Source: a virus | DNA length: 39,400 nt | IMG/VR virus record: IMGVR_UViG_3300046824_000015 | Coordinates: 1 to 39,400 of that record | Direction: 5' to 3' (one strand) | In this document: positions 1 through 39,400 of the stretch, in pieces | Layout of the letters: each line of letters begins with the position of its first letter | How positions within the stretch are numbered: position 1 is the stretch's first letter | Program-made: the position numbers and the translations under genes | The notes under the pieces: model-generated | What the model was told of the DNA's origin: nothing | Seen by the model: the letters and a program-made list of their open reading frames with translations, nothing else | The model's database searches: none

Positions 1-756
1 CCGCCGACGAGTCAACCCGGCCCGGTGCAGGCGCAGCCCGCGCCCACGCAGCCGACGCAGACCGGCGCCTTTCCCGGCACGAAGCCGGGGGGCGGGGCGA
101 CGACCACTGGCACGCTCCCGGGTGGGACGGGCGGGGCGGATCAGGCGGGGAACCAAGCGCTCTGGGATCAGGCGGGCCACGACATCAAGACGTTCATCAG
201 CCTCTATGCCCAGAAGCACAACATTTCGCCCCAGCAGATCCCGAGTGTCACGAATCAATTCGCGGACGCGCTGAAAAGCGTCGGGGTGAATGCGGACTAC
301 GAGGGCACGGACGAATACGGGCGGTCCGCGGGCATCAAGGTCAACGGGATGCCCTACAAGATCATCAACGGCTCTGGGCAGTGGATGTATGACACCTACC
401 AGAACGCCGAAGGGGCGCCGGCGAATTACGGCATGCCGGGGTATGTGCCGGGGCAGGGCGGTGGCGGATCGCTCTGGGCCACGGTGCCGACGGAAGCCGA
501 AGCGCGGGACATGCCGGGGATCCAGTTCGCCCTCGATGAGAACAACCGGCGCATGATGGCCGGCGCGGCGGCCAAGGGCACGTTGTTGAACGGTCGGACC
601 CAGCAAGCCATTGGGGAGAGCAACATTCAAGCGGCGCTGCAGATGGGCTATCTGCCGCTGGCGCAGTTACAAAATGCGGTGAAAGGCCAGAACACGGGGA
701 GCCTCTACAATTTGGCGAACCTCGGACTGTCTGCTACTGGCACGGGGAACGCCTGA
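1..756 (+). CDS. Phage ejection/internal virion protein, C-terminal part (5' partial)
   Basis: The frame is open from base 1, so the gene is cut by the window edge; the first in-frame ATG is at 25. The first ~40 residues are a Pro/Gly/Thr-rich linker. A folded middle follows (SPQQIPSVTNQFADAL, then NGMPYKIINGSGQW). The last ~80 residues (FALDENNRRMMAGAAAKGTLLNG, then NLANLGLSATG) resemble the C-terminal motif of podophage DNA-injection/tail proteins, in which an FxLxEG-like helix precedes AAAxGxLxSG. Its stop overlaps the next start by one base (TGATG), so the two are probably translated together. The N-terminal half of this protein type is found at the other end of the window (38363-38923). 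The role in the virion is inferred from the C-terminal motif and the neighbours. Confidence 0.6.
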   Translation, partial: PPTSQPGPVQAQPAPTQPTQTGAFPGTKPGGGATTTGTLPGGTGGADQAGNQALWDQAGHDIKTFISLYAQKHNISPQQIPSVTNQFADALKSVGVNADYEGTDEYGRSAGIKVNGMPYKIINGSGQWMYDTYQNAEGAPANYGMPGYVPGQGGGGSLWATVPTEAEARDMPGIQFALDENNRRMMAGAAAKGTLLNGRTQQAIGESNIQAALQMGYLPLAQLQNAVKGQNTGSLYNLANLGLSATGTGNA

Positions 757-2561
757 TGGGCGCCGCGGATCGGATTGCCGAGACCATCCTGAAGATGGGG
801 CAGATCCGTGCGGACGAAGCGCAGCGGGTCGGGCAGATCAATGCGCAGCAGCAGGCGAACAGCGCCCAGATTTGGGGCGGGGCGCTTGCGGGCCTCGGGC
901 AGACGATTGCGAATATCCCGAATGACATCGCCAAGCAGAAGGCGCTGGAGGTGGAAACCCAGACGCGCCAGAACGCCCTCGATCAGCAGAAGAAGTTCCA
1001 GAACGACCTCTTCAACGCGAACGAGATTTACCAATACACGACGCGCCCCGGCCCTGACGGGTCTGTGCAGTTTGATGAAGAGAAGCTGCCAGGCATGGTG
1101 CAGAAGATGTCAGCGGCGGGCATCAATCCTGACGTGGTGGAGCATTTCGCGGGCGCCTATAAGGGCATGAATCAAACCATGTCCAGCTTCCGCGACACGC
1201 AACTGAAGCATCAGGCGGATTTCGCCAACTACATGCTGCAGTCGGCCAGTCCTGAACATCCATTGACGCCTGCGACCTCCTTGGCAGCGGCGAAGATCGC
1301 GCAAGCGAACGGGCTGGCGAATGCCGATGACGTGAACAAGATGATGGCGGCGTTCAATCAGGGGAAGGATCCGACAGAGGTCTTCAAGGCCATTGCGAAC
1401 TATGGCAAGCAGCCGCAACAGCCGATCAAACTCAGCGATAAGGATCGGCTTATCGACCCGACCAGCCTGAAAACGCTTGTGCCCGCTGTGCCGGACGTGG
1501 AGAAGCCGAAGGCGCCCACGAATGCCTTTGAGGCATGGCTTGCGGCTGTTGCGAAGGATCCATTCCATCCGACACGCGCCGAAGTGAACGAAGCGCAGTC
1601 CAGTGCCGCGAAGGAAGTCGCGCCTCCAACGAAGGATGAATTTCAATCCTTCAAGGATGCCTATGCCCAGAAGATCCTTGGTCCGAATGGCAACTGGGAT
1701 CAACTGACGCCCGATCAGCGCATCCAAGGGAATGCGGCCTATACCAAGTCGAAGATTGACCCTTCGACCGCAGCCCTCGCCGCGAGTAACGCAGAGATCC
1801 GCAACCTGCTCCTCAAGGCGCAACTGGGCCAGCAACCCACGCAAGAGGATGCGGCGACGATTGCCCAGCAAGTGGTCAATCACAAGATGGCGCCGTCTCA
1901 GGCCATGCTGCTCGGTGGAGGGATGGGATCATCTGGGGCGGCTTTCAAGCGGATGCTGACCACTCAAGCCCTGAAAATCGATCCAGAGTTTGACTGGGAG
2001 CAGGCCGAATCCGACTACCAGTTTGGCAAGACCCCCGGCTTCCAGAGCACGATGCGCTATATCCAGAGCGTCGGGCCTGACATGGCGCGGCTCAAGAAGA
2101 ATGCCGACATTCTGGCGAATGGCGACATCCGCAGCGTGAACGCGCTGATCAACGCCGGGAAGAATCAGGTCAACAACGTCGATCTGAAGAAGTATCAGAC
2201 CGACCGCTTGCTGGTCTCTGATGTCATCGCCAAGATTCTGCAGGGCGGCGGCACGGGATCAGGTGTGTCTGACAGCAAGCTGAAGCAGGCTGGCGAGATC
2301 CTCAAGGATAGCGATTCACCAGCCGCGACCGCTGGGGCGTTAGAAGAAGCATTAGTTCTAATCGGCAACCGTGAGAAGACACTGGCGCGGGGCACCTACT
2401 TTGAGCGGCAGAAGCCAGAAGCGGCGCCTGCGGCCGCACCAGCGAAGACGGCCCTCCCAGCAGCACCGGCCGGTCAGCGGTATGTTCGTGACGACAAGAA
2501 TCAGGTTCGGCTCGCCCCGGCTGGCGCCGCGCTGCCGAAGGGTTGGAAGGAAGGCCAATAG
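756..2561 (+). CDS. Putative internal virion / DNA-ejection protein (601 aa)
   Basis: This large, soluble, Ala/Gln/Lys-rich protein lies in the virion gene cluster. Residues ~1-80 are predicted helical (IRADEAQRVGQINAQQQ and similar). The middle has Pro/Lys linkers, and the conserved-looking part is ~360-545 (ATIAQQVVNHKMAPSQA, FDWEQAESDYQFGKT, LINAGKNQVNNVDLKKYQTD). That last segment resembles a helical domain common in large internal proteins of soil and aquatic podophages. The C-terminus is an Ala/Pro linker followed by a short YVRDDKNQVRLAPAGA-type tail, as seen in phage-encoded peptidase or ejection proteins. No catalytic motif is visible. Position, size and helical composition suggest a protein packaged in the head and injected with DNA; this is an inference. 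Confidence 0.5.
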   Translation: MGAADRIAETILKMGQIRADEAQRVGQINAQQQANSAQIWGGALAGLGQTIANIPNDIAKQKALEVETQTRQNALDQQKKFQNDLFNANEIYQYTTRPGPDGSVQFDEEKLPGMVQKMSAAGINPDVVEHFAGAYKGMNQTMSSFRDTQLKHQADFANYMLQSASPEHPLTPATSLAAAKIAQANGLANADDVNKMMAAFNQGKDPTEVFKAIANYGKQPQQPIKLSDKDRLIDPTSLKTLVPAVPDVEKPKAPTNAFEAWLAAVAKDPFHPTRAEVNEAQSSAAKEVAPPTKDEFQSFKDAYAQKILGPNGNWDQLTPDQRIQGNAAYTKSKIDPSTAALAASNAEIRNLLLKAQLGQQPTQEDAATIAQQVVNHKMAPSQAMLLGGGMGSSGAAFKRMLTTQALKIDPEFDWEQAESDYQFGKTPGFQSTMRYIQSVGPDMARLKKNADILANGDIRSVNALINAGKNQVNNVDLKKYQTDRLLVSDVIAKILQGGGTGSGVSDSKLKQAGEILKDSDSPAATAGALEEALVLIGNREKTLARGTYFERQKPEAAPAAAPAKTALPAAPAGQRYVRDDKNQVRLAPAGAALPKGWKEGQ

Positions 2562-3788
2562 ATGCCTGAGAACATGGGCAAAGATCTGGCCCTCTCCGAA
2601 CCATTCATGCAGTTCGGGCAGACGCTGGCCAGCATTGGGCAGGCGGTGGATGCTGGTGACGTGCCGCAGCATGTGCTCGATGCCTTCGACTACGTGAAAT
2701 CGCATCTGGCCTCTGGCGGCACAGAACTGCAGAACGCTTATCGCACGTTGACGAGTTATCTGCCGACGACGGCGCAAGCCCCTACGAAGACCACGCAAGT
2801 CGGGCCGTATCAGGTGCAGCACGTCGGCGCCGCGAAGTCAAACGCGACGGATGCGAAGCCAGCGGCGAAGCCTGCCTCCGATCCGTCTTCGTGGCCGGTG
2901 GTCTCCAAAGATGATCCATCGACGTGGCCGGTCGTTGGGGCGGCAGAGACCGCAGCGCCAGATCAACCTAAGGCACCAGGATCCGGTCTCGGCACGATGC
3001 AGGGCGCGTTTGAGACGGTGAAGGATTTAGGCAAGGGCTTTGCGAAGAAGGCTGGCCGCACCGTCCAGATGGTCGCGGACGATCTGCCGCACGCCTTTGG
3101 AGGAGCTGGGCTCAGCGACTATATCGACATGGCGACAGGACGGCCACAAGGCACCAGTTACGGCATGGTGTCTCAGGGCGTGCAGCCCTCCAACACCACG
3201 CAGCGCGTCGGTGGGGGCATAGAAACAGCTGCAGAGATGGCGATTCCTGTCGGTGCTGCAGCAGAGGCGATGCCCTCGACGGCACGGGCCGGGGCGAAGT
3301 TTGGCCAAGTGATGGGCGCAGCTAAAGCCGTGCCTGTCGATGTAAGTAAGGTGGGAAACACTGCACTTCGGATTGCTGACCTTGCCCAGCGTGGCGGCGG
3401 CACTCAATGGGGACCTCCCCCCGTGAGACAGTTGATCCAATATCTAACGAATCCTGATAATCCAGCGTTGACCTATGAAGTCGGTCGTGATTTTGCCTCC
3501 AATATCGGCCGCTTATCGGTCAAGGATTGGCAGGCGATGAATCCGCAGATCGGCGCGAAAGTCGCTGAATTAGCAGCCGGTCTCAATGAGGCGTTGGCCC
3601 AAGCCGCCAACAAGGTCGGCAAAGGACAAGCCTATGCGGAGGCGATGAACGAATACGCACGGGCGAAGCGATTGCAGAGCGTGTTTACGTCTGTGCTTGA
3701 AGGCGCGAAACGCTCGGCGCCCTACATGACGGCGGCTGGTATTGGCGGATATCTCGGCACGAAGATTCAAGAGGCATTAGGTAAATAG
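2562..3788 (+). CDS. Putative virion protein with DPS(S/T)WPVV repeats (408 aa)
   Basis: It starts at an ATG directly after the previous TAG. The N-terminal third is helical. A short tandem repeat of the type DPS(S/T)WPVV (residues ~107-125) follows, then an Ala/Pro linker. The C-terminal half has Gly/Ala-rich stretches (AAEMAIPVGAAAEAM) and ends in a segment that could touch a membrane (TAAGIGGYLGTKIQEALGK). This make-up fits the third member of a set of internal or ejection proteins. I do not recognise a family. The neighbours on both sides are virion-type genes with zero or one-base spacing, so a shared transcript is likely. Confidence 0.45.
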   Translation: MPENMGKDLALSEPFMQFGQTLASIGQAVDAGDVPQHVLDAFDYVKSHLASGGTELQNAYRTLTSYLPTTAQAPTKTTQVGPYQVQHVGAAKSNATDAKPAAKPASDPSSWPVVSKDDPSTWPVVGAAETAAPDQPKAPGSGLGTMQGAFETVKDLGKGFAKKAGRTVQMVADDLPHAFGGAGLSDYIDMATGRPQGTSYGMVSQGVQPSNTTQRVGGGIETAAEMAIPVGAAAEAMPSTARAGAKFGQVMGAAKAVPVDVSKVGNTALRIADLAQRGGGTQWGPPPVRQLIQYLTNPDNPALTYEVGRDFASNIGRLSVKDWQAMNPQIGAKVAELAAGLNEALAQAANKVGKGQAYAEAMNEYARAKRLQSVFTSVLEGAKRSAPYMTAAGIGGYLGTKIQEALGK

Positions 3789-4337
3789 ATGCCCGATTAC
3801 CTCGTGACGGATCCGGCGACCGGCCAGCGGATCAAGATGACCGGCCCCGCCCCGCCGAGTGAGGCGCTGATCCGGCTGGCACTGGCGAAGGTCAAGCCGT
3901 TGCCCTCGCATGTCGGGCCAGAGCAGAACACGCCTGATTTCGGTGGCGGGCGACGGTGGAGCGAAGCCGCACAAGCACCGGTCGGCCCGAATAAAGGCTT
4001 GGGCTTTCTGGGGCCGCTAAAGCTGCCGAATGGCGTGATGTCGGAACTATCAGAGGACGGCGAGATCAACGGCATGCCGGTGCAGTATCCGCTGATTGTG
4101 CCGACGCTGAATGCTGGCGAGGTGCGGTCGCTGATGGCTGGCGCGAAGCCCACGGAGGCGATTACGCGCAAGGCGCAGCAGTATGCCGCACAACGGATTG
4201 CAGCCGGGAAGAGTCCGTTTGCTGCGCTCGGTGAGCAGGACCTGACGATCCATCCACAGATTCCGCGCACATCGCAGACACGGGATCCGCTGACTGCGTT
4301 ACAAGGCGCTGAGGCCATCGGGCCAGAGGAGAAGTAA
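3789..4337 (+). CDS. Phage structural/ejection-associated protein with conserved small domain (182 aa)
   Basis: Residues 1-35 (YLVTDPATGQRIKMTG, then PPSEALIRLAL) resemble the short module found at the front of phage proteins that read as 'the target gene/product with a P-T-E-x-E-L helix'. Residues ~68-150 (GLGFLGPLKLPNGVMSE, then VPTLNAGEVRSLM, then KAQQYAAQRIAAGKSPFA) match a domain I know from many phage virion proteins, with the pattern GxGFFGxLxxPxG...LVPTLTxxE...KAxxHAxxRxxxGxSPF. Its biochemical role is not known to me. It is packed tightly between the 408-aa virion protein and the spike-like module. Confidence 0.5.
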   Translation: MPDYLVTDPATGQRIKMTGPAPPSEALIRLALAKVKPLPSHVGPEQNTPDFGGGRRWSEAAQAPVGPNKGLGFLGPLKLPNGVMSELSEDGEINGMPVQYPLIVPTLNAGEVRSLMAGAKPTEAITRKAQQYAAQRIAAGKSPFAALGEQDLTIHPQIPRTSQTRDPLTALQGAEAIGPEEK

Positions 4338-4338
4338 A

Positions 4339-4662
4339 TTGGCTGCCGCTCAATTGTTCGCTCAACCCTACTGGCAAGCCATTGACAACAGGCTCACCAG
4401 CGATACGCCTGGAGTCCCGCTTGTCGGGGCCAAGCTGTCGGTTTTTTTAACTGGATCGACAACTCCGCAACCGGTCTACCATGACAGCGACTTATCGGTG
4501 GCCTGGACGCAGCCCATCGTGACGAACGCTTCTGGTATTTCGGACGATCCGATCTATGTCTCACAGACTCCAGCACTCAAGATTGTCGCGACTGACGCCG
4601 ATGACGTTGCCCTCCCTGGATTCCCACAGGATCCGTGGTCGCCCTACGCGCTCGGCAGTTAG
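4339..4662 (+). CDS. Orphan tail-spike/fibre head-binding-like domain (107 aa)
   Basis: The start is TTG at 4339, preceded by a strong AGAGGAG Shine-Dalgarno at 4323-4329. The sequence has the pattern of the N-terminal module of podophage spikes and fibres: PLVGAKLSVFLTGSTTPQPVY, then a T-x-P-I-V-T-N-A-S-G-I stretch, then ALKIVATDADDVALP. Family knowledge describes the pattern as NGxPLxGGKLYxYxAGTTTPQxTY...NPVxLDxxG...YKLVLxD. In spikes this module attaches to the tail and is followed by a beta-helix. Here the protein ends right after the module. It could be an adaptor for a separately encoded receptor-binding protein or a decayed spike. Confidence 0.6.
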   Translation: MAAAQLFAQPYWQAIDNRLTSDTPGVPLVGAKLSVFLTGSTTPQPVYHDSDLSVAWTQPIVTNASGISDDPIYVSQTPALKIVATDADDVALPGFPQDPWSPYALGS

Positions 4663-4705
4663 ATTGCAGGAACCCCCGCAAATAAACTGTGCAAAGGGGG
4701 CAGCG

Positions 4706-5011
4706 ATGGCCGGAAACACAGCGACACTAGTCATGAGTCAGAACCCTATGGGCGACGTGACCGCGGCCGAATTTTATCAGGCGCTCAGGGATCAGACTCG
4801 CCAGCTTATGGAACACGTCGATCAGAAGTATCAGCAGATGATGACGGCGCTGCAGGTCCATGAGCAGGAAGATCGCAAGGTCGCGGATGCCGTCCTGAAG
4901 ATGACGACGCAGCGGGACGAGGAAGCGAAGCAGGCCGCGAAGAATGCGGCGTGGGTGTCGCTGGTGGTGGCGGGTGGAGTCTCGGCGTTCTTTAAGTGGA
5001 TCCTGAAGTGA
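4706..5011 (+). CDS. Coiled-coil, C-terminally anchored membrane protein, XhlA/holin-like (101 aa)
   Basis: ATG 4706 has an AAGGGGG Shine-Dalgarno. Residues ~20-80 are charged helix/coiled coil (ALRDQTRQLMEHVDQKYQQM and similar). One C-terminal membrane segment follows (WVSLVVAGGVSAFFKWILK). This cytoplasmic coiled coil plus C-terminal tail anchor is the layout of XhlA-type lysis proteins and related phage holin partners. The stop overlaps the GTG start of the M15-like peptidase, which fits a holin-endolysin pair. Length is normal for the family. Confidence 0.55.
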   Translation: MAGNTATLVMSQNPMGDVTAAEFYQALRDQTRQLMEHVDQKYQQMMTALQVHEQEDRKVADAVLKMTTQRDEEAKQAAKNAAWVSLVVAGGVSAFFKWILK

Positions 5012-5394
5012 TTGTGAGATTTAAGCCCGGTTGCATCCTCGAGCCGTCGCCGGTCACGGTGCGCCTGCTCTCGGCGGTGGACCGTGTGGCGAACAATTCG
5101 CCCTATGACATCACCGTCACATCGGCAGCGGATAATCACCCGCCGGGGGATGTGCACACCCTTGGGATGGCGCTCGACTTGCGCTCACATGATCTGGTGG
5201 ACGAGGACAAGATCGACGTGGTGCGGTCGGTGCTCGCGGAATTGTCCGACGAGGTGCCCGATGATGTGAGCGCCCGGAACGGGGCGTGGCTGGCGCTCGA
5301 GACAGACGAGTGGTTCATCATGCTGGAGAAGCACGGTGAGCTGACGGAGCATGTGCATGTGCAGCGGCGCAAGGGCGCGGTGCCGCTTGGGTAG
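5008..5394 (+). CDS. M15-type Zn peptidase, putative endolysin (128 aa)
   Basis: The GTG at 5008 overlaps the stop of the membrane protein (GTGA); a GTG at 4996 is also possible. The sequence has the hallmarks of the small M15/VanY-type peptidases: NHPPGDVHTLGMALDLR gives His50 and Asp57 (H-x6-D), and EHVHVQ gives His115 and His117. These are the expected three Zn ligands plus Asp. Such enzymes cleave the L-Ala-D-Glu or D-Ala-D-Ala bond of peptidoglycan stem peptides. No signal peptide is present, so release would depend on a holin, which fits the gene just upstream. An adjacent GH-A-like protein may complement it. Confidence 0.75.
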   Translation: MIVRFKPGCILEPSPVTVRLLSAVDRVANNSPYDITVTSAADNHPPGDVHTLGMALDLRSHDLVDEDKIDVVRSVLAELSDEVPDDVSARNGAWLALETDEWFIMLEKHGELTEHVHVQRRKGAVPLG

Positions 5395-5473
5395 GTGGTG
5401 GTGTTTCTCAACCCGGCAACGGCGCTGGATTCTCCGGTCGCTGGATGCCCTTCACGCAAAGGTGGATTTGATT

Positions 5474-5668
5474 ATGGCCTCAGAAGCAGACCTCCAGAAA
5501 GATCTTGATGCGATTGCAGCGGGTGTGACGGCAGCCGTCAGCCAGATTGCGGACCTGAAGGCGCAGATTGCCGCCCTTGGGACCGGCCCTGTCACGCAGG
5601 ATCAGCTTGACGCCTTAACCGCGCAGGCCGACAGCATCGTGGCGGCGCTCACGCCGAACACCCCATGA
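5474..5668 (+). CDS. Small coiled-coil phage protein (64 aa)
   Basis: The ATG at 5474 has an AAGGTGG Shine-Dalgarno 8 bases upstream, which decides the start over longer open frames. The protein is almost wholly helical with hydrophobic heptads (DLQKDLDAIAAGVTAAVSQI) and ends in a loose Thr/Pro tail. It resembles the short coiled-coil proteins common near phage lysis genes. No function is assigned. Its stop overlaps the next start (ATGA). Confidence 0.55.
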   Translation: MASEADLQKDLDAIAAGVTAAVSQIADLKAQIAALGTGPVTQDQLDALTAQADSIVAALTPNTP

Positions 5669-5949
5669 TCGGCTACGAGGAAGCGATCCTGCAGGACCAA
5701 CTCCGCGTGGCGCTGGACGCCAACGGCAACCCCATTGCCGGGAAGGTGCAGGTGCATTACCCGCGGGGGTCGGCCACGTTGCTCGCGTGCTTCTTCACGG
5801 AGACGCCGGTGCGGTTGGAAGTCGTGGCGCCGGATCAGGTCAGCGGGTTTACCAACTTTACGGTCAAGAACGGCAATCTGCTGATGACGCCTGACCGGGA
5901 TAACTGCCCCGGCTCGATCATTATCGGCGCCGGCCTGACGCAGCCATGA
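5665..5949 (+). CDS. Hypothetical protein (94 aa)
   Basis: The start ATG overlaps the upstream TGA (ATGA). The sequence looks like a small beta-rich domain (QLRVALDANGNPIAGKVQVHY, then VRLEVVAPDQVSGFTNF). It has no cysteine cluster, membrane segment or known catalytic motif. The position between lysis-region genes suggests an accessory role. I do not recognise the family. Confidence 0.5.
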   Translation: MIGYEEAILQDQLRVALDANGNPIAGKVQVHYPRGSATLLACFFTETPVRLEVVAPDQVSGFTNFTVKNGNLLMTPDRDNCPGSIIIGAGLTQP

Positions 5950-6053
5950 CGCCCTGTGCCGCCTGCAGACGCTGGGCGTGTGTCCAACTGGAAGGCAGCT
6001 TGGTCTATTGCCTCGCCTGCTGGTTCTATCATCGGCGGTTCCATGTCGCTTAG
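5946..6053 (+). CDS. Two-CxxC zinc-finger microprotein (35 aa)
   Basis: This is an open frame with an ATGA overlap to the upstream gene and an 11-base overlap with the next gene. It encodes 35 residues with two knuckles, CAAC near the N-terminus and CLAC ~23 residues later. That spacing suits a single tetracysteine zinc site. The tail is basic and aromatic (WFYHRRFHV). It is short, but tight coupling and the paired CxxC argue that it is real. It belongs to the many CxxC microproteins of this genome. Confidence 0.5.
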   Translation: MTPCAACRRWACVQLEGSLVYCLACWFYHRRFHVA

Positions 6054-7200
6054 GCGGACGCTGCTGCTGTCTGGCGGCTCGAGCGGCGGCGGCGGTCAGC
6101 AGACCGGGCGCCTGCACATCGATGGCCGGATGTTCCGTGAGGAGTCCGGCAAGGCATGGGCGTGGCGCGGCACGGACGGCTTCCTCCTCTATCTGCTCTG
6201 GCTGATTGGCGGTCCTGCCGCCATCGATCCGGTGCTCGCGGATTGGTTCTCTGTAGCGCCAGAGACCCCGCCGAATACCATCCGTGTGCTGGGGATGGTG
6301 AATAGCTTCGCCCGGCTGCATCCGTCGGATTGGGGCGAGACGTATTACACCGAACTTAAGCCCTTTGCGCGGTATCTCTTTAGCCGCTGGGCGGTGCGCT
6401 TCGAGTTTGTGATCTTCGCGGACGGGGCCGATTGCGGCTTCTCGGATTATGGCGTGCAGGATACCCATGCGCTGCGCGTCGAGAACGAAATCGGCGACGA
6501 ACCGAACGAAATGACGGAAGTCGCGAACGAGCCGTCACAGCATAACAATCTTCCGGGTGGCGATGCACGGGCCTACGAGATTTATCAACTCATCAAGGGG
6601 CCGGGACGAATGATCGCCACGGGCGCCTATGACTGGGATCATCCGGGGGACTATCTGACCTACCACGGTCCTCGGGACGGAGCGCCAGATTATGGCTGGG
6701 TCAGGAAGGCCAACGACCTCAAGGATGGCTGCGAGGCGACGAACCGACCGACAGTTGGCGACGAGCCGATGGGCGCTGGTGAGAATGAGACCGGCTCACG
6801 GGACACGAATCCCTCCCATTTCGCGCAGTATGCGGCCATCGCTGCCATGAATGGCTCAGGGTCTACCTTCCACTCGGACAGCGGGATCTTGGCGCGTCCC
6901 TTTCAACCGGTGCAGCGGGAGTGCGCGAGGGCGTTCTATCAAGCCGCCGCCTGGCCTCCACCGGATACGCAGCTCGCCCCTTACAATCGCGGGGATGCCG
7001 CCTGCCCCTGCTGCTGGCTCGGGACCTCCATTTGTCAGCATGATGACCATGTTGAGCAACGCAGCTACGGCAAGATTCTCGAGCCGCTCGCATGGGTCTG
7101 TCAGGTGGAGACGACACGCACAGCCCCGACACCCTGCCCAGGATGGGCTATCGAGGCGCCAGGGCCGTCGGTGGGCCTCACGGTCTTTCGTCGGGCCTAG
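6043..7200 (+). CDS. Clan GH-A glycoside hydrolase-like protein (385 aa)
   Basis: ATG 6043 is chosen because it follows the microprotein stop region; an upstream GTG at 5956 would overlap that gene completely. After a Gly/Ser linker the protein begins with a typical GH opening (LHIDGRMFREESGKAWAWRGTDGF). It then has barrel-like strands (NTIRVLGMV, VRFEFVIFADG) and a VANEP motif near residue 160. The Glu of NEP is the acid/base residue of clan GH-A TIM barrels. A later GDEPMGAGENE near residue 240 may give the second acidic residue. The C-terminus ends in a small beta module (GPSVGLTVFRR). It is probably a polysaccharide- or wall-degrading enzyme of virion or lysis use; the substrate cannot be read. 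The cluster CPCCWLGTSIC near residue 325 is unusual. Confidence 0.6.
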   Translation: MSLRRTLLLSGGSSGGGGQQTGRLHIDGRMFREESGKAWAWRGTDGFLLYLLWLIGGPAAIDPVLADWFSVAPETPPNTIRVLGMVNSFARLHPSDWGETYYTELKPFARYLFSRWAVRFEFVIFADGADCGFSDYGVQDTHALRVENEIGDEPNEMTEVANEPSQHNNLPGGDARAYEIYQLIKGPGRMIATGAYDWDHPGDYLTYHGPRDGAPDYGWVRKANDLKDGCEATNRPTVGDEPMGAGENETGSRDTNPSHFAQYAAIAAMNGSGSTFHSDSGILARPFQPVQRECARAFYQAAAWPPPDTQLAPYNRGDAACPCCWLGTSICQHDDHVEQRSYGKILEPLAWVCQVETTRTAPTPCPGWAIEAPGPSVGLTVFRRA

Positions 7201-7245
7201 TGGCGGTCCCGAGGGGGAAGATTGATCTCCGGCCCTGCTGGGGGC

Positions 7246-7347
7246 ATGGCCGACGCGGCGGGGATGTGTATTGGCTGCGGCCGACGGCGGATCGGCGCCG
7301 GGGCGGTCGGACGAAGGTCGAACGCGGGCGACGGAGGACCGATGTGA
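7246..7347 (+). CDS. Possible CxxC microprotein (33 aa)
   Basis: The ATG lies 45 bases after the previous stop, with a GGGGG run just upstream. It encodes 33 residues with one CIGC knuckle followed by basic residues (GRRRIGAG). One knuckle cannot form a full zinc site on its own. It is the only candidate gene in the 169-base stretch between 7200 and 7370. Evidence is weak. Confidence 0.25.
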   Translation: MADAAGMCIGCGRRRIGAGAVGRRSNAGDGGPM

Positions 7348-7369
7348 AGCGGAAACCAAAGGAGCCAGA

Positions 7370-7582
7370 ATGCCCGTCATTACCTTGCTGATCTACATCG
7401 TCTTAGTCGCCTTGCTCGGGTTCTTGGCCGTCTGGGTGCTGGGGAAGCTGGCGCCGGGACATCCGGCGATCATTGACAACGTGATCTGGGTGATTGTGGT
7501 CCTGATCATCGTGCTGCAGGTGCTGACCGCCTTCGGGCTGCTCGGATCTGGGCCGCTGGTGCCGCGGCTGGGGTCCCGATGA
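7370..7582 (+). CDS. Small two-helix membrane protein, holin-like (70 aa)
   Basis: The ATG has an AAGGAG Shine-Dalgarno (7357-7362). Two membrane helices are visible: LLIYIVLVALLGFLAVWVL at the N-terminus and NVIWVIVVLIIVLQVLTAFGLL in the second half, joined by a short polar loop with Pro. This is the layout of small membrane proteins of the Thivi_2564 type, often found next to phage lysis genes and regarded as holin candidates. It starts a run of three tightly linked small genes. Confidence 0.6.
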   Translation: MPVITLLIYIVLVALLGFLAVWVLGKLAPGHPAIIDNVIWVIVVLIIVLQVLTAFGLLGSGPLVPRLGSR

Positions 7583-7761
7583 AGAAGAATCCGCAAGACG
7601 CCACACTACGGAACGTGCGAGCCGCCCATAAGCGGGATCAACTGCTGAAGGATGCCCTGATCAACGCCATCGGGACGCTGGACCGGCGCGTGACGGGCAC
7701 GAATGATGTACTGGATGGGCTGATCAAGCGGGTCATCGCGCTCGAGAAGGCTCGGCGCTAG
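7579..7761 (+). CDS. Small coiled-coil protein (60 aa)
   Basis: It is coupled by ATGA to the membrane protein upstream and overlaps the next start by one base. It is charged and helical (DALINAIGTLDRRVTGTNDV, then LIKRVIALEKARR). It has no membrane helix. It may be a soluble partner of the flanking membrane proteins, like the coiled-coil partners of two-component holins; this is inferred only from position. Confidence 0.5.
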   Translation: MKKNPQDATLRNVRAAHKRDQLLKDALINAIGTLDRRVTGTNDVLDGLIKRVIALEKARR

Positions 7762-8012
7762 TGGCGCTCAGTCAAAGCTCCCAGACCACGGCCGGGTGGG
7801 TCGTCTTCATTGCCGGGATCGGCATGATGGCGGCGATGATGGCCGTGGACATCGCGCAACTCATGAACTGGAATGAGGCGATGACGCCCGCCTTCGTGGG
7901 GACGTGTATTGGTCATTTCGGCGCGGTCATTACGGCGTTTGTCGGGGGCAAGCTGATCCCCGAAGGCCGGGAGCCGGGGACGCATACGCGGCAGGAAGAC
8001 CCGAAGCCCTAG
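7761..8012 (+). CDS. Small membrane protein, second holin candidate (83 aa)
   Basis: It starts with GTG at 7761, overlapping the upstream TAG. Two membrane segments are visible (GWVVFIAGIGMMAAMMAVDI and FVGTCIGHFGAVITAFVGGKL), followed by a charged, Pro-rich C-terminal tail typical of holins. It is the last rightward gene before the strand switch. Its stop overlaps the end of the minus-strand gene (8009-8012), so the two genes converge. Confidence 0.6.
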   Translation: MALSQSSQTTAGWVVFIAGIGMMAAMMAVDIAQLMNWNEAMTPAFVGTCIGHFGAVITAFVGGKLIPEGREPGTHTRQEDPKP

Positions 8013-8173
8013 GCCGCCTCACTCTTGCGCTTCCGGGCCACGCCAGATGCCTTCCCGGCCTCTCTGGCGATTTCCTTCCGACGTTCCGGGGAGAGGGCAT
8101 CCCGTCGAGCGTGCCCGCCCTTTCGGCCCACTTCCTCAAAGACGGCCTTTCGCATGGCAGCGGTAATCTTCAC
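8009..8173 (-). CDS. Small basic RKGG-family protein, only minus-strand gene (54 aa)
   Basis: Read on the minus strand, GTG at 8173 has an AGGTAGG Shine-Dalgarno. An internal ATG at 8155 lacks one. The protein has the pattern VFEEVGRKGGHARRDALSPE, then RRKEIAREAGKASGVARKRK. This matches a widespread family of very small bacterial and phage proteins with the motif GRKGGxARxxxLSPERRxEIAxxAxxAR. The function is not established to my knowledge, but the high charge and helices suggest nucleic acid binding. It diverges from the early promoter at 8212-8240, the usual position of a regulator of that promoter. It is too short to be found by length alone; the family pattern is the evidence. Confidence 0.7.
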   Translation of the reverse strand: MKITAAMRKAVFEEVGRKGGHARRDALSPERRKEIAREAGKASGVARKRKSEAA

Positions 8174-8205
8174 AGCGTAAGCCTACCTGAAAACGAACTT
8201 ACAAA

Positions 8206-8233
8206 CAAGCCTTGACAAGCACAATCGGGCTTG
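8206..8233. promoter_or_regulatory. Operator-like CAAGC half sites across the early promoter
   Basis: CAAGC occurs at 8206-8210 and again at 8216-8220, exactly 10 bases apart. Its inverse GCTTG is at 8229-8233. The second and third copies form an inverted repeat with an 8-base spacer that lies between the -35 and -10 boxes. CAAGCC (8206-8211) and GGCTTG (8228-8233) also pair. This geometry suits a dimeric repressor that would block RNA polymerase. The regulator is unknown; the divergent minus-strand gene is a candidate. Confidence 0.5.
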
Positions 8234-8240
8234 CTAGTAT
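8212..8240 (+). promoter_or_regulatory. Strong sigma70-like early promoter
   Basis: TTGACA at 8212-8217, a 17-base spacer and TAGTAT at 8235-8240 match the sigma70 consensus. TGC at 8232-8234 adds an extended -10. Transcription would begin near 8247, just at the ATG at 8248. It faces the early/replication gene run and sits in the only divergent intergenic region of the window. Confidence 0.75.
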
Positions 8241-8247
8241 GTCGCAC

Positions 8248-8460
8248 ATGAGCATCAACCAAGACATCACGGCGATTGTGCAGCGGCTCGACGTGCTCCG
8301 GACGCAGGCGGCCCAGATTGGCAACTACGACGACGTGCAGGCGGTCTACGCGCAGTTGCGAGCGGCTGAAGTGGACATGTCGGCCGTGACTAGTCTCTAC
8401 GGGCACAAACTGCAGGCGCTGCGGGCGCAACCGTATCTGCGGACGGGGTTGAACCGATGA
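8248..8460 (+). CDS. Hypothetical early protein (70 aa), possibly leaderless
   Basis: ATG 8248 is preferred; an in-frame ATG at 8239 lies inside the -10 box. No Shine-Dalgarno precedes 8248, and the predicted transcription start falls on it, so the mRNA may be leaderless. The protein is helical (ITAIVQRLDVLRTQAAQIGN, then YAQLRAAEVDMSAV). It has no known motif. As the first gene after the promoter it is probably expressed very early. Its stop overlaps the next start (ATGA). Confidence 0.6.
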   Translation: MSINQDITAIVQRLDVLRTQAAQIGNYDDVQAVYAQLRAAEVDMSAVTSLYGHKLQALRAQPYLRTGLNR

Positions 8461-8591
8461 CCGCGCAGTTTTGGCTCTACTTCGCCACGGCGCTCTTGAT
8501 GCTGGCGTTCGTGTGGGGCGTGGTGGATGTGCTCGGCCGTGGGCTGTTGCTGGCCTATCGGCGGTATCAGGTGCGGAAGGAGTTCAAATGA
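8457..8591 (+). CDS. Single-pass membrane microprotein (44 aa)
   Basis: It is coupled by ATGA on both sides. One long hydrophobic segment (FWLYFATALLMLAFVWGVVD) is followed by a basic tail (YRRYQVRKEFK), so the C-terminus is probably cytoplasmic. Small inner membrane proteins in early phage regions often act on host envelope processes; no specific role can be assigned. Confidence 0.55.
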   Translation: MTAQFWLYFATALLMLAFVWGVVDVLGRGLLLAYRRYQVRKEFK

Positions 8592-8848
8592 CGGCTGAAG
8601 AGCGGTTGGTCGAAGCGGCAGAGCGGGCGCTGAAATTCCTAAGCAATCAGGTGGCTGGGCGCCATAACGGGCAGCACGAAGATCAGTTGTGCGGGGAGGC
8701 GCTGTCACGGGCGCTGCGGCTCTATCGCGGCGAACCTGATGAGCCGACAGACATGCGGACCTTTGCCAACAAGGTGCTGGCGAACGCGAATCTGCCGCCG
8801 TTTCCGATTCTGCCGGGGGGCAAGTTTCTACCAAAGAGGGGGGAGTAG
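8588..8848 (+). CDS. Hypothetical early protein (86 aa)
   Basis: The ATG overlaps the upstream TGA. The first half is helical and acidic (EERLVEAAERALKFLSNQV). The second half is Pro-rich (LPPFPILPGGKFLPKRGE). No catalytic motif is visible. The SSB-like gene starts at the very next base, so it is part of the same operon. Confidence 0.5.
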   Translation: MTAEERLVEAAERALKFLSNQVAGRHNGQHEDQLCGEALSRALRLYRGEPDEPTDMRTFANKVLANANLPPFPILPGGKFLPKRGE

Positions 8849-9364
8849 ATGCCGATTTACGCGAGTGCGGGGAGTGGGGGCGACTTCACGCCGGCACCGG
8901 CCGGTCTGAGTCAAGCCGTCTGTGTCGATGTGGTGGACATGGGGCTCCTGAAGGTCACGTATGCCGGGGTCGAGAAGACTCAGCACAAGGTGCGGCTGGT
9001 GTGGCAGCTTGAGGACATGATGAGCGACGGCAAGCCGTTCCTGGTCCAGAAGCGCTACACGCTCAGCCTGCACGAAAAGGCGAACCTGCGGAAGGACTTG
9101 GAAAGCTGGCGCGGGCGCGTGTTCACGCCGGAAGAACTGATCAAGTTCGACGTGGAGACGGTCATCGGGGCGAACGCGCAACTGAACATCCAGCACACGC
9201 AGAAGGACGGCAAGACCTACGCGAACGTGGTGAGCATCGTGCCGTTGGGCCGTGGGATGCAGAAGATTGAGGGCATGGCCTACGTCCGGGTGCAGGATCG
9301 CACCGAAGGGCAAGCCGCCTCGCATGATGAGACGCCGGTCATTGACGACGATATTCCATTCTGA
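8849..9364 (+). CDS. Single-strand DNA-binding-like protein with acidic C-terminal tip (171 aa)
   Basis: The body shows alternating beta strands (KVRLVWQLEDM, FLVQKRYTLSL, AQLNIQHTQKDG, YANVVSIVPLG) in the order of DUF669/phage OB-fold replication proteins. The last residues are PVIDDDIPF, matching the acidic tip with terminal Phe that bacterial SSB uses to recruit partners. It probably coats single-stranded DNA in replication or recombination. It is followed by the NinB-like gene with a one-base overlap, which suits a recombination/replication pair. The assignment rests on fold pattern and tail, not on strong full-length similarity. Confidence 0.65.
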   Translation: MPIYASAGSGGDFTPAPAGLSQAVCVDVVDMGLLKVTYAGVEKTQHKVRLVWQLEDMMSDGKPFLVQKRYTLSLHEKANLRKDLESWRGRVFTPEELIKFDVETVIGANAQLNIQHTQKDGKTYANVVSIVPLGRGMQKIEGMAYVRVQDRTEGQAASHDETPVIDDDIPF

Positions 9365-9783
9365 TGGCGATTGTCCCGGTCTTTCATGGCGTCGTCACTG
9401 GGGGCGCGATTCAGTTCCTGCCACGGGAGCGTGACTTGCGGCAGGGATGGCTCCGGTCGTTGGATGGTGTCTCGGTGGACGTGGTGGTCAAGCCGCACGT
9501 CGAGAAGCGCAGCGACCAGCAAAACAGGTGGTGGTGGGGTGTGGCCGTGCCGCTGATCGCCTACGAACTGGGTTATGACAAGCACGAACTGGAAGCCGTT
9601 CACTATGCACTGGTCAGCAAGTGCTTCGGGGTCAAGCCGGATCGGTTACTCGGTGAAGTGCCGAACGTGCGCTCGTCGCATCTGACAACGGTGCAGTTCT
9701 CGGAGCTCATGGAGTGGGCGGTGCGCTGGGCGGCGCTCGAGATGGGCATCACGGTGCCGTTGCCGAACGAGGTGGACGTATGA
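9364..9783 (+). CDS. ninB: NinB-like recombination accessory protein (139 aa)
   Basis: Features typical of NinB and related phage proteins are visible. RSDQQNRWWWG (~residues 49-59) corresponds to the conserved RSxxQNxxxW motif. The C-terminal stretch (TTVQFSELMEWAVRWAALEM, then GITVPLPNE) matches the family's end motif. In lambda, NinB (Orf) aids RecBCD-independent recombination by binding single-stranded DNA and SSB. The adjacency to the SSB-like gene fits this. The symbol is assigned by motif only. Confidence 0.6.
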   Translation: MAIVPVFHGVVTGGAIQFLPRERDLRQGWLRSLDGVSVDVVVKPHVEKRSDQQNRWWWGVAVPLIAYELGYDKHELEAVHYALVSKCFGVKPDRLLGEVPNVRSSHLTTVQFSELMEWAVRWAALEMGITVPLPNEVDV

Positions 9784-10049
9784 CGACCGTCTCTAAGTCT
9801 GTCACGGTGAAGATCCAGCGGGTGGGTGAGAGTCCCACCCGCGTGCCGGGGCTGCGGTCGTTCACGATTGACGCGGCGCCGGACCTCGAGCGGCCCGAGA
9901 CCTTGGGGCTGCAGTTCAACACGGTCGATGCCTGGAAGGCCACGTTGTGCGATAGAGCGCGGCAGACAGGTCGGCCGGTGCGGGTGACGTGGAAGCGGAC
10001 GACGTATGGCAAGACGCTGACGAAGGTGCAGTTTGTGGAGCGAGTCTGA
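9780..10049 (+). CDS. Hypothetical early protein (89 aa)
   Basis: ATGA coupling sets the start at 9780. The sequence alternates strands and loops (VTVKIQRVGESPTRVP, then VRVTWKRTTYGKTLTKVQFV). It looks like a small beta-rich domain. It has no cysteines beyond one and no membrane segment. The family is not recognised. Confidence 0.5.
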   Translation: MTTVSKSVTVKIQRVGESPTRVPGLRSFTIDAAPDLERPETLGLQFNTVDAWKATLCDRARQTGRPVRVTWKRTTYGKTLTKVQFVERV

Positions 10050-10255
10050 TGCCTGAGATGAGTCCTGACCTTAAGGCGAAGCTGGCGCAAGAGGCGGATC
10101 CGGCCTGTGAGGAGTGCGACGGCACGGGGATCGTGTCGGTGATCTACAACAACGATCCGCGCCGGGAAGAGGACACGATCTGCGAGTGCATCGTGGGAGC
10201 TGGCACGCCGGACTGGCTGGAGGCGTTCGAGCCGCATGATCGGTGGGAACCATGA
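10049..10255 (+). CDS. DnaJ-type zinc-knuckle protein (68 aa)
   Basis: The ATG overlaps the upstream TGA by one base. The protein contains CEECDGTG, the hallmark of a DnaJ-like CxxCxGxG zinc knuckle, and a partner CECIVGAG ~22 residues later. Together they make a single zinc site. The family is common in phage early regions, and such proteins may bridge protein complexes. The specific role is unknown. Confidence 0.6.
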   Translation: MPEMSPDLKAKLAQEADPACEECDGTGIVSVIYNNDPRREEDTICECIVGAGTPDWLEAFEPHDRWEP

Positions 10256-10584
10256 TGTTCCCCAAAGTGACCCCCACGCGGGACCGGATCGACCAGAAGC
10301 GGGACCAGGACAAGAAGCTGCGGGAGGCCATTGTGGCGGTCTGGGCGCGGGACGGCTCGACGTGTCGGGCGTGCGGCCGACGGGTGCGGCGCAGCTCGAG
10401 CGGGGTGGCTGAAAAGGGCCATGTGCACCACGTCGTAAAGCGCAGTCAATCTAAGAGTTTACGGAGTAATCCTGACAACTTATTGCTCTTATGTGCACCA
10501 TGCCACGCCGATGTGCACACCTACGATCTGGTGATTGCCGGCGCCGTGGGGGCGTTCACCTTCAAGCGAGCGAGGCGCCAGTGA
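10252..10584 (+). CDS. HNH endonuclease (110 aa)
   Basis: ATG 10252 overlaps the previous stop and has a GGTGGGA Shine-Dalgarno. A zinc-bound HNH domain is visible: CRACGR and CAPCH supply the four zinc cysteines. HVHHVVKRS gives the HH pair of the first H motif, and NPDNLLLLC gives the N motif; ADVH follows as the last H. This is a complete beta-beta-alpha-metal nuclease. It may process DNA in recombination or packaging, or be a free-standing homing enzyme. Part of it (10435-10500) is clearly more AT-rich than its neighbours, a possible sign of transfer. Confidence 0.8.
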   Translation: MMFPKVTPTRDRIDQKRDQDKKLREAIVAVWARDGSTCRACGRRVRRSSSGVAEKGHVHHVVKRSQSKSLRSNPDNLLLLCAPCHADVHTYDLVIAGAVGAFTFKRARRQ

Positions 10585-10763
10585 AGCTCTGGCATTGCCA
10601 CCAATGGGGTAAATGGGTGGATCTGGACGTGGGCACTGTCGCGCCGATTCGGGACGGGAAAGCCATTGACAGCCCGACTGGGCGGTTTATCGTGCAGCAA
10701 CGTCAGTGTGTGGTCTGTGACAAGAAAGAATTATCGGCCACGTGCGCGAGGTATTCATGCTGA
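10581..10763 (+). CDS. Small Cys-containing protein (60 aa)
   Basis: GTG 10581 overlaps the HNH stop (GTGA). It begins with an aromatic pattern (WHCHQWGKWVDL) and ends with CVVCDKK and two further Cys, enough for one zinc site. It belongs to the CxxC microprotein group. No function is assigned. The end overlaps the next gene. Confidence 0.5.
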   Translation: MKLWHCHQWGKWVDLDVGTVAPIRDGKAIDSPTGRFIVQQRQCVVCDKKELSATCARYSC

Positions 10764-10942
10764 CCTTCCTGTCCCGCCTGTTCCCCTCCCGTTCGTCCTA
10801 CGTATCTCCTGAGTGGCTGGATGCCTTGGCGAACCGGGGGAGCACGGAGGGGTGGACGGAGGCGCCGCGGATTGACTGGCGCCGGTTTGACTTTCAAGGG
10901 CTGCGTAAAGACGCGACGTTGCCGCCCCAGGACGCGAAATGA
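10757..10942 (+). CDS. Hypothetical early protein (61 aa)
   Basis: The ATG at 10757 overlaps the previous gene by 7 bases. The N-terminus is hydrophobic and aromatic (MLTFLSRLFPSRSSY) but too short for a clear membrane helix. The rest is polar with several Trp. It is coupled to the next gene by ATGA. No family is recognised. Confidence 0.45.
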   Translation: MLTFLSRLFPSRSSYVSPEWLDALANRGSTEGWTEAPRIDWRRFDFQGLRKDATLPPQDAK

Positions 10943-11301
10943 TTAAGGTCTACTGCGATAGATGCGGCCAGGAAACTGATGGGCGTGACGACCGCCACGG
11001 GGCCAAGGCTGACCTCTGTCGTTTATGCCGTAGGGACTTCCGCGCTTGGCTCGAGTCCGGCCAGAAGGACGGGCAGATGCCCTTAGCAAAGAGCGAGATG
11101 CATTGGTCGGTGCTGGCGCTGGATCCACGCGCCCGTAATCGTATCCAAGAGTATACCGACGGGCGGAACCTGCCGGCGTTCACGGTGGGCGACTTGCGAG
11201 CAATGCCTGATAAAGAATTACTCCGGATTAAGAACTGTGGCCTGACGACTGTGCGACAGATTCGCATGGCGACGGCCCTTCATCTCGGATTACCAGAATG
11301 A
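10939..11301 (+). CDS. Zinc-finger plus RNA polymerase alpha-CTD-like protein (120 aa)
   Basis: Residues 6-30 hold CDRCG and CRLC, one zinc finger. Residues ~58-118 follow the pattern of the RNA polymerase alpha subunit C-terminal domain: LDPRARNRI, then FTVGDLRAMPDKELLRIKNC, then GLTTVRQI. In E. coli alpha the equivalent stretch has Arg265 and Asn268 for DNA minor-groove contact and a helix-hairpin-helix with Gly296. Here Arg64, Asn67 and Gly101 line up with these, while Lys298 is replaced by Thr. It may bind promoter DNA or activators in place of host alpha-CTD; this is inference. It is coupled by ATGA on both sides. Confidence 0.6.
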   Translation: MIKVYCDRCGQETDGRDDRHGAKADLCRLCRRDFRAWLESGQKDGQMPLAKSEMHWSVLALDPRARNRIQEYTDGRNLPAFTVGDLRAMPDKELLRIKNCGLTTVRQIRMATALHLGLPE

Positions 11302-11408
11302 CGCAAGGCACCCTGAGCTACACACCCAAGTCCCTGAACCCTACCAGCCTGACAGGGCTGGTGTATGCCCTCCTGGACGCGCACCGGGGGCAGTGGGTGG
11401 ACGTATGA
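11298..11408 (+). CDS. Short winged-helix-like fragment (36 aa)
   Basis: It is coupled by ATGA to the alpha-CTD-like gene and overlaps the HNH gene start the same way. The sequence (LTGLVYALLDAHRGQWVDV) matches the beginning of a small phage DNA-binding protein in which a helix ending in GxW leads into a helix-turn-helix. It stops there, so the rest of the domain is missing. It may be a truncated gene cut by insertion of the HNH gene. No continuation is clear in the 67 bases after the HNH gene. Confidence 0.4.
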   Translation: MTQGTLSYTPKSLNPTSLTGLVYALLDAHRGQWVDV

Positions 11409-11896
11409 CGCTCAACCCTAGCAAGGAGAAGCGCAGGCATCCTCATTTTGTCAGTGATGTGGCTGACCGCTATCGATCTGGTGCGACTGCCAAGGAGATA
11501 GCGGCTGCGCTCAAGGTTGGTGCGACAACCGTCCAACGTGCGCTAACTGATGCTGGCGTGACTCCTCGGAAGTCTGGAGCTCGTAATCAGACTGGAGAAC
11601 GCAATCCCTTTTGGGTTGGTGATGCGGTTGGCTATGGACGAGCGCATCGACGTGTCCAGCAATTACGTGGAATGCCGCGATGCTGTGAATACTGCGGAAC
11701 TACGGCAGCGAAAATCTATGATTGGGCGAGCATTAGTGGGCGCTACGCGGATCCGAATGATTACCTTCGTCTCTGTCGGTCCTGTCATCGCAAGTTCGAC
11801 GGCGCTGGGCACAATTTCGGAAACAGGCCAAAAGTGAGACCCTTGCGGGATCAGATGCTCAGCAAACTCCGCGCAGCGACGGGGCAGACCGCCTGA
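11405..11896 (+). CDS. Free-standing HNH homing-type endonuclease with HTH (163 aa)
   Basis: ATG 11405 is favoured over an in-frame GTG at 11393. The N-terminal ~50 residues contain a helix-turn-helix (AKEIAAALKVGATTVQRALT). The C-terminal half has a phage HNH domain: YGRAHRRVQQLRG, CEYCG, YDWASISG, then DYLRLCRSCHRKFD. This is the typical layout of mobile HNH enzymes of phages, which cut related genomes lacking the gene. It interrupts the chain of early genes and its base composition is somewhat lower in GC than its flanks. Confidence 0.75.
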   Translation: MTLNPSKEKRRHPHFVSDVADRYRSGATAKEIAAALKVGATTVQRALTDAGVTPRKSGARNQTGERNPFWVGDAVGYGRAHRRVQQLRGMPRCCEYCGTTAAKIYDWASISGRYADPNDYLRLCRSCHRKFDGAGHNFGNRPKVRPLRDQMLSKLRAATGQTA

Positions 11897-11963
11897 CAGT
11901 TTGCGCTTGGACGTGCCGCCGGTCGCGTGGAGACTACCGGCACCTTTGTGGAAAGAGGATGCA

Positions 11964-12305
11964 ATGAGTGATTTACAGCAAATAATCGAGAAAGACCATA
12001 GGCGTATTAGGTTAGAGGCATTACTTCGCCGCATTCTTCACGGTTTGGAATCCACGATTCTATTAGAAGGCATGTCGCCGGATACGCCGATTGACGATGT
12101 GCGTCCACGATTAACGGACAAGAGCGCACGCTACATCGCGCCACTCGTTGAAGCTATCGACATTCTTGAATCGATCATCTTTGCCTCAGATGGTTGCATG
12201 GGGCATCGTCAATGTGCCCATTCAATGGAGCCATGGCAACGGGCGAGAGCCTTACTCGATGGGAAGTGGAAGGCCGCGGAAGATCCTTCTATTCGCTGGC
12301 CGTAA
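11964..12305 (+). CDS. Hypothetical early protein (113 aa)
   Basis: ATG 11964 has an AGAGGA Shine-Dalgarno. A longer frame from TTG 11901 exists but adds a Pro-rich non-conserved stretch. The protein is helical and charged (LQQIIEKDHRRIRLEALLRR). It ends in a polar region with a lone Cys pair (CMGHRQC). The DNA is distinctly more AT-rich than the surrounding genes. No function is assigned. Confidence 0.5.
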   Translation: MSDLQQIIEKDHRRIRLEALLRRILHGLESTILLEGMSPDTPIDDVRPRLTDKSARYIAPLVEAIDILESIIFASDGCMGHRQCAHSMEPWQRARALLDGKWKAAEDPSIRWP

Positions 12306-12329
12306 ATTGCTAATGCTACATCTTGTGGC

Positions 12330-12393
12330 TTGACTCCGCGAGAGCAGAGGCGTAGACAATCCTGTTGACCGAAGTAGACAGTTAGGATACAGT
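12330..12393 (+). promoter_or_regulatory. Tandem sigma70-like promoters before the replication gene
   Basis: This 92-base gap (12306-12397) holds two candidates. One is TTGACT (12330-12335) with TAGACA (12353-12358). The other is TTGACC (12365-12370) with TACAGT (12388-12393). Both have 17-base spacing. GTAGACA is repeated at 12352-12358 and 12374-12380, about two helical turns apart. The second promoter would start transcription near 12400, next to the ATG at 12398 or 12404. Boxes are imperfect. Confidence 0.45.
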
Positions 12394-12397
12394 CCGC

Positions 12398-13186
12398 ATG
12401 TCAATGGCCGGCTATACGAAGCTCTTTAACTCGATTCTCGCGTCAACCATCTGGCGCGAGGACGATAAGACGCGGATTGTCTGGATCACGCTGCTGGCGA
12501 TGGCCGACAAGAATGGCGTGGCTGATGGCTCGGTTCCAGGTCTGGCTGATTTTGCTCGCGTCTCGGTTGAGGACTGTCGGGCGGCGCTGGAGCGTCTGAA
12601 GCAACCCGATGAGGATTCCCGGTCGAAGGAACATGACGGCCGGCGCATCGCAGAGGTTGATGGCGGCTGGCAGATTCTGAACCACGGCAAGTATCGGGCG
12701 AAGCTCAACCAAGACGAGCGGCGCGAATACCTGCGCATCAAGCAGCGCGAGTATCGCCGTAAACAACCGTCAACAAAAGTCAACAATGTATCCGACAAGT
12801 CTACAGTGTTGACACAACCAGAAGCAGAAGCAAAAGCAGATACAAAAGCACTCTCTAGAGAGCACGCGCCGAGATACCAAAAGACCGGGAGCACGGACGA
12901 GCTACGCGCCGGGCGCTTAGTGGACCACTATGGCGAGTTGTTTCAGGTGCATCGGCTCGGAGCTCGGTATCGGCAGCGGCCCAATCTGGATTGGCTGGAC
13001 GCCTGCACGTTGGTCTCGCTCTGGTCCGATGCCCGACTGGAGAAACTGGCGATCCTCGTGCTGACCACGGACGATCCGTGGATTAGTAAGACCGACCGAG
13101 GGTTCAAGATTTTTGCGATGAAAGCGTCGTGGGCGGACGAAAAACTCTGCGCGTGGGAAGCGGAGCACGGCAAGGTGGCGTTATGA
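12398..13186 (+). CDS. Phage replication initiator/replisome organiser-like protein (262 aa)
   Basis: The N-terminal ~105 residues (GYTKLFNSILASTIWREDDK, then VWITLLAMADKNGVADGSVP, then LADFARVSVEDCRAALERL) are a winged-helix domain typical of phage replisome organiser proteins. Here it is followed by IAEVDGGWQILNHGKYR and a basic helix (RREYLRIKQREYRRKQ). A low-complexity linker (AEAKADTK) leads into a C-terminal domain (~170-262), probably for helicase-loader or DnaC-type contacts. No DNA polymerase or helicase is found, so host enzymes must be recruited. The linker contains a 12-base palindrome (CTCTCTAGAGAG, 12852-12863), a possible origin-related element. ATG 12404 is an alternative start. 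Confidence 0.65.
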   Translation: MSMAGYTKLFNSILASTIWREDDKTRIVWITLLAMADKNGVADGSVPGLADFARVSVEDCRAALERLKQPDEDSRSKEHDGRRIAEVDGGWQILNHGKYRAKLNQDERREYLRIKQREYRRKQPSTKVNNVSDKSTVLTQPEAEAKADTKALSREHAPRYQKTGSTDELRAGRLVDHYGELFQVHRLGARYRQRPNLDWLDACTLVSLWSDARLEKLAILVLTTDDPWISKTDRGFKIFAMKASWADEKLCAWEAEHGKVAL

Positions 13187-13452
13187 CGTGCCAGAAATGC
13201 GCCGACAAGGGCGCGATTAAGGTCAATTACTACAGCCGGGAGCCGTTCGACTTGGCGCTGTGTGATTGTGACGCGGGGCAAATGTATCGCGGGTGGTTAC
13301 TGCGGGACGGCGAAGGTCTCCTGCGGGTGCGGTTTCCCGGCGCGGACCAAATCGGGCATCTGGAGGATTTCGAGGACGAGGCTGAGGGGTCCACGCATCC
13401 CGGCGGGTTTTTGAGTGCCGCACAGACCGTGAAGCCGAAGGCCAAGTTATGA
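13183..13452 (+). CDS. Zinc-finger replication-associated protein (89 aa)
   Basis: The ATG overlaps the TGA of the initiator gene (ATGA). The N-terminal CQKCADKG and the later LALCDCDAG form one DnaJ-like zinc site in a ~40 residue domain. The rest is acidic (EDFEDEAEG) with a short basic tail. Such proteins commonly follow phage replication initiators. The exact job is unknown, and translational coupling suggests cooperation with the initiator. Confidence 0.6.
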   Translation: MTCQKCADKGAIKVNYYSREPFDLALCDCDAGQMYRGWLLRDGEGLLRVRFPGADQIGHLEDFEDEAEGSTHPGGFLSAAQTVKPKAKL

Positions 13453-13487
13453 GTTGCTGCAAGAAGCAGGATGAGGCCCGGGCATGA
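13449..13487 (+). CDS. Possible 12-residue coupling ORF
   Basis: This short frame (MSCCKKQDEARA) starts in the stop of the zinc-finger gene and ends in the start of the next, both as ATGA. It may serve only to carry ribosomes across the gap. Length gives no support for a stable protein. Confidence 0.2.
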   Translation: MSCCKKQDEARA

Positions 13488-13672
13488 GCAGTTTTATCAT
13501 CTACAAAAAACTGACCTGGAAAGAGGCATTAGAGAACGCCCGCGATATTGAAGCGTGGTTTGAACAGCATCCAGACCGTGACGACTGCGTGACGGATTTA
13601 GCCTTTACTGTGCGTAGGGGCTTCGTGGTGCGTGACATATTGAAGCATACGCAGGAGTTAGAGGATGCGTAA
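13484..13672 (+). CDS. Hypothetical early protein (62 aa)
   Basis: The sequence is acidic and helical (TWKEALENARDIEAWFEQHP, then HTQELEDA). No cysteines form a motif. It overlaps the VRR-NUC gene by 8 bases. The base composition is more AT-rich than in the neighbours. The family is not recognised. Confidence 0.5.
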   Translation: MSSFIIYKKLTWKEALENARDIEAWFEQHPDRDDCVTDLAFTVRRGFVVRDILKHTQELEDA

Positions 13673-13925
13673 GGCCGGCAAGAAGGATCTAAACCAAGCC
13701 GCCATTGTGGCGGCGTTGCGGGCCATCGGCTGCGAGGTGCTGATTCTCAACCAGGAGGGGATTCCAGACCTGTTAATTCATCGGGCGGGGGTATGGCTGG
13801 TGGCTGAAGTGAAGCGCCCTAGAGGGCGTCTGACGGAATTACAGAGGGCATTACGGCGGCGGGCGTGGTTTCCGGTGGTCTCGAGCGTCGATGAGGCGCT
13901 GGCGCTGTTTGGGGTCAAGGCATGA
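13665..13925 (+). CDS. VRR-NUC nuclease (86 aa)
   Basis: ATG 13665 has a strong GGAG/AGAGG Shine-Dalgarno. The protein has the compact PD-(D/E)xK pattern of the VRR-NUC family: helix AAIVAALRAIGCEV, then EGIPDLLIHRAG with Asp35, then WLVAEVKRPRGRLTELQ with Glu48 and Lys50. Family members in phages are often Holliday-junction or structure-specific nucleases. It is coupled by ATGA to the downstream DNA methyltransferase. Length is typical of stand-alone phage VRR-NUC proteins. Confidence 0.8.
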   Translation: MRKAGKKDLNQAAIVAALRAIGCEVLILNQEGIPDLLIHRAGVWLVAEVKRPRGRLTELQRALRRRAWFPVVSSVDEALALFGVKA

Positions 13926-14710
13926 AGCCTTACTACGAGCATGCGGGGATCACGATCTACCACGGGGACTGCCGGGAGGTGCTGCCGTCGATTGGCCCTG
14001 TGGACTTAGTGGTGACTGACCCTCCCTATCCGGGGATGGCAGGCGGCTATGATTTATCGGCCCTTGAGAATCCTCAATGGGCTGGCGTGGCGCATCATGC
14101 GATGCTGACCGTTGGCGATCCGTGGGAAGCATCTCTTGATTGGGTTGTTGCGGCTCAGGACTGTGCAACATTCGGGGCCTTTGTGTTTTGTTCTTACCAT
14201 TTCATTTCAGACGTGGACCGCTTATTTCAGGCATGGCGACGGGTGATGTTGCTGACGTGGCACAAGTCGAACGCCCCGCCGACTGGCAAAAACGTGCCGC
14301 GCTTCGATTGTGAGTATGTCTGGGCCTTTGCGAAGCGCCCAGGTTTGCGATGGGATGCGTTTGACTCGACACTCATTGACGAACCACGGTTGACGGCGGG
14401 CTGTATGGCTTCGTCTGAGCGATTCGTGGACGGGCCGACCAAGACCGCTGCACACCCGACGCAGAAGCCCGTGGCTGTGCTCTCGCGGTTATTTCTGGTG
14501 CAGCCTCAGTCTGTCTTAGATCCATTTATGGGAACAGGCACAACGCTAGATGCTGCAAAACGTCACAGTGTGCGCGGCATCGGCATCGAGATCGAAGAAC
14601 GCTACTGCGAGATCGCCGCGAACCGGCTGTCTCAAGAGGTGTTCAACTTTGCCGAAGCCCTCCCTGCGGACGCCCGCACCGACCGATCAGGGCTGTTGAT
14701 TGAAGAATGA
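13922..14710 (+). CDS. DNA adenine-N6/cytosine-N4 methyltransferase, beta class (262 aa)
   Basis: The motif order is that of beta-class enzymes: TDPPYPG (~32-38, catalytic motif IV) comes before the SAM-binding DPFMGTGTT (~200-208). The latter is preceded by AHPTQKP (~177-183). The N-terminal YHGDCREVLPSI is the usual opening. The enzyme should transfer methyl from SAM to exocyclic amino groups of A or C; the target sequence cannot be read. It may protect phage DNA from restriction. It shares an ATGA overlap with the VRR-NUC gene. A matching specific restriction gene is not seen. Confidence 0.85.
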   Translation: MKPYYEHAGITIYHGDCREVLPSIGPVDLVVTDPPYPGMAGGYDLSALENPQWAGVAHHAMLTVGDPWEASLDWVVAAQDCATFGAFVFCSYHFISDVDRLFQAWRRVMLLTWHKSNAPPTGKNVPRFDCEYVWAFAKRPGLRWDAFDSTLIDEPRLTAGCMASSERFVDGPTKTAAHPTQKPVAVLSRLFLVQPQSVLDPFMGTGTTLDAAKRHSVRGIGIEIEERYCEIAANRLSQEVFNFAEALPADARTDRSGLLIEE

Positions 14711-14713
14711 GCC

Positions 14714-15118
14714 ATGAGTAGACATCCAGGCCAACCAACCGACGACGAGCAGGACGCTGCTGCTGAAGCCTTTTATGGAGCTGTGATGCCGAGGACACCC
14801 GCCCCGCTCACCGTGGTAACGGCGCTAGAGGATGAATTGATGAATCAGCATTGGAACGTCTTCGATGCAGAAGGATTCATTGTCGCCACGGTCTACAGGT
14901 CGGCGGCCGACGCCCGCGCCTTCGTGGCGCTGCCCGCGCTGATGACTGCGCTGAAAGAAGTGCTGTATATCGCTGAACGGAATAAAGTCTTGACGAACAA
15001 CCGTGGCGGTCAGTCAGTCGGAAACTCACCCACGATGCAGCGGTCGCAGGCGATTGAACTATTGAAGATTTGTCGCGCCGCCCTCGCGCAGGCCGACGGC
15101 CCCAAGGAGCAGCCATGA
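14714..15118 (+). CDS. Hypothetical protein (134 aa)
   Basis: The ATG lies 3 bases after the methyltransferase stop. Residues 45-80 (HWNVFDAEGFIVATVYRSAA, then DARAFVALPALMTALKEVLY) fit a small phage domain with a WxVxDxxGxxVA strand pattern and an amphipathic helix. The C-terminal part is helical. A role is not known. The next gene overlaps by ATGA. Confidence 0.5.
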   Translation: MSRHPGQPTDDEQDAAAEAFYGAVMPRTPAPLTVVTALEDELMNQHWNVFDAEGFIVATVYRSAADARAFVALPALMTALKEVLYIAERNKVLTNNRGGQSVGNSPTMQRSQAIELLKICRAALAQADGPKEQP

Positions 15119-15336
15119 GCCGAGCCACGCGTCTACGGGTTGAGATTGCGCCCCTGTCGAATGGGCGGTTTACGTGGCGTCTCGTGGCCAAGCGCGGCTA
15201 TGGGTACGTGGTGGAGAGTGGCACGGCCTATCGAGAGCCGGCGGGTGCGGAGGCTGGCGCACGGCGCTTTCTCAAGCGCTACTGTGCGCTTGATGCGCCG
15301 ATTGAATTATGGCCCCGAGTTGGCGGCGGGCACTGA
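15115..15336 (+). CDS. YegP/DUF1508-like small protein (73 aa)
   Basis: ATG 15115 overlaps the upstream stop. The sequence FTWRLVAKRGYGYVVESGTA, then YREPAGAEAGARRFLKRY follows the pattern of DUF1508 (YegP) domains, in which xFxWRLxAxNGxxxxxSxxYxxxxxAxxGIxxxxx is typical. The function of the family is not established. It sits among small accessory genes. Confidence 0.45.
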   Translation: MSRATRLRVEIAPLSNGRFTWRLVAKRGYGYVVESGTAYREPAGAEAGARRFLKRYCALDAPIELWPRVGGGH

Positions 15337-15348
15337 GAGGACCGACCC

Positions 15349-15540
15349 ATGAGCCAAGATGGCGAAACAGCACTTATCTGCATCACTTGTAAACAGCCCA
15401 TTCTTGTCACCGATGAATGGAGTTGGTTAGATGCTAAACAGCGTGGGCATCATCGGCAACCAGAACATGACAAGTGTTTCAATGATCGGTTTGCGCGGGC
15501 CTTTCCTAGGGCCACGAAGGTTGAGGTAGCTGATGTCTGA
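15349..15540 (+). CDS. CxxC small protein (63 aa)
   Basis: The protein has CITCKQP near the N-terminus. A His-rich stretch (HHRQPEHDKC) follows, which could complete a Cys/His zinc site. It is otherwise polar. It overlaps the next gene by 8 bases. It belongs to the CxxC microprotein group. Confidence 0.5.
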   Translation: MSQDGETALICITCKQPILVTDEWSWLDAKQRGHHRQPEHDKCFNDRFARAFPRATKVEVADV

Positions 15541-15802
15541 GTCCCGCCCCCCAACTCCAGACGAAAGACGATCAGTCGCGCGTGGACCGCTGACACTATC
15601 CGAGGGACAGGATCTACCGCGTCGAAGTGGAGTGTGCATATTCTGCCGCTGCACCGTAGGGAAACGCCAGAATAGTGGCCTTTTGCTGAAGCACTCGATC
15701 TGGATTAGTGGTTGGTTTGAGACGTGTCCCGGCACTGGAACCTTCGGTCAACCCCTGTCCACGGGCGCGGTAGATCCCGTCGAGGGGATAGTCGAAGGCT
15801 GA
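15533..15802 (+). CDS. CxxC small protein (89 aa)
   Basis: The N-terminus is Pro/Arg-rich (SESRPPTPDERR), similar in kind to the two neighbouring genes downstream. CIFC with a later Cys (CPGTG) might bind zinc. The remaining sequence is polar. Function unknown. Confidence 0.45.
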   Translation: MSESRPPTPDERRSVARGPLTLSEGQDLPRRSGVCIFCRCTVGKRQNSGLLLKHSIWISGWFETCPGTGTFGQPLSTGAVDPVEGIVEG

Positions 15803-15840
15803 CCACGCGCGTAAAGCATCTTTCTGAAAGGCTTACTGTC

Positions 15841-16065
15841 ATGACCGCCGCGTCCCGCCCCCCTGACGACACCCCGCCCGACGTAACGTGCGAACATGGC
15901 ACAGCGATGGACGTGCATTGCTGCAACTGTCACTCGGGGTTCATCTTCGACCGTCATCACGAATGCCCGCCAGTCGAGCGCAAACACGAGTGGGTGTTCT
16001 ACGCGAACGGTTCCTTCTGTAACCGCTGCGGAGCCTCAATCGGGAGTGGACAGCCATGCCGGTAG
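15841..16065 (+). CDS. Multi-Cys zinc-binding small protein (74 aa)
   Basis: ATG 15841 has an AAAGG Shine-Dalgarno; longer in-frame starts are less likely. After a Pro/Asp N-terminus (SRPPDDTPPD) come CEHG, CCNCH and CNRCG, plus several His. One or two zinc sites are likely. The DNA encoding PDDTP (15860-15875) is repeated exactly in the gene at 16273. Function unknown. Confidence 0.5.
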   Translation: MTAASRPPDDTPPDVTCEHGTAMDVHCCNCHSGFIFDRHHECPPVERKHEWVFYANGSFCNRCGASIGSGQPCR

Positions 16066-16283
16066 AACCAGAATGGGAAGACGACGGCATTCGCGGCGAG
16101 CCGTGGTGCAAGGACTTCGACGGCCACAAGGCCGTTCACGAGTTCTGCTCTGACCATCAGGCGATGTGGTGCCGGATCTGTGACGGCCAATGTGACGAGT
16201 GCGTTGAAGACCCGCACTGCCGTTGGTGTCACTGCGCGATTTTCGAGGAAGAACACGATTGGGATTGTCCAAATGCAGAATGA
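16056..16283 (+). CDS. Cys/His-rich zinc protein (75 aa)
   Basis: It overlaps its upstream neighbour by 10 bases. Four Cys pairs are visible (CSDHQAMWCRIC, CDEC, CRWCHC, and a terminal DWDCPNAE). They are enough for two zinc sites, possibly RING-like or treble-clef. It is acidic overall. Its role is unknown; small multi-zinc proteins in early phage regions often bind host proteins. Confidence 0.5.
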   Translation: MPVEPEWEDDGIRGEPWCKDFDGHKAVHEFCSDHQAMWCRICDGQCDECVEDPHCRWCHCAIFEEEHDWDCPNAE

Positions 16284-16569
16284 TCAACCGCCGCCCGTCG
16301 CCCCTGACGACACCCCCACACGCCTCCTCACAGACCGTGAACATATTGTGGAGTTACGCGCCGAAGTCTCCCGTCTCCGCGAGGCGCTGAAGCAGTGGGA
16401 ATCGTGGGGCATCATTGAAATTGCTGTGCGGAATCAATCGGTGAGCGATTATATGGATCATTGGGAAGGTCGAGCACTCAAAGCTGAGGCCGACGTCTCC
16501 CGTCTCCAGCAGGAGAACGCCTTACTCCGCAGAAGCCTGGAGATGCTGACGAAACAGATGGCTGAGTAG
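16273..16569 (+). CDS. Coiled-coil protein (98 aa)
   Basis: It overlaps the zinc protein by 11 bases. After the PDDTP N-terminal peptide it is nearly all heptad helix (IVELRAEVSRLREALKQW, then ADVSRLQQENALLRRSLEML). It is probably a dimer. No catalytic residues are visible. Its stop codon TAG begins the first copy of the GTGTATACTC element. Confidence 0.55.
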   Translation: MQNDQPPPVAPDDTPTRLLTDREHIVELRAEVSRLREALKQWESWGIIEIAVRNQSVSDYMDHWEGRALKAEADVSRLQQENALLRRSLEMLTKQMAE

Positions 16570-16579
16570 GTGTATACTC
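16567..16579 (+). promoter_or_regulatory. Late-promoter-like element, copy 1
   Basis: TAGGTGTATACTC begins at the stop codon of the coiled-coil gene. TATACT (16573-16578) is a good -10 box, but no clear -35 lies 16-18 bases upstream. The same 13 bases recur at 18537-18549. It sits 20 bases before the next gene. Confidence 0.4.
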
Positions 16580-16598
16580 CCCCAGCAGAGGTATCCCC

Positions 16599-16823
16599 AT
16601 GCCCAAGTTCCTTGAAGACAAACTCAAGGCCGAATACCCCAACAATCCCCATGCGGTCTATGGCACCATGAACAAACTCGGCGCCATGCACGGCAACAAG
16701 GAAACCCCCAAGGGCGCCAAGATGCAGGCTGAGCATGTATCAAAAATGAGACACACCGGCTATGTCGAACTGACCCATCACGGCAACCCCGGCCGCAAGC
16801 CCTCCATGCGGCACGGCTCCTAG
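16599..16823 (+). CDS. Small conserved phage protein (74 aa)
   Basis: The protein reads MPKFLEDKLKAEYPNNPHAV, then YGTMNKLGAMHGNKETPKGAK. This matches a short family often found near phage packaging genes (PKFLExxLKxEYxxNxxAVYGTMNKIGAMxGNKETxKG). Function unknown. The tail is rich in His, Gly and Arg (HHGNPGRKPSMRHG). It is followed by the small terminase. Confidence 0.55.
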   Translation: MPKFLEDKLKAEYPNNPHAVYGTMNKLGAMHGNKETPKGAKMQAEHVSKMRHTGYVELTHHGNPGRKPSMRHGS

Positions 16824-16849
16824 TAAACTAGTGTCAACTTACTGACGCG

Positions 16850-17110
16850 ATGCCTAAAGGCGTCAAACCCCCGAACGCCGGCAAAGGACGCCCGAAAGGC
16901 TCCAAGAACAAGTTCAGCGGCGAGCTGAAAGAGATGATCCTGCAGGCATTAGCCAATGCTGGCGGGGTCGATTACCTCCACAAGCACGCGGATAGCACCC
17001 CGACCGCCTTCCTCTCGCTCGTGGGCCGTGTCCTGCCCCTGCAGGTCAAGGAAGGCGGGGACGATCCCAAGGTTCCCGTGAGCACCACGATTGTCCACAA
17101 ACATAGTTGA
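16850..17110 (+). CDS. Putative small terminase subunit (86 aa)
   Basis: The N-terminus is the basic GRPKGSKNKFSGELKEMILQ pattern frequent in phage small terminase-like proteins. It is followed by a helix (ALANAGGVDYLHKHADSTPT) and the motif FLSLVGRVLPLQVKEG. Such proteins bind phage DNA and present it to the large terminase. It lies directly upstream of the large subunit and overlaps it by 20 bases. It is short for the P22-type but normal for this family. Confidence 0.6.
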   Translation: MPKGVKPPNAGKGRPKGSKNKFSGELKEMILQALANAGGVDYLHKHADSTPTAFLSLVGRVLPLQVKEGGDDPKVPVSTTIVHKHS

Positions 17111-18539
17111 ACGGGTCGTGGAGTTGGACTGGCGCGGCCCGGTCAGCCAGTTCATGCTGGACGAGACGCCCGAGATTGACCTGGAAGGCGCCCTCTCGAG
17201 CGGGAAGACCACGGTCTGCCTCTGGAAGTGCTTCGACTACACCCAAGCCTATCCAGGGATCCACGGCTACATCGGGAGGTATGGTGACGGCGAAACACAG
17301 ACCAAAGTCCGGCCGGCGTGGGAATCGGTCGTCCGGGAAGGCGGGCAAACGCCGAACTGGAACGCGAAAGAGAACAGCTACGACTTTGCCAACGGCAGTC
17401 GTGTGTATGCCTTCGGCCTTAAATCTCCTGACGAGCGTAGCCGCTATAGCAAGATACGCGGGATGGGTGTTAGTTTCATCTACGTTGATCAAACCGAAGA
17501 GTTGCCAGAGGATATGGGCCTTGAACTTCGTGGCCGCCTCCGACAACCCGGTTATCCCCACCGACTCATATTTAGTCCGAACCCCCAGAACGTGACCCAC
17601 TGGCTGGCCTCGCAGTTCCCCGAAGACAACACCGTCAACGGGCGTAAGTATTACGCGGTGAGCCTCTACGATAACGCCCACCATCTGCCGCCCGATTTCA
17701 TTGAGACTCAGGAGCGCACCTATCCGCCTGAGCACGCCAAATACCGCAGCGTCATCTTAGGGAAACGGGGCGTGAACGTGACCGGTGATCCGGTCTACAA
17801 GGGCGCGTTTGTGCGGCGGCTGCACACTGCGGCTAACCTGTATGACCAGCGGCAAGTGCTACTGGAGTCCATCGACTTCGGGAAGCGGCATCCCTGCATC
17901 GTCTGGGCGCAGGAGACCTACACCGGTGGGCTGCGTGTCCTTGGTGGGTTGCTCGGGCAGAACCTATTCCTCGATGACTTCCTCCAGACGGCTGTCCAGA
18001 CGCGTCAGGAGTGGTTTGGAGACGTGATCGGTCGCCAGACGTGCTGTGACCCTGCCGGGAGCCATCAGAACAGTCAGGGGACGCGGTTCAATGGCGTCGA
18101 TTTGCTTCGCAAGGCGGGATTTGCCCCGGTTTGGAAGGACAACAGTAACGCCCCTGATGTGCGGCTGGCCTGTATTGAGAGCCTGAGTGCCCACATGCGG
18201 CGCCGGGAGCCATCAGGGTTAGAAGCGTTTCTCGTGGAGTCTGACCCCCTGAAATGGCAGCGTGTCAGCGTGGAGGGGATGACCGCGGATGGTTTCCTGA
18301 CGGATGCGCTCGAGGCTGGCTACGTCTGGGACGTGCACGATGTGAGCGTGGGCAACAAGCAGGTGCGGAAGGCGAAGAAGGACGGCTGGTTCGAGCACGG
18401 CATGAATGCGCTCGAATACATTGAGCTGAACTTCGGGGCATTGCGGGCCACGCAAGCGGAGCAGGCGAAGAGCTTAGCGCGGCGGCGGATGAATCAGGCG
18501 CGGTTGCCAAGAATCATGCCGGGGGAACTATGGGGTTAG
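17091..18539 (+). CDS. terL: Terminase large subunit
   Basis: The 482-residue protein has the two-domain layout. The ATPase domain holds a variant Walker A (EGALSSGKTT, ~32-41) and Walker B FIYVDQTEEL (~129-138) with catalytic Glu after the Asp. FSPNP (~161-165) may be the coupling motif. The nuclease domain has SIDFGKRHP with Asp262 and CDPAGSHQNSQG with Asp320, typical RuvC/RNase H-fold metal ligands. It drives DNA into the prohead and cuts it. The TTG start at 17091 is uncertain; GTG 17118 is an option. Confidence 0.9.
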   Translation: MSTNIVERVVELDWRGPVSQFMLDETPEIDLEGALSSGKTTVCLWKCFDYTQAYPGIHGYIGRYGDGETQTKVRPAWESVVREGGQTPNWNAKENSYDFANGSRVYAFGLKSPDERSRYSKIRGMGVSFIYVDQTEELPEDMGLELRGRLRQPGYPHRLIFSPNPQNVTHWLASQFPEDNTVNGRKYYAVSLYDNAHHLPPDFIETQERTYPPEHAKYRSVILGKRGVNVTGDPVYKGAFVRRLHTAANLYDQRQVLLESIDFGKRHPCIVWAQETYTGGLRVLGGLLGQNLFLDDFLQTAVQTRQEWFGDVIGRQTCCDPAGSHQNSQGTRFNGVDLLRKAGFAPVWKDNSNAPDVRLACIESLSAHMRRREPSGLEAFLVESDPLKWQRVSVEGMTADGFLTDALEAGYVWDVHDVSVGNKQVRKAKKDGWFEHGMNALEYIELNFGALRATQAEQAKSLARRRMNQARLPRIMPGELWG

Positions 18540-18549
18540 GTGTATACTC
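18537..18549 (+). promoter_or_regulatory. Late-promoter-like element, copy 2
   Basis: TAGGTGTATACTC is identical to the copy at 16567 and again begins at a stop codon, here that of terL. TATACT is at 18543-18548. No good -35 box is visible. It precedes two small genes and the portal gene. Confidence 0.4.
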
Positions 18550-18561
18550 TCGGCGTTCCCG

Positions 18562-18672
18562 ATGAGTCCTGACGAGCAGCAGGCGATTTACGCCAAGGCC
18601 GTGGAGCAACTCTTACGGTTGAGCCGTGATGACAAGGCGTTCCTGCGGTCGATTCACATCAGCCCTGCATGA
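18562..18672 (+). CDS. Small helical protein between terL and portal (36 aa)
   Basis: An ATG-initiated frame of 36 residues (SPDEQQAIYAKAVEQLLRLS) ends in ATGA with the next small gene. It is amphipathic helix throughout. It fills the space between terminase and portal together with the next gene. No family is recognised. Confidence 0.45.
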   Translation: MSPDEQQAIYAKAVEQLLRLSRDDKAFLRSIHISPA

Positions 18673-18836
18673 CTGACGCTGAACTGCTGGCGCTCCGTGT
18701 CACCGCCATGGCCGGCCAAGTCCAGCGCGATGCGGCGCGGGTATTCCTGACGAAGTGGGCGGATCCTATCCTGCGCTGGCGCAGTCTGCTGACGCTCGGC
18801 AGCCTTGGCCGTTGGTCCGTGATGAGGCGCTGGTAA
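18669..18836 (+). CDS. Small basic protein before portal (55 aa)
   Basis: It is coupled by ATGA upstream and ends at the base before the GTG portal start. It is helical (ELLALRVTAMAGQVQRDAAR) with a Trp/Arg-rich end. No function is assigned. Gapless packing between known genes supports it. Confidence 0.45.
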   Translation: MTDAELLALRVTAMAGQVQRDAARVFLTKWADPILRWRSLLTLGSLGRWSVMRRW

Positions 18837-21341
18837 GTGGCGAAGCGCCGTCCTCCCAAGGGCAACAAATACAGCGAGCGCGTCACCAACGCGGATGACA
18901 AAGACTTCATTGAACTGGCCCGCAAGCGGTTCCAACAGGCTGAAGAGGCGGATGAACAGCAACGGGAGCGCGAACTAGCCGATCTTCAGTTCTATGCCGG
19001 CGAGCAGTGGGATCCGAACGTCCGGAGCGCTCGAGAAGGCCAGTCCAGCAACCAGAACAGCAACAACAGCGGCACCGGCTCGGCCCCGGCTGTGCCTCCC
19101 CGGCCGACCTACACCATCAATAAGGTGCGAGAGCCTGTGCGTCAGGTGCTCAACCAGGAGCGGCAGGCCGATCTCGGGGTGGAGATTGCGGCGGCGGATG
19201 ACTTCGGCTCAGGGTCTCCCGGCATCAGCCCCGAAGAGATTGAACTGCGCGAAGGGCTGGTTAGGCGCATCCAGCGGGAGAGCCAAGCCGCGGATGCGAG
19301 AAGCTGGGCCTTTCAGCGGGCGGTCATTGCGGGGCGGGGCTTCTATCGGGTGATGACGCGCTACATTCCCGGCCGCAGCAACGACCAAGAACTGTATGTC
19401 GATCGCATCTTCAATCAGGCCAGCGTGAGCATGGATCCGGCCCATGAGCAGCCGGACGGTAGTGATGCGGAGTGGGGTTTTATCGGCACGGATCTGCCGT
19501 GGGACCGCTATCAGGCCGAATACGGGGAGATTGACGACAAGCCCAATCCCCTGCGAGCGGCCAGTGAGTCAGAATGGCGAGCCTTGGGAGATGAACTGCC
19601 CGGCTGGTTTACCTCTGACGGCGACACGCGGTCGGTGCGCATCGTGGAGTATTGGTATACCGAACGGGTGCCGCGCACCTTGGTCACGGCTGAAGATGGC
19701 CGGATCTTCTACGAGGATGATGCCGAGTTCAACGATGCTATCCCGCTGGGCGTCGATGACAACGGCGATCCGCTGAAGCGCAGCGTGCTCGAGAAGCGCA
19801 TCAAGTGGGCGAAGCTCGACGGCGTGCAGGTGCTCGAAGAGACCGACTGGCCCGGCAAATACATTCCCATCATCAAGGTGCTGGGCGAGGAACTGCAGCC
19901 CTTTGATAGCGAGCGGCGGTCTGAGGGCATGGTCCGACCCGCACGGGATGCCCAAAAGGGCTTCAACGTGATGGTCAGCAAGTGGGTGGAGCAGATTGGG
20001 TTGGCGCCGATTCCGCCGTGGATGGGGCCGGCAGGGTTTGATGAAGGCTTTGAGAACGAGTATCTGCTGTCGGCCACGCGGACCATTCCGGCGCTGCACT
20101 TCAACCCGTATGATGTGAACGGCAACCCGATTGCCCCTCCGCAACGGACGAGTATTACGACGGAGATTCAAGCCATTGCCGGCTCGGTGCAACTCTTTGA
20201 CCAAGCCATCAAGTCCACGACGGCGATCCCCGATCCCACGTTGGGGAACATCGATCCCAGCCTCAAAAGCGGGAAGGCGATCCGCCAAGTGCTGGACCAG
20301 GCGACCCGTGGCACCTCCCACTATCTGGATAATCTGTCGCGGTCGATTCGGTATGAGGGACTGATTCTCAACGACTTGCTGTATCCCATCTACAACCGGA
20401 AGGGCCGGACGGTGCGGACGATGAATCCGCGAGGGGAGACGCAGGCAAGCATCCTGCACAGCCCGTTTGTGCGGCATCCTGAGACTCAGCAGCCGCTGCC
20501 GATGCCGCAGGGTGGGATGCCGGGGCAGCCGCCGATGATGCCGCCGGGCGTGCCGCCGGATACCAAGCCGGAGATGGTGACACTGACCCCGGATGCGACG
20601 TTTAACGTCACGGTCAAGGTCACGAAGTCCTACGATACGCGCCGGGAAGAGCAGGAAACCACGCTGTCAACACTCATTAATGCCGAACCGCAACTAATGG
20701 GCGTGTTTGGGGATCTACTCTTCAAATACAACGATGGGCCTGGGCATGATGAGCTGGAGGAACGCGCCAAGGCCATGCTGGCGCCTCCGGTGCAGGCCAT
20801 CCTGAAGGGTGGGTCCGCGACCGATCCGCAACTCCAGCAGGCGCAGCAGCAGATCCAGCAACTGACGCAGATGATTCAGGGCAAGGTGGCTGAAAAGCAG
20901 GCCGAAGCGCAGGCACAAGGCCAGATTGACCTCCAGAAGCAGCAACTGAAGGGCCAGCAGGAGAAGGAACTGGCGCAGCTCGAGCAGCAGGGCAAGGAGC
21001 GGCTGGCGTGGATCAATCAGGTGGCCCAGATTGCGATTGCCGGCGCCAAGATTGACGCGGAGCAGGCGCGGACGTTTGTGGATGCGGCGGAGAAGGGGTC
21101 CGCGAAGGCGCTTGACCTCCACATGCAGCACCTCGCGCACGTCCAAGACACGCAGCAGAGCACGCAGGACCATCTGGAAGCCTTACAGCAGGCCGCGCTG
21201 GAGCACAGCCAGGCACTAGAGCAAGGGCAGCAAGGCCATCAGCAGGCACTCGAACAGGGCGCCATGGGGCATCAGCAAGGGCTCGAGGCGAACGCGCAGC
21301 AAGCGGCGCTTCAGCCGGCGACGGCTGAAGGGGTGCAGTGA
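18837..21341 (+). CDS. P22-type portal protein (834 aa)
   Basis: GTG start right after the previous TAA. The N-terminus has the family hallmark of a helix followed by LQFYAGEQWDPN (~44-55) and PTYTINKVREPVRQVLNQER (~94-114), as in P22 gp1-like portals. The core holds FYRVMTRYIPG and a long central region with the DNA-channel helices. From ~660 the protein is an extended Gln-rich coiled coil (QQAQQQIQQLTQMIQ and similar), longer than in many homologues and comparable to the P22 barrel. It forms the dodecameric DNA gate of the head. A Pro/Gly/Met linker (MPQGGMPGQPPMMPPG) near 555 is unusual. Confidence 0.9.
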   Translation: MAKRRPPKGNKYSERVTNADDKDFIELARKRFQQAEEADEQQRERELADLQFYAGEQWDPNVRSAREGQSSNQNSNNSGTGSAPAVPPRPTYTINKVREPVRQVLNQERQADLGVEIAAADDFGSGSPGISPEEIELREGLVRRIQRESQAADARSWAFQRAVIAGRGFYRVMTRYIPGRSNDQELYVDRIFNQASVSMDPAHEQPDGSDAEWGFIGTDLPWDRYQAEYGEIDDKPNPLRAASESEWRALGDELPGWFTSDGDTRSVRIVEYWYTERVPRTLVTAEDGRIFYEDDAEFNDAIPLGVDDNGDPLKRSVLEKRIKWAKLDGVQVLEETDWPGKYIPIIKVLGEELQPFDSERRSEGMVRPARDAQKGFNVMVSKWVEQIGLAPIPPWMGPAGFDEGFENEYLLSATRTIPALHFNPYDVNGNPIAPPQRTSITTEIQAIAGSVQLFDQAIKSTTAIPDPTLGNIDPSLKSGKAIRQVLDQATRGTSHYLDNLSRSIRYEGLILNDLLYPIYNRKGRTVRTMNPRGETQASILHSPFVRHPETQQPLPMPQGGMPGQPPMMPPGVPPDTKPEMVTLTPDATFNVTVKVTKSYDTRREEQETTLSTLINAEPQLMGVFGDLLFKYNDGPGHDELEERAKAMLAPPVQAILKGGSATDPQLQQAQQQIQQLTQMIQGKVAEKQAEAQAQGQIDLQKQQLKGQQEKELAQLEQQGKERLAWINQVAQIAIAGAKIDAEQARTFVDAAEKGSAKALDLHMQHLAHVQDTQQSTQDHLEALQQAALEHSQALEQGQQGHQQALEQGAMGHQQGLEANAQQAALQPATAEGVQ

Positions 21342-22351
21342 GTTTACTTATGCCAGAGACCGACCAGATCGAAGAATCCGGCTCCCTCGCGGACCACGAA
21401 GCGCAATTTCTGCCGAAGCGTGGACAGGAGCCGGTTTCACCGCCCGCTGTCAGCGAACCAGAGGCGAAGCCACAGCCGGCCGTCACTGACCACTCCGAAG
21501 AGGCTGACGAGGCGCTCGCGGCGACGATTGACCCGTCCTTGGCCCTCCCCAAGCCGAAAGAGAAGCATCGGGCCGAGAAGGACAAGGCGCGGGCGCAGGA
21601 TGTCCCACGGATCAAGGAACTGACGCGCCAACTGAAAGAGGCGCAGGAGAAGCTGGCTGCAGCCACAAAGGCGCCTGCTGCCCAGCCGGACGCCATGCCG
21701 GTCGTGGCACCCCCCGCGCCGGTGCGGGCTGCAGCTAGCCCCGTGGGCGAGAAGTTCAGCTATCCGACGTATGACGCGGCGGTGGCGCAGAATCCCAATC
21801 TGACGTGGGATGACTGGAACGACGCGAAGGCGGAAGCCCGCATTGACTGGCGGGAGGCGCGAGCCGCCCAGACCTATCAGCAGACCTATCGGGAGCAGCA
21901 GGAGACGCAGGCGCGGCAGGGTGAGTTGAATACGTTCTTCCAGCGCCGGGATAGCTATCTCCAGCAGCATCCTGATCGGGTGACGGCCTTTCAGACCGAC
22001 CGACTGGCGCAGATGCCGGCGACACCCATCATCGAACGGCTGTTGAAAATCTCCGACAACGGCCCGGATCTTGTGTATACTCTGCAGCAACGCCCAGACT
22101 TGCTTGCGGGTTTGGTGCTCTTCACTGATGGGAAGCCTGCCAGTGAAGGCTACGTGGCTTTGGCCACGCAATGGCTTCAATCTCAGCTTGTGACCGGGAA
22201 CACCGCAGCGGTCCCTGCTGTCTCCACGCGTCAGCCTCCTAGGCCGCCCACTGCGGTGCGGACGGGGCCACTGAAGACCGGACAAGAACCACCGGGCGAT
22301 GGGGCGTCGTTGGCAGATCACGAAGCCTTCTATAACGCTCGGCGGCGCTAG
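21338..22351 (+). CDS. Scaffold protein (337 aa)
   Basis: GTG 21338 overlaps the portal stop and has AAGGGG upstream; ATG 21350 is the alternative. The protein is highly charged and mostly helical (PKEKHRAEKDKARAQDVPRI, then LTRQLKEAQEKLAAATK) with a Pro/Ala linker. A middle helix-rich domain follows (YDAAVAQNPNLTWDDW and similar). It sits between portal and coat genes, the fixed position of scaffolds. It would guide coat assembly and leave before packaging. The motif SLADHEAxF occurs at both ends (SLADHEAQF near the start, SLADHEAFY at the end). The repetition is unexplained. Confidence 0.75.
   Translation: MSLLMPETDQIEESGSLADHEAQFLPKRGQEPVSPPAVSEPEAKPQPAVTDHSEEADEALAATIDPSLALPKPKEKHRAEKDKARAQDVPRIKELTRQLKEAQEKLAAATKAPAAQPDAMPVVAPPAPVRAAASPVGEKFSYPTYDAAVAQNPNLTWDDWNDAKAEARIDWREARAAQTYQQTYREQQETQARQGELNTFFQRRDSYLQQHPDRVTAFQTDRLAQMPATPIIERLLKISDNGPDLVYTLQQRPDLLAGLVLFTDGKPASEGYVALATQWLQSQLVTGNTAAVPAVSTRQPPRPPTAVRTGPLKTGQEPPGDGASLADHEAFYNARRR
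22073..22082 (+). promoter_or_regulatory. Late-promoter-like element, copy 3 (inside scaffold gene)
   Basis: GTGTATACTC matches copies 1 and 2 over ten bases. TATACT at 22076-22081 has a CCGACA box 17 bases upstream (22053-22058). It lies 292 bases before the coat gene and could boost coat expression. It is within coding sequence, so chance remains possible. Confidence 0.35.
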
Positions 22352-22359
22352 ACGGTCTT

Positions 22360-22373
22360 CCCCCTGAAGGGGG
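22360..22373 (+). promoter_or_regulatory. Hairpin over the coat-protein ribosome site
   Basis: CCCCC, loop TGAA, GGGGG form a perfect five-pair G-C stem immediately before the coat start. The right arm contains the AAGGGGG ribosome site. It has no U-run, so it is not a terminator. It may regulate translation or protect the mRNA 5' end. Confidence 0.5.
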
Positions 22374-23609
22374 TTGGCCTTGAATACGTTTATCAGTCCG
22401 ACATGGGTCACGAAAGATGTGGCCGTCAACTTCAAGAACTCGCTGAAGTTCCTCGCGCAGTTTGACCGCACCTGGGACTCGAGCTGGGAGAACAAGCCGC
22501 AGGGCGCCCAGATCGGCTACACGACACAGGTCCGCATTCAACAGCGGTGGCAGGTCTCGGAAGGTCAGGCGCTCGTGCAACAGCCGATCTTCAACCAGAC
22601 CGTGCCGCTGACCATCAACCACCAGTTCCAGATCGGCATGGGCTGGAGCTCGGCGGATGATGCCCTCTTGGTCGAAGAGGTGCAGACCCGCTACACGAAG
22701 CCTGCGGGACGCGCCCAAGCCTCCAACTGGGATGCAGTCGCCGGACGCGAAGTCTACAAGTCGGTCTACTTCAGCAAAGGCACCCCGGGCACGGCCCTGA
22801 CCTCGAATCAGAGCTGGACCGATGCGGTGGCGCTGCTCGACAACGTGGCGGTGCCGGATGACGACCTCTGTGCCGTCATTGACCCGCTGACGCGCAGCAA
22901 CCTCCTGAATGCGAACTTCGCGCTGTTCCAGCCCAAGAACGACTACTTCAAGACGGGGCAGTTCGCGGATGAGGCGCTCGGGATTTCGGCGTGGTATACG
23001 GACCCGCTGATGCCGACGCACACCACGGGCACGTTCACCACGGCAACCCCGATCACCACGGCCGGCGCCCAGACGGGCTCGAGCCTGACGGTGTCGGGCA
23101 TGGGCACGTATGCCCTGAAGGCGGGCGACGTGTTCAAGTTCGCCAGCGGGACGGCCGTCAATGCGGTCAACCCCGTGGCCTACACCGACACCGGCATCGC
23201 CCAGCAGTTCGTGCTGACGGCGGATGTCTCGGGCACCACGACGGCGACGCTCAGCATCTCCCCGCCCATCATCACCTCGGGACCGCTGCAGACCGTGACG
23301 GCGTCGGCCGATAACGGCGCGGCGCTGCTCTTCCAGGGCGCGACGGGGATTGCCTCGGCCACGCTGGCCGCCACGGCCTCCAGACAGTCGTTTGTGTTCA
23401 ATCAGGCGGCGTTCGCCTTCGTGATGGCGGATCTGCCGGAGCGCCTGCCCGGTGCGATGGCCAAGCGAGTCAACAGCGCGGAAGAGAAGCTGTCGATGCG
23501 CTGGGTCGAGCAATACAACATCCAGACGGACCAGTTGCCCAGCAGAGTTGACACTATCGGCGGTGTCGGCGTGATTCTGCCTTACTTTGCCGTCCGGATG
23601 TGGAGCTAA
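22374..23609 (+). CDS. Major capsid (coat) protein, P22-like with insertion domain (411 aa)
   Basis: The start is TTG 22374 (giving MALN, as in P22 coat) or TTG 22380, which has the better distance to the Shine-Dalgarno. The HK97-type body is visible: N-arm (TFISPTWVTKDVAVNF), extended hairpin (GYTTQVRIQQRWQVSEGQAL) and long helix with DAVAGREVYKSV. An Ig-like insertion of ~85 residues (~235-320; SSLTVSGMGTYALKAGDVFK and LTADVSGTTTATLSI) corresponds to the I-domain of P22 coat. The C-terminal A-domain part (FAFVMADLPERLPGAM) and end strand follow. It forms the icosahedral shell. Confidence 0.9.
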   Translation: MALNTFISPTWVTKDVAVNFKNSLKFLAQFDRTWDSSWENKPQGAQIGYTTQVRIQQRWQVSEGQALVQQPIFNQTVPLTINHQFQIGMGWSSADDALLVEEVQTRYTKPAGRAQASNWDAVAGREVYKSVYFSKGTPGTALTSNQSWTDAVALLDNVAVPDDDLCAVIDPLTRSNLLNANFALFQPKNDYFKTGQFADEALGISAWYTDPLMPTHTTGTFTTATPITTAGAQTGSSLTVSGMGTYALKAGDVFKFASGTAVNAVNPVAYTDTGIAQQFVLTADVSGTTTATLSISPPIITSGPLQTVTASADNGAALLFQGATGIASATLAATASRQSFVFNQAAFAFVMADLPERLPGAMAKRVNSAEEKLSMRWVEQYNIQTDQLPSRVDTIGGVGVILPYFAVRMWS

Positions 23610-23612
23610 CCC

Positions 23613-24263
23613 ATGGCCTTTACCACCACGACACTCACGGCGGCGATGGCGGAAACGGACACGGCGATCAAGATCACGGCAGCGACCGGCTTTGTGGCCG
23701 GCGATTACGTGAAGATTGACGACGAGTTCATGCAGATCATCTCGGGCTACAACGGCACGGATCTGACCGTCAAGGTGCTCCGCGCACAAAACGGCACGAC
23801 GCGCACGGCGCATGCCATTAAGGCCAACGTGGTCACGGCGCCGGTCAGTCAGACGGCGGTCTCGGATTGGACCGGACCCAATGCGGCGGTCACGACGAGC
23901 TATGCGCTCGCGGCCCGTCGGCGCAAGGTCATCTCCTACGGGGCGGCAGGGGCGATTGCCCTGCCGAACGCGGGAGAGGATGTCCTGGCGATCATCAACG
24001 GCACGGTGGCGTTTGCGATGACCCTGGCGAATCCGACCGCCGACATGGACGGCTCGGAGCTGCTCGTGGCGAGCAACGGCAAGGCGGCGCACACGGTGAC
24101 GTATTCGGCGGGCCTCGGCAACGCGGGCGCCGGCTACACGGTGGCGACGTTCACCACGGGCGCCCAGCAGACGCTGGCGCTGATTGCCATCAACAGCATC
24201 TGGCAGCAACGCCAGTCGCAGTTCAGCGGCACCTTGACGGCGATCCAGATCGCGTTGGCGTAG
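23613..24263 (+). CDS. Head-associated structural protein (216 aa)
   Basis: ATG follows the coat gene by 3 bases. The first ~80 residues form a small beta domain (AIKITAATGFVAGDYVKIDD, then FMQIISGYNGTDLTVKVLRA) of a type common in phage baseplate/decoration proteins. The second half is Ala/Gly/Thr-rich with strand patterns (TLANPTADMDGSELLVASNG). It may decorate the capsid or join it to the tail. A terminator-like hairpin follows. Confidence 0.6.
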   Translation: MAFTTTTLTAAMAETDTAIKITAATGFVAGDYVKIDDEFMQIISGYNGTDLTVKVLRAQNGTTRTAHAIKANVVTAPVSQTAVSDWTGPNAAVTTSYALAARRRKVISYGAAGAIALPNAGEDVLAIINGTVAFAMTLANPTADMDGSELLVASNGKAAHTVTYSAGLGNAGAGYTVATFTTGAQQTLALIAINSIWQQRQSQFSGTLTAIQIALA

Positions 24264-24270
24264 GCTCGTC

Positions 24271-24314
24271 GGCGCGGGGCTGGTGACGGAGAAGTCACGG
24301 CCTCGCGCCTTTCT
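24271..24314 (+). terminator. Terminator-like hairpin after head genes
   Basis: GGCGCGGGGCTGGTGAC (24271-24287) pairs with GTCACGGCCTCGCGCC (24294-24309), with one bulge and two wobble pairs and a GGAGAA loop. TTTCT follows. The stem is strong; the U-run is short, so termination may be partial. It is the main feature of the 64-base gap 24264-24327. Confidence 0.6.
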
Positions 24315-24327
24315 CTGAAGGAGCGAC

Positions 24328-24876
24328 ATGGCAGAACCAGTTCTCACGCAGGCTCGTCCGACCGGGCATCGCAGCGCCATTGGCGGCATTCGCTATTCGC
24401 CCGCCTCGCAGCACTCGGAAGAGTTGGCGAAGTGGGAGACCAAGCCCTTGGCGGATGGCTCCGTGACGCAGGAGATGATTGACGCGGCGCGGTATGCCGG
24501 CGTGCATCACGGCGCGTTTGAGCATCAGGAATACCCGAAGGCGATGCTGCTCTACGGGCAGACGCCGAACGGAATCCAGCAGATCGACAACCAGACGGCG
24601 CACTCCGAAGTCGAAGAGCGCAACCTCATGTCTCGCGGCTTCCGCATGCGGGCGGATGAGGCGATGGCCTACGTCACGAAGCAGAACGACGAGATGGCGG
24701 CGCTGGCGGCGAATCGTGAGTATCAGGACCGGCGCATGTCGGCCACGGCTCGAGCGGAAGCGGAGCGGATTGATCTGAGCACGGCGCGGCATCTCGCGGA
24801 GATTCCGGCTGAGCGTGTGGCCCCCAAGAAACGCGGACGCAAACCCAAGGCGGCACCCGCCGTCACGGAGGGATAG
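24328..24876 (+). CDS. Putative structural/neck protein (182 aa)
   Basis: ATG 24328 has an AAGGAG Shine-Dalgarno just after the terminator-like hairpin. The protein is helical and charged (SEELAKWETKPLADGSVTQE, then MRADEAMAYVTKQNDEMAAL), and ends in a strongly basic tail (APKKRGRKPKAAP) that may bind DNA. No family is recognised. It lies between coat-region and adaptor genes, where such proteins are often virion parts. Confidence 0.5.
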   Translation: MAEPVLTQARPTGHRSAIGGIRYSPASQHSEELAKWETKPLADGSVTQEMIDAARYAGVHHGAFEHQEYPKAMLLYGQTPNGIQQIDNQTAHSEVEERNLMSRGFRMRADEAMAYVTKQNDEMAALAANREYQDRRMSATARAEAERIDLSTARHLAEIPAERVAPKKRGRKPKAAPAVTEG

Positions 24877-24878
24877 AG

Positions 24879-25520
24879 ATGGCACCTTCTGCTGGCGGGG
24901 CGTTTGACCCGCACAACGACTACAAGCTGAGCGGGACGTGGGACTTCAGCACGGCCACGATTGTGCCGTCTGGGGTCAATCTCGGGGTGAACTATGGCAC
25001 GCCTGGCACGGGTGTCACGGCGGTCGAAGGGGGCAACAACCTCTACCACCAGACCGTCCTGACCCTGACCAACGTGGCCATGACCATCACCGACTTGCAC
25101 TTCGGGGGCGGGTCGAAGATTTACACCTTCCCGCTGGGGCATATCACGCTGCTTGATGGCACCTGTTCCGTGACGGAAACCACCACGTCCACGCTGGCCT
25201 CCACGCTGAAGGCCAGTAAGACCCTGAGCGTCGGCGTGGGGTCGGTGCAGACCACGACGCAGGACAGCGGCACGCTGGCGACGACGCAGCAGGACATCGT
25301 GAATGCCTTTGCGGCCACGTCCTGCGCGACGATCAATCTGCCCAATACGGCCGCGACGGGCAAAGTCACGGCGACGACCACGATCCGCCTGGACGGCTCG
25401 AGCACGGCCAGCCCGGTCTATCTGAACTGCGGGGTCGTGACGAACACGGACATCGACGGGGACGCCACGACGCTCTGGAATGGCACCGTCACGCTGACCT
25501 GGGTTTACGCAGGCGCTTAA
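24879..25520 (+). CDS. Putative virion decoration protein (213 aa)
   Basis: ATG lies 2 bases after the previous stop. It is Thr/Gly/Ser-rich with beta strands and no charge clusters (WDFSTATIVPSGVNLGV, then TVLTLTNVAMTITDLHFGG). It is probably a beta-sandwich surface protein. The family matches proteins that follow coat genes in podophages, but no firm name is available. Confidence 0.5.
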   Translation: MAPSAGGAFDPHNDYKLSGTWDFSTATIVPSGVNLGVNYGTPGTGVTAVEGGNNLYHQTVLTLTNVAMTITDLHFGGGSKIYTFPLGHITLLDGTCSVTETTTSTLASTLKASKTLSVGVGSVQTTTQDSGTLATTQQDIVNAFAATSCATINLPNTAATGKVTATTTIRLDGSSTASPVYLNCGVVTNTDIDGDATTLWNGTVTLTWVYAGA

Positions 25521-25523
25521 GCG

Positions 25524-26513
25524 ATGAGCGTCACGGCGCTGGCGCTGATTACTGACGCGTTCATGGACCTGGGCATCGCTGGCCAAGGTGACACGCCATC
25601 GCCCTTTGAGGTGCAATTTGCGCTTCGCATCCTGAATCGGATGGTCAGCACCTGGCAAACCCAGTCGCTGACCGTCACGGCGATCCAGCGCGTGCTCTTT
25701 CCCCTGATTGCGAATAAGCAGACCTACACCATCGGGCCGGGAGCCGATCTGGACATCCCGCGCCCCGTGCGGTTGTCTGGGGCTGGTCTACTGCTCGCCG
25801 GCCTCGGCTCTGCCGTCAGCATCACCTCGATCACCTCCAGCGGCTTCGTGGCGACGGTCACGCAGACGACGCATGGTTATATCGTCGGGGATGAAGTGTT
25901 CATCGACGGGGCGACGCAGACCAGCTACAACGGGGTGCAAACGGTCGAATCGGTGCCCACGTCAGGCACGTGGACCTTTATCCTCGATGACGTAGCGGTG
26001 AGTCCGGCGACGGGCACGAAGACTGCGGCGAAGGTGCTGGCGTCAGGGGTGGAGATTCCCCGGGCGCTCTACACCGATGACGGCTACGAGGCGATCCAGA
26101 TCAAGCGCCTGAGCAATAGCCTCTTTACCGGGGTGTATTACAACGCGACGGCCAGCCCGTTTGGACAGGTGGTGCTGTGGCCGATTCCCGACAACGCGAA
26201 CAACCAGCTCGTGCTCTATGTGCCGCAAGTCTTCGGCTCGTTTGCGAGTTTGAGTGCTACTTACAGTTGGCCCGATACGCCGGGGTATCAAGAGGCGCTG
26301 ATCTACAACCTTGAAAAGCGTATCGCCTTGACCTCATCCTTCGCCGTGCCGCAAGAGGTTGTGCCTGGGATTCGCGTGCTGGCTTCTGAATCACTGGCGG
26401 CGATCAAGCGCCAGAACTACAAGCTGTCCGATATGCCGATGGATCCGGCGCTCACGCGGTCCTACGGTGGCGGCTACAACATCAACACCGGAACCGGTGG
26501 AGGACAACCGTAA
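25524..26513 (+). CDS. P22 gp4-like head-to-tail adaptor with insertion domain (329 aa)
   Basis: The N-terminal helices (ALALITDAFMDLGIAGQGDT, then FALRILNRMVSTWQTQ) and the C-terminal part (YQEALIYNLEKRIALT, then LASESLAAIKRQN) match gp4-type adaptors that bind under the portal. The core has the typical YTIGPGADLDIPRPVRL. Between ~95 and ~175 lies an extra beta domain (TQTTHGYIVGDEVFIDGATQ, then YNGVQTVESVPTSGTWTF), which is known from other phage tail proteins but not part of the usual 150-170 residue gp4. The large size is explained by this insertion. Confidence 0.8.
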   Translation: MSVTALALITDAFMDLGIAGQGDTPSPFEVQFALRILNRMVSTWQTQSLTVTAIQRVLFPLIANKQTYTIGPGADLDIPRPVRLSGAGLLLAGLGSAVSITSITSSGFVATVTQTTHGYIVGDEVFIDGATQTSYNGVQTVESVPTSGTWTFILDDVAVSPATGTKTAAKVLASGVEIPRALYTDDGYEAIQIKRLSNSLFTGVYYNATASPFGQVVLWPIPDNANNQLVLYVPQVFGSFASLSATYSWPDTPGYQEALIYNLEKRIALTSSFAVPQEVVPGIRVLASESLAAIKRQNYKLSDMPMDPALTRSYGGGYNINTGTGGGQP

Positions 26514-26870
26514 ATGGCAGCCACATCCGCGCCGATCTTAGATATGGCGCTTACGTTCAACGGCGATCAATCCACCAGCGGGGCGGTGGCGATGATTCCC
26601 GATTCGGTTCGTGGGCACTACACCGAGTTTACGATCTACATCCTCTTCAGTGCGGCATCGGCGGCGGGCGCGGTGCAGATTGAAACAGCCAGCGACTACA
26701 GCTACACCGGGACGTGGGCGGCGGTGGGGAGTCCGATCGCCTGGGCTGTGGCGACCTCGCAGAAATATGCCTCCGTCACGGGCGCCTTTGCGGCCTTGCG
26801 CCTGAAGATCAGCACCACCGTGACGAGCGGCACCGTGAGCGCGTGGATTGTGGCCTCATCGCCAGGATAA
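26514..26870 (+). CDS. Small beta-rich tail/neck protein (118 aa)
   Basis: ATG follows the adaptor stop directly. Beta-sandwich pattern with ILDMALTFNGDQSTSGAVAM and VQIETASDYSYTGTWAAVG. Position after the adaptor suits a small completion or decoration protein. Not recognised further. Confidence 0.5.
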   Translation: MAATSAPILDMALTFNGDQSTSGAVAMIPDSVRGHYTEFTIYILFSAASAAGAVQIETASDYSYTGTWAAVGSPIAWAVATSQKYASVTGAFAALRLKISTTVTSGTVSAWIVASSPG

Positions 26871-26879
26871 GGGAGACGC

Positions 26880-27155
26880 ATGGACATCACTGATCTACTC
26901 AAGGCCGTGGCGAGCGCGGTCGAAGACACGAAAGCCAAGGAAGCCTACACGCTGGAGGCCAGCCGGCATCTGGTCGAAGTGACCGCAGCCGCCAAAGCCG
27001 AGTATGACGCGGCGGTGGGCGCAGCCCAGTCGGCGTATGACGAGGCGAACGCGGCCTATACCGATGCCCGCGTGGCGGGTCAGCGGTTGAAGGATCAGGC
27101 CAACGAAGCCCTTGGCGGGTTGTTCTCGGCGGATCCGCGTGTGCGGATGGGCTAG
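26880..27155 (+). CDS. Ala-rich coiled-coil protein (91 aa)
   Basis: AGGGAG precedes ATG 26880. Nearly pure helix with Ala-rich heptads (VEVTAAAKAEYDAAVGAA, then AYDEANAAYTDARVAGQRL). Such proteins often bridge or chaperone tail subunits. It overlaps the next GTG by one base. Confidence 0.5.
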   Translation: MDITDLLKAVASAVEDTKAKEAYTLEASRHLVEVTAAAKAEYDAAVGAAQSAYDEANAAYTDARVAGQRLKDQANEALGGLFSADPRVRMG

Positions 27156-27532
27156 TGAGCTTCCGGCCGAACAGCGGCGGCGGACACTACAACGATTCCA
27201 CGGTCATTTATGACAATGGAAACAAGCTCACGATCAAGAAGATTCCCGTGGCGGTCAGCGCCAGTGGGACGCTCGTGGCGGCGGTGGTGGGGTGCCAGAT
27301 TCGGGTCATTGCGTTCGCGCTGACCTCGAGCGGCACGGTCAATGTGAAGTTTCAGAGCCATACGACGGGCGATCTGACGGGCTTGTTTTACGAGATTGCG
27401 AACACCGGCTTCGTGCTCTCCCCGAATACGTGGGGCTGGTTTGAGACCGTGGTCGGTGAGGCGTTGGATATTAGCCTCTCGGCGGGGATTCCGGTGGGTG
27501 GCGTGCTGACGTATGTGGAGGTGATTCCCTAA
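27155..27532 (+). CDS. Small beta-rich virion protein (125 aa)
   Basis: GTG start overlaps the TAG above. Strands alternate (VAVSASGTLVAAVVGCQIRV, then SGTVNVKFQSHTTGDLTGLF, then WGWFETVVGEALDISLSAG). The pattern matches a small jelly-roll-like family seen as phage tail/decoration proteins. It overlaps the next ATG by one base. Confidence 0.5.
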   Translation: MSFRPNSGGGHYNDSTVIYDNGNKLTIKKIPVAVSASGTLVAAVVGCQIRVIAFALTSSGTVNVKFQSHTTGDLTGLFYEIANTGFVLSPNTWGWFETVVGEALDISLSAGIPVGGVLTYVEVIP

Positions 27533-27864
27533 TGGCGATTACTGATGCCCTGCTCCAGCAAGCCTTGAGTGGGTCTCCGACGTTCAAGGCGCGGGTCAAG
27601 TCCGCGCTGGCGACGGTGGCGTGGCAGGTGCTGAATAATGGCGGCTCTTCGGCTAAGAGCATTGCCTATGCCCAAGCCGCCCTGCTGAATCTCGATGCCT
27701 ACGCGGGCCAAATCTCAGGCTGGCTCGTCACCCGCACGAACGTGACCGGCTCCAATCTCACGCTCTCGGCGGCGACGGGTGCGGCGGTGATCAATACGGA
27801 CGCCACGGACGCCGCGCTCCAGTCGCAGCTTTCGACGGATTGGGTCGCACTTGCGGGCGGCTAG
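27532..27864 (+). CDS. Small virion-region protein (110 aa)
   Basis: The first half is helical (DALLQQALSGSPTFKARVKS), the second beta-rich (VTRTNVTGSNLTLSAATGAA). It sits between two beta-rich virion proteins, but no family is recognised. Confidence 0.45.
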   Translation: MAITDALLQQALSGSPTFKARVKSALATVAWQVLNNGGSSAKSIAYAQAALLNLDAYAGQISGWLVTRTNVTGSNLTLSAATGAAVINTDATDAALQSQLSTDWVALAGG

Positions 27865-27866
27865 AC

Positions 27867-28976
27867 ATGCTGCATCTCCTGCTGTTCATGGCCTTCACCT
27901 ACTACAAGACCGTCACGATTGACCACACGCAGTGTGGGATCGTGGATTCCACGGATTTCCCTGTGGCGATCTGGGTCACGGATGCGGATCTGAAGACCGT
28001 GGCTAATGGCGGGAAGGTCCAGAACAGCAGCGGGTATGATATTCGGCCCTATAGTGACTCGGGACTGACGATTGCGTTGACCTATGAACTGGTGGCCTCG
28101 ACCTACGTGGCCACGACGGGCGCGGTCGAGATGCACGTCAAGATTCCCACGGTCTCGGCGAGCAGCGACACGCTCTTTTACCTGGCCTTCGGGGACAGCG
28201 GGATCTCGACTGATGGGAGTTCGACGGCGACGTGGAGCAACGGCTATACGCTCGTCGCGCATTTTGCTAACGGGTCGTCATTATCCCTTGCGGATTCGAG
28301 TGGCAACGGCTATACCGGCACCAATAACAGTGGCACGGCGACGGCTGGTCTCGTGGACGGGGCACTCGCGGTCACGGGGGGGACGAATGTGACGTTTCCC
28401 AGCACGCCCGTGGATACGATTCTGAACAATGGGGACTTCACGCTGAGTCTCTGGATCTATCCGACGACGTTACCCTCCACCGTCGGCGTCTTTGATACAT
28501 CGACCCGAGAACTCTCCATTTTTATCATCAGCAATAAAATCGGCTATGGGGGCATTGGCGGGAATCAGGGCTCATTGCCAGGGACCGTGACCTACAGCAC
28601 GGGAGCCTGGAACCTGCTGCAATGGACGCAGACCGCCAGCGGTGTCGTGACCACGATCTACTCGAATGCGTCCTTCGATTTTACGACGGCCTTTCCGGCG
28701 GCGGGCACGCGGAGTGAAACGTGGCACCTCGGGGATAATCCCTCTGGCGGTGGGACCGGATCGTGGGACGGCTCGTATGATGAACTGCGTCTTGCGACTG
28801 GCGCACGCTCCACAAGCTGGCTCGCCTGCGAATACAACAACGAGAAAACGAGTAGCACGTTCCTGACCTATGGGGCGCTGACGCCTGTGGGTGGGAGTAA
28901 CGATAACTTCGATTGGCTGCAACGACGCGCCGTGCCGTTGCCGAATTGGCGACCGACGTGGATCACCGTCCCTTAA
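27867..28976 (+). CDS. DUF2341 plus LamG-like adhesin (369 aa)
   Basis: ATG 27867 or 27888 may start; the domain begins at the second (AFTYYKTVTIDHTQC). Residues ~15-115 match DUF2341 (FPVAIWVTDADLKTVANGGK, then GYDIRPYSDSGL, then DTLFYLAFGDSG). Residues ~130-330 form a LamG/concanavalin-like jelly roll (HFANGSSLSLADSSGNGYTG, then FTLSLWIYPTTLP, then GSYDELRLATGARSTSW). Such pairs bind glycans or proteins. It may be a receptor-binding component. The C-terminal ~30 residues are a polar tail (WLQRRAVPLPNWRPTW). Confidence 0.7.
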   Translation: MLHLLLFMAFTYYKTVTIDHTQCGIVDSTDFPVAIWVTDADLKTVANGGKVQNSSGYDIRPYSDSGLTIALTYELVASTYVATTGAVEMHVKIPTVSASSDTLFYLAFGDSGISTDGSSTATWSNGYTLVAHFANGSSLSLADSSGNGYTGTNNSGTATAGLVDGALAVTGGTNVTFPSTPVDTILNNGDFTLSLWIYPTTLPSTVGVFDTSTRELSIFIISNKIGYGGIGGNQGSLPGTVTYSTGAWNLLQWTQTASGVVTTIYSNASFDFTTAFPAAGTRSETWHLGDNPSGGGTGSWDGSYDELRLATGARSTSWLACEYNNEKTSSTFLTYGALTPVGGSNDNFDWLQRRAVPLPNWRPTWITVP

Positions 28977-28988
28977 GGAGACAGACTG

Positions 28989-29456
28989 ATGAAGTATTCC
29001 TCATTCGGCAGCGCGGGCGCGGCGACGGCCACAGCGGCGTCCTCGGGCCTGAACGACCTCTATCAGCCGGCCGCCGCGCCTATGGGGTGTCCGACGATCT
29101 ACGCGTTCAACATCGGCCCCGCCGCGAACTCCGCGGATGAGACCTACGCCATCCAGTTGAAACGCTACAGCGGCACAGGGCCGACGTTCACGCAGGTGAC
29201 GCCCTCCCCGAACGATACCCCGGGTGTCGTGCCGGTGGCGAAGACGATTGCCGGCGTGGCGCAGACGGTCGCGCACGGCACGGCTGGCGTGATTCTCTTT
29301 CAGACGGGCTATCACATGCGGGCGGGCCTCGCGTGGACGGCTATCCCGGGTGGCGAATGGTTGGTCAACCTGTCGGTGAGCAACGCGATCCTCCTGGAAT
29401 ACACCTTCGCGCAGGGCTCGTCCGTGCAGAAGAGCACCGTCTTATTCTGGGAGTAA
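28989..29456 (+). CDS. Small beta-rich virion protein (155 aa)
   Basis: AAGGAG lies upstream of ATG 28989. The first 35 residues are Ala/Gly/Ser-rich and flexible. The rest has strand patterns (ETYAIQLKRYSGTGPTFTQV, then ILFQTGYHMRAGLAWTAIPG). It is likely exposed on the particle. No close family is known to me. Confidence 0.5.
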   Translation: MKYSSFGSAGAATATAASSGLNDLYQPAAAPMGCPTIYAFNIGPAANSADETYAIQLKRYSGTGPTFTQVTPSPNDTPGVVPVAKTIAGVAQTVAHGTAGVILFQTGYHMRAGLAWTAIPGGEWLVNLSVSNAILLEYTFAQGSSVQKSTVLFWE

Positions 29457-29459
29457 GCC

Positions 29460-29678
29460 GTGGGGAAAGAGAACCACGACCGGCTGGATAAGATCCAGCA
29501 CACGCACGAATACGGCGGCATGCTCTGCGGCTCGATGGGCTACATCGTGGCGCGTCTGCCTGACGGCTCGATTGATCGGGCGCCTCGGGTCGAAGACGGG
29601 GTGGTGGTGGAGATGGAGCCGAAATACTGCGCCCACGACTGCCCGACGCTGATTGCAGCCATCAAGGCATCAGCATGA
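29460..29678 (+). CDS. Hypothetical small protein (72 aa)
   Basis: It starts with GTG at 29460 and overlaps the next gene by ATGA. Polar with a late Cys pair (YCAHDC). It opens the block of enzyme and zinc genes. Not recognised. Confidence 0.4.
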   Translation: MGKENHDRLDKIQHTHEYGGMLCGSMGYIVARLPDGSIDRAPRVEDGVVVEMEPKYCAHDCPTLIAAIKASA

Positions 29679-30058
29679 TCCACGGGCGCAAACCGGCCGG
29701 CTACGTGCTCACGTCGAATGATCATCTGTCCCGGCTCGAGCTGGAGTCGCGGCAATGTGTGCATTGTCAATTCCAGTGGATCTATGACCCATTCAAGGAA
29801 GCACGAGCCCGCAACCTGCGCGGCTTCTGCCTCCGGTGCCACGGCTTTACCTGTGAGCGGCCCGAATGCCACATGGAGCAGCGCGTGATGCTGAGTGAAT
29901 ATCCCGACGAGCCGCGGCCGTGCATCTCGTTTGAAGAGCACTACCGGCGCCGACTCGATCGGATCAACGGCTCGTCGCAGTTTGAAGTGACGCCCTCAGG
30001 GGTCATTGTGCCGAAGGGCACGTATTCGGACATTCCCGGCTTGGAAGGCTTGCGATGA
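29675..30058 (+). CDS. Zinc-binding protein before methyltransferase (127 aa)
   Basis: CVHCQFQW, CLRCHG and CERPEC supply three Cys pairs for a probable zinc site (~30-66). The C-terminal half is polar (RRRLDRINGSSQFEVTPSGV). It overlaps the methyltransferase gene by ATGA. It may help recognise the methyltransferase substrate; this is inference from coupling. Confidence 0.5.
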   Translation: MIHGRKPAGYVLTSNDHLSRLELESRQCVHCQFQWIYDPFKEARARNLRGFCLRCHGFTCERPECHMEQRVMLSEYPDEPRPCISFEEHYRRRLDRINGSSQFEVTPSGVIVPKGTYSDIPGLEGLR

Positions 30059-30519
30059 TTGCGACCGGGCTGCGATTGGATCTGGGCTGTGGGACCAAAG
30101 TCAAGGCCGGGTTTCAAGGCGTCGATGTGGAGCCGCTGTCGGGTGTGCTCTGTGTGGACTTACTGCGGTTCCCATGGCCGTGGCCCGACGCGTCCGTCGA
30201 AGAGGTCGCCTGTTCGCATTTCTTTGAGCATGTCCCGGCGAAGCTGCGCCCGGTGTTCATGGATGAACTCTGGCGCATCCTGTCACCGGAAGGCGTGGCC
30301 GTGATTACCGTGCCGAAGTGGGATTCCCCCGGCGCGGTGCAGGACTTTACGCACGAATGGCCGCCCGTGGCCCCGCAGTCGTTTCTCTACTTCAACCGGG
30401 ACGCCAGACGGATGATGGGACTGGAGCACTATCCCTGCACCTGCCACTTCGACATGAAGGTGCGGGAGTTTGTGGAATACATCCCCCAGACCGAAGTGCG
30501 GCTGGTGAAGCTCCCGTGA
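30055..30519 (+). CDS. Class I SAM-dependent methyltransferase (154 aa)
   Basis: Motif I is LDLGCGTK (~8-15), followed by GVDVEP with the acidic residue for the ribose. A later FFEHVPAKLRP and ELWRILSPEGVAVITVP match the Methyltransf_11-type core. It is short and lacks a substrate domain. DPPY-type motifs are absent, so DNA is not the likely target; small molecules, glycans or proteins are more likely. It overlaps the glycosyltransferase gene (GTGA). Confidence 0.75.
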   Translation: MIATGLRLDLGCGTKVKAGFQGVDVEPLSGVLCVDLLRFPWPWPDASVEEVACSHFFEHVPAKLRPVFMDELWRILSPEGVAVITVPKWDSPGAVQDFTHEWPPVAPQSFLYFNRDARRMMGLEHYPCTCHFDMKVREFVEYIPQTEVRLVKLP

Positions 30520-31622
30520 AGCTGTTCGTCTTCAGCGATGGCGTGCGGCACGGCTGCTATGTCTACCGCGAAGAGGTGCCCTTAGAAGCCTTGGAGCGCC
30601 GTGGGCATACCGTCGAAGGCGGGCTGGTCACGAAGCCCTTGGATGATGGCAGCCTCGCGGACGTGGATCTGTTCATCATGCCGCGGTTTCTCTTCGGGGA
30701 TTACCCGCTGGTCGTGGATGAGATTCAGCGCAACGGGCGGGCGCTCGTCTATGAGATTGACGATGCCGCGGATCTGTTTGAGCGGTATCACACCAGCTAC
30801 TTTCAGGTGCGGAACTCGCTGCCGTCGTATTACTACATGATCCAGCAAGCGGATCTGGTGACAACGACGACGGAGCATCTGGCGCAGCATCTGCGGTCGC
30901 TTGGGGCTCGGCGGGTGGAAGTGCTCCCGAACTGCCCGCCGCCCGCCGTGCCGTGGGTGGACCCGCCACATAACGCGAAGGTCCGCATTGGCTATACCGG
31001 CTGGACTGCCCACATGCTGGATGCGGCCTTCTGGCTGGATTGCATGGCGGTGCTGCGAGAGATGCGGCAGGACTTTACCCCGGTGCTCTTCGGGATTGCG
31101 AATACCTCGGACACCGACGGGGAGATGTTCTTTGACCGCTGCAAGCAGGCGATTGAGCACAACCCGGTGCCCAATGAGGATTTCAAGGGTGCCCTGAAGG
31201 TCTTCCGCAAGGCCTGGCTGCCGCTCAAGGATGTGCTGGAGTGGCGGCACATGGTGCCGGTGGATGACTACTGGACCACGCTGGCAGACCTCAAGTTAGA
31301 CATTGGCTGTGCGCCCTTGCTCGATACGCCCTTCAATCGCTGCAAGTCCGCGGTGAAGTTCTACGACTACGCGGTCTCTGGGGCGGTCACGATAGCCTCT
31401 GACGTCTTGCCCTACAGCGCAGAGCCGATGATCCATGTGCCGCACAGCCTGAGTGCATGGGTCAAGATGCTGTCGATTCTGATTGATCATCGCCAGTATC
31501 GGCTCCGGTTGCTGCAGGAACAGCGGGCGTGGATCAAGCAGCACCGCAACCCTGACGACTGGGCGGTCACGCGGGAAGCGATCTATCAGTCGCTGCTGCC
31601 GTCGGTGGAAGCGGTGGCCTGA
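30516..31622 (+). CDS. GT-B fold glycosyltransferase (368 aa)
   Basis: GTG 30516 overlaps the methyltransferase stop. The N-terminal half has an open alpha/beta pattern (KLFVFSDGVRHGCYVYREEV, then DLFIMPRF, then LVYEIDDA). The C-terminal half has the donor-binding features of GT4-like enzymes: VRIGYTGWTAH, then DIGCAPLLDTPFNRCKSAVK, then FYDYAVSGAVTIASD. The Cys/Lys-x-Phe stretch with Glu replaced by an Asp/Tyr pattern is a mild deviation from the usual E-x7-E. It probably transfers a sugar to a glycan or virion protein. It overlaps the repeat-protein gene. Confidence 0.75.
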   Translation: MKLFVFSDGVRHGCYVYREEVPLEALERRGHTVEGGLVTKPLDDGSLADVDLFIMPRFLFGDYPLVVDEIQRNGRALVYEIDDAADLFERYHTSYFQVRNSLPSYYYMIQQADLVTTTTEHLAQHLRSLGARRVEVLPNCPPPAVPWVDPPHNAKVRIGYTGWTAHMLDAAFWLDCMAVLREMRQDFTPVLFGIANTSDTDGEMFFDRCKQAIEHNPVPNEDFKGALKVFRKAWLPLKDVLEWRHMVPVDDYWTTLADLKLDIGCAPLLDTPFNRCKSAVKFYDYAVSGAVTIASDVLPYSAEPMIHVPHSLSAWVKMLSILIDHRQYRLRLLQEQRAWIKQHRNPDDWAVTREAIYQSLLPSVEAVA

Positions 31623-32413
31623 TGCCGCAATATCAGATCCCCGGCGCTCGCGGCCCGATTCAGGGGCCGATTACGGATCGGAATTGGCAACCACCGCCGA
31701 AGGCTGGCCCGCCGCTGGTGAACTATGCCGCGCAGCAGATGAATCGCTACCTGAACACGGCGAAGCAATACGTGCATCAGGGCGCGACCGTGCAGCAAAT
31801 GGTGCCGATTCCGCTGACGGCCCAGCCGAATCAAGCGGCCTATCAGAAGCAGCAGCAACTCCGGTATCTGTCGCCCGCGCTGCAGTATGTGCATCAGGGG
31901 GCCACAAACCAGCAGACGCACCCCTTGCCGCCGCGCACCCAGCCGCTGCAGGCGTATTGGCAGCGCCAGAACTGGCTCCGCTATCTGAATGCCGCCAAGC
32001 CCATCTGGCCGGGCGCCATTACCGATACCGATTGGCAACCGCCCCCGAAGACGGCGCCGAATCAGGCGTATTGGCAGAAGCAGAATGCCCTGCGATATCT
32101 CAATCAGGCGCTTGAGCCGCTCGACGGCCCCGGCACGGATACCCGCTGGCAGATGCCGCCGCGGGCACAGCCGCTGCAAGCCTACTGGCAGAAGCAGAAC
32201 ATCCTTCGGTATCAGCACCTCGCGCAGTTACCGATTCCTGGGGCGCTGGTCGATACGTCCTGGCAGCCGAATCCGAAGGCCATGCCGGCGATGTCGTGGT
32301 ATCTGCAGCTCCAGTCGTGGCAATACCGCAATCATGCCTTCGTGGATCAGGGCGGCGGGGGCACGCCCGTGACCGGCTTCCTGCACCTCCTGCCGCTGAT
32401 GGGAGTCGGCTAG
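31622..32413 (+). CDS. Six-unit Trp/Gln/Pro repeat protein (263 aa)
   Basis: The protein consists of six units of 38-39 residues. Each has a helix of the type AYWQKQNxLRYLNxA followed by PGAxTDTxWQPPPK. The conserved Arg-Tyr pairs are near residues 42, 81, 120, 158 and 196, with a degenerate sixth near 235. It ends in a Gly-rich tail. It is coupled to the glycosyltransferase by one-base overlap and may be its substrate or partner. No known family matches. Confidence 0.6.
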   Translation: MPQYQIPGARGPIQGPITDRNWQPPPKAGPPLVNYAAQQMNRYLNTAKQYVHQGATVQQMVPIPLTAQPNQAAYQKQQQLRYLSPALQYVHQGATNQQTHPLPPRTQPLQAYWQRQNWLRYLNAAKPIWPGAITDTDWQPPPKTAPNQAYWQKQNALRYLNQALEPLDGPGTDTRWQMPPRAQPLQAYWQKQNILRYQHLAQLPIPGALVDTSWQPNPKAMPAMSWYLQLQSWQYRNHAFVDQGGGGTPVTGFLHLLPLMGVG

Positions 32414-33543
32414 TGCCGCGAGTGGCTCTCGAGTCGTTTGTCGGCCCATCGAATACGCTGCGTTCGATTCAGGCGGATTGCGATGAGACCTACAACCTCT
32501 TCCTCGAGTCCGTAGCGCCGGGGAGCGGGAAGGCCCCGGTCTACCTCCAAGGCACGCCGGGGATCCATCCGGTGTTCGTGGCGCCAGATCAGCCGGTGCG
32601 GGGCTTGTTCAACATGAACGGGCGGGCCTTCTGTGTCGCGGGCGCAACGTTTTTTGAGTTCTTCAGCAACTACACCATCGGCCCGACGTATACCGTGACC
32701 AACGACTTGCAGCCGGTGTCGTTTGCCTCGAACGGCACGGCGGGCAATCAACTGATGATTGTGTCAGGCGGCGACGGGTATATCTACAACACCGATACGC
32801 TGGTCTTCACGCAGATCACCGATCCCGACTTTCCCGTGCCGTGCAAGATGTGCGAGTTTCTGAATGGCTACTTCCTTGCGCTGAAGGGCGGCGGGTCGCG
32901 GTCGTTCTCCTGGTCGAATCTGGAAGACGGGCTGATGTGGGACACGCTGGACGTGGCGGAACGATCTGCGACCGCTGATAATCTGGGGGCGATGGTGCGC
33001 TCGCACGAGGAGATTTGGTTCTTTGGGGGCGAAACCACGCAAGTCTACTGGAACAGCGGCCAAGCCTCAGAGATTTTCGCGCCCATCAGTGGGGTCGTCA
33101 TTGAGCACGGCGTGCTCGGCCCCTTCACGGCGCAGCGATGCGATAACACGATCATCTGGCTCGGCTCGAGCGTGGATGGCTTCGGCGTCATCTGGCGGGC
33201 CGATGGCTACACCCCGAAACGCATCTCGACGTTTGGCGTGGAGCAGGCCATCCAGCAGGAAGACACCCCGACCGATGCACGGGCGTTCACGTTCCAGATG
33301 AACGGGCACATCTTCTATGCGCTGCTGCTGCCGCGGTCTCGGTGGACGTGGCTGTATGACGTGACCATGGACCGCTGGACGAAGTGGGCGACGTGGGACA
33401 CCACGGCCGCTGACTGGATCCCGCATCATGCGTGCTGTCATATCTTCGAGTTTGGCACGCATCTCGTCGGGGACCGCTACTCTGGGGCGATCTACGAAAT
33501 GAGTATGGCCTTTTACGACGAGCAGCTGGTGGCGGCGATATGA
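32413..33543 (+). CDS. gp10-like tail factor, beta-propeller part, C-terminally truncated (376 aa)
   Basis: GTG 32413 overlaps the upstream stop. The sequence follows P22 gp10-type packaged-DNA stabilisation proteins through the propeller: SIQADCDETYNLFLESV, then YLQGTPGI, then EIWFFGGETTQVYWNSG, then HGVLGPFTAQRCDNTIIWLG, and ends in GDRYSGAIYEMS. A full protein continues for about 100 residues with a beta-sandwich, which is missing here. That part appears at 36650-36961. The two pieces may assemble in the particle. Confidence 0.75.
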   Translation: MPRVALESFVGPSNTLRSIQADCDETYNLFLESVAPGSGKAPVYLQGTPGIHPVFVAPDQPVRGLFNMNGRAFCVAGATFFEFFSNYTIGPTYTVTNDLQPVSFASNGTAGNQLMIVSGGDGYIYNTDTLVFTQITDPDFPVPCKMCEFLNGYFLALKGGGSRSFSWSNLEDGLMWDTLDVAERSATADNLGAMVRSHEEIWFFGGETTQVYWNSGQASEIFAPISGVVIEHGVLGPFTAQRCDNTIIWLGSSVDGFGVIWRADGYTPKRISTFGVEQAIQQEDTPTDARAFTFQMNGHIFYALLLPRSRWTWLYDVTMDRWTKWATWDTTAADWIPHHACCHIFEFGTHLVGDRYSGAIYEMSMAFYDEQLVAAI

Positions 33544-33638
33544 GTGAGCCGGTGTTTTCGATGTCGTTTGTGCGGTATGCGGCGTTCTGGATTGTGATGT
33601 TATTCGTGGCGAAGTATTGGCTGCTGAAAGGTCGTTAG
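33540..33638 (+). CDS. Membrane microprotein (32 aa)
   Basis: It is coupled by ATGA to the gp10-like gene. One hydrophobic segment (YAAFWIVMLFVAKYWLL) occupies most of it. It may be the remnant or by-product of the insertion that split gp10. Too short for a firm call. Confidence 0.4.
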   Translation: MSEPVFSMSFVRYAAFWIVMLFVAKYWLLKGR

Positions 33639-33661
33639 ATGGCGAGTCCGATTGTCACGAA
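33634..33661 (+). repeat. 28-base exact direct repeat, copy 1
   Basis: These bases recur at 34198-34225. Each copy begins GTTAG and runs through the start codon into the first seven codons of the following gene. The genes at 33639 and 34203 therefore share an identical N-terminus. It marks a recent tandem duplication. Confidence 0.85.
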
Positions 33662-34202
33662 TACCTCCACGGAACTGAATGGGGCCGCTCTCGTCTATGG
33701 CTTTAAGACGGACCTGACCAATGCCCAGATTCTCGCACTGCCGACGACAAAGGTCCAAGTCATTGCGGCGACAGGGGCGAACACACGGGCGCGGGTGCTC
33801 GGGGCGACGTTGCAGATCGATTCGTCGGCTGGGGCGTATACCAACGTCAATACCACCTATAACCTCGTGATTCTGACGCCTGGAGCCTCTGGTGATTGGT
33901 TGGCGATGGGGCCGGTCAATGATGCCACACTCGCCACTCCTCTGACGCAAGCGACGCAGTTCTTTGCCAATGCGGGCCGGCACTTCTTCGATTGCGTGGT
34001 GCCCGGTGTGGTCGCGTTAGACGGGGGCGCCTCGTCGGGCGCGACGGCGTGGACGCAGGGGCAGACATATGCGCTCGTGGACGTGGTGAATACCATCGTC
34101 TACCTGTCGATGGATAACAACGGATCCGGCGTGCTGACGGGCGGCAACGCCTCGAATAGTGGGCGCGTCTGGGTCTATTACACGGTGGAGGCGACTAGTT
34201 AG
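33639..34202 (+). CDS. Tandem virion protein, paralogue A (187 aa)
   Basis: MASPIVTNTS start identical to the next gene. Pattern: ALVYGFKTDLTNAQILALPT, then RARVLGATLQIDSSAGAYTN, and end motif STxNNGSGV in the form SMDNNGSGVLTGGNA. It looks like a beta-sandwich surface protein. It belongs to three tandem paralogues in the segment that separates the gp10 parts. Confidence 0.6.
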   Translation: MASPIVTNTSTELNGAALVYGFKTDLTNAQILALPTTKVQVIAATGANTRARVLGATLQIDSSAGAYTNVNTTYNLVILTPGASGDWLAMGPVNDATLATPLTQATQFFANAGRHFFDCVVPGVVALDGGASSGATAWTQGQTYALVDVVNTIVYLSMDNNGSGVLTGGNASNSGRVWVYYTVEATS

Positions 34203-34778
34203 ATGGCGAGTCCGATTGTCACGAACACCTCGGCGCAGTTGAATGGCCGCAGTCTCATTGTGGGCGTGACGGCGACCCTGACCGACGCCCAGATTAAGGC
34301 CAGTCCAACGACGCCGGTCTCCATTGTGTCCGCGCCTGGGGCTGGGATGCGCCTTCGGGTGCTCGGCGCGAGTGGGGTGCTGGACTGCACGGGCGGCGCC
34401 TATACCAACATCAACACGACCTATTGTGCCGCGATGGTGCTGTGTTACACCGATGCGGCGTCTGGGGTATGGCAAGCGATGGCGCCCTATCTCAACGATG
34501 CGAGTCTCGCCACACCGTTTACTAGGGCCACGATTGGCCTTGGTGGGACCACGAAAACCTACGTGAACTACATCGTGCCGAATATGAATGGGCTGAATGC
34601 CGGCGCGTCATCTGGCGCAACGGAATGGGTCGCGCAGCCGGATCTGCCCTTGGTCGCGCTCTGTGAGAATCAGGCGCTCTTTCTCAGCACGGATAACAAC
34701 GGCAGCGGCGTCTTCACGGGTGGAAATGTGGCGAATAGCTATCACGTGACTGTCTACATCTGCTATGAGGCCGTCTAA
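34203..34778 (+). CDS. Tandem virion protein, paralogue B (191 aa)
   Basis: It shares with paralogue A the same start, LTDAQIKASPTTPVSIV against LTNAQILALPTTKVQVI, GGAYTNINTTY, ASLATPF, NAGASSGAT and NNGSGVFTGGN. Extra Cys residues are present (LDCTGG, YCAAM, LCY). Probably an exposed decoration or fibre-base protein with diverged surface loops. Confidence 0.6.
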   Translation: MASPIVTNTSAQLNGRSLIVGVTATLTDAQIKASPTTPVSIVSAPGAGMRLRVLGASGVLDCTGGAYTNINTTYCAAMVLCYTDAASGVWQAMAPYLNDASLATPFTRATIGLGGTTKTYVNYIVPNMNGLNAGASSGATEWVAQPDLPLVALCENQALFLSTDNNGSGVFTGGNVANSYHVTVYICYEAV

Positions 34779-35233
34779 TGGCCACCCTGTCGAATATCTT
34801 CACCGCTGATAACGGCGTCCAATCCGCGACGGCTGCCGCTTTTCGTATCGATAAGGCCATCCTGACGCCCACGGAAGTCAAGGCGCTGAACTCCACGCCG
34901 ATTACGCTGGTAGCGTCGAAGGGATCCGGCACGGTCATCAACGTGCATCGCATCAGCTTTGCGAGCACCTTCCTGACGACGGCCTATGCGGGGGCGAACA
35001 ATCTGGAGTTTCGCTACACCGATGCCTCGGGGGCGAAGGTGACGGCGGATATTGCGGCGGCCACGTTGAACTTTACGACCGGGACCAAGTATGCGCTGGT
35101 GGCGGGCGTGACCACGGAACTGACGCAGGTGCCGGCGAGTCCCATTGTGGTGCGGGTGCCGACGGCGAATCCGACGGCTGGATTGAGCACCGTGACCTTC
35201 TACATCGAGTATTCCGTGCTGACGGCGCCCTAA
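34778..35233 (+). CDS. Tandem virion protein, distant paralogue C (151 aa)
   Basis: One-base overlaps on both sides. ILTPTEVKALNSTPITLVAS aligns with the LTxAQIxxxPTTPVxIV segment of A and B, and strands follow in the same order. The C-terminus differs. It is likely the same fold after more divergence. Confidence 0.5.
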   Translation: MATLSNIFTADNGVQSATAAAFRIDKAILTPTEVKALNSTPITLVASKGSGTVINVHRISFASTFLTTAYAGANNLEFRYTDASGAKVTADIAAATLNFTTGTKYALVAGVTTELTQVPASPIVVRVPTANPTAGLSTVTFYIEYSVLTAP

Positions 35234-35610
35234 TGCCAGCCCCCACGAATACGACGCCTGCGACCGCGACGGATTTAGGGGCGTTTCCCTTTGCGACGTT
35301 TACCGAAGATGTGTCTGGCGGGACGGGTCCGCATTATGACGTATGGTTCAAGGTGACGGCGGCCACAACGGAATATCTCGGCTTGAATGCCCACGCGCCG
35401 ATTGCTGGCGTCTATTTCCCTGGCACGACGATCTGGACTGGGCCGACGAGTGCGCTGGTGCCCTATCCGCCTGATGTGCCGATTAGTGGATTCGATCAAG
35501 CCGTGCAATTTCCAGTGACGTCTGGGGAAACCTACTATTTTCGGATTCGCCAAGAAAACGTGGGTGTGCCTGATAATCTGCTCTCGATGACTGGCATCGC
35601 ATTAGCCTGA
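35233..35610 (+). CDS. PPC-like beta-sandwich protein (125 aa)
   Basis: TTPATATDLGAFPFATFTED, then YDVWFKVTAATTEYLG, then AVQFPVTSGETYYFRI match the bacterial pre-peptidase C-terminal (PPC-like) jelly roll. In exported proteins these bind ligands or cofactors. Here it is a stand-alone gene before the second propeller protein, with one-base overlaps. Confidence 0.55.
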   Translation: MPAPTNTTPATATDLGAFPFATFTEDVSGGTGPHYDVWFKVTAATTEYLGLNAHAPIAGVYFPGTTIWTGPTSALVPYPPDVPISGFDQAVQFPVTSGETYYFRIRQENVGVPDNLLSMTGIALA

Positions 35611-36653
35611 TGGCATTCTTTCCGATTCTCACCACCGACGGCGATACCATCGTCACGGCAGACGGGTTCGCTGTGGTCATTGAGGGCACGCCAGCGCCGC
35701 CTCCGGTGACTGGCGTGACAGTGGTGATTCCCGATGCCGATGAAGACTTTTGGGGAGCAGAACTCACCGTTGCCGCTGGTGGCGTGTCGAACTTCAACAG
35801 CGCGATTCCTAATTCCGAATGGGGCGCGGCGTTGCCACTCGGTGGGAATATCGCGCTGAATCCGAAACCGACGCCGACGAGTATCCAGATTTATGATGCC
35901 GACTGGGCACTGGTCGCCACGATTCCCGCGATGTTAGGCAGCACGTCGATTTATCAGCGGATTGCGGCGAATCCGACCACCTCCCTCTTTTATTATTCCA
36001 ATGGGGGCAGTGGCGCTGGTGCCGTCACGCTGCATCAATCCACAGATGCAGGCGTTGTCTCTGGCACGGTCTGGACGCTCCCGGCCAATTCTCGCACCCC
36101 ACTGAGCATGGCGGTCTCGCGGGATGACGGAACCGCCTATTATTCGTCCTTAATTTCTGGGCAAGCGGTTTATGCCTATGATTTAGTAGGCATGGCTCCC
36201 AAAGCGAATCTCGTGGCTGCTGGGGCGCATTTTGCGACGGACATCATCACGCTCTCAGATGACAGCGTGGTGATTGCCTATCAGGGCACAGCGAATCAGG
36301 TCATCCGCGTGGATGCGTCCGGAACGCTCTTGAATACTTACAGTTTCCCGTCAAAGGCGGCGCATCGACTAGCGATACATCCAGATGACGATCCTTCGAC
36401 GTTTTGGGTCTGGACGTATGTGGGGTCCAACGTCTCGTCTGTGTTCTACCATGTCAATGTATCCGATGGAGCAACTATCGAGAGTATTCCTGCGCCTATT
36501 TATCTTGGCGGGGTGCTCAATGCTTTTACAGATAGCACGCCTCAGGTATTTGGGACATCTGATACCTGCCCGTTTTTAGTGCTTGGGGCAGAGGCACCTC
36601 CATTTACATCCACCACCTTTCCCATTCGTCGGCTGCGACGGTGGATGCCATGA
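35610..36653 (+). CDS. Second beta-propeller virion protein ending in PIRRLRR (347 aa)
   Basis: The N-terminal ~45 residues form a small strand module (ILTTDGDTIVTADGFAVVIE). Then come repeated blade patterns typical of NHL/SMP-like propellers (IQIYDADWALVATIPAML, RIAANPTTSLFYYSNG, VIRVDASGTLLNTYSFPS, LAIHPDDDPSTFWVW). It ends TFPIRRLRRWMP. P-x-x-R-R-x-R-R is the junction that leads into the C-terminal sandwich in gp10-type proteins. The next gene supplies exactly that sandwich, overlapping by ATGA. Confidence 0.6.
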   Translation: MAFFPILTTDGDTIVTADGFAVVIEGTPAPPPVTGVTVVIPDADEDFWGAELTVAAGGVSNFNSAIPNSEWGAALPLGGNIALNPKPTPTSIQIYDADWALVATIPAMLGSTSIYQRIAANPTTSLFYYSNGGSGAGAVTLHQSTDAGVVSGTVWTLPANSRTPLSMAVSRDDGTAYYSSLISGQAVYAYDLVGMAPKANLVAAGAHFATDIITLSDDSVVIAYQGTANQVIRVDASGTLLNTYSFPSKAAHRLAIHPDDDPSTFWVWTYVGSNVSSVFYHVNVSDGATIESIPAPIYLGGVLNAFTDSTPQVFGTSDTCPFLVLGAEAPPFTSTTFPIRRLRRWMP

Positions 36654-36961
36654 GCGCCTTGTTTGACCTCAATCAATGGGTCACGATTCATCGCGTGGAG
36701 TTGATTTGCCAAGCCGGGAATGGACTTTCGACGGGGCAGGGATCGGACCCGCAGGTGATGTTCCGCATCAGCCGCGATGGCGGGCAGACCTACGGGCAAG
36801 AACTCACGATGGCGACGGGGAAGATCGGGGAGTATCAGCGAAGATGCTTCCTTAATATCTTAGGCCGCTCAAGGAATACGGTCTTTGAGTTGAGCAGTTC
36901 TGATCCCGTATTTAATGCGTGGCTGATGTTTACCGTCGATGCAACGCCAGGGACCAGTTAG
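36650..36961 (+). CDS. gp10-type C-terminal beta-sandwich (103 aa)
   Basis: The sequence WVTIHRVELICQAGNGLSTG, then GSDPQVMFRISRDGGQTYGQ, then GKIGEYQRRCFLNILGRSRN, then VFELSSSDPV is the C-terminal domain of P22 gp10-like tail factors, where DGxxYGxE...GKxGEYxxRVxWxxLGxxR is typical. It is separate from its propeller, which lies 3.1 kb upstream. The ATG sits in the stop of the 35610 gene, so it may be produced by re-initiation and join that protein or the gp10 propeller. Confidence 0.7.
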   Translation: MSALFDLNQWVTIHRVELICQAGNGLSTGQGSDPQVMFRISRDGGQTYGQELTMATGKIGEYQRRCFLNILGRSRNTVFELSSSDPVFNAWLMFTVDATPGTS

Positions 36962-37243
36962 ATGGGTTCCCAGATTCCGAAGACGACGCAGAAGGTCGTG
37001 GATCCGAACGGCCAAATGGACCGCAACTGGCGGCTCTACCTGACGCAGTTGCAAGCCTCGGGGGGCACGGCGATCCCGTTTCGGAGCCTGCCGGCGAATC
37101 CGCAGGTGGGTGCCTTCGCGGTGATCAATGATTCAGCCACGACGACTTGGGGCGCGACCGTGACCAGCACATCACCAGCTCCTGGGGCCACTGTGCTGGC
37201 GTGGTTCAATTCGGCGGGTAATTGGTCAGTAATTGGAATCTAG
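36962..37243 (+). CDS. Small tail protein (93 aa)
   Basis: ATG directly follows the previous stop. The start (SQIPKTTQKVVDPNGQMDRN, then WRLYLTQLQ) matches short phage tail proteins of the pattern PxxxxxVDxxGxxxxxWxxYLxxL. The rest is a compact beta region. Not recognised further. Confidence 0.5.
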   Translation: MGSQIPKTTQKVVDPNGQMDRNWRLYLTQLQASGGTAIPFRSLPANPQVGAFAVINDSATTTWGATVTSTSPAPGATVLAWFNSAGNWSVIGI

Positions 37244-37251
37244 GGCGCATA

Positions 37252-37698
37252 ATGAAGCACCCCATGATTGAACCGGCGACGGACGCAGACCTCGATGCGC
37301 TCGTGGCGCTCGGCTGCGAGTTTCGAGCGGCGGTCTATGCGGACTTGCTGCCTGAGAATCCGGCCCAGATGCGGGTCTTGGCGGCGAGTCTGCTGCAGTC
37401 GGCGACCGGCACGATTCTAGTCGCTCGAGAAGCCGGCGAGCTTATCGGGATGTTGGGCCTGACGGCCTTTGCACACCCCCTGTCGGGCCTGTGGACGGTT
37501 GCAGAGTTGTTCTGGTATGTCCAGCCCTCGGCGCGGGGCACGCTCGGCCTGCGGCTGCTGAAGGCCGGGGAACGGTGGGCCAGAGACCGGCATGCCCTGC
37601 GGTTGCAGACCGTGGCGCCGACGGTCGAAGTCGAGCAGTTGTATCAGCGACTCGGATTTCATCCGGTGGAGCGGTCGTATGAGAAGGTGCTGGCATGA
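37252..37698 (+). CDS. GNAT-family N-acetyltransferase (148 aa)
   Basis: The start IEPATDADLDALVAL is a GNAT opening. GTILVAREAGELIGMLGL, then ELFWYVQPSARGTLGLRLL with the P-loop-like RGxxGLxLL for acetyl-CoA, and LYQRLGFHPVE complete the family pattern. Substrate unknown. It overlaps the 2OG oxygenase-like gene by ATGA, in a region of virion genes. Confidence 0.8.
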   Translation: MKHPMIEPATDADLDALVALGCEFRAAVYADLLPENPAQMRVLAASLLQSATGTILVAREAGELIGMLGLTAFAHPLSGLWTVAELFWYVQPSARGTLGLRLLKAGERWARDRHALRLQTVAPTVEVEQLYQRLGFHPVERSYEKVLA

Positions 37699-38366
37699 TG
37701 CCCTTCGCGGACCTCGCCGGCATGTGCGCGGAAGACGCGGCGGCTCGTGCGCAGCAGGCGGTCGGGGTGTTTCCTGACTGCTGGAATCCGGCGGCGCCGG
37801 TCGTGAAGGTCTTCGATGACGTGCTCCTTGAGCCCTTGGCCTATCGGGAATACGTGCTTGAGCAGACCTTCGGGTCGGTGGTCGTCGGGCCTGCGGTCTT
37901 TCACGGCCTCGCGGAAGTGCCGATGGATCCGGTGCGGGATGCGCTGGTGAATCTCATGCCTGCCTGTGAGCCGACGCTGACCTTTGCACGCCTAAGTCCT
38001 GAAGGCCAGGTCGAGCCCAACTACATCCATACGGACCTCGATATGGGGCAGTGGACGGGCATCCTGTATCTCAACCCGAAGCCTGCGCAGGGTGATGGGA
38101 CGTTGTTCTGGCGGCACCGGATGACCGGGGCGACCCAAGTGCAGGCGCGGACGGCTGAAGAAGCGCAAGCGGAAGGCTTGGCCTGGCGGGATGATCGGCA
38201 GTGGGACCGCTGGAGCTATGTGGAGGCGCGATTCAATCGGCTGGTCTGGTTTGAGGCGCCGGCCTTTCATTCTCGGGCGCTCGCGGACAATTACGGGCAT
38301 GGATTGGATGCCCGGCTGATTCAGGTGATGTTTGGCCGGTTCAAGGACGGTGCAGCATGTGTATGA
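37695..38366 (+). CDS. 2OG-Fe(II) oxygenase-like protein (DUF6445 type, 223 aa)
   Basis: The double-stranded beta-helix core shows YIHTDLDMGQWTGILYLNP with His112 and Asp114 as iron ligands, GDGTLFWRH, and FEAPAFHSRA with His192 as third ligand. Arg207 in LDARLIQVMF may bind 2-oxoglutarate. This matches DUF6445 proteins. It would hydroxylate a side chain or another substrate. It lies between the GNAT gene and an ejection-protein gene. Confidence 0.7.
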   Translation: MMPFADLAGMCAEDAAARAQQAVGVFPDCWNPAAPVVKVFDDVLLEPLAYREYVLEQTFGSVVVGPAVFHGLAEVPMDPVRDALVNLMPACEPTLTFARLSPEGQVEPNYIHTDLDMGQWTGILYLNPKPAQGDGTLFWRHRMTGATQVQARTAEEAQAEGLAWRDDRQWDRWSYVEARFNRLVWFEAPAFHSRALADNYGHGLDARLIQVMFGRFKDGAACV

Positions 38367-38923
38367 CCACAGCGGCGATTATCACGGTTGCGGTCGGGGC
38401 GGGCTCAGCCGTTGGCGGGGCGGCGATTGCTGCGCACGGACAGACCAAGGCCGCAGAGACGCAGGCGAATGCGGCGAAATCGGCCTCGACCGATCAGTTG
38501 ACGGCCGCCCAGCAAGCGTTAGCTTTCCAGAAAGAGCAATACGCGAACACGCAGAAGGCCGTGGCCCCCTATCAGCAGATGGGGGCGGGCGCCTTAGCGG
38601 CGCTGGGATCGGGGCTGGGCGTCACGCCGAATATGTCGATCGGGCTGCAGCCGACGCAGAGCGGGCCGCATACCGTGACGAATCAGCCGGTGACCTACGA
38701 CACGCTGAACGGGCAGAGCGTGAGCACGAACTATACCGGGGATGTGCTAGGGAATCCGAATGGGCAGACCATCTCGGGTGTCTTGCCGTCAGGGGCGAAT
38801 AGCTCCGCATCTCTGAGTCAGAGCGGCGTGCGGATGCAGTCGCCGGATGGCCAGGAAACGGGGATAGTGGCGCCGAATAAAGTTCAGTATTACCTGCAGC
38901 AAGGGGCGAAGGTGATCCAGTAA
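38363..38923 (+). CDS. Ejection/internal virion protein, N-terminal type (186 aa)
   Basis: ATG 38363 overlaps the stop above (ATGA); ATG 38357 is an alternative. A hydrophobic Gly/Ala helix (AAIITVAVGAGSAVGGAAIA) leads into a helix with AADAQ-like pattern (QTKAAETQANAAKS, then LAFQKEQYANTQKAVAPYQQ, then GAGALAALGSGLG). This is the N-terminal half typical of podophage DNA-injection proteins. The C-terminal half differs and is Gly/Thr/Ser-rich. The missing C-terminal motif is found at the left end of the window. Confidence 0.65.
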   Translation: MTTAAIITVAVGAGSAVGGAAIAAHGQTKAAETQANAAKSASTDQLTAAQQALAFQKEQYANTQKAVAPYQQMGAGALAALGSGLGVTPNMSIGLQPTQSGPHTVTNQPVTYDTLNGQSVSTNYTGDVLGNPNGQTISGVLPSGANSSASLSQSGVRMQSPDGQETGIVAPNKVQYYLQQGAKVIQ

Positions 38924-39400
38924 TGGCCTTCTTCAATCCGTTCGATGTGATTACCGCAGGGGCGGGGGCCTTACCCGGCACGGGCGTCAGTGACGCCGCG
39001 ATCAGGGCGGGGAAGGTCAGTGCCCCAGCCGGGAGCCTTGCGTCCCTTGGGGGTGGGCAGGCGGGTCCGAATGGGCCGGGCGGGGCGATGTCATGGATGC
39101 AGCCGAGCCCGCAGCCGGTGCCGGGGATGCCGCCTAAGCAGGACGCTGGGACTGGCATGGACCCGAGCACGGGTCAGCCCATGACGCAGCAGGACTATGA
39201 CAACACGCTCAAGCGGTATAACGAACTGCTGCCCGAGAGCCAGAAGTATTTCAGAGATTTCGGCCCCCCGGATCCCAACGATCCGACGCGGAATGAGATG
39301 AATGTCTTAGGCCAACGCTTAGAGGCATGGCAAGCAATGCCGGGGAATGCGCCGGTCTATCAGACGATGGGTGGTGGCGAAGGCCCGGGCGGCTTCACGG
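38923..39400 (+). CDS. Virion protein, 3' partial (159 aa visible)
   Basis: ATG overlaps the TAA above by one base. Composition is Gly/Pro-rich (SLGGGQAGPNGPGGAMS, then PSPQPVPGMPPKQDAG) with a helical segment (LKRYNELLPESQKYFRDFGP). It runs off the window. It is probably the middle part of the ejection-protein set and could lead, with some missing bases, into the gene at 1-756, but the frames do not match. Confidence 0.45.
   Translation, partial: MAFFNPFDVITAGAGALPGTGVSDAAIRAGKVSAPAGSLASLGGGQAGPNGPGGAMSWMQPSPQPVPGMPPKQDAGTGMDPSTGQPMTQQDYDNTLKRYNELLPESQKYFRDFGPPDPNDPTRNEMNVLGQRLEAWQAMPGNAPVYQTMGGGEGPGGFT

Follow-up and report, generated by a model that had tools for sequence, protein, structure and literature searches.

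The DNA analysed here, referred to as the window, is a 39,400-nucleotide stretch of a single metagenomic contig (IMGVR_UViG_3300046824_000015, positions 1 to 39,400). A gp10/Hc3-type protein is divided in the window: its propeller and C-terminal β-sandwich are encoded by two different genes, gp10-N and gp10-C. Few proteins of these short-tailed phages are better conserved than gp10, which closes the head once packaging is complete. The relevant features are as follows.

25524..26513, + strand: gp4-type adaptor candidate (Ad3; phrog_637, E 7e-4)
32413..33543, + strand: gp10-N, a gp10/Hc3-type propeller without the C-terminal sandwich (phrog_578 profile, phmmer)
33540..33638, + strand: 32-aa membrane-like small protein, near-identical in contigs L001 and L012
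33639..34202, + strand: small β-rich protein, first of a duplicated pair, 51% identical to the 34203 product
34203..34778, + strand: small β-rich protein, second of the pair (sequence comparison)
34778..35233, + strand: small β-rich protein, conserved in L001, L002 and L012 (70-91%)
35233..35610, + strand: passenger domain as its own gene, collinear with parts of the L109 and L020 ORFs
35610..36653, + strand: carrier, a predicted WD40/NHL-like propeller with a C-terminal PIRRLRR linker (fold prediction, comparison)
36621..36641, + strand: PIRRLRR codons, the gp10 linker remaining on the carrier (12 near relatives)
36650..36961, + strand: gp10-C, the C-terminal gp10 sandwich (putative platform) as its own gene (phrog_578 profile, fold)
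36962..37243, + strand: gene at the position of the P22 needle gp26 or the PBR31 tail-spike adaptor (gene order)

gp10-N begins at a GTG codon, comprises 376 residues and has the C-terminal end GDRYSGAIYEMSMAFYDEQLVAAI, with the propeller terminating in MAFYDEQLVAAI. In a profile search, gp10-N matches positions 8-363 of the 486 phrog_578 positions (E 4.9e-73); it also matches PDB chains 9vyg_M and 7eeq_1 by phmmer and finds matches in 42 annotated phage records. The 103-residue gp10-C matches positions 380-472 of the same profile (E 1.7e-14) and chain 9vyg_M at E 0.005. gp10-N and gp10-C occupy consecutive parts of phrog_578, which places the cut between the propeller and the sandwich, and the ∼16 profile positions matched by neither product constitute the linker. 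These matches bear out an earlier, sequence-only reading, in which gp10 was proposed to be divided and the 36650 product to be its C-terminal sandwich. None of the window pieces had a confident Pfam match. Since it lacks the one-chain feature of the gp10/Hc3 family, the window protein is a split variant of this family and not a standard member.

The carrier consists of 347 residues with the C-terminal end TTFPIRRLRRWMP, and gp10-C starts at the ATG at 36650 through an ATGA overlap with the carrier gene; the ORFs and this overlap are as previously described. The predicted fold of the carrier is a generic WD40/NHL-like propeller unlike that of gp10 (fold matches at Z about 16). tblastn searches of annotated phages returned no relative of the carrier and one weak match only for the 35233 product. 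The latter corresponds to residues 1-116 of a single carrier-sandwich ORF of L109 and is also collinear with residues 210-323 of the carrier-sandwich ORF of L020. The products of genes 35233, 35610 and 36650 are collinear with this one 645-aa L109 ORF, with identities of 42%, 34% and 47%, respectively. Because of this in-order match to a single ORF, the three separate genes very likely act together.

Downstream of gp10-N, the start of the small gene at 33540 overlaps the gp10-N stop codon (ATGA), and the duplicated pair at 33639 and 34203 is present as a single copy in L001 and L012. The adaptor candidate at 25524, the expected partner of the platform, lies distant from gp10-N in the window; in whole-gp10 relatives, the adaptor gene adjoins gp10.

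Whole gp10 homologues and the distribution of the split

In Rhodoferax phage P26218, both gp10 parts reside in one chain of 475 residues, which reads LDYFTDAGAPIARIRACPHLN uninterrupted across the junction. The propeller and sandwich are also combined in one chain in DSL-LC05 and in the solved tail structures 7eeq (Pam1; chain 7eeq_1) and 9vyg (Pan3; chain 9vyg_M). The comparison with P22 gp10 (472 residues) that the sequence-only reading had proposed produced a full-length alignment: residues 16-471 align with the group profile at E 2.9e-11 in a profile comparison using the longer alignment A1, which contains whole gp10 rows. An hhalign comparison of the short gp10-C alignment (A3) with P22 gp10 was not significant. 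A relative with a whole gp10 and no intervening block, as that reading envisaged, was found in L129. The L129 gp10 has 483 residues, contains SIDKFQDAGGGPIRRVRRTPHLS and is directly followed on its 3' side by a gene whose N-terminal motif is similar to that of the 36962 product and then by a gene for an acetyltransferase; the window shows this order, as does Xanthomonas phage PBR31. L129 is the empty-site comparison, with an uninterrupted gp10 and downstream genes shared with the window.

In a first scan, the propeller and sandwich were located in separate genes in 12 of 12 relatives. Wider scans yielded 150 whole-gp10 loci in the first classification and 60 split loci including repeats near the window, or 45 after removal of repeats. 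The gp10 propeller and sandwich are encoded by different genes, 0.6-3.3 kb apart, in these ∼45 non-redundant viral contigs, all of them uncultured. L185 and L187 (P22) were listed as split in one table, but the profile had failed to detect their sandwich, and they were rejected as split members. No description of a split gp10 turned up in the literature search, which had partial coverage.

The propeller tree comprises 53 split and 32 whole rows; on it, the split label requires a single change, compared with a mean of 25 for shuffled labels. The branch dividing split from whole forms has moderate support (SH-aLRT 83) in this quick, unrooted tree. L129 appeared as a weakly supported sister of the split group in a first tree; the denser tree places it among the whole forms. 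The whole gp10 is taken as the ancestral state because gp10 is undivided in P22, in the solved structures and in every annotated relative examined. Within the split clade, the gp10-N and gp10-C distances are strongly correlated (Mantel r 0.93; none of 2000 permutations reached this value). The sequence-only reading attributed the division of gp10 in this phage to a 3-kb block of virion genes. With one tree change, the split is instead an old arrangement of the whole clade and does not represent a 3-kb insertion peculiar to this phage.

Carriers, passengers and the retained linker

In most split members, the linker and sandwich form the end of a single long ORF and are preceded by about 240-750 residues. 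The earlier suggestion that the sandwich had moved to a second, unrelated protein is upheld by this organisation: the linker is found on that protein in the window, and in most relatives the sandwich is as well. In the window and its closest kin, the sandwich is a further separate, ATGA-coupled gene, and the linker remains on the carrier.

The passengers are diverse. Detectable similarity was observed in 19% of 1035 passenger pairs, compared with 99.4% of 1176 sandwich pairs; pair counts were used because single-linkage clustering of the passengers (8 groups) chained multi-domain proteins. Most passengers have no Pfam match, and the kinds recognised are propeller, LamG, C1q-like jelly roll and β-helix-like. 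The LamG match of the L252 passenger lies above the Pfam cut-off (E 1.6e-7), and those of L258 and L020 are weaker and below it. The L005 passenger is predicted to be a C1q/TNF-like jelly roll, with fold matches at Z 7-8 and a match to a tail-fibre chain of phage 7-7-1 at Z 8.4. A BFVD fold search with the L005 model returned jelly-roll matches only, of many kinds, and tblastn with the L005 module found no relative among annotated phages. The L228 passenger is β-helix-like by reading of its sequence and has a sub-threshold DUF5123 match. The proposal of a second propeller as the carrier fits the window, where the predicted fold is WD40/NHL-like, but does not extend to the relatives, in which carriers are often not propellers. 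Five phages (L208, L226, L228, L229 and L230) contain two sandwich genes each, with 59-74% identity between the two copies of one phage. The propeller proteins of L210 and L218 are extended by 325 and 526 residues, respectively, at their new C-terminus.

Carrier exchange is observed between the window and its nearest relatives. In L001 and L012, the propeller is 93% and the sandwich 98-99% identical to that of the window, and DNA identity in the main flanks is 84-91%. The DNA similarity ends at 35235 and returns at 36608-36612, the start of the linker. In place of the window core, L001 has a propeller of 33% identity, and L012 has an unrelated module of the L003 type, preceded by a similar N-terminal tag. 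The carrier has been replaced between the window and L012 despite 99% sandwich and 93% propeller identity, so the parts are exchangeable at the sequence level, as had been surmised.

The linker is under selection. PIRRLRR is invariant in 12 near relatives, although most of its codons differ synonymously. In four contigs (the window, L001, L002 and L012), PIRRLRR is no longer joined to the sandwich; its retention in the detached state suggests that the carrier tail still has a role. The simplest view suggested by the sequence is that the carrier tail docks to the sandwich. The ATGA break between linker and sandwich in the window recurs in L001, L002 and L012. The sandwich ATG is preceded by GGAGG eight bases upstream in L002 and by GGTGG five bases upstream in the window, which fits coupled reinitiation.

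A proposed trans-assembled platform and known systems

In T7 gp12, the platform binds the adaptor ring, and the fibre dock is located between the end of the propeller and the platform (PMC6702177). In SU10, N- and C-terminal parts together form the β-sandwich platform, which binds two adaptor proteins (PMC9509320). This literature favours an adaptor-binding platform over the tail needle/stabilising complex to which the sequence-only reading had assigned the sandwich. By the T7 and SU10 platform layout, the cut in the split clade would fall at the position of the T7 fibre dock. Since the T7 and SU10 nozzles themselves have no detectable sequence similarity, fold and topology are the basis of the analogy for gp10.

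The model of the L005 linker and sandwich matches 7eeq_1 over the chain range 31..434 (Z 8.7, rmsd 3.8, 109 residues) and 9vyg_M at Z 8.0. On the two chains, the matched ranges start at residues 31-33 and finish at residues 434-439, consistent with a sandwich in gp10 that is composed of N- and C-terminal parts. The structure models of the carrier and the L005 homologue are of low confidence (mean pLDDT 58 and 62 between them) and so support domain identity only. gp10-N residues 9-55, the region expected to supply platform strands, are conserved at 0.413 in split and 0.418 in whole forms.

Together, these observations suggest the following mechanism. One ancestor within the large P22-gp10-type group of short-tailed phages would have cut gp10 between the propeller and the C-terminal β-sandwich. 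The propeller would have remained its own gene, and the sandwich with the linker would have come to terminate a second protein. If the T7 and SU10 nozzles are a guide, the sandwich would be the platform that attaches the nozzle to the adaptor ring, completed by N-terminal strands of the propeller protein, and the propeller and sandwich proteins would most likely come together again, non-covalently, as a gp10-like ring. Each sandwich would carry its passenger outward at the site where T7 has its fibre dock, and the passengers would be exchangeable adhesin-like modules that may bind receptors. In the window lineage, the sandwich would have turned into a third, translationally coupled gene, to which the carrier most likely docks via its PIRRLRR tail. 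A platform assembled in trans within the virion and anchoring exchangeable appendages, presumably for receptor binding, is the preferred reading, with a probability of roughly 0.65. The broader proposal has about even odds: the platform domain may be a general socket that can be supplied in trans, can be duplicated and takes unrelated lectin-like, propeller or β-helix-like modules, and the ring may be a display device, possibly hetero-oligomeric where two sandwich types occur.

The sandwich may instead have left the nozzle for good and serve only as a cap or oligomerisation end piece of the appendages, with gp10-N working without a platform. The sandwich copies duplicated on several proteins and the stand-alone sandwich gene would suit such an independent domain. 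However, the N-terminal segment of gp10-N shows normal conservation, the gp10-N and gp10-C distances are strongly correlated, the linker is conserved and both parts co-occur in split contigs of sufficient length, which makes this departure from the nozzle unlikely. Considerably less probable is a single sandwich common to gp10-N and the 35610 carrier, for which two propellers compete or which they jointly bind. This sharing would accord with the window, where the sandwich is separate from both propellers and the carrier keeps the linker, but most relatives have the sandwich covalently attached to the carrier, the carrier is often no propeller at all and the 35610 propeller is not gp10-like.

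It is very improbable that the window carrier and sandwich still form one chain via -1 frameshifting at the ATGA overlap. The two frames do differ by -1 and fused homologues exist, but the junction shows no slippery heptamer, GGTGG (window) or GGAGG (L002) ahead of the ATG fits reinitiation, and a frameshift would still leave gp10-N unjoined. Even more remote is gene decay or a chance insertion, in which the gp10 pieces would be remnants and another protein would have taken over; an in-frame stop inside gp10-N of L001 could be read in this way, but ∼45 contigs of a deep clade keep both parts open, 99% of sandwich pairs are recognisably similar and the linker variation is synonymous only. Finally, an assembly or sequencing error, conceivable for one metagenomic contig and raised in the sequence-only reading as a cause of the breaks, is refuted by recurrence of the arrangement in many independent contigs, including the 12 of 12 split first relatives and the ATGA breaks of L001, L002 and L012.

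In the preferred reading, a divided gp10 whose presumed adaptor-binding part is reused as an anchor suggests that binding modules can be changed or added with the channel unchanged. The ∼45 natural fusions, splits and duplications are a ready set for testing nozzle-ring assembly, and the split explains how gp10 pieces are easily overlooked or misannotated in uncultured phage genomes.

Among known systems, P22 gp10 and the phrog_578 'head closure Hc3' family (PF11134 Phage_stabilise) resemble the window in their homologous propeller and C-terminal sandwich, arranged in identical order. As in the split phages, they have a gp4-type adaptor upstream and a needle- or adaptor-type gene directly downstream. 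Known Hc3 members are one chain of ∼475 residues, whereas the split phages use two or three genes, and their sandwich either bears variable modules or is served by them. The T7 gp12 and SU10 gp17 nozzles combine a propeller with an adaptor-ring-binding platform built from N- and C-terminal parts (PMC6702177, PMC9509320), the arrangement proposed here for gp10. They differ in being single chains in which a small domain or loop of fixed kind serves as the fibre dock, and no sequence similarity between them and gp10 was shown. The evolved Dit of siphophages with carbohydrate-binding modules is likewise a conserved tail-hub protein that displays binding modules (PMC9128512). Evolved Dit is an unrelated protein that contains the module within one Dit chain, and the hub is not divided among genes. 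In the L-shaped fibres of DT57C (LtfA and LtfB), a component that is one chain in the reference likewise corresponds to two proteins in relatives (PMC4728585). In contrast to the split gp10, LtfA and LtfB form a fibre and not a hub, and no single anchor is known to be reused there on unrelated partners.

Passenger-associated sequences

The variable protein that bears the gp10 linker (the carrier, 35610-36653 in the window) begins with the tag MAxFPxLTxDGxTIxTxxxFA (35610-35690), which is common to the carriers of the related loci L001, L002 and L012 and stands on unrelated cores. A similar motif, ITEAGDNLITEAG, is found in a gp10 insert of L069. In L255, propeller and sandwich form one whole gp10 (L255:4220-6049) with an insert of ~120-160 residues within a sandwich loop, and this loop can be a second entry site for passengers, the modules borne by the sandwich.

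Genes flanking the split gp10

31622-32413: tandem-repeat product, immediately preceding the gp10-type propeller gene (32413-33543)
36962-37243: gene at the needle or spike-adaptor position, assigned by position

The 31622-32413 product contains tandem repeats of ~40 residues each, of the type WQPPPKTAPNQAYWQKQNxLRYLN, and its homologue in L001 and L012, close relatives of the window, is 65% identical. At its N-terminus, the 36962-37243 product has a motif of the RxWxxYLxxL type, which is seen again in L109, L115 and L129. In L001, the propeller gene is otherwise intact and contains an in-frame stop (L001:8595-8597), which reflects an assembly error or a nonsense mutation. Long Ser-rich SASASPS-type repeats are observed at the C-terminal end of the propeller protein in L210, L213, L217 and L223, and in L210 they follow a folded-looking domain.

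Genome ends and adaptor spacing

L008 runs on across the window ends, from 39400 to 1. The record is therefore a genome that is either circular or circularly permuted, and the beginning of the window falls within a gene run.

The interval 26514-32412, between the gp4-type adaptor candidate (25524-26513) and the propeller gene, contains many small genes and the 27882-28976 gene, whose product reads like a DUF2341/LamG protein. L001 and L012 have a replacement for this protein too, and the breaks relative to the window lie at 27537 and 28968. Adaptor and gp10 are adjacent in whole-gp10 phages, whereas 5.9 kb separates the adaptor candidate from the propeller gene in the window.
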